Source: a virus. From it: a stretch of 26,474 bases of DNA. The notes beneath the pieces were generated by a model. That model was not told where the DNA came from, ran no database searches, and worked only from the letters and a program-made list of their open reading frames with translations. The position numbers and the translations under genes are program-made. The stretch is from positions 1 to 26,474 of IMG/VR virus record IMGVR_UViG_3300001783_000016. One strand, given 5' to 3'. Shown in pieces: positions 1-26,474 of this stretch; within the stretch, counting starts at the first letter, position 1, and each line of letters opens with the position of its first letter.

Positions 1-70
1 ACGCAGCATTAAAGGCAAGCAGGCATCAATCTATAACGATATGTTTCGCCTTATGCTTAAAGCAATATGA
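1..70 (+). CDS. C-terminal end of small HTH protein (gene wraps from 26299)
   Basis: Frame 2 is open from base 1 to a TGA at 68-70 and encodes a basic tail ending MFRLMLKAI. The gene starting at 26299 leaves the window with two bases of an unfinished codon. Joining them to base 1 gives ATA and continues in exactly this frame, for a protein of about 81 residues. The N-terminal part (see 26299) looks like a helix-turn-helix. The joined length and the position just before the methyltransferase and terminase fit small phage regulators. Joining the ends is an inference from frame continuity. An overlapping frame (3) is also open from 1 to 149. Confidence 0.6.
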   Translation, partial: RSIKGKQASIYNDMFRLMLKAI

Positions 71-181
71 ACAGTTGGCATGTTCAGATGATAAAGGTAC
101 TCCTGGGGCAATCGAGGCCACAGGGGTTGCGGGCACAATATTTAATTAGTTTCAGGGATATACAATGGATTTCGTTTCAGT

Positions 182-1342
182 ATGAAAATTGAATATATAA
201 AAGTTAAAGAGTTGCATGGTTATGAGTTTAATACTCGCACGCATAGCGATGAGCAGGTGGCACAGTTGGCGGCATCGATTGGTGAGTTTGGTTTTACCAA
301 TCCTTTGTTGATTGATGGCGAGCGACAGATCATTGCCGGGCATGGGCGGTTGGCAGCAGCCACAAAAATAGGCATGGAAGATGTGCCGTGTATTGTGCTT
401 GATCATTTAACCGAGGCACAGCGCCGGGCGTATGTGATCGCTGATAATAAGTTGGCACTCAACGCCGGGTGGGATGAGGATTTATTAAAACTTGAACTCA
501 GCGCATTGGATCAGATCGGCTTTGATTTGTCGGTGATTGGTTTTGATGCGGATGAGTTATCCGGCCTGGTGATTGATGAGGATATTGCCGGCGGTTTAAC
601 CGATGAGGATGATGTGCCGGAAGTGGCTGAGATACCGATCAGCAAGCAAGGTGATATTTGGTTGCTTGATAATCACCGAGTAATGTGTGGTGATAGTACC
701 AGTGCGGATGATGTTGCAAAATTAATGATTGGAATATACCCTGACTTAATACACACAGACCCACCTTACGGAATGAACGCAGTAACAAAATCAGGCGTTT
801 TATCAAAAAATTATAAGACTGATATTATGGGAGATGACAATCCCGATGTTGCCAAGGATGCGTTTATTTTGATTAATGAGCTTTATCCTAAATCAAAACA
901 AATTTGGTGGGGTGCAAATTATTACTCAAGTGTGTTGCCTGATAGTGAGTGTTGGATTGTATGGGATAAAAATAACGGTGGATCAGATCAAACAGATTGT
1001 GAGTTAGCATGGGCAAACTTTAGGAGTGTTGTTAGGCAATTCACGCAAGCATCAGAAAAAATTAATCGAGTGCATCCAACACAAAAGCCAGTGTCATTAA
1101 TGGAGTGGATAATAAAGAGATTTAAAATAACATCAAAGACAATTGCTGATTATTTTGGTGGTAGTGGATCAACATTAATTGCTGCTGAAAAACACAACAT
1201 TGATTGTTTTATTATGGAGTTTGATCCTATATATTTAGATGTAATTATCAAACGCTGGCAAGAGTACACCGGCAAACAAGCGGTGCATGAGGTGAGTGGT
1301 TTGACTTTTGATGAGGTTGCAGATGCAAAGCAAGTGGCATAG
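182..1342 (+). CDS. ParB-like domain fused to beta-class DNA methyltransferase
   Basis: This 386-aa protein has a ParB/Srx-type N-terminal domain (residues 1 to about 95, GHGR at 53-56) and a C-terminal S-adenosylmethionine-dependent DNA amino-methyltransferase domain. Catalytic motif IV DPPY lies at 193-196 and the AdoMet-binding motif FGGSGST at 325-331. The order IV before I marks the beta class, which methylates adenine-N6 or cytosine-N4. Such fusions are common next to phage terminase genes and are thought to protect or mark phage DNA. The start lies in an ATGA overlap with a six-codon ORF at 165-185 (MDFVSV) that has a better Shine-Dalgarno (AGGG), so translation may be coupled. Bases of about 720-1250, encoding the catalytic core, are much more AT-rich than the flanks, suggesting a swapped module. 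The target sequence cannot be read from the protein. Confidence 0.88.
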   Translation: MKIEYIKVKELHGYEFNTRTHSDEQVAQLAASIGEFGFTNPLLIDGERQIIAGHGRLAAATKIGMEDVPCIVLDHLTEAQRRAYVIADNKLALNAGWDEDLLKLELSALDQIGFDLSVIGFDADELSGLVIDEDIAGGLTDEDDVPEVAEIPISKQGDIWLLDNHRVMCGDSTSADDVAKLMIGIYPDLIHTDPPYGMNAVTKSGVLSKNYKTDIMGDDNPDVAKDAFILINELYPKSKQIWWGANYYSSVLPDSECWIVWDKNNGGSDQTDCELAWANFRSVVRQFTQASEKINRVHPTQKPVSLMEWIIKRFKITSKTIADYFGGSGSTLIAAEKHNIDCFIMEFDPIYLDVIIKRWQEYTGKQAVHEVSGLTFDEVADAKQVA

Positions 1343-1538
1343 TGTGATTGAAAGTTTAACCAATGTCGCAGTTGGTTATGGTGTGGCGTTGGCATCGCAG
1401 TTATTGATTTTCCCATTTTATGATATCGATATTAGCTTGCAAGATAATATCGCCATTGGTGTTTGGTTTACTTTGATTTCATTAGTGCGATCGTATGTGA
1501 TCAGACGTTACTTTACCAAGAGGACAGAGCGTGGCTGA
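1323..1538 (+). CDS. DUF7220-like small phage membrane protein
   Basis: The protein has 71 residues from ATG 1323. Upstream TTG 1308 and ATG 1311 are also in frame, but GATGAGG ends about six bases before 1323. Two hydrophobic segments (around VAVGYGVALASQLLIFPF and IAIGVWFTLISLV) are followed by an arginine/lysine-rich tail (RSYVIRRYFTKRTERG). This pattern, including the IESLTNVAVGYGVA start, matches the family annotated in many prophages as DUF7220, whose function is unknown to me. It overlaps the end of the methyltransferase gene by 20 bases and is followed closely by the small terminase gene, so it is part of the same operon. Confidence 0.7.
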   Translation: MQSKWHSVIESLTNVAVGYGVALASQLLIFPFYDIDISLQDNIAIGVWFTLISLVRSYVIRRYFTKRTERG

Positions 1539-2043
1539 TAGTCAAACCTATTCAATTGAAACCATTTCAAAACTGTTAATGCTATCCGAGCGCCGGTGTC
1601 AGCAGTTGGTGGGTGAGGGGGTGATCCCCAAACAAGGGCGTGGCCAATATGACTTGGTGAAAAGCGTGCAGGGATATGTAAAGTTTTTACGTGAGCGCGC
1701 GTTTGGCGGCGTGGCTAATACAGATCAGCATGGTGAAAAAACACGCTTGATCACAGCGCAGGCCAATATCGCTGAGATGAACGATGCCGAGTTGCGTGGT
1801 GATTTGGTGCGTGTGAGTGAGGTGCGGCGCACAATATTCACCGCTGCACGTGGTGTGCGTAATTCACTGCAAACAGTGGCCGATCGTTTGGCCGTGCCAA
1901 TTGCTGGCGAGAGTGACCACCATGAAATACACAATATTATTGAGGGCGAGTTAAACCAAATTTTAACTGATATGGATGAAGAATGGGCAAACGTAGTGGC
2001 CGAGCCGGTAGAGGATGAGCAGCAAGAAGATACCAAAGACTGA
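1531..2043 (+). CDS. terS: Terminase small subunit (Nu1-like)
   Basis: This 170-aa protein starts at GTG 1531, preceded by GAGG. Residues about 8-55 form a winged-helix type DNA-binding domain (SIETISKLLMLSERRCQQL), as in lambda Nu1, which recognises cos/pac DNA and presents it to the large subunit. The middle (about 70-110) is a charged helical region, and the C-terminus is acidic. It overlaps the large terminase by 29 bases, the usual tight coupling of terminase subunits. The position directly before a gpA-type large subunit supports the call more strongly than any single motif. Confidence 0.85.
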   Translation: MADSQTYSIETISKLLMLSERRCQQLVGEGVIPKQGRGQYDLVKSVQGYVKFLRERAFGGVANTDQHGEKTRLITAQANIAEMNDAELRGDLVRVSEVRRTIFTAARGVRNSLQTVADRLAVPIAGESDHHEIHNIIEGELNQILTDMDEEWANVVAEPVEDEQQEDTKD

Positions 2044-3985
2044 TGCTGATGGTGAGGCGTTAGTATTTAACGCAATTGCGGCCGGCCTAAAACCCGACCC
2101 CTGCGAGCCGATGAGTGAGTGGGCTGATAAATACCGCTTATTAAATCAAACTTATGCAGCCGAGCCGGGCAAATGGCGTACCAATCGCACCCCGTATTTG
2201 CGCGAGATCATGGACGCGTTTAGCCCGTCAAGCCGCACCGAGTTTGTGACCATTATGAAAGGTGCGCAGCTTGGTTTTACCGAGGCGCTAACCAATATGC
2301 TGGGTTATATTATCCACCGCGCACCAGCGCCAACCATGATGGTGCAACCAACTTTGAATTTAGCTAAACGATATAGTAAACAAAGGCTGGCCACTATGAT
2401 CCAAGACATGCCAGTTTTAAAAGGTTTGGTTGCTGACCCACGCGCAAGGGATAGCGGCAACACCACCACATCAAAAGCCTTTGATGGCGGCGTGTTATTT
2501 ATTGCCGGTGCTAATTCAGCCTCGGATTTACGCAGTGTGCCGGTGCGTTATTTGTTACTTGATGAGGTTGATGCCTACCCTTACGACTTGGACGGTGAGG
2601 GTGACCCGATTGAGTTGGCTGTTAATAGGACAAAGACCTTTGCACGGCGCAAGGTTTTAATTGGCAGCACGCCAACCGTTAAAGATGTGAGCCGTGTTGA
2701 GCGGGAATACTTAAAAGGTGATCAACGTAAATACCATGTGGCCTGCCCGCATTGTGACACCATGCAAGAACTGGTTTGGGCAAATATTAAATGGGATAAG
2801 GACGAGAATAAAGTACCAAGGCCGGAAACTGCTTTTTATGCTTGCAGCCATTGTGCAGGGGTTATTAATGAAAGCGATAAATTAGAAATATTGCAACATG
2901 GTCAGTGGGTTGCCACCAAGCCGCAGAACAATTACCGTGATACCCGCAGAAGTTACCACATATCAAGCCTTTACAGCCCGTGGGAGTCGTGGGCAAACTT
3001 AGTGCAAAAGTGGTTAGATGCACAACGTGACCCGCATCTTTTAAAGACGTTCGTTAACACTGCACTAGGAGAATGTTGGGATGACGAAGCAAATCGCGTT
3101 AACCAAGAAGATTTACAACAAAAGGCCGAGGCCTACCCACTGCGCACCGTGCCAATGGGCGGCTTATTAGTGACGGCCGGCGTTGATACGCAGGACAACC
3201 GCCTTGAGGTTGTGTTGTGGGCATACGGTAAAGACGGCCAGCAGTGGGCAATTGACTACCATGTATTTTATGGTGATCCATCCTCGCCGGCGTTATGGGA
3301 TGAGTTAGACGAGTATTTACAAAAAGAGTTGCAGCACGCCAGCGGGGAAAGTATCAAAATTAGTGCGGCCGCTATTGATACGGGTGGCCATCACACACAG
3401 CGCGTTTATGACTTTTGCCGCACTAGGCGTTACCGCCACATCATTGCCATTAAAGGCTCATCCACCCGCAATAAGCCAGTCATATCAAAACCATCTAGCG
3501 TTGATGTTACGTTTAGTGGCAAGACATTAAAAGACGGTGTGCAATTATGGCCGGTGGGTACAGATACAGCCAAAGAGGTTATTTATGGCAAGTTTAATAT
3601 TAAGACCGGCGCAGGCGCAATGCACTTTTCCAATGAGTTACCTGATGAGTTTTATGAGCAAATATCATCAGAAAAATTAATTACTAGATACCACAAAGGT
3701 TTTCCACGTAAAGAGTGGGTTAAGCCATCGCATGTGCGTAATGAGGTGCTGGATTGTAGTGTTTACAGTTTGGCTGCTGGCTACCATTTGGGCATGAACA
3801 AGTTTAGCCAACGCGATTGGCAAACTTTAGAGGACACCGTGCAACCACTAACCAAGGATTTATTTGCTGATAAAACTGAAAATATTAAGCAAATAATTGA
3901 AAGCAAACCTAAAAAACAACAGCAAAACTATCAACCAATTGCCCGCAGGAAAAAGGCCAACGCTGGTTTTGCCTCACGTTGGTAA
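2015..3985 (+). CDS. terL: Terminase large subunit, gpA family
   Basis: This 656-aa protein is a DNA-packaging ATPase and nuclease of the lambda gpA family. The N-terminal ATPase shows a Walker A-like MKGAQLGFTE (81-90) and Walker B LLLDEVD (180-186). A CPHC...CSHC pair near residues 244-285 probably binds zinc. The C-terminal nuclease has acidic motifs GVDTQDNRLEV (about 388), AAIDTGGH and RNEVLD. Length is close to lambda gpA (641). The enzyme would cut concatemeric phage DNA and drive it into proheads through the portal. The gpA type usually goes with cohesive ends, but no cos site could be identified by eye. The 3' end overlaps a convergent minus-strand gene by 12 bases. Confidence 0.96.
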   Translation: MSSKKIPKTDADGEALVFNAIAAGLKPDPCEPMSEWADKYRLLNQTYAAEPGKWRTNRTPYLREIMDAFSPSSRTEFVTIMKGAQLGFTEALTNMLGYIIHRAPAPTMMVQPTLNLAKRYSKQRLATMIQDMPVLKGLVADPRARDSGNTTTSKAFDGGVLFIAGANSASDLRSVPVRYLLLDEVDAYPYDLDGEGDPIELAVNRTKTFARRKVLIGSTPTVKDVSRVEREYLKGDQRKYHVACPHCDTMQELVWANIKWDKDENKVPRPETAFYACSHCAGVINESDKLEILQHGQWVATKPQNNYRDTRRSYHISSLYSPWESWANLVQKWLDAQRDPHLLKTFVNTALGECWDDEANRVNQEDLQQKAEAYPLRTVPMGGLLVTAGVDTQDNRLEVVLWAYGKDGQQWAIDYHVFYGDPSSPALWDELDEYLQKELQHASGESIKISAAAIDTGGHHTQRVYDFCRTRRYRHIIAIKGSSTRNKPVISKPSSVDVTFSGKTLKDGVQLWPVGTDTAKEVIYGKFNIKTGAGAMHFSNELPDEFYEQISSEKLITRYHKGFPRKEWVKPSHVRNEVLDCSVYSLAAGYHLGMNKFSQRDWQTLEDTVQPLTKDLFADKTENIKQIIESKPKKQQQNYQPIARRKKANAGFASRW

Positions 3986-4165
3986 TTTATCAAGCAGATT
4001 TTTGATTTTTTCTAGGTTGTTTTTACCCGATATATTACACCATTTTTTATAATACTTATAATCTGATGGTTTGAATGAAACCACCACGCGATTGATGTTT
4101 TTATTCCATTCGGTGGCGGTTTCTATTCTTTTTTGTTTTGACTTCTTTGATAATTTAATACTCAT
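3974..4165 (-). CDS. Small basic protein, possible ribbon-helix-helix
   Basis: This 63-aa protein is very rich in lysine. The pattern NRVVVSFKPSDYKYYKKWCN followed by NNLEKIKNLLDKL reads as a beta strand, helix, turn and helix, the layout of ribbon-helix-helix DNA-binding proteins (Arc/MetJ/CopG type); this is inference from pattern. Its ATG lies inside the end of the upstream 57-aa gene (11-base overlap), so the two are translationally coupled. Its end overlaps terL on the opposite strand. A palindrome at the promoter (4358-4369) would suit autoregulation. No enzyme motif is visible. Confidence 0.6.
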   Translation of the reverse strand: MSIKLSKKSKQKRIETATEWNKNINRVVVSFKPSDYKYYKKWCNISGKNNLEKIKNLLDKLPT

Positions 4166-4328
4166 GTTGTGATAATGGCTCTATCATTTCACCATCTAGT
4201 GTTTTGTAAAAATCCGCGATGTCATTCCAAACTGTAACATAGCCATCGCCAATAATTAGAACTTTATCACAATCATATACTGCAACCAAGTCAACCCCAC
4301 CACCCGTGTCAATTTTTTCATATTTCAT
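4155..4328 (-). CDS. Small acidic protein of unknown function
   Basis: This 57-aa protein starts at the ATG read leftward from 4328, chosen because AAGGAAAAG (complement of 4332-4340) lies just upstream. The longer frame to 4439 would add a hydrophobic stretch with no ribosome binding site and overlaps the promoter, so I reject it. The protein is strongly acidic (MKYEKIDTGGGVDL...DGEMIEPL), with predicted strands and no motif I recognise. It is first in a two-gene operon with the basic gene at 3974. The acidic/basic pairing and coupling recall toxin-antitoxin or small anti-host cassettes, but nothing in the sequence proves such a role. Confidence 0.55.
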   Translation of the reverse strand: MKYEKIDTGGGVDLVAVYDCDKVLIIGDGYVTVWNDIADFYKTLDGEMIEPLSQHEY

Positions 4329-4357
4329 TTTCTTTTCCTTTTTTATTGTTGTTATTG

Positions 4358-4387
4358 ATAGTATACTATAAAAAACCAAACAATCAA
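4358..4387 (-). promoter_or_regulatory. Promoter and palindromic operator of the minus-strand cassette
   Basis: Read on the minus strand, TTGATT (complement of 4382-4387) is followed after 16 bases by TATACT (complement of 4360-4365), a good sigma70-type promoter. The -10 lies in a perfect 12-bp palindrome, ATAGTATACTAT (4358-4369), placed where a bound repressor would block transcription. Confidence 0.5.
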
Positions 4388-4427
4388 CAACTATTTTTGA
4401 TAATAAATAATAACAATAAAATAAAGG

Positions 4428-4502
4428 TTGACATTTCAAAAAAAGTTACTAACCTAAACACTAGATATAGTGCTTTTTGCACACAACAAATACTAGATAT
4501 AG
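4428..4502 (+). promoter_or_regulatory. Candidate promoter with paired direct repeats before the connector gene
   Basis: TTGACA at 4428-4433 is a perfect -35. The best -10 is poor (TAACCT, 4450-4455, 16-base spacing). Just downstream lie two copies of ACTAGATATAG, at 4460-4470 and 4492-4502, with starts 32 bases apart (about three DNA turns). The first sits at the expected transcription start. This could restart late transcription after the inserted cassette, under control of a protein binding the repeats. Confidence 0.4.
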
Positions 4503-4509
4503 GGGTTTT

Positions 4510-5094
4510 ATGGCAAATATGTTTGATTCGGCAAACTATGCTGAAACAGAGCCAGCCAAGTTTATTGCCGGTGATCGCCTTGCGTGGAAACGCAGCAATT
4601 TAACTGACTACCCACCCGCAACTTACACACTTAAATACTCAGCCCGTTTAGAGAATAGCGGCACAACTGAGATAACAATAACAGCCAGCGGCTCAGGCAG
4701 TGAATACATCATCGAAGTGGGTCAAGGAACGACCGCGGCATATACCGCAGGGGATTATCACTGGCAGGCTTACATCGTACGCACCTCAGATAATGAGCGC
4801 GTTACCGTTGATAGTGGCATTTTTGAAGTCATAGCCAACCGTGATACGGCAACCACTGACCCACGCAGTAAAGTAAAAATTTGTTTAGATAACATTAACG
4901 CCGTACATGGCAAAAGAAGCACCAAAGATCAAGACAATTACACAATCGGTGGCCGTAGTTTAAGCCGTACACCCGTTGCTGATTTGATTTTGTTAAAAAC
5001 ATTTTATCAAAAAGAATACGACAAAGAGTTATTAGAAAAAAAGATTGAGCGCGGCCTGGGTACTAAAAGCGGCGTGCTTAAGTTTAGGTTTTAA
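4510..5094 (+). CDS. Head connector protein, Ig-like domain plus gpW-like C-terminus
   Basis: This 194-aa protein starts at ATG 4510, with AGGGG four bases upstream; the in-frame ATG at 4477 lacks a binding site and lies in the repeat region. Residues about 15-115 are beta-rich (GDRLAWKRSNLTDYPPATYT ... GIFEVI) and look Ig-like. The C-terminal part (about 125-194) is helical, with SKDQ-like and GRSLSRTPVADLILLKTFY segments resembling the gpW head-completion fold. This architecture is common in prophages between terminase and portal, where lambda has gpW, and is usually annotated as hypothetical. A role in the head-tail connector is inferred from position. Confidence 0.65.
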   Translation: MANMFDSANYAETEPAKFIAGDRLAWKRSNLTDYPPATYTLKYSARLENSGTTEITITASGSGSEYIIEVGQGTTAAYTAGDYHWQAYIVRTSDNERVTVDSGIFEVIANRDTATTDPRSKVKICLDNINAVHGKRSTKDQDNYTIGGRSLSRTPVADLILLKTFYQKEYDKELLEKKIERGLGTKSGVLKFRF

Positions 5095-5096
5095 TT

Positions 5097-6542
5097 ATGG
5101 ATTTTAATATTTTTAAAAAACACAAGGTCAACTCAAAAAGAAAGCAGCCAATGCGCCGCTCTTATGCGGGCGCAAAAATTGACCGTTTGACTAGCAGTTG
5201 GACAACCACACAACAAAACATTAATAAGGATTTACAAGCAGGCGGCAAGGTGTTAAGGGCGCGCGCTAGAGATTTAAGCATTAATAATGACTATGCTAAA
5301 AAGTATTTGCAAATGTGTGTTTCAAATGTGGTTGGTGCTAAAGGCATATTATTACAAGTTAAAAGCAAAACCAGCCGCGGCAAGTTAGACCAAAAAACAA
5401 ATCGCATAGTTGAGCAGGCATGGGTTAGATGGTCAAAACCTAAAAATTGTGCGTGGGATGGCCGCCTTTCATTTGTTGAAATGCAGCGCTTATTTATTGA
5501 AAGTGTTGCTAGGGATGGTGAGGCGCTTTGTCGCATTATTTACGATGATAGTGAGTTTGGGTTTAAGCTGCAATTTTTAGATATTAACCGCCTTGATGAA
5601 AACCTAAATAAAGATTTAGGCAATGGTGTAGTCATTCGCATGGGTATTGAGTTTGATATTACCGGCAAGCCATTGGCCTACCACTTATTGATTAACCCTG
5701 ACAATGTGGCCACCGCTGCTGCAAGGGCTGAACGCATCCCAGCGGATAATATTATCCACTCATTTATTGGGGAACGCCCCGAGCAAATAAGGGGTGCAAC
5801 TTGGTTGGCCAGCGCCATGACACGTTTACAAATGCTGGGTGCATACGAAGAAGCGGAACTGGTGGCGGCGCGTGTGGGTGCATCAAGCATGATTTTTTAC
5901 ACCTCAGAGGCCGGTGATAGCTTTATTGGTGATGAGGCTGATGATGGCTCACTATTAATGGATATTGAGCCGGGCATTGGCCACCAATTACCAGCCGGTA
6001 TGAAAGCCGAGCCATTCGATCCAACCCACCCCACATCAGCATTTAAAGACTTTAACAAAGCTATTTTAAGAGGAATTTCATCAGGTTTAGGGGTTGCATA
6101 CAATAGTTTGGCCTCAGATTTAGAGGGGGTTAGTTTTTCCTCAATACGTTCAGGCACATTAGAGGAACGAGATAACTGGCGGGTTAAGCAAAGCTGGATG
6201 AAAGAGCATTTTATGACCCGTATTTATGAGCAGTGGTTAAGTATGCAATTATTAAACGGCTCATTGGGTTTAGACATGGTTAATTATGACAAATTAACTG
6301 AGGTGCGTTTCCAATCAAGGGCGTGGCAATGGGTTGATCCCTCAAAAGACATACAAGCCTCAATTGCAGCCGTGCAAGCGGGTTTAAAGCCAGCCAGCGA
6401 GGTAATTGCAGAGCAGGGCGGCGATATTGAGGATGTATATGACCAACTTGCATACGAGCAAGATTTGGCAAAATCCAAAGGCTTAAATTTAACAATTACT
6501 ATTAGCGAGGTGTTAAGCAATGAAACAACTAAAAACGGGTAA
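5097..6542 (+). CDS. Portal protein, lambda gpB family
   Basis: This 481-aa protein carries the features of lambda-type portals: a basic N-terminus, RARARDLSINNDYAKKYLQM near residue 55, a conserved core with ARDGEALCR and FLDINRLDE, and the late segment LGVAYNSLASDLEGVSFSS. The dodecameric portal sits at one capsid vertex, is the channel for DNA and docks the terminase and connector. Length is slightly below lambda gpB (533). It starts two bases after the connector gene stop, and its last 23 bases overlap the protease-capsid gene, as expected for a co-translated head operon. Confidence 0.93.
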   Translation: MDFNIFKKHKVNSKRKQPMRRSYAGAKIDRLTSSWTTTQQNINKDLQAGGKVLRARARDLSINNDYAKKYLQMCVSNVVGAKGILLQVKSKTSRGKLDQKTNRIVEQAWVRWSKPKNCAWDGRLSFVEMQRLFIESVARDGEALCRIIYDDSEFGFKLQFLDINRLDENLNKDLGNGVVIRMGIEFDITGKPLAYHLLINPDNVATAAARAERIPADNIIHSFIGERPEQIRGATWLASAMTRLQMLGAYEEAELVAARVGASSMIFYTSEAGDSFIGDEADDGSLLMDIEPGIGHQLPAGMKAEPFDPTHPTSAFKDFNKAILRGISSGLGVAYNSLASDLEGVSFSSIRSGTLEERDNWRVKQSWMKEHFMTRIYEQWLSMQLLNGSLGLDMVNYDKLTEVRFQSRAWQWVDPSKDIQASIAAVQAGLKPASEVIAEQGGDIEDVYDQLAYEQDLAKSKGLNLTITISEVLSNETTKNG

Positions 6543-8352
6543 TTTAACCCGTTCATTTAATTTTGATCGTAGCGCAATTGACGAAGAAGCAAGAACGGTA
6601 AATTTATCGTTTTCAAGTGATATGCCAGTTGAAAGGTGGTTTGGGATGGAAGTGTTAGATCACTCGCCTAAATCCGTCAATTTGGAACGCTTGAATGGTG
6701 GCGCACCCTTGTTGATGGATCATGATACAAGCGATCAAATTGGCCGAGTGGAAAGTGCATCGGTGGATGGAAAGCGTGGCACAGCCGTGGTGCGTTTTTC
6801 TAAGTCAGCACGCGCTCAAGAGATATTTACAGATGTAATGGATGGCATTCGGCAAAACATATCTATTGGATACCGTATCAATGAAATGGAGTTAGACGAG
6901 TCACGTTCAGAGGGTGATTTAGACACGTTTGTGGCTACATCATGGCAACCATACGAGGTTAGTGTGGTGAGTGTGCCTGCGGATAATTCAATTGGTATTG
7001 CTAGATCAGCCGACGGTGAGAATTTGACCACCATTACTAATTTAAAAACTAAAAATAAGGAAGTCAAAATGACAACAGAAAATACAACAAATATCGATGC
7101 CGTGCAAGTAGGCCGCGATGCAGTGGCAGCAGACCGCCAAAGATCAGCAGAAATTGATGCAATCGTATCAAAGCACCCGGAATTGAAAGAAATCGGCGAT
7201 CAATTTAAGAGAAATGACCGCTCAATGGATGAGTTTAGAGGCGTTGCATTGGAGTCTATTAACAAAAACCAACCAGCGCAGGCGGCAATTGAAGATACAA
7301 AAATTGGCATGAGCGATGAGCAAATTGGTGATTTTTCAATTGTTAGAGCGGTAAATGCGTTAGTGACGGGCAACTGGCACGAGGCAGGCTTTGAGCGTGA
7401 AATGTCGGACGGCATGGCATCTAAATTAGGCAAAAGAGCGCAGGGTTTTTACATCCCAACTGACGTTTTAATGCGTGATTTAAATGTTACAACCTCAACA
7501 GCAGGTGGTCACACCGTTGCAACTGATTTGTTATCAGGTAGTTTTATTGAAATGATGAGAAACAAAATGGCCACGGTCGGTTTGGGTGCAACAATGATGA
7601 ATGATTTGGTCGGCAACATTGCTATCCCACGTCAAACCGGTGGTGCGACTTCTTACTGGGTAGCTGAATCGGGCGCAGTAACAGAGTCACAAGCAGCGTT
7701 TGATCAGGTAACAATGTCACCAAAGACAGTTGGCTCAATGTCGGATATATCGCGCAAAATGTTACTTCAATCCTCATTAGATGTTGAGGCGTTTGTGCGT
7801 AATGATCTAGCAACATCACTTGCACTAGCAATTGATCAAGCGGCCATTAATGGCACGGGTTCAGCTAACCAACCAACGGGCGTATTAAATACAACTGGCA
7901 TTGGTTCGGTTGTTGGCGGTACAAATGGTGCAGCACCTGATTGGGCTGATATTGTTGATTTAGAGTCAAAAATTGCGGCTGAAAATGCTGATTTAGGCTC
8001 ATTAGGTTTTTTAACTAACGCCAAAGTGCGTGGCAAGTTGCTACAAACTGAAAAAGCATCAAGCACTGGCCAATATGTTTGGTCAGATAACAACACGTTA
8101 CGTGGTTACAACGCGGCTGTATCTAACCAAGTGCCGTCAAACCTTGTTAAAGGCACATCATCAACATGCTCAGCAATCGTTTATGGTAATTGGGCTGATT
8201 TGATTATTGGTACTTGGGGTGGTATTGACATCAATGTTGATACTTCAACGGGTTCATCTTCAGGCACAGTGCGTGTGGTTGCATTACAAGACGTTGACGT
8301 GGCAGTACGCCATGCAGAGTCATTTGCGGCAATGAAAGATGCGACAACTTAA
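6520..8352 (+). CDS. Prohead protease fused to HK97-fold major capsid protein
   Basis: This 610-aa ORF joins two genes that are separate in HK97. Residues 1 to about 165 are an S78-type prohead protease with likely catalytic His68 (LLMDHDTSDQIGRV) and Ser115 (RQNISIGYR). Residues about 184-610 are a major capsid protein: a charged scaffold-like delta region (about 195-255), then DLLSGSFIEMMRNK, AESGAVTESQAAFDQVTMSP and IDQAAINGTGSANQPTGVLN. The first part cleaves the scaffold during prohead maturation and the second forms the shell. Met184 is preceded by a strong binding site, so free capsid protein (427 aa) is probably also made. Fused protease-capsid ORFs are known in other phages. Confidence 0.92.
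   Translation: MKQLKTGNLTRSFNFDRSAIDEEARTVNLSFSSDMPVERWFGMEVLDHSPKSVNLERLNGGAPLLMDHDTSDQIGRVESASVDGKRGTAVVRFSKSARAQEIFTDVMDGIRQNISIGYRINEMELDESRSEGDLDTFVATSWQPYEVSVVSVPADNSIGIARSADGENLTTITNLKTKNKEVKMTTENTTNIDAVQVGRDAVAADRQRSAEIDAIVSKHPELKEIGDQFKRNDRSMDEFRGVALESINKNQPAQAAIEDTKIGMSDEQIGDFSIVRAVNALVTGNWHEAGFEREMSDGMASKLGKRAQGFYIPTDVLMRDLNVTTSTAGGHTVATDLLSGSFIEMMRNKMATVGLGATMMNDLVGNIAIPRQTGGATSYWVAESGAVTESQAAFDQVTMSPKTVGSMSDISRKMLLQSSLDVEAFVRNDLATSLALAIDQAAINGTGSANQPTGVLNTTGIGSVVGGTNGAAPDWADIVDLESKIAAENADLGSLGFLTNAKVRGKLLQTEKASSTGQYVWSDNNTLRGYNAAVSNQVPSNLVKGTSSTCSAIVYGNWADLIIGTWGGIDINVDTSTGSSSGTVRVVALQDVDVAVRHAESFAAMKDATT
7057..7071 (+). promoter_or_regulatory. Internal ribosome binding site and start for free capsid protein
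   Basis: AAGGAAG at 7057-7063 is the strongest Shine-Dalgarno seen in this gene, and its core lies seven bases before an in-frame ATG at 7069-7071 (Met184). It falls exactly at the join between protease and capsid domains. It would allow a 427-aa capsid protein to be made in excess over the full-length fusion. Confidence 0.75.
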
Positions 8353-8439
8353 CTAATACAGGAGAGCAAAGTTGATTAATGGGTGTTGAGAAATTGACAC
8401 CCTTTAAATCCATTCTCAAATAAGCCATTATAAAAAAAT
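8353..8439 (+). other. Capsid to connector intergenic spacer with hairpin
   Basis: This spacer is long for the head operon. GGGTGT (8381-8386) and ACACCC (8397-8402) form a 6-bp stem with a 10-base loop, followed by only TTT, so it is a weak terminator at best. It may instead stabilise the abundant capsid mRNA or partly lower downstream transcription. A 14-codon ORF at 8378-8422, with GGAGAG upstream, spans the hairpin; I do not call it a gene. Confidence 0.35.
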
Positions 8440-8787
8440 ATGTTTAATGAAGATTTAACAGAGTTTTTAGACGATACCGAACTGGCCGACCAAGGCACGG
8501 TTAGCGGTGAGGCTGTTAATGGCATATTTGAGAATGCATTTAGTGATGAGTTTGGCATTGAGTCGGACACACCAACCTTTATTGTCAGTAGTAATGATGC
8601 AAATGTTTATGCACATGGCGATATTGTTACGATTAACTCGGATTTAATACAAGGCGGCGGCGTTTATCTTTTAAATTCTGATGATTATATTGCAAACGAT
8701 TATTTTGCCGCACAAACAGCTTTTAAGGTGGTTGGAATACAGCCGGATGGCACGGGTTTAACCAGTTTGATTTTAAAGAAAGAGTAA
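8440..8787 (+). CDS. Head-tail attachment protein (gpFII-like)
   Basis: This 115-aa protein starts MFNEDLTEFLDD and ends GIQPDGTGLTSLILKKE, the start and end pattern of lambda gpFII-type head-tail joining proteins, which are about 117 aa and beta-rich. The middle includes DTPTFIVSSNDAN and HGDIVTINSDLI. It would form the ring that joins the filled capsid to the tail. Position directly after the capsid and before the tail terminator agrees. The ribosome binding site is poor (an A-rich leader), so the start is the only plausible ATG rather than a proven one. Confidence 0.78.
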   Translation: MFNEDLTEFLDDTELADQGTVSGEAVNGIFENAFSDEFGIESDTPTFIVSSNDANVYAHGDIVTINSDLIQGGGVYLLNSDDYIANDYFAAQTAFKVVGIQPDGTGLTSLILKKE

Positions 8788-8794
8788 TTAATAA

Positions 8795-9238
8795 ATGGCA
8801 CACGCAAGACAACAAATTAGGCAGCAATTAGTTACCACATTAACGGGGTTGGCCACAACCGGCAGCAATGTTGTTGCCAGCCGTGTTTATGACATTGCCA
8901 CAAGCAAATTACCATCGCTGGCTATTTATACATTAAGCGAAGATTTAGGCGAGGAAAGTGCAAACAAGCAAATGCGTTTATTGGATGTGGTGGTTGAGGT
9001 TAGGGAAAAAGCATCAAGCAATTTGGACAATGCTTTAGATGCGATTGGTGCAGAGGTTGAGGATGCGTTATTTGCATCAGGTGACACCACTTTAAATGGC
9101 AAATGCAAGCATTTTAATTATGACGGTTTAGAGATCAGCCTAAGTGGGGATGCTGAGCAGCCAATTGGGTTAATGACCATGCGTTTTATTGCCCAATATA
9201 GGGTGGATAAAACAGATGTTGAAACTTTAATTAGTTAA
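8795..9238 (+). CDS. Tail terminator / completion protein (gpU-like)
   Basis: This 147-aa protein begins MAHARQQIRQQLVTTLTGLATTGSNV, a helix typical of prophage tail-completion proteins in this position, then has alternating strands (LPSLAIYTLSED, LLDVVVEVREKA) and a final strand pair ending FIAQYRVDKTDVETLIS. Lambda gpU caps the tail tube when it has reached full length and joins it to the head. The role is inferred from gene order and overall pattern; identity to gpU at sequence level would be low. Confidence 0.65.
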   Translation: MAHARQQIRQQLVTTLTGLATTGSNVVASRVYDIATSKLPSLAIYTLSEDLGEESANKQMRLLDVVVEVREKASSNLDNALDAIGAEVEDALFASGDTTLNGKCKHFNYDGLEISLSGDAEQPIGLMTMRFIAQYRVDKTDVETLIS

Positions 9239-9253
9239 TAAAAGGGGGCAAAA

Positions 9254-9391
9254 ATGCCAAAAATGTACAAAGATGGATCGGAGTCAATAGACGTACACCC
9301 ATCACAAATTGAAAATGCAAAGGTGCGTGGCTGGTCGCTTGATGAAAAACCGGCTAAAAAAGAAAAATTAATTAATACTGATAAGGAGTAA
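9254..9391 (+). CDS. Small tail-operon protein, 45 aa
   Basis: The ATG at 9254 has a strong binding site (AGGGGGC). The product MPKMYKDGSESIDVHPSQIE... is charged, with a Lys-rich end (EKPAKKEKLINTDKE). Small proteins with the pattern of a short positional segment, VHP and GW (KVRGWSLDEKPAK) recur before tail tube genes in prophages and have no assigned function. Its last codons overlap the AAGGAG used by the tail tube gene, so the two are translated together. Confidence 0.65.
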   Translation: MPKMYKDGSESIDVHPSQIENAKVRGWSLDEKPAKKEKLINTDKE

Positions 9392-9396
9392 TACAC

Positions 9397-9783
9397 ATGG
9401 CAACACATACTGGCTCAGAAGGCCTAATAAAAGTCGGTTCAGACACAATTGGCGAACTTAAATCATGGTCACTGAGCGAGAGCGCTGGCACTATTGAAAC
9501 CACCACGCTATCAGACAGCGCAAAAACCTTTGTTGTTGGCACAACTGAATGGTCAGGCTCATGTGATTGTTTTCTTGATGAAAATGACGGCGGGCAAACG
9601 GCACTAACAGCAGGCGCATCGGTCACTTTAAAATTTTATTTTGAGGGTGCAACCACGGGTGATAAATACTACTCAGGCACAGCATTAGTTGAGTCGATTG
9701 AGCGCAGTGGCTCAAGTGATGACATGGTTAACACTTCATTTAACTTTAAAGGCACGGGCGTTTTATCGTTAGCAACTACGTAA
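9397..9783 (+). CDS. Major tail tube protein
   Basis: This 128-aa protein starts at ATG 9397 with AAGGAG at the right distance. It is beta-rich and Ser/Thr/Gly-rich: EGLIKVGSDTIGELKSWSLS, IETTTLSDSAKTFVVGTTEW, SASVTLKFYF-like and DDMVNTSFNFKGTGVLS. The pattern of strand, long loop, then the KGTG strand is characteristic of siphophage tail tube proteins, which stack as hexameric rings around the tape measure. Gene order (after the terminator, before the chaperone pair and tape measure) fits. Codon use is typical of a highly expressed gene in this genome. Confidence 0.85.
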   Translation: MATHTGSEGLIKVGSDTIGELKSWSLSESAGTIETTTLSDSAKTFVVGTTEWSGSCDCFLDENDGGQTALTAGASVTLKFYFEGATTGDKYYSGTALVESIERSGSSDDMVNTSFNFKGTGVLSLATT

Positions 9784-10122
9784 ATGGGCATTAAAGACAA
9801 TGCAAAAGCGCAATTTAAGGATAAATTATCCGGTGAGTTAAAGTCAGTTTTTGTACCTGAATGGGATGATACTGTTTATTACAAGGGTGCAATTAATGGC
9901 AAACAGCAAGCCGAGATTTTAAAGCTATATGATGCCGGCAAAACAGTGGATGCAGTTTGTATGGCACTCATAATGCGCGCTTTAAATAAGGATGGTGAGC
10001 GTGTATGGCGGCCATCTGAACTGCAGGAATTAATGCGCGAATATGACACGGGTGTAATTAGTAGTGTTGTTGAGCAAATTAGTGATGATGATCCAACGGT
10101 TGATGAGGCAAAAAAGCCTTAA
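9784..10122 (+). CDS. Tail assembly chaperone (gpG-like)
   Basis: This 112-aa protein starts immediately after the tail tube stop. It has a helical middle (KQQAEILKLYDAGKTVDAVCMALIMRAL) and NKDGERVWRPSELQELM near the end, the pattern of lambda gpG-type tail chaperones that coat the tape measure before tube assembly. It ends at TAA 10120-10122, two codons after a slippery A AAA AAG. Ribosomes that slip there make a longer G-T protein (see 10116-10262). It is not expected in finished virions. Confidence 0.85.
   Translation: MGIKDNAKAQFKDKLSGELKSVFVPEWDDTVYYKGAINGKQQAEILKLYDAGKTVDAVCMALIMRALNKDGERVWRPSELQELMREYDTGVISSVVEQISDDDPTVDEAKKP
10110..10116 (+). other. -1 ribosomal frameshift site (A AAA AAG)
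   Basis: The zero-frame codons are GCA AAA AAG, so the heptamer A AAA AAG has the ideal phase for slipping back by one. Zero frame meets a stop two codons on. The -1 frame is open for 48 codons, to TAA 10260-10262. This is the same gene position as the lambda G / G-T frameshift. Confidence 0.9.
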
Positions 10123-10262
10123 AGACCGACCATGATTTGCTTTTTTTTTGTCGATTAGCAGAGCATTTGCATAAGTCTTTAAATGAAATCATGGAATTAA
10201 CAACGGTCGAGCTGGTTATTTGGGCGGCTTATTTAGAATTGAAAGGGAACGGTCATGGCTAA
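10116..10262 (+). CDS. T-domain of tail chaperone G-T fusion, made by -1 frameshift
   Basis: After slippage at 10110-10116, translation continues ALKTDHDLLFFCRLAEHLHK... and ends AAYLELKGNGHG. The region LAEHLHKSLNEIMELTTVEL followed by IWAAYL is typical of the lambda T domain (short helical pair with a W-A-Y/F segment), which links the chaperone and tape measure to tail tube subunits. The full G-T product would be 159 aa. It has no start codon of its own. The tape measure ATG (10255) lies inside its last codons, so translation of the two is coupled. Confidence 0.88.
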   Translation, partial: ALKTDHDLLFFCRLAEHLHKSLNEIMELTTVELVIWAAYLELKGNGHG

Positions 10263-11991
10263 AGTTTCAGCTACCTATACAATCAGGTTAAAAAATCAAA
10301 CTAAAAAGGCTTTTAATGCCATTGGTCGTGGTTTAAACAGAACCCGTAAAGCGGTTTTCAGTTTAAAAACCGGCTTTGTTTCATTGGCTGGTATCGCTGG
10401 TATGGGCATGCTTATAAAGCGCTCATTAGATGTTGTTGATAAACTTGGTAAAGTATCGTCAAAACTTGGTGTTACCTCTCAAGAATTACAGCGCTTTAGA
10501 TACGCGGCTAAATTGGCCGGCGTTCAGCAATCGATGCTCGACATGGGTTTGCAAAGATTTATCAGGCGTGTGGGCGAGGCTGCAAAAGGTACTGGCGAGG
10601 CGCAAGATGCTTTAAAAACAATGGGTGTGCAACTTACTGACACAAATGGCAGGGTTTTATCGGCCACTGATTTACTTGGACAAGTTGCGGATGCACTTAA
10701 AGATACCAAAGACCCCGCAGAGCGTTTACGTTTAGCGTTTAAGCTGTTTGACTCAGAGGGTGTTGCGATGGTCAACATGCTGCAAGATGGCAAGGTTGCA
10801 TTTAAGGACGTGATGAAAGAGGCCGAGAGTTTGGGGATTATACTTAGCACCCAAGCAGTTAAAGGCATTGAAGATACTAACAACTCATTGTTTCGTTTAG
10901 CAACATTTTTAAAAGGCAATTTTTTACAAATTGTGGCAAAACTTGCGCCCTTTATCCAAACAATTACAGAGGGCATTATTAAGTGGGGGCAGGAAAAAAT
11001 AGCAAAACATGACGGCATCGGCAATATTGCAATATTTATTGCAAAACAAATAATGCAAGCCGGTATCTCAATTTTAAAAACCATTGCAAGCATTACAAAT
11101 GGATTTATTGAGTTTGGCAAGACTATTGAAAACCTACCGTTTATGGGCGGCAGGCCAATGCAAGCAATTAAAAAGGATATTGCTGATTTAGAAAGTCAAA
11201 TTGGCTTATTAAATGCAAGCGCAAAAGGTGGCAAAGGGCTGTTAGATTTTTTTGGTATTGGCGATCAATCATCATTAGAAACTGCGCACAAACAATTACA
11301 AAAATTAAACAAAGAATTAACAAAATCAAAAATAAGTTTTACCAATATTAAGCCGGTTACATACCAAAACGCGGTGGATGTCATTGAGAAATTAATTGCT
11401 GATTTAGAGGTGGTTGATGCTAAAACTAAAGACATTATTGGCACTGACTTAGGTGAAAAAACTGTATGGGATAAGATGAGGGCTGGTTTTAACAAGTACA
11501 AAGATACAGTAGAAACCGGTAATTTAACCATTGCATCCATAACTGAAAAAGCCATGAAATCCACAGAAGATGCCATTGTCAATATGATTATGGGTGTTAA
11601 AACCTCATTTAAAGACATGGCGCGAATGATTCTCGCTGATTTAATCCGTTTGGGCGTTCGCAGGTCAATCACCACACCGCTATTTGATATGCTAATGCCA
11701 AAGGCACGTGGTGGCCATGTTAATGGTGGACAAAGTTATTTAGTCGGTGAGCGCGGTGCTGAGATTTTTCAACCAAGCGGCGGCGGCAAGATTATCCCAA
11801 ACCACCAACTCAACACCTCAACTGGTGAGGTGCGAGCGGTCAATGCTGAAATTAACTTTAATGTGCAGGCAATTGATGCAGCCAGTTTTAACAGCTATCT
11901 CGTTAATAACAGAGGCACGATTGAGTCAATTATTAACGCCAGCCTCACATCAAATGGCAGTGTGCGCCGAACCATTAGGCAGGTTGTTTAA
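10255..11991 (+). CDS. Tape measure protein
   Basis: This 578-aa protein sets tail length. At the usual 0.15 nm per residue it predicts a tail of about 85-90 nm. The N-terminal 250 residues are helical, with a Gly/Ala-rich hydrophobic stretch (FVSLAGIAGMGMLIKRSLDV). A hydrophobic middle follows (IAIFIAKQIMQAGISILKTI, about 262-280). The C-terminus carries the lambda H-type signature SFKDMARMILADLIRLGVRR and RGGHVNGGQSYLVGERGAEIF. It is much shorter than lambda gpH (853). GAAAGGGAACGG before ATG 10255 is the binding site. Confidence 0.94.
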   Translation: MAKVSATYTIRLKNQTKKAFNAIGRGLNRTRKAVFSLKTGFVSLAGIAGMGMLIKRSLDVVDKLGKVSSKLGVTSQELQRFRYAAKLAGVQQSMLDMGLQRFIRRVGEAAKGTGEAQDALKTMGVQLTDTNGRVLSATDLLGQVADALKDTKDPAERLRLAFKLFDSEGVAMVNMLQDGKVAFKDVMKEAESLGIILSTQAVKGIEDTNNSLFRLATFLKGNFLQIVAKLAPFIQTITEGIIKWGQEKIAKHDGIGNIAIFIAKQIMQAGISILKTIASITNGFIEFGKTIENLPFMGGRPMQAIKKDIADLESQIGLLNASAKGGKGLLDFFGIGDQSSLETAHKQLQKLNKELTKSKISFTNIKPVTYQNAVDVIEKLIADLEVVDAKTKDIIGTDLGEKTVWDKMRAGFNKYKDTVETGNLTIASITEKAMKSTEDAIVNMIMGVKTSFKDMARMILADLIRLGVRRSITTPLFDMLMPKARGGHVNGGQSYLVGERGAEIFQPSGGGKIIPNHQLNTSTGEVRAVNAEINFNVQAIDAASFNSYLVNNRGTIESIINASLTSNGSVRRTIRQVV

Positions 11992-12782
11992 TGAACAATT
12001 TAACCACGACGATTATGGCCAACCATAGCCATATACAAGTTGAGGAATGGATAAAGCAAGGCGGCGCGGTACACTTTAATAGTGGCAAAACACAGCGCAT
12101 GGTTAAAACCTTAATGCCGGCATTGCAAATGCAAATTAGCTATAAAAACCTAACTAAAACCCAATTTGAGGCGCTGCAAACTGCATACGAGGCTAACCAT
12201 GCCAACACGGTTATTGTTGATGCAGATGATGCACATGATATTAGGCCGGATGTGATGGGTTTAAATGCCAGTGTGTGGGCGTTTGAGGAGTTTAAATTTA
12301 GCGTGGTTGCGCCAATGCTTTATAGTGGCACAATTACAATGATTAGTAGTGTATTTTTTAACTATACACAGTACCAAGATGAGTTTGCCCAAGCCTCAAC
12401 ATACACACCAGTTAACTCAAATGATAGCGGTTTTACCACTATGCTGGCCAATGCTGAACCGTACCAGGTCGGGTTTAGTTATGTGCGCAACTCAATTTTT
12501 AGCAGTATTGGGCAATCCGCAAGACACATTAAGGATCAAGCAGGTTTACGCCGCCAATATAACCTTAATTGGTTATTACAAGAATCATCGTTTTTACAAC
12601 TGATTAAGTTTTACCGCAGAAAAGCCGGCATCATGGGTACATTTGGAATGCCTAAAGAGGGGTCGGTTAGTTTAGGCTCAGCAGGCAAAACCAAAGCCAG
12701 TTTTTTGACGGATAGTTTTAAATTTAGCCGCCGCACTGATGGTATGTATATTGCCAGTGCTGATATTGTTGAGGTGTTGTAA
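11991..12782 (+). CDS. Minor tail protein, distal-tail region
   Basis: This 263-aa protein follows the tape measure with a TAATG overlap. ATG 12015 (MANHSHIQVEEW) is an alternative start. Residues 1-120 include FNSGKTQRMVKTLMPALQMQ and YKNLTKTQFEALQTAYEANH, a pattern seen in small tail-tip proteins of the lambda M / DUF2460 type; the C-terminal half (FGMPKEGSVSLGSAGKTKAS ... FKFSRRTDGMYIASADIVEVL) is beta-rich and looks like a second tail-fold domain. Position suggests the distal-tail ring between tube and hub. I do not recognise the exact family. Confidence 0.6.
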   Translation: MNNLTTTIMANHSHIQVEEWIKQGGAVHFNSGKTQRMVKTLMPALQMQISYKNLTKTQFEALQTAYEANHANTVIVDADDAHDIRPDVMGLNASVWAFEEFKFSVVAPMLYSGTITMISSVFFNYTQYQDEFAQASTYTPVNSNDSGFTTMLANAEPYQVGFSYVRNSIFSSIGQSARHIKDQAGLRRQYNLNWLLQESSFLQLIKFYRRKAGIMGTFGMPKEGSVSLGSAGKTKASFLTDSFKFSRRTDGMYIASADIVEVL

Positions 12783-13405
12783 TGAGTAAAGACATAACCA
12801 GCAATGCACGCACAGATGATGTATTTACGATGCTGCATTTGTTTGAGTTTCACATGGATAAAAACTGGGATTATGATCAAGCAGATGCCGGGGAGATTTT
12901 GCGCTTTACTGATCACGATGTATTTGTTGATGATGGTACTAATGAGTACACGCCAATCGCCATTACTTGGGATAAATTAACCGAGGATTTTTCAATGGAA
13001 TCAGACAACATTAATATTACCATTGATAATATTAATGGGGAGTTGAGTGCAGAGGGGTTGGCTAATGAGTGGCGCAATAACCCGTGCAAAATTAGGCGCG
13101 TTATTTATACGCCCTCAGCGGAAACCATTGATGGTGATACGTATGAGTTTGGTTTTAATAACCAAAGCACAACCACCTACCCTAAGTTGTCAATAAGTGG
13201 CATTACCCAAGATAATTATTTGTTGTTTGAGGGGGTAATTGATAGTTTTAGTGCCAATGAGCAAACAATAAGTGCCAGTTTAAATACCCAATTTGTACAC
13301 TGGGCAAAACCCTACCCCTCGCGCACCTACAATCAGAACGAGTTTACAAGCATTGTCGATGCCATAAATGACGTGGTTTATTGGGGGCAACAAAATATAA
13401 CATGA
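12782..13405 (+). CDS. Tail tip protein, gpL / DUF2163-like
   Basis: This 207-aa protein is beta-rich, with WDKLTEDFSMESDNINITID (a strand-loop-strand typical of tail-tip proteins), CKIRRVIYTP, LFEGVIDSFSANEQTISASL and an ending SIVDAINDVVYWGQ. The final VYWG segment is common in the DUF2163/BR0599-like tail proteins that take the place of lambda gpL. Unlike gpL it shows no cysteine cluster for an iron-sulfur site (one Cys only, in CKIRRV). It overlaps both neighbours by ATG/stop sharing, as usual in tail tip operons. Confidence 0.65.
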   Translation: MSKDITSNARTDDVFTMLHLFEFHMDKNWDYDQADAGEILRFTDHDVFVDDGTNEYTPIAITWDKLTEDFSMESDNINITIDNINGELSAEGLANEWRNNPCKIRRVIYTPSAETIDGDTYEFGFNNQSTTTYPKLSISGITQDNYLLFEGVIDSFSANEQTISASLNTQFVHWAKPYPSRTYNQNEFTSIVDAINDVVYWGQQNIT

Positions 13406-13740
13406 TTTTAACTAACTGTTTTACCGTTGCAATTTACCATTTAAACACCCGCTTTAAACTACCCAAAGGCTGGGGAAAATACACGCTTGATGTTAATAAT
13501 ATGGATTATTTTGTTAAGTATCAACGCCGATTTTTAGCTAAAAAACAGCACATTGGTTTTTTTAATAGCTTTTGCACCCAAGTTAAAAAAGCTAAAAAGG
13601 ATGATGTGGTTTTAACCAGCACCACGGTTGGTGTTGCCATTAACCGTTTTGCTTATTGGGTATGGAGTGAGGATTTAGGTTGTGTGGTGCATAAAAATAT
13701 CAATAAAGATTGCTTAATAATGAGGCTAACAAATGGGTGA
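13402..13740 (+). CDS. Tail-tip protein in gpK position, degenerate NlpC/P60-like
   Basis: This 112-aa protein starts at ATG 13402, which shares ATGA with the previous stop. NCFTVAIYHLNTRF near the N-terminus, then KKDDVVLTSTTVGVAINRF and GCVVHKNI, follow the order of the cysteine, GDVVL strand and histidine of NlpC/P60-like peptidases, which occur in lambda gpK at this locus. Spacing is compressed and the match is weak, so activity is doubtful. It may be a structural relative (DUF6950-type). If active it would cut peptidoglycan during DNA entry. Confidence 0.45.
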   Translation: MILTNCFTVAIYHLNTRFKLPKGWGKYTLDVNNMDYFVKYQRRFLAKKQHIGFFNSFCTQVKKAKKDDVVLTSTTVGVAINRFAYWVWSEDLGCVVHKNINKDCLIMRLTNG

Positions 13741-15262
13741 TAAAGCTAAAGCATTGGTTGGCACAGTGTTAATGTTAGCGGCCGGTGGCCTTGGCGCTAT
13801 GGCAGCCGGTGGAAGTTTTGCATGGGGTACTAGCATCACCACTTTGAGTGGCATAGGTTTGGCCACGGCCATTGGTGCTACCTTAGTGGGTGCAAGCCTT
13901 GCCGGTAGTGCAATGGCGGCTGATATTTCAGACAGTTTTGGCTCGGAAAGCTACGCCGGTGTTAAGCTGCAAACACAAAAATCCAACATTAACCCAGTAC
14001 CTCAAGTGTTTGGCTATAACCGTTTAGCTGGTAATATTATTTACCAAACAACCAATGGCGCTATCAATACAGACTCAACCACCAACGGTTATAACCGCGA
14101 CTATTGGGCAATTATTGTTATTGCTGGCCATAATATTGAGGATATAACCGGCATTTATGCGGGTGAAACCGCCATGACATCACTAGGATCAAACAAGTTT
14201 GAAACCACTTATGTGCATGTCAAGTGGTACGATGCTGCAAGTGCTGCCACCAATGTGCAAGCGGTTGATTTTGTTACCAATACCAGTGGCTCAACCTCAA
14301 CCGGCTCGGCACTCAGTTTAGACAGTATTAACATCCCGGCTAACACCGCCTTTTTAGCGGTACACCAAGTGTTTGATGCGGTTGAAAATAAAAACACGCA
14401 AATGGCCAATTTAACGGTGTTGATGAAAGGCAAAAAGCTAAGAACGATCACCGGCACAAGTACCTCAAATGCCGCCATTAGCACCGCACTTAGTTACTCA
14501 ACCAACCCCGCTGAGGTGGTGTTAGATTTACTGACTGACGGTTTAAATATTGATGATAGTAATATTGATATTGGTACTTTTTACACAGCCAAACAACACT
14601 GCTCAATTAACTACAATGATTGGCAGGTTAATTTAGCAGTGGTGCAGCAGGCCAATATACAATCAATTATCACTGATGTTTTAGCAACGTGCCGTGGGCA
14701 AATAGTACACACCGCCAATAAATGGAAGCTAAAGATTGACAGTAAAAACCAAGGCACGGTTAATACCTTGACGGATGATGATTTTATTAAAAATAGCTTA
14801 AATATTAGCATGGCTGGTAACAAGGAAATTGCTAATAAAATCATTTTTAAATACGTTAATCCAACCGATGAGTGGTTAAGCGCACAAGTGGTTAAAGAGG
14901 ACAGCGCATTGCAAACTTTTGACGGCCAAACATTAGAGAAAACATTAGATGCCAAGGGTGTTACCGATAGCACCCAAGCTGGTGAGTTGGCTGAAATTGC
15001 CCTAAATACCATGCGTTATACGCAAGACAATAATAGTGTCAGGGTTAAGCAAACACCCTTAATTTTATCCTTTGCCACCACCGTTAAAAATGCGCATTTA
15101 GAGGTGGGTGATTTGGTGACAATTAATAGTGATTTATTAGATAGAAGCAGGGAATTTATTATTTTATCAGTGGAAACAGATCAATCAGGGCTGATACAAA
15201 TAACGAGTAGGGAATATGCGGAAACGCATTATAAAGACAGCAGCGGCAATTACATCATTTAA
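13733..15262 (+). CDS. Tail hub / host-specificity protein, J-like
   Basis: This 509-aa protein has a Gly/Ala-rich hydrophobic N-terminus (residues about 6-62: VLMLAAGGLGAMAAGG, IGLATAIGATLVGASLAGSA) like that of lambda gpI and other tip proteins. A hub region follows (PVPQVFGYNRLAGNIIYQTT; DYWAIIVIAGHNIEDITGIY) typical of J-type proteins, and then beta domains (NIQSIITDVLATCRGQIVH, IANKIIFKYVNP, AHLEVGDLVTINSDL). It forms the central tail hub to which the fibre attaches. At about half the length of lambda J (1132), it lacks the long C-terminal fibronectin/receptor region. That job is probably done by the separate fibre gene downstream. Confidence 0.85.
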   Translation: MGDKAKALVGTVLMLAAGGLGAMAAGGSFAWGTSITTLSGIGLATAIGATLVGASLAGSAMAADISDSFGSESYAGVKLQTQKSNINPVPQVFGYNRLAGNIIYQTTNGAINTDSTTNGYNRDYWAIIVIAGHNIEDITGIYAGETAMTSLGSNKFETTYVHVKWYDAASAATNVQAVDFVTNTSGSTSTGSALSLDSINIPANTAFLAVHQVFDAVENKNTQMANLTVLMKGKKLRTITGTSTSNAAISTALSYSTNPAEVVLDLLTDGLNIDDSNIDIGTFYTAKQHCSINYNDWQVNLAVVQQANIQSIITDVLATCRGQIVHTANKWKLKIDSKNQGTVNTLTDDDFIKNSLNISMAGNKEIANKIIFKYVNPTDEWLSAQVVKEDSALQTFDGQTLEKTLDAKGVTDSTQAGELAEIALNTMRYTQDNNSVRVKQTPLILSFATTVKNAHLEVGDLVTINSDLLDRSREFIILSVETDQSGLIQITSREYAETHYKDSSGNYII

Positions 15263-15277
15263 AGGGTTAAAAAAAAC

Positions 15278-16801
15278 ATGGCAATTACAACGAGAGCAGG
15301 AAAGGGATCAGCATTAACGCACGCCGAGATGGATGCAAATATTAACGCAATACCTGAGGTTTTAGATGAGGATAACATGGCCTCTAACTCAGCCAGCAAA
15401 GTGCCAAGTCAGCAAAGCGTTAAAGCGTACGTTGATGCAAATGCTGGCAGTGGTGGCAGTAGTGGTGTTGATTGGACGGTTGACCAAGGTGCAACCAACA
15501 TCCATGCCGGCAACTATACAGATACCAACACCACATACAGTGTGGGTGATGGTGGCCTTACTGAAAAGAACTTTACTGCTGCATTAAACACTAAATTAGG
15601 TGCTATTGAGGCCAGTGCAACCGCTGACCAAACCAATGCTGAAATTAAAACAGCGTATGAGGCCAATGCAGATACTAATGAGTTTAGTGATGCTGAACAA
15701 ACCAAGCTAAGTGGCGTGGCCACCAGTGCTAATAACTACTCATTACCAGTAGCCAGCGGCACAGTTAGCGGCGGTGTTAAAGTAGGTGCAAACCTAACCA
15801 TGACCGATGGCGTACTGGCAGCAACCGGCGGTACTGGCGGCGGTAGTGGTGTTGATTGGACGGTTGACCAAGGTGCGACCAACATCCATGCTGGCAACTA
15901 TACAGATACCAACACCACATATAGTGTGGGTGATGCTGGCCTTACTGAAAAGAACTTTACTGCTGCATTAAACACTAAATTAGATGGTGTTGCCACCAGT
16001 GCTAATAACTACTCATTACCAGTAGCCAGCGGCACAGTTAGCGGCGGTGTTAAAGTAGGTGCAAACCTAAGTATTGCCAATGGTGTTTTAGCGGCAACAG
16101 ATACCAACACCACATACAGTGTGGGTGATGGTGGGCTTACGCAGAATAATTTTACTAACGATGATCATACTAAGTTAAATGGCATTGCCACCAGTGCTAA
16201 TAATTACTCATTACCAGTAGCCAGCGGCTCAACGAGCGGTGGTGTTAAAGTAGGTGCAAACCTAAGTATTGCCAATGGTATTTTAGCGGGAACAGATACC
16301 AACACCACATACAGTGCCGGCACGGGCATCACCCTAACTGGCACAACTTTTAGCGCCTCGCCAATTGCACTAACCACAGTGCAAACAGCGGCCAATCAAG
16401 CTGCTCAATTAGCACTAACGGCACAAGAGGGTGATATTGTGGTGCGTTCAGATGAAAACAAAACCTATTGTCATAATGGTGGCAGCGCAGGCACGATGGC
16501 TGACTTTACGCTATTAGCAACACCAACAGATACAGTGTTAAGTGTCAACGGTGCAACGGGTGCGGTTACGTTAACCCATGATGGTTTTAGTGATTTTGTG
16601 GCTAATGAGCATATTGATTGGACTACTGACCAAGGTAATGGCAGTATTTACGCCGGAAACTATATCAACACCACATACAGTGTGGGTGATGGTGGGCTTA
16701 CGCAGAATAATTTTACTAACGATGATCATACTAAGTTAAATGGCATTGCCACTAGTGCTAATAATTACTCATTACCAGTAGCCAGCGGCACAGTTAGTTA
16801 A
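15278..16801 (+). CDS. Tail fibre, N-terminal and repeat part (frame broken at 16797)
   Basis: The 507 codons start MAITTRAGKGSALTHAEMDA, a common start for small fibres, followed by QQSVKAYVDA. From about residue 60 the protein is built of repeats with the units VDWTVDQGATNIHAGNYTDT, TNTTYSVGDGGLT, TKLNGIATSANNYSLPVASG and VSGGVKVGANL. These are low-complexity, Gly/Ser/Asn/Thr-rich and fit a triple-stranded fibre shaft. The frame ends at TAA 16799-16801 only because one copy lacks 8 bases compared with its sister copies; the repeat continues in another frame. The real gene probably runs to 17545. Confidence 0.85.
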   Translation: MAITTRAGKGSALTHAEMDANINAIPEVLDEDNMASNSASKVPSQQSVKAYVDANAGSGGSSGVDWTVDQGATNIHAGNYTDTNTTYSVGDGGLTEKNFTAALNTKLGAIEASATADQTNAEIKTAYEANADTNEFSDAEQTKLSGVATSANNYSLPVASGTVSGGVKVGANLTMTDGVLAATGGTGGGSGVDWTVDQGATNIHAGNYTDTNTTYSVGDAGLTEKNFTAALNTKLDGVATSANNYSLPVASGTVSGGVKVGANLSIANGVLAATDTNTTYSVGDGGLTQNNFTNDDHTKLNGIATSANNYSLPVASGSTSGGVKVGANLSIANGILAGTDTNTTYSAGTGITLTGTTFSASPIALTTVQTAANQAAQLALTAQEGDIVVRSDENKTYCHNGGSAGTMADFTLLATPTDTVLSVNGATGAVTLTHDGFSDFVANEHIDWTTDQGNGSIYAGNYINTTYSVGDGGLTQNNFTNDDHTKLNGIATSANNYSLPVASGTVS

Positions 16802-16955
16802 AGTAGGTACAAACCTCTCAATTAGTAACGGGGTTTTATCCTCAACAGATACCAACACCACATACAGTGTGGGTGATGGTGGTTTGACTGCCAATAATTT
16901 TACTAACGATGATCATACTAAGTTAAATGGCATTGCCACTAGTGCTAATAATTAC
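15460..16955 (+). repeat. Tail fibre shaft repeats
   Basis: Near-identical DNA units recur. A block starting GTTGATTGGACGGTTGACCA occurs at about 15465 and 15849, with a diverged relative near 16610. ACCACATACAGTGTGGGTGA recurs near 15530, 16109, 16671 and 16858, with variants near 15914 and 16308. A unit with TTACCAGTAGCCAGCGGC recurs near 15736, 16015, 16210 and 16772. High DNA identity, not only protein identity, indicates recent duplication or gene conversion. Confidence 0.85.
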
Positions 16956-17080
16956 CAACCACTGCGGGTAATAAGCACATCCCATCAGGTGGTGAAACGG
17001 ATCAGGTTTTAACCTACTCAGCATCAGGCACAGCGGTTTGGGCAACAGCAGGCGGCGGCGGTGTTGAAAGCGGCACGACA

Positions 17081-17545
17081 ATGATGTTTTATCAAGCATC
17101 AGCACCTACGGGCTGGACACAAAACACCACCTCAAGTTTGGACGGCCGTGCATTAAGGGTAGAAACTGGCCAAGGTGGTGGCAGTGGTGGTACACATGAT
17201 TTAGCAAACCCACCATCAACCACACACTCACACAGCACACCATCACACTCCCACTCACATTCATTAAGTGCAGGCAGTCACACATTAACTACGTCACAAA
17301 TGCCGAGTCATACTCACGGCATAACCGGATTTACGCAGAATCCAAGTGGTACTGCTGGCTTGGCTAGGGGTAAGAATATAGGTAATAACATGAACTTCAG
17401 CACTGGTTCAGCTGGTAGTAGTAGCTCTCACAGTCACACGCTATCAGGCTCAATTTCTACTGGTGGCAGTGGTACATCAGGCTCATCATCACCCACTGCA
17501 TTTGCGCCTAAATACGTTAACGTGATTATTTGTAGCAAGGATTAA
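17081..17545 (+). CDS. Tail fibre C-terminal part, collar-type tip with HxH motifs
   Basis: The same frame as the fibre start is open from about 16955 and encodes NKHIPSGGETDQVLTYSASG and then MMFYQASAPTGWTQ, the start of a tail collar-type domain. A His/Ser-rich stretch follows (THSHSTPSHSHSHS, PSHTHG, SSHSHT). The end SSSPTAFAPKYVNVIICSKD is the usual close of such receptor-binding tips. HxH motifs bind metal in the needle of T4 gp37 (established knowledge). The listed start, ATG 17081, has no ribosome binding site, so this is probably the C-terminal part of the broken gene and not an independent gene. Confidence 0.8.
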   Translation: MMFYQASAPTGWTQNTTSSLDGRALRVETGQGGGSGGTHDLANPPSTTHSHSTPSHSHSHSLSAGSHTLTTSQMPSHTHGITGFTQNPSGTAGLARGKNIGNNMNFSTGSAGSSSSHSHTLSGSISTGGSGTSGSSSPTAFAPKYVNVIICSKD

Positions 17546-17548
17546 ACA

Positions 17549-17848
17549 ATGGCATTAGAAGTTGAGTTTTTTTGCCCACTAGGCAGTGAATGTGAGTCAG
17601 TTAGTGACAACAAAATCAAGCGCTGCGCGTGGTACACCAAAATGGTTGGGTTAGACCCAAACACGGGCAAAGAGGTGGACGATTGGGCGTGTGCGATGAG
17701 TTGGATGCCGATGTTACAGGTGGAAATGTCAAGCACTAACCGCGGGCAAACTGAGGCGCTGGAAAGTTTTAGAAATGAAACTGTTAAAGGCCAAAAAGAA
17801 TTTAATCAAATTATTTATCAAAATAATAAATCAATAGGGAGTAATTGA
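17549..17848 (+). CDS. Conserved-type phage protein with four-Cys pattern
   Basis: This 99-aa protein starts at ATG 17549, with AAGGA upstream. The N-terminal half has four cysteines in CPLGSEC, RCAWYTKMVG and WACAMSW; the WACAMSWMPMLQVEM stretch and the following ESFRNETVKGQKEFNQI are typical of a small protein often found after tail fibres in prophages. Four cysteines suggest a metal site. The function is not known to me. A role in fibre assembly or attachment is possible from position only. Confidence 0.7.
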   Translation: MALEVEFFCPLGSECESVSDNKIKRCAWYTKMVGLDPNTGKEVDDWACAMSWMPMLQVEMSSTNRGQTEALESFRNETVKGQKEFNQIIYQNNKSIGSN

Positions 17849-17849
17849 G

Positions 17850-18236
17850 ATGGATGTGACAATTGTAAAAGAGGATCGCGTGGTTATGGTTGATGGCGAG
17901 GCTGTTAATTTTGACTTTGATTTAGCGGCCAATATTTGGGCAATACAATGGGATGGTGCAACGGGTGAAGTTGAGTTTAATGACGGCTCACCCAATGAGG
18001 TAATTAGTGATTTTGCACCTTACCAACATTTGCTTGATGGCTATCACGCGGAAATGCAAAGGGCTGAAAACGAGCTAGCGCAGGCAGAATTAGACCGCGT
18101 TGCCAATATGACTTATGCGGATAAACGCCGCGAGGAATACCCATCAATCGAGGATCAATTAGACGATATTTATCACAACGGCATTGCAGGTTGGCACACC
18201 AGCATCCAAGCCGTAAAAGATAAATTTCCAAAATAA
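17850..18236 (+). CDS. Tail fibre-associated protein with XkdW-like C-terminus
   Basis: This 128-aa protein starts at ATG 17850, with GGGAG upstream. The N-terminus is small and beta-rich (VTIVKEDRVVMVDGEAVNFD). A helix follows (HLLDGYHAEMQRAENELAQA), then the C-terminal motif ADKRREEYPSIEDQLDDIYH, which occurs in many small proteins coded after tail fibre genes (XkdW-like and fibre-assembly proteins). It shares TAATG with the next gene. A role as fibre assembly chaperone or tail accessory is inferred. Confidence 0.65.
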   Translation: MDVTIVKEDRVVMVDGEAVNFDFDLAANIWAIQWDGATGEVEFNDGSPNEVISDFAPYQHLLDGYHAEMQRAENELAQAELDRVANMTYADKRREEYPSIEDQLDDIYHNGIAGWHTSIQAVKDKFPK

Positions 18237-18403
18237 TGAAACAACGTATACAGCAGATTGAAATTACACTAAGCAAACATGCCGGGCATTTGACAGAGAT
18301 ACAACGCACCATCGATCAAGTGCGTTGGATTTTAGCTGGGGCATTGGGGTTTTTTGTACTGACTGAGTTGGGCTTATTGACCGCACTCAAAGTGGCCTTT
18401 TGA
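18236..18403 (+). CDS. XhlA-like small membrane protein, candidate holin
   Basis: The 55-aa product MKQRIQQIEITLSKHAGHLT... has an amphipathic coiled helix (residues 1-30) and one membrane segment (ILAGALGFFVLTELGLLTAL, 32-51), ending KVAF. This is the size and layout of XhlA-type haemolysin-like phage proteins, which assist holins. It starts in a TAATG overlap with the fibre-associated gene and is first in a small lysis-type cassette. With one membrane segment and few charged residues at the end, it could be a class III-like holin or an accessory. Confidence 0.6.
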   Translation: MKQRIQQIEITLSKHAGHLTEIQRTIDQVRWILAGALGFFVLTELGLLTALKVAF

Positions 18404-18455
18404 TACCTAATTATGAAATTGTGCTTATTCCAGATTGCTGGCTATTTTTAGGCAC

Positions 18456-18812
18456 GTGGTTAGCTTGCGCCTGACAGCCACCATATTATTATCAACCATG
18501 TTAATGGGCTGCCAAAGTTTAGAACTACGCAACATGGGCAAAACTGGGGTGTCAACGGCCATTGCTTATGGTTTGGCTGGCGGTGTGCCAGCAGTTGGGG
18601 TGTTGGCCAGTAATATAATTTATGATGAGGTGATACCGCAGCAAAATAAGGTGGTTGATATTGAAACCCGTGAGCAGGCGGTGGCGTTCGTATTTGAAAA
18701 AGCCATCGTATGGTCAGTGATCGGCTTTATTGCGTTTTTATTAATAAGCCTAATTTTTGCCCCTCGCTGGGGATATAACCAAGCCAAATTAAAATACAAG
18801 GGGCGGCCATAA
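18456..18812 (+). CDS. Phage lipoprotein with C-terminal membrane segment, candidate unimolecular spanin
   Basis: From GTG 18456 the product (118 aa) has a lipoprotein signal MVSLRLTATILLSTMLMGC, with Cys19 in an LMGC lipobox. It ends with a membrane segment (about 84-102, IVWSVIGFIAFLLISLIFA) and a basic tail RWGYNQAKLKYKGRP. Outer-membrane lipid anchor plus inner-membrane C-terminal segment is the design of unimolecular spanins (T1 gp11), which fuse the two membranes at the end of lysis. The centre includes AIAYGLAGGVPAVGVLASNI, hydrophobic and Gly-rich. A TTG start at 18435 is also possible (125 aa). The periplasmic part is short for a spanin, so the call is tentative. Confidence 0.55.
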   Translation: MVSLRLTATILLSTMLMGCQSLELRNMGKTGVSTAIAYGLAGGVPAVGVLASNIIYDEVIPQQNKVVDIETREQAVAFVFEKAIVWSVIGFIAFLLISLIFAPRWGYNQAKLKYKGRP

Positions 18813-18964
18813 TGAACAGATCAGCATTAATTTACTTCTCAATCGGCATGGTAATTACCACTGCCAGCTTTGCATTTTTCACTGAATATATGAAAATGCC
18901 GCAGCAAATGATGATCATGCCGCAGCAAATAATGTGTCCGCCGTGTGCTTGTAACAAAGACTGA
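18812..18964 (+). CDS. 50-aa membrane protein with Met-rich and CPPCAC tail
   Basis: The gene starts in a TAATG overlap with the lipoprotein gene. The N-terminal 25 residues (NRSALIYFSIGMVITTASFA) form one membrane segment or signal anchor. The rest is short and unusual: MPQQMMIMPQQIMCPPCACN, with a repeated MPQQ, many Met and three Cys. I recognise no family. It is the last gene before the attachment site, where lysogenic-conversion or lysis accessory genes lie. Confidence 0.6.
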   Translation: MNRSALIYFSIGMVITTASFAFFTEYMKMPQQMMIMPQQIMCPPCACNKD

Positions 18965-18970
18965 AGTTTT

Positions 18971-18993
18971 AATTAAGTCCCAATTAAGTCCCA
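18971..18993 (+). repeat. Left arm-type integrase sites
   Basis: Two perfect copies of AATTAAGTCCCA start at 18971 and 18982, 11 bases apart, so they face the same side of the helix. The core AGTCCCA recurs as a pair, also 11 apart, on the other side of the tRNA core (19330). Such paired arm sites on both sides of the core are how tyrosine integrases bind attP. Confidence 0.7.
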
Positions 18994-19028
18994 CACACCC
19001 TTAAAACCTTTTGTTTACGGCTATTTTA

Positions 19029-19078
19029 TGACACTGGCAGTGTCGGGGTCAGCGGTTCGATCCCGCTTAGCTCCACCA
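19029..19078 (+). other. attP core: 3' half of tRNA-Ala(GGC)
   Basis: This stretch holds the anticodon arm (loop CTGGCAG, anticodon GGC at 19036-19038), the variable loop, the T arm with GGTTCGATCC, and the 3' acceptor TAGCTCCACCA of a tRNA-Ala. The 5' half (acceptor and D arm) is absent; upstream sequence is unrelated. The first stem pair is T-G, suggesting host identity begins near 19030. Integration here would restore a full tRNA-Ala at one end. The integrase gene lies 300 bases away. Confidence 0.88.
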
Positions 19079-19095
19079 AAGCAAAAAAGGTTTTT

Positions 19096-19170
19096 GTCCG
19101 GTTCGTCTATCGGTTAGGACTCCAGGTTTTCATCCTGGCAAGAGGGGTTCGATTCCCCTACCGGATGCCA
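19096..19170 (+). tRNA. tRNA-Glu (anticodon TTC)
   Basis: This complete 75-nt cloverleaf has acceptor GTCCGGT with ACCGGAT, D stem GTCT/GGAC, anticodon stem CCAGG/CCTGG with loop TTTTCAT (anticodon TTC at 19129-19131), T arm AGGGG-TTCGATT-CCCCT, discriminator G and encoded CCA. The first acceptor pair is G1-U72 instead of the usual G1-C72. It lies 17 bases after the tRNA-Ala fragment, matching a tandem Ala-Glu tRNA operon in the host. It is inside attP, so the phage carries it. Confidence 0.95.
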
Positions 19171-19258
19171 CTTTCAGCCATTTTCCCCTTTTAAAAATAA
19201 GATCAATAAATAGGGATTTTGCCGTCCTTTTTTCTCTAATTACACTCGCAATTTAACT

Positions 19259-19288
19259 TTGTAATATACAAGTTTATTTTGCTATATA
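19259..19288 (+). promoter_or_regulatory. Candidate integrase promoter
   Basis: TTGTAA (19259-19264) and TATATA (19283-19288) are 18 bases apart, and 85 bases before the integrase start. The promoter is moderate. The arm sites at 19330-19347 lie between it and the gene, so bound integrase could repress its own transcription. Confidence 0.35.
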
Positions 19289-19329
19289 TACCAACTAATG
19301 CCATATAGTGCTATTGAATGTGTTAAAGT

Positions 19330-19347
19330 AGTCCCAAGTTAGTCCCA
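19330..19347 (+). repeat. Right arm-type integrase sites
   Basis: AGTCCCA occurs at 19330-19336 and 19341-19347, in the same orientation and with the same 11-base period as the left pair at 18971-18993. It lies just before the integrase gene. Confidence 0.7.
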
Positions 19348-19372
19348 ATATAAACAAAATAGGAGAGAGAAA

Positions 19373-20362
19373 ATGGCATCAACATATAAGCGCGGCAGAT
19401 CATGGTATTTAGATTGGTTTGATACAGATGGAAGGCATAAAAAATCACTGGGTAGAATATCAAAAGATATAGCTGATTTAAAACTCAAACAATTAGAATA
19501 TCAATTAGCGAGAGGTAATGGTTCGGAAGAGAAAAAAACCTCAATTAAATTTAATGAACTCGCAAGTGAGTATTTAACTTGGTATGAGAACGAGTACGTG
19601 TCTAGTTATGAAACGGCTGATCGGATCGTTATGAAGTCATTATCGCCATATTTTTTCAAACAAGCATTAGATAAGATTACTTTCAAAGATGTTGAGGCCT
19701 ATAAAAGAACAACGTTAGCATCAGGCAATGTGGCATCAACAGTTAATCGAAAATTGTCAGTGTTGAGTGGGATGATTACTTATGCTAAAAAATCCGGTTA
19801 TTTAACGCCGGAGTTTAAGATTACAGATATACCGGAATTAAATAGCAGGCCACCTAAGTATTATGAAAAAGATCAGATTGAGTCGATTTATACTCATTCG
19901 ATTGATCGGGCGCACTGGTGGAAGTTTATGGTTAATACTGGCATTAGAATGGGTGAGTTTTATAATCTCAGATGTGAGGATATAAAAAAGGACGGTATTT
20001 ACATTATATCAACTGCCACGGGAAGAACTAAGTCGGGTAAATGGCGTTTAATACCTATGAGCAACGGTATAAAAAAGGCCTTAAAAGAGTTTGATTTAAC
20101 ACAAGAATATTTAATACCACGAATTAAAAAACAGTCAGTGGGGCAAGCATTTAAACGTGCTTGTAAGCGTGCCGGTATACCACCAGGCAAGCAGGGCATC
20201 CATTGCCTAAGACATACTTTTGCTAGTTATTTGGTTATGGATCGTGTGTCATTGCACACAGTACAAAAATTGTTAGGCCATGCCAAAATGGAAACGACCG
20301 AGAAATACGCACATCTATCGCCGAACTACTTAAAAGACACAATGGCAGGCGTTGATTTTTGA
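19373..20362 (+). CDS. int: Tyrosine-family phage integrase
   Basis: This 329-aa site-specific recombinase integrates the phage at the tRNA-Ala core. The N-terminal arm-binding domain starts TYKRGRSWYLDWFDTDGRHK. The core-binding SAM-like domain is about 57-145. The catalytic domain shows Arg192 (NTGIRMGEF), His277-x-x-Arg280 (HCLRHTFASY), His303 (KLLGHAKMETTEKYAHL) and the nucleophile Tyr312. All key residues are present, so it should be active. A strong AGGAGAG precedes ATG 19373. Its stop is four bases from the stop of the convergent excisionase-like gene. Length is typical of the family. Confidence 0.96.
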   Translation: MASTYKRGRSWYLDWFDTDGRHKKSLGRISKDIADLKLKQLEYQLARGNGSEEKKTSIKFNELASEYLTWYENEYVSSYETADRIVMKSLSPYFFKQALDKITFKDVEAYKRTTLASGNVASTVNRKLSVLSGMITYAKKSGYLTPEFKITDIPELNSRPPKYYEKDQIESIYTHSIDRAHWWKFMVNTGIRMGEFYNLRCEDIKKDGIYIISTATGRTKSGKWRLIPMSNGIKKALKEFDLTQEYLIPRIKKQSVGQAFKRACKRAGIPPGKQGIHCLRHTFASYLVMDRVSLHTVQKLLGHAKMETTEKYAHLSPNYLKDTMAGVDF

Positions 20363-20366
20363 AGTG

Positions 20367-20588
20367 TTAAAAATCTAGGTGGATTGATGGCGCAGTAAAA
20401 TACTGCTCATTAAGTTTAAATAGATCGTTGCGGCGATAGACAATGCGGCCACCTGGCACTTTTGCACTGGGTATGTTGAAAGAACGCGCCATTTTACGGA
20501 ATCCCGACTGTGAGCATCCCATGTAAACAGAGGCCTCAACCTCATTTAAAAAATCTTTTTCAACGACAATTGGTGTTTTAGTGGTCAT
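20367..20588 (-). CDS. Excisionase-like DNA-binding protein (AlpA/HTH type)
   Basis: This 73-aa protein reads EKDFLNEVEASVYMGCSQSG and GRIVYRRNDLFKLNEQYF. The pattern of a helix-turn-helix (NEVEASVYMGCSQSGFRKMA) followed by a wing (AKVPGGRIVYRRNDL) is typical of excisionase/AlpA-type winged-helix proteins, which bend attachment DNA to direct excision. It lies next to the integrase, in convergent orientation, as the last gene of the leftward operon. A specific excisionase role is inferred from position. Confidence 0.75.
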   Translation of the reverse strand: MTTKTPIVVEKDFLNEVEASVYMGCSQSGFRKMARSFNIPSAKVPGGRIVYRRNDLFKLNEQYFTAPSIHLDF

Positions 20589-20591
20589 AAC

Positions 20592-20882
20592 TCAAAAAGG
20601 TATTTCATCAAAACTATTAACCGGCGGCACTGCTGCGCTGGCTGCTTGAGGGGCTTGAGGGGCTTGGTCATCAATTGGAAAGGTGGAAACTGCAACACTA
20701 TCCCGATCATCCTTATTAGGTACACCAGCAGGGTTAAAAGTGCGGTCAATAATTAAAAACTTTGAGCCGTCATCTTTTTGCAATACCTTGCCGATGGTTT
20801 TCCAGCGCTTTTTACTTTCACCCATTGCATTGGTGTACTCACCGACGATAACGCTTAAATTGTGTGTTGCTTTTGTTGCCAT
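20592..20882 (-). CDS. Small SSB-like protein with DEIPF tip
   Basis: The first 65 residues of this 96-aa protein are strand-rich (NLSVIVGEYTNAMGESKKRW, KFLIIDRTFNPAGVP), consistent with a small OB-like fold. A Pro/Ala-rich linker follows (DDQAPQAPQAASAAVPPVNS), and the end is SFDEIPF, close to the DDDIPF tip by which bacterial SSB recruits repair and replication proteins. That layout (domain, disordered linker, acidic tip) is the reason for the call. The family itself is small and often annotated as hypothetical. It is in the leftward early operon, where lambda carries recombination genes. Confidence 0.6.
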   Translation of the reverse strand: MATKATHNLSVIVGEYTNAMGESKKRWKTIGKVLQKDDGSKFLIIDRTFNPAGVPNKDDRDSVAVSTFPIDDQAPQAPQAASAAVPPVNSFDEIPF

Positions 20883-20948
20883 GTTTATCCTTAGTTGTTT
20901 AATTTAATGCTGCTTTTGCACACGGTTGCAGCGTTGCCGTTTTATAAA

Positions 20949-21046
20949 CCACACCCAAATGAAAGGAAACCCGAGGGGTGTGAAAGGGTGCAATCCCCAA
21001 ATGTTAGGTGGCGATTTTACGTATCGCCGAAAACGTGCTTTTTTTT
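20949..21046 (+). ncRNA. C4-like antisense RNA
   Basis: A compact set of hairpins: CACACCC (20950-20956) with GGGTGTG (20976-20982) enclosing AAAGGAAACCC; GGG(20986-20988)...CCC(20995-20997); and GGCGAT (21010-21015) with ATCGCC (21023-21028). A run of T follows (21039-21046). The order and sequences (GAAAGGAAACCCGAGGGGTG, then GGTGGCGATTTTA) are, from memory, those of C4 antisense RNAs of P1/P7 and many prophages, which block translation of an antirepressor-type gene on the same transcript. Downstream, AAGGAG (21065-21070) and TTG 21077 begin a 32-codon ORF, which may be a remnant of the target. It lies opposite the leftward operon. Confidence 0.6.
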
Positions 21047-21121
21047 ATCAACTTACGAGGTTTTAAGGAGAAACACTTGAGGAGAGAACCCACCCCCGAA
21101 AGACATCGGCAGCAAACCCCG

Positions 21122-21346
21122 TCAATTTGGTTGATCTATTATGTGTTGATTGATATAACCCAGCGTGCCATCTAATGCGTTTGCAGCGTGTTGGTTGTCT
21201 TTAACCTCAATGGCAATGGAACGCGTGCTATTAATGGGGTTTGATTGTTGGGTGGCCATGATGCTATTTAAGTTTAATAAATCCCAAGCCTGCGAAAATT
21301 CTCTTTCAGACATGTCATTAATATTCACAATAATCACCGCACTCAT
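21122..21346 (-). CDS. Unknown 74-aa early protein
   Basis: The product MSAVIIVNINDMSEREFSQA... has a hydrophobic start, then a helical, polar stretch (WDLLNLNSIMATQQSNPINS) and ends GTLGYINQHIIDQPN. I recognise no family. No Shine-Dalgarno is seen before this ATG or the second one (Met12), so the start is uncertain. It is the first gene downstream of the left operator cluster, where it would be the first product of the leftward early operon. Confidence 0.45.
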   Translation of the reverse strand: MSAVIIVNINDMSEREFSQAWDLLNLNSIMATQQSNPINSTRSIAIEVKDNQHAANALDGTLGYINQHIIDQPN

Positions 21347-21440
21347 AATATTGCAAGGAAAAATATCGCAAATATAAACAATTCAATGACAAATAAAATT
21401 TCCCAAAAAGTGTCCGCTGCGTGGTTTGTTTTTTTCATTC

Positions 21441-21491
21441 TTTACCAAGTTAATTTGTATTTGATAAAATATACAGTATAAATTGGTATTT
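21441..21491. promoter_or_regulatory. Left operator cluster (OL-like)
   Basis: TTTACCAAGTTAATTTGTAT (21441-21460) matches 18 of 20 bases of 22424-22443, before the Cro-like gene. TAAATTGGTATTT (21479-21491) is the perfect reverse complement of 22445-22457. On the minus strand the sequence TTTATACTG within it offers a TATACT -10 for the leftward operon. Two matching clusters flanking the repressor genes resemble lambda OL and OR. Confidence 0.65.
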
Positions 21492-21506
21492 AAAAATTAA
21501 ATTAGT

Positions 21507-21541
21507 AAAAAAAAATCCCGCACTAATGCAGGACTTTTTTA
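21507..21541. terminator. Bidirectional rho-independent terminator
   Basis: TCCCGCA (21516-21522) and TGCAGGA (21527-21533) form a 7-bp stem with one mismatch and a CTAA loop. It is preceded by nine A and followed by seven T, so it works in both directions. On the minus strand it ends the repressor/membrane-protein transcript. Confidence 0.85.
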
Positions 21542-21560
21542 TTGAGGTTGGTTTTACTTT

Positions 21561-21923
21561 TTAACGTGCTATATGCTCATCCAACTCAGCCTGCCATATT
21601 TGTTGATCATCACCATGTTGTAAATATGCGTCAAGGTAATTAAATGGTTTTTTAATATCTTCTTGAGGGCGCAGGCTTTGCATCGCCTTTAACAGATGCA
21701 CCATTTCGCGGTCTTTTTCTTTACTATGTGAGTCAGCAATGGTAAAGCCAGCAGTGAACCCGGCAATGGTTGTTAATAGCATTAACGCTATGATCATCAC
21801 AATTTGGATGGTTTGGGTGTTAGGGTGTGGGTTTAATATCTCACTTGCAACCGCTTGTATTTTGTCTTTCATTTGCGGGGGGAGGTGGCTTACCTTTATG
21901 GTGCTAAAAGGGACATTATACAT
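21561..21923 (-). CDS. Membrane protein downstream of the repressor
   Basis: The middle of this 120-aa protein has a strong membrane segment (IQIVMIIALMLLTTIAGFTA, about 39-58). Before it comes a short, mostly polar region, and after it an acidic/basic helical region (SKEKDREMVHLLKAMQSLRP) ending DEHIAR. No family is recognised. ATG 21923 and Met18 (MKDKIQAVASE) both lack a clear binding site. It lies between the repressor gene and a terminator in the same orientation, so it is likely expressed in the lysogen. A lysogen-protecting (superinfection exclusion) role is possible but only inferred. Confidence 0.6.
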   Translation of the reverse strand: MYNVPFSTIKVSHLPPQMKDKIQAVASEILNPHPNTQTIQIVMIIALMLLTTIAGFTAGFTIADSHSKEKDREMVHLLKAMQSLRPQEDIKKPFNYLDAYLQHGDDQQIWQAELDEHIAR

Positions 21924-21943
21924 GCAAAAATAATTGGTGTAAC

Positions 21944-21972
21944 TAATGGTTTACCATATTTTTAAACCATTA
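21944..21972. other. Hairpin at the end of the repressor gene
   Basis: TAATGGTTT (21944-21952) and AAACCATTA (21964-21972) are perfect 9-base inverted repeats with an 11-base loop that overlap the repressor stop codon. No T run follows on either strand, so it is not a normal terminator. It could be an mRNA-processing hairpin or a protein-binding site between the repressor and the membrane-protein gene. Confidence 0.5.
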
Positions 21973-22375
21973 AAGCGAGCAACTCGCTAACCGTATCATG
22001 CGCAACCACCGGCTTAGGTTGTTTAATGCTTTGCGCATAAACAAATGCCGTTAGTTTTGCTGCTTGATGGGTATCTAACGTGCGCCCAATTGCCTTAGCC
22101 TCACTCATCACCGCATCCATGCACGCACTTAGCAATACAGCATCAAGCCCTTTATATGCGGGGGCATCCTCGTTATTACCATTTAAAAGGTAATCAACCG
22201 TGACCCCCAGCAACTCAGCCAATGGCGTTAAATACCGTGGGTTATTTACCCCGCCGGCCTCTAAGTTTTGGATGTTTTGATAAGTAACACCAACCGCCTC
22301 ACCTAACTGCGTTTGTGTCATTTCACGTTGTTTGCGTAATTGCTTAACGCGCACTCCTAGGTTTTTATTACCCAT
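21962..22375 (-). CDS. CI-type phage repressor (XRE family HTH)
   Basis: This 137-aa protein has an N-terminal XRE helix-turn-helix (residues about 8-65): VKQLRKQREMTQTQLGEAVG and TYQNIQNLEAGG, then PLAELLGVTVDYLLNG. The C-terminal part (about 75-137, helical, AVLLSACMDAVMSEAKAIGR) is probably for dimerisation. There is no LexA/S24 self-cleaving domain, so it should not be inactivated by RecA in the lambda way. GAGGAG lies six bases before its start. It faces the Cro-like gene across a shared operator region. Confidence 0.87.
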   Translation of the reverse strand: MGNKNLGVRVKQLRKQREMTQTQLGEAVGVTYQNIQNLEAGGVNNPRYLTPLAELLGVTVDYLLNGNNEDAPAYKGLDAVLLSACMDAVMSEAKAIGRTLDTHQAAKLTAFVYAQSIKQPKPVVAHDTVSELLALMV

Positions 22376-22423
22376 AATATCTCCTCAAGATTTTATTTTG
22401 TATTAATTTAAAAATAGCTTTAA

Positions 22424-22457
22424 TTTACCAATTTAGTTTGTATAAAATACCAATTTA
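22424..22457. promoter_or_regulatory. Right operator cluster (OR-like) and Cro promoter
   Basis: TACCAATTTA occurs at 22426-22435 and 22448-22457, 22 bases (two turns) apart, within TTTACCAATTTAGTTTGTAT. TATAAA (22441-22446) is a -10 for the Cro-like gene, with a weak -35 (TTTAAT, 22419-22424). The transcript would begin at or within a few bases of ATG 22457, so a repressor on the second site would cover the start. Confidence 0.65.
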
Positions 22458-22657
22458 TGGATGAACTAATTAAACACTTTGGAACTCAACAAAAATTAGC
22501 AAATGCGCTTAATAACCGCTTTGGTACGAAAGTCAGCACCGGCCACGTTTATTATTGGTTAAAAAAAGGCATACCAATTAAACGCGCTAAACAAGTTGAA
22601 CTCCTTACCGGCGGCGAATTTACCCGCTTTTATCTTAGGCCGGATTTGTACAATTAA
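22457..22657 (+). CDS. Cro-like regulator (YdaS/Cro-type HTH)
   Basis: In this 66-aa protein, DELIKHFGTQQKLANALNNR and VSTGHVYYWLKKGIPIKRAK form the helix-turn-helix of YdaS/Cro-type regulators, and the C-terminus is GGEFTRFYLRPDLYN. The gene is divergent from the repressor, as cro is from cI. There is no Shine-Dalgarno before ATG 22457 and the promoter -10 lies about 11 bases upstream, so the mRNA appears leaderless. It probably opposes the repressor and starts the lytic programme. Confidence 0.85.
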   Translation: MDELIKHFGTQQKLANALNNRFGTKVSTGHVYYWLKKGIPIKRAKQVELLTGGEFTRFYLRPDLYN

Positions 22658-22707
22658 CTCAAATTATTTGTATTTTAACACAAAACTATTTTGCATAAGG
22701 GGGTTTA

Positions 22708-22887
22708 ATGTTTGCAATTTGTAACAGCCAGTGCCGTTTAGCTAGGCAATGCGGTAGGCATAAAATTAATGCGCGATCATCTCGCGTACAAAACCAACAG
22801 CACCAAAAATTTGAGCCTCAACATGGTGAGGATTGTTACGGCTATCTCGATTTAACTAAACAGCAGATTAACGTGCAGCATGAGTGA
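22708..22887 (+). CDS. 59-aa Cys-rich early protein
   Basis: The ATG at 22708 has a strong AGGGGG site. The product MFAICNSQCRLARQCGRHKI has cysteines at 5, 9 and 15 and one at 43 (HGEDCYGYL), which may form a small metal site. It is short and basic, and resembles zinc-ribbon-like proteins found before replication genes in prophages. It overlaps the initiator gene by eight bases. The function is unknown. Confidence 0.65.
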   Translation: MFAICNSQCRLARQCGRHKINARSSRVQNQQHQKFEPQHGEDCYGYLDLTKQQINVQHE

Positions 22888-23359
22888 AAAAACGCACGCA
22901 TGGTTGCCGCTTGAGGTTATTAAGGACAAGCGTTTAAACAAAAACCACATCAAGGTATTAATCGCCTTGTATGCCCACAAAGGCAAAAGTCATGGCAAGG
23001 TATGGCCGAGCCGTGAAAACCTTAAAGCGTGTTGTGGTTTAAGGTTGACAACTATTAGCACCACCACCACTGAGTTGGTGGGGTTTGGATGGCTGGTTAA
23101 AACCGGTAGGGGTGGGTTTTCCAAGGCCACACGTTATAAGATAACAGTACCTAATTTAAGTACCGTACCTGAAACGTGTACTAAACAGTACCTAAAACAT
23201 GTACTGGATACCGTACCCGAAACAAGTACCCCCATGCCAGTACCTAAAACATGTACTGGCAAAGAAGTAAACAAGAACAAACCAATAGAAGTAAATGAGG
23301 ATGATTTTTTAACGGGCTTAGAGGAGATAGATGTTATGTGGGGTAATTTGAATGGGTAA
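22880..23359 (+). CDS. Replication initiator (lambda O-like), containing the origin
   Basis: The N-terminal 90 residues of this 159-aa protein are a winged helix (HTH_36-type): AWLPLEVIKDKRLNKNHIKV, KVWPSRENLKACCGLRLTTI and WLVKTGRGGFSKATRYKI. A linker follows in which the motif VP(E/K/N)-x-(S/C)T repeats (NLST, ETCT, ETST, KTCT), because five DNA iterons are encoded there. The C-terminus is short and acidic and would contact the helicase loader. The architecture (HTH, iteron-encoding linker, C-terminal contact region) is that of lambda O. It overlaps the Cys-rich gene and the P-like gene at its ends. Confidence 0.82.
   Translation: MSEKTHAWLPLEVIKDKRLNKNHIKVLIALYAHKGKSHGKVWPSRENLKACCGLRLTTISTTTTELVGFGWLVKTGRGGFSKATRYKITVPNLSTVPETCTKQYLKHVLDTVPETSTPMPVPKTCTGKEVNKNKPIEVNEDDFLTGLEEIDVMWGNLNG
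23147..23256 (+). repeat. Phage origin: five 17-bp iterons
   Basis: GTACC(T/C)(A/G)AAAC(A/G)(T/A)GTAC occurs at 23165-23181, 23188-23204, 23213-23229 and 23240-23256; a fifth, diverged copy (GTACCTAATTTAAGTAC) is at 23147-23163. Copies at 23188 and 23240 are identical. Each has GTAC at both ends. They lie inside the initiator gene, as in lambda ori, and are followed by an A/G-rich strand (about 23258-23297) like the easily melted region of lambda. Confidence 0.85.
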
Positions 23360-23906
23360 AGATTATTTAAAAACGGCAACTTTAATAACCAGCTATTTAA
23401 AAGCACGGTTTATTAGTAATAAAGCTGATATGTCAGAACGGGAAAAAAAGGTTTGGGCTGACCAGTTGGCAACCACGGTAGATGCGGATCAATTAACACA
23501 ACAGAATATAAAGGCCGCATGTGATTTGTACGCTGAGATTAATGGTAATGGTTTTCCACCAACGGTTGACCAATTTATGAAGTGTTTACGCAAGGTTAGT
23601 TTTGATAAAAGGCCGGATTTGCCTATAAATAACAAACAGTTAAATTATATGGATGAGTGGATTAACGCTAAAGATGATGCCAAATTAAGGTTTTTTATTG
23701 ACCATAATTACCTAAACACCCCGCCGGTAATCCGCTGGTTGTTTCACGACTACAACACCAAGCACCGTGGTTGGACTAAAAAAGAGTCAATCAAAATGAT
23801 GCGGTTTCATGGCCAGCCATTTAGTGGCGCAGGCCAGGGTGCAATGGTTAATCACCAGCGCGATGTTATGCAATATTTTATTAATAGAAAAGTGAAAGCG
23901 GCATGA
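23352..23906 (+). CDS. Helicase loader (lambda P-like)
   Basis: In this 184-aa protein the region KVWADQLATTVDADQLTQQN through AINGNGFPPTVDQFMKCLRK has the layout of the lambda P N-terminal domain (helical segment, then FPP/FLP-S/T-x-x-QF). The rest is charged and helical, with WLFHDYNTKHRGWTKKES. Lambda P carries host DnaB helicase to the origin-bound initiator. The position directly after the initiator gene with a short overlap supports this. Length is shorter than lambda P (233). The identity is inferred from architecture. Confidence 0.65.
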   Translation: MGKDYLKTATLITSYLKARFISNKADMSEREKKVWADQLATTVDADQLTQQNIKAACDLYAEINGNGFPPTVDQFMKCLRKVSFDKRPDLPINNKQLNYMDEWINAKDDAKLRFFIDHNYLNTPPVIRWLFHDYNTKHRGWTKKESIKMMRFHGQPFSGAGQGAMVNHQRDVMQYFINRKVKAA

Positions 23907-24991
23907 GGGTATTGAGTTTATTTGATGGAATGAGTTGCGGGCAAATTGCGCTCAATAGGTTGGGCATTAATGTTGATGAGTATTTTGCAGCTGAGATTGA
24001 TAAATACGCCATGCAAATCACTAAGAAAAATTACCCAAATACTCAGCATATTGGCAACGTGCTTGATGTTAAAGGTGAAGATTTACCAAAGATTGATTTG
24101 TTGATTGGTGGCTCGCCATGTCAGGGTTTTAGTTTTGCAGGCAAGCAACTCAATTTTGATGATCCGCGCTCTAAGTTGTTTTTTGAATTTGTGCGCTTAC
24201 TTGATGAAACAAAACCAACTTATTTTTTGCTTGAGAACGTGCGTATGAAAAAAGAATATCAAGAGATCATCAGCGAGCATTTAGGGGTTGAGCCGGTAAT
24301 GATTAATTCAACACTTGTATCGGCACAAAATAGAGTGCGACTGTATTGGACAAATATACCTGGACTAGAACAGCCGGAAGATAAGCAGCTAGTGATGAAA
24401 GATATTTTAGAGGATGGTTTTGTTGATAGGGATAAATCACATTGTTTAGATGCTAATTATTTCAAAGGCGGTAATTTAAAGTCTTATTTTGAGAAACACC
24501 GCAGGCAATTGGTTTTTTCTAAAGATGGTTTGTGCCATGTTGGTGATGCTGATTTAAAAGGTAATGATTCAATTAAGTGGGTTTATCATCAAGACGGTAA
24601 ATGCCCAACATTAACAACAATGGGCGGTGGTCATAGAGAGCCAAAGGTTTTGATTGTGCCGGAAGCCACTAAAAAAGGCTATACAGAAATCCAAGACGGT
24701 GATTGTTTCGATGCAACATTTATAACATCAAAGACAAGGCGCGGTCGTAATATGAAAGACAAATCAAATTGCTTGACGGCTGCTAATTACCAGTACATGA
24801 GATATGAACACCCAACCTATCGAAAACTAACACCATTGGAGTGCGAGCGCTTGCAAACCGTACCCGATGGATATACCGAGGGAGTATCAAACACACAGCG
24901 TTACAAAATGCTCGGTAATGGTTGGACGGTTGATGTGATAGCGCATATTTTCAATGGGTTGCAAATACAAACAATAGAGGCGGTGGCATGA
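23903..24991 (+). CDS. C5-cytosine DNA methyltransferase
   Basis: This 362-aa enzyme methylates cytosine at carbon 5. Motif I is LSLFDGMSCGQIALNRLG (4-21). Catalytic motif IV is GGSPCQGFSFAG, with Cys73. Motif VI is ENVRM (111-115), motif VIII QNRVRLYW (142-149) and motif X LGNGWTVDVIAHI. A target-recognition region of about 150 residues lies before TYRKLTPLECERLQTVPDGY (motif IX). All motifs are intact. It overlaps the P-like gene by four bases (ATGA). No restriction partner is nearby, so it is probably a solitary phage enzyme giving protection from host restriction. The target site is unknown. Confidence 0.94.
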   Translation: MRVLSLFDGMSCGQIALNRLGINVDEYFAAEIDKYAMQITKKNYPNTQHIGNVLDVKGEDLPKIDLLIGGSPCQGFSFAGKQLNFDDPRSKLFFEFVRLLDETKPTYFLLENVRMKKEYQEIISEHLGVEPVMINSTLVSAQNRVRLYWTNIPGLEQPEDKQLVMKDILEDGFVDRDKSHCLDANYFKGGNLKSYFEKHRRQLVFSKDGLCHVGDADLKGNDSIKWVYHQDGKCPTLTTMGGGHREPKVLIVPEATKKGYTEIQDGDCFDATFITSKTRRGRNMKDKSNCLTAANYQYMRYEHPTYRKLTPLECERLQTVPDGYTEGVSNTQRYKMLGNGWTVDVIAHIFNGLQIQTIEAVA

Positions 24992-25155
24992 GGTATCACA
25001 GCACAAATGATTGTTTAAAGGTGGCCACTGCTATTAAGGCGCAGGTTGATTATTTGCTGTTTGCTATTGGTCAAGAAGATGATAAGCAGTGCGATCATCA
25101 CCTTGAGCAAATACGTGAGTTGGCTAACAAGATTAAAAGGGAGATGCATGATTAG
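24988..25155 (+). CDS. 55-aa unknown early protein
   Basis: ATG 24988 overlaps the methyltransferase stop (ATGA). The product MRYHSTNDCLKVATAIKAQV... is short and mostly helical, with a Cys/His pair (KQCDHHLEQI). No motif is recognised. The coupled start and tight packing with neighbours support a real gene. Confidence 0.6.
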   Translation: MRYHSTNDCLKVATAIKAQVDYLLFAIGQEDDKQCDHHLEQIRELANKIKREMHD

Positions 25156-25219
25156 TTTATTAGTGGTTGGGGTTGTTTTGTTTTATGGGCTTTTGTTTTA
25201 TATTTGGTTGGGGGATTAA
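25148..25219 (+). CDS. 23-aa hydrophobic membrane peptide
   Basis: The ATG at 25148 is preceded by GGGAG at proper spacing. The peptide MISLLVVGVVLFYGLLFYIW ends LGD; it is one membrane segment and nothing else. It overlaps the previous gene by eight bases. Such micro-membrane proteins occur in phages as regulators or holin accessories; the role here is unknown. Confidence 0.45.
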   Translation: MISLLVVGVVLFYGLLFYIWLGD

Positions 25220-25221
25220 TT

Positions 25222-25509
25222 ATGGAAATGGATTTATTTAGTTTAGGGGCGGGCATTGTTGTTGGTGGTGCGTTGATGTTAGTTTATAAATGCCAATGTG
25301 ATGATGATCGCACGGCCGATAGTGTGCGCGAGGGAACACAAGCCTATGCAGTACGTGAGATTTTACAGCAGGGCAAATACTTAACCAGCAAGCGCGCACG
25401 TGATGAATTAGGTATAAAAAACCTAACATCAGTGGTGGACAAGTTACGCAAAGCCGGTGTCGAGGTTAAGACGATTGAAAATAGCGACGGCAATTACTAC
25501 ACGTTATGA
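25222..25509 (+). CDS. Membrane-anchored winged-helix protein
   Basis: The protein has 95 residues from ATG 25222; the earlier TTG at 25204 lacks a site, while GGGGGA lies before 25222. The N-terminus MDLFSLGAGIVVGGALMLVY is a membrane anchor, followed by KCQCDDD. Residues about 45-95 form a winged-helix of HTH_39 type: AVREILQQGKYLTSKRARDE, then NLTSVVDKLRKAGVEVKTIE and NSDGNYYTL. A membrane-held DNA-binding domain is unusual. It could tether phage DNA to the membrane or sense envelope state. Confidence 0.65.
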   Translation: MEMDLFSLGAGIVVGGALMLVYKCQCDDDRTADSVREGTQAYAVREILQQGKYLTSKRARDELGIKNLTSVVDKLRKAGVEVKTIENSDGNYYTL

Positions 25510-25706
25510 AATTACAACAACGGGTAGAGGTTCGCATAGGTGAGCCGGTAGAGGTGTTTTTACAACGTAAAGCAGAGCAGGGGGCAACCATTAGGGCTGC
25601 TGCTTTGCAGTTAGATGTTAGCTATACAACGTGCCACAAATGGCAACGTCAACACCGCATCAAATTTAACGGGCGCAACCCTTTTAACAATTGGAAATTA
25701 AAATAA
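25506..25706 (+). CDS. 66-aa HTH protein
   Basis: The start shares ATGA with the previous stop. EVFLQRKAEQGATIRAAALQ and LDVSYTTCHKWQRQHRIKFN form a helix-turn-helix with a C-terminal basic tail (NGRNPFNNWKLK). This recalls small regulators of phage late genes or terminase-like small HTH proteins. Function inferred only as DNA binding. Confidence 0.65.
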   Translation: MKLQQRVEVRIGEPVEVFLQRKAEQGATIRAAALQLDVSYTTCHKWQRQHRIKFNGRNPFNNWKLK

Positions 25707-26299
25707 TGTTTAATATTAAAGGCGATTTAAAAAAGATTAAAAAACACTTAAATTGGACACAAAAGAGGTTATTGCCGCAGGCATCAGTCAAGGCTATTAA
25801 CAAGACATTGTTTCAAATCATGGATGCTGAAAAAGTACAGTTACACAAGAAGTTAGACCGGCCTAATAAATTTACACAAAAGGCATTTAGAATTAACATG
25901 GCCAAGCGCCACCCACACACCATTGAGGGTGACATACACATACAGCCTAACCGCTGGAAGTATTTAAAGTGGGTAGTGGATGGCGGTACTAAGACGGGCA
26001 GTTTAGGTGTGCCAATTAAAGGCAATGCCAAGTTAAATGCGTATGGCAACATCCCCGGCCGTGGGAAGGATCGTTACGTTAAAGGCAAGAAACAATTTAG
26101 GGCAACCATTAATGGTATTGATGGCGTGTGGTTAAAGACCGGCGGCAAAAGAAACCCAGGGTTAAAACTAATGGTGGTGTTTAAACGCAGCCTTAACTAT
26201 AAAAAGATATTCCCTTTTTATAAGATCGCAGACAAGTTGGCACGCAATATGTTTGAGCGCAACATGGCCTATGCTTTACGCAAGCTGGCGAGGCACTAA
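25706..26299 (+). CDS. Tail protein, gpZ / prophage tailZ-like
   Basis: The protein has 197 residues from ATG 25706 (TAATG overlap); an in-frame TTG at 25691 is unlikely. The sequence SVKAINKTLFQIMDAEKVQL ... KLDRPNKFTQKAFRI, then WKYLKWVVDGGTKTGSLGVP and a helical basic end FERNMAYALRKLARH, follows the pattern of minor tail protein Z family members (helical start AxNKT, RPTxxTxxAFR, DGGT, C-terminal helix). Lambda gpZ lies between head and tail genes. Here it is far upstream, before the terminases. It would help join tail to head. Confidence 0.6.
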   Translation: MFNIKGDLKKIKKHLNWTQKRLLPQASVKAINKTLFQIMDAEKVQLHKKLDRPNKFTQKAFRINMAKRHPHTIEGDIHIQPNRWKYLKWVVDGGTKTGSLGVPIKGNAKLNAYGNIPGRGKDRYVKGKKQFRATINGIDGVWLKTGGKRNPGLKLMVVFKRSLNYKKIFPFYKIADKLARNMFERNMAYALRKLARH

Positions 26300-26474
26300 T
26301 GGCTAAACAATACAAATTAGATGATGGCTCAATAACCTCAGCATTAGAGGTGGCGGCCAAGGTTGGCGTTTCAGTAAATAACGCACGCACGCGCTTGTCA
26401 CTGCACACAGACCCATTGAAAGTGTTTAAGCCTAAACAAAGCTATAATAAAAGCAATGCTGAAAGTTACAAGAT
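26299..26474 (+). CDS. Start of small HTH protein (continues at base 1)
   Basis: The ATG at 26299 shares bases with the stop of the gpZ-like gene. The product starts MAKQYKLDDGSITSALEVAA and VSVNNARTRLSLHTDPLKVF, a short helix-turn-helix with a following basic tail (KPKQSYNKSN). It runs off the window two bases into a codon and joins in frame to 1-70, giving about 81 aa. Small HTH proteins of this type occur just before the terminase operon in many phages; the role may be late-gene regulation. Confidence 0.65.
   Translation, partial: MAKQYKLDDGSITSALEVAAKVGVSVNNARTRLSLHTDPLKVFKPKQSYNKSNAESYK

Follow-up and report, generated by a model that had tools for sequence, protein, structure and literature searches.

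Downstream of the gene for the terminase large subunit (terL), a temperate marine phage carries a small inserted cassette in which a conserved terminal gene under purifying selection is preceded by cargo genes that change from carrier to carrier, the whole lying behind a conserved promoter with a palindrome over its −10 element and being exchanged between phages. Our preferred interpretation, in which our confidence is about evenly balanced, is that the cassette is a mobile accessory module with an organization of the acr–aca type, whose cargo would act against host defense and whose last gene (herein referred to as gene 2) would encode an autorepressor. The analyzed sequence, herein referred to as the window, comprises 26,474 nucleotides (positions 1–26,474 of IMG/VR record IMGVR_UViG_3300001783_000016), in which integrase, CI-like, and Cro-like genes identify the source phage as temperate.

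Two Overlapping Minus-Strand Genes Separate terL from the Head–Tail Joining Gene

The plus-strand genes terL (2015–3985; phrog_15 terminase large subunit in PHROGs, E 1e-265) and the head–tail joining (connector) gene (4510–5094, ATG at ∼4510; phrog_5774 head–tail joining, E 4e-35) enclose two overlapping minus-strand open reading frames, as had been predicted from the sequence. Gene 1 (4155–4328) encodes an acidic cargo protein of 57 aa (pI 4.1) and gene 2 (3974–4165) a basic, ribbon-helix-helix (RHH)-like protein of 63 aa (pI 10.1) that we regard as a putative autorepressor. Gene 1 and gene 2 share 11 nt where the former ends and the latter begins, and the last four codons and stop codon of gene 2 overlap the 3′ end of the convergent terL on the opposite strand. 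The start codon of gene 1 is ATG 4328, preceded by the ribosome-binding site AAAAAAGGA, which two relatives conserve; a 94-aa reading from TTG 4439 was rejected as not credible because its start precedes the promoter of the cassette, through which the frame would run.

The AlphaFold single-sequence model of the 57-aa protein (mean pLDDT 89) combines a small beta sheet with a single helix; for this protein, BFVD holds one credible relative, an unannotated protein from an uncultured phage (30% identity, TM 0.74). Fold matches in the PDB (VIA-align) to the KhtT N-domain (best Z 5.0), AcrIF1 (Z 4.4–4.5), and the KTSC domain (Z 4.3) all lie at background level and are therefore discounted as evidence.

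Other loci merit separate mention. A gene combining ParB-N and DNA methylase domains (182–1342) directly precedes terS in the window and is missing at the equivalent place in the relative L002, marking another accessory slot; a C-5 cytosine DNA methylase encoded within the early region (23903–24991) may protect from restriction, and a tail-fiber-like frame (15278–16801) contains internal repeats of the DWTVDQGATNIHAGNYTDTNTTYSVGD type. In the relative L001, the head protease/major head protein gene starts twice in tandem (18–1856 and 1919–2329), the second copy being broken by N, which reflects either a genuine duplication or an error of assembly.

The Cassette Is a Precise Insertion That Moves between Phages

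We gathered 43 relatives by TerL searches of viral contigs, and these bear out the claim that the cassette is an insertion. In L008 and L009 (TerL 99% identical), L037, and L012, the leader of the joining gene comes immediately after terL, and alignment to these empty sites places 435 extra bases in the window at exactly the terL/leader junction; the cassette is also missing from ∼15 further relatives. The possibility that the pair is a structural gene common to all relatives is hence contradicted, most of them lacking it. The predicted extent (3974–4439) narrows to an inserted minus-strand stretch of ∼3983–4425 (net +435 bp), whose ends are uncertain by 2–3 bases because TAA/AA is common to both. 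Few parts of the window are as AT-rich as the insert (29.5% GC vs. 42% overall), with only 0.3% of equal-length stretches having a GC content as low or lower. Absence from close relatives, a promoter of its own, and a different base composition are the features of a moron or other accessory insertion.

The cassette and its surroundings have different histories. TerL identity is 96% between the window and L002 and 90% between L001 and L002, whereas gene 2 identity is 74% and 94%, respectively, in the same comparisons; in the more divergent L003, TerL retains 42% identity to the window and gene 2 retains 64%. These conflicting relationships indicate that the cassette moves independently of terL, and exchange by recombination in the conserved flanks is the best-supported reading. 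Comparison of the joining gene (4510–5094) with that of L008 shows 99% identity over the first 80 bases and 70–80% thereafter, and this drop marks a recombination joint just past the cassette.

A Conserved Palindrome Overlies the Cassette Promoter

The cassette has a sigma70-type promoter of its own on the minus strand (4360–4387), which reads TTGATT-16-TATACT in the window and TTGACA-16-TATACT in L001 and L002, and its −10 element lies, as originally predicted, in a perfect 12-bp palindrome, ATAGTATACTAT (4358–4369), a putative operator. The palindrome is not significant by itself: the window contains 12 perfect 12-bp palindromes, and the chance of one in such an AT-rich upstream stretch is P ∼0.15. 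It carries weight because it is perfectly conserved in the three phages in which the promoter is visible (the window, L001, and L002), where it sits in a 20-base invariant block while the DNA immediately upstream varies; the promoter block TTTTTTATAGTATACTATCA is unchanged in these three carriers. Within the window ATAGTATACTAT is the sole copy even when two mismatches are allowed. As a marker of a wider family the promoter was rejected: when viral contigs were scanned for TTGA-N14-ATAGTATACTAT, 79 stretches matched, but none apart from the two carriers already known encodes gene 2.

We detected no terminator downstream of gene 2, and unchecked transcription of the cassette would thus run antisense into terL, which may provide a reason for autorepression. 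With a promoter of its own and a palindrome over the −10 element, the description of the locus as a self-contained and likely self-regulated operon is supported.

Gene 2 Is Conserved, under Purifying Selection, and Probably of the RHH Fold

Homologues of gene 2 occur at the same place and in the same orientation in three other viral contigs, at identities of 60–94% among carriers (relative to the window, ∼75% for L001 and L002 and 64% for L003), and the four known carriers are all metagenomic contigs. In all four, gene 2 closes the minus-strand operon in convergent orientation to terL, whose end it either touches or overlaps; in the window, L001, and L002, it overlaps or abuts a different upstream gene each time. 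Nei–Gojobori dN/dS values of 0.12 (L001–L002), 0.27 (window–L001), and 0.23 (window–L002) are well below 1 and hence indicate a real protein under purifying selection; synonymous sites are saturated in comparisons with L003. No further relatives were found in INPHARED phages or GTDB species genomes, and plasmids yielded nothing above chance. Pattern matches in four additional contigs (L053–L056) were rejected as chance frames.

The original prediction described the second protein as RHH-like, a description that stands in part. Against it, no Pfam RHH model (RHH_1, Arc) reaches cut-off; indeed, no library model in Pfam, PHROGs, NCBIfam, or PADLOC matches the 63-aa protein, and a PDB sequence search returned only chance matches. 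Neither was any HTH family found, whether for the 63-aa protein in Pfam, PHROGs, and NCBIfam up to E 10 or for its L003 homologue in Pfam and PHROGs. Weakly in its favor, when the four-member gene 2 profile is compared by hhalign with 30 RHH_1 members taken from genomes, 36 columns align in register (P 0.012), a score equaled or beaten by 2 of 200 column shuffles; 1 of 25 other window proteins scores equally high against RHH_1, but over 15 columns only. The register assigns NRVVVSF to the strand, PSDYKYYKKW to helix A, GKN to the turn, and LEKIKNLL to helix B. A low-confidence AlphaFold monomer (pLDDT 61) is extended over residues 25–32 and helical over 33–43 and 50–59, and Foldseek searches with this model found nothing useful. 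We consider the RHH fold likely but unproven.

Cargo Genes Differ in Every Carrier

Upstream of gene 2, the carriers encode unrelated cargo: a single 57-aa protein in the window, proteins of 82+72 and 66+80 aa in L001 and L002, and of 64+263+233+103 aa in L003. Between carriers, the nucleotide identity of the cargo is no better than that of shuffled sequence, as against 82–87% for the promoter region and 80–92% for gene 2. Searches of the cargo proteins of the four carriers against Pfam, NCBIfam, and PADLOC identified no known anti-CRISPR, anti-defense, defense, or toxin family. The 233-aa gene of L003 (1124–1822) encodes an HELMH motif and has weak metallopeptidase matches in Pfam.

The second cargo protein of L002 is a member of phrog_25600 (E 9e-19), a family label that comes without a function and has no member in the window itself. 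Relatives in the T7-like phage Lauvirus lau218 lie in the leftmost small-gene region, following an adenine methyltransferase gene and preceding the RNA polymerase gene, and those in other viral contigs adjoin DNA polymerase, primase-helicase, or DEAD-helicase genes. Such placement beside replication and early genes suits an early-acting accessory protein, from which we infer that the cargo may serve in counterdefense. The cargo could equally consist of superinfection exclusion, host-takeover, or lysogenic conversion genes. If the last of these, the cassette would be a moron expressed mainly from the prophage, the cargo protecting the lysogen through superinfection exclusion or defense against other phages and gene 2 setting its steady level. 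The phage is temperate, the cassette opposes the late genes from its own promoter and occupies one place, and phage-borne defense hotspots also typically show variable cargo at a single site; however, the placement of phrog_25600, a T7-like phage included, fits action early in infection better, and the products of the cassette are tiny, without membrane or enzyme signature and without a PADLOC match, such that we find the moron explanation unlikely, if deserving of some weight.

Regulatory and Toxin–Antitoxin Alternatives

The view that lambda-like phages have no break between terL and the connector gene requires revision, as the relatives keep a leader of roughly 80–110 bp there with conserved elements of its own, namely TTGACA and, in most, two ACTAGATATAG repeats. 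In the window (4426–4508, plus strand), the repeats are identical and 32 bp apart, the second lying near the start codon of the joining gene; they occur nowhere else in the window, and most of the relatives examined retain the leader, whether or not they carry the cassette. The leader is possibly a late-gene control element. In four more distant relatives (L033, L035, L039, and L042), the gap after terL instead holds a plus-strand Mor-type gene, and the two proteins scored, from L035 and L039, have Pfam matches to the Mor transcription activator family (E 1e-14 and 2e-15), which suggests a late activator encoded beside its own target.

The presence of Mor-family regulatory genes in this gap, and the fact that gene 2 is the conserved part of the cassette and ends inside terL, would accord with a module in which gene 2 chiefly controls the phage late genes, through the divergent leader or antisense transcription on terL, with the small genes as passengers. 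We judge this quite improbable: phages without a cassette also conserve the leader and its repeats, so that the cassette is dispensable for late control, and the palindrome occurs only in the cassette promoter. Although RHH antitoxins are common and two overlapping small genes of opposite charge with a palindrome on their promoter invite comparison with a type II toxin–antitoxin system, in which the RHH-like protein would be antitoxin and autorepressor and the acidic protein its partner, we hold such a pair very improbable because toxin and antitoxin must match, whereas here the basic protein is conserved and its partner wholly different in each carrier, gene number runs from one to four or more, Pfam gives no RelE/ParE/MazF-type match, and the acid/base contrast on which the idea was founded is lost in the other cargo proteins (pI 5.2–9.8). 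Of the two roles initially proposed, toxin–antitoxin or anti-defense, the second is hence the better reading, and the first is unsupported.

Relation to acr–aca Operons and Other Phage and Plasmid Repressors

We propose that the cassette works like an acr–aca operon, with variable cargo, a common promoter–operator, and a conserved terminal putative repressor. Operons with Aca1–Aca12 resemble it in several respects: variable small genes lead, a conserved small regulator closes the series, overlaps between genes are short, the core of the single promoter contains an inverted repeat, and the cargo differs or is missing in related phages (PMC9410906, PMC7648647). Published examples place the inverted repeat within the core promoter with the repressor gene downstream (PMC9410906). 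Gene 2 is likewise small and closes a short operon in which the preceding genes change, and an inverted repeat lies inside its core promoter, although the palindrome alone has P ∼0.15. The 12 cataloged Aca families are, however, all HTH proteins (PMC9765179), whereas the gene 2 protein has no detectable HTH and is RHH-like in appearance, and no recognized or proven acr gene precedes it among the cargo of the four carriers; for these two reasons, we do not file the cassette as acr–aca.

RHH repressors with comparable roles exist elsewhere. In p576 and other clade II plasmids of the pLS20 family, the RHH protein Reg_p576 represses establishment genes, permitting a transient burst of their expression after DNA entry, and its authors drew the parallel with phage acr operons while noting that the phage repressors are HTH proteins (PMC8708921). 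Reg_p576 differs in belonging to a Gram-positive conjugative plasmid with several operator-flanked promoters. The Arc/Mnt-type RHH repressors are likewise small basic phage proteins with a palindromic operator near a promoter, resembling the predicted strand–helix–helix layout of gene 2, but the gene 2 protein matches neither the Pfam Arc model nor Arc among PDB sequences.

Under our preferred acr–aca-like interpretation, a strong constitutive promoter would fire when phage DNA enters the cell and yield at least one small cargo protein working against the host early on, with a defense system as the most likely target. The last gene would meanwhile supply a small basic DNA-binding protein, probably of the RHH fold, that binds the palindrome over the −10 element and closes the promoter, thereby capping cargo output and halting antisense transcription into terL.

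In AcaFinder and earlier work, anti-defense genes are sought with HTH Aca genes as bait, and if a phage operon of acr–aca design has a non-HTH repressor, such searches would miss loci of this kind. Gene 2 provides bait of a new kind, and at least seven cargo proteins adjoining it in the four phages are candidates for direct testing, among which the 57-aa protein is an easy test case because it is small, has a confidently predicted fold, and has hardly any relatives. It is possible, though we would put our expectation somewhat short of even, that the cassette, carried by uncultured deep-sea phages, is the first phage counterdefense locus with an RHH rather than an HTH protein as its terminal Aca-like autorepressor, in which case gene 2 could serve as bait for new anti-defense families that are invisible to HTH-based searches.
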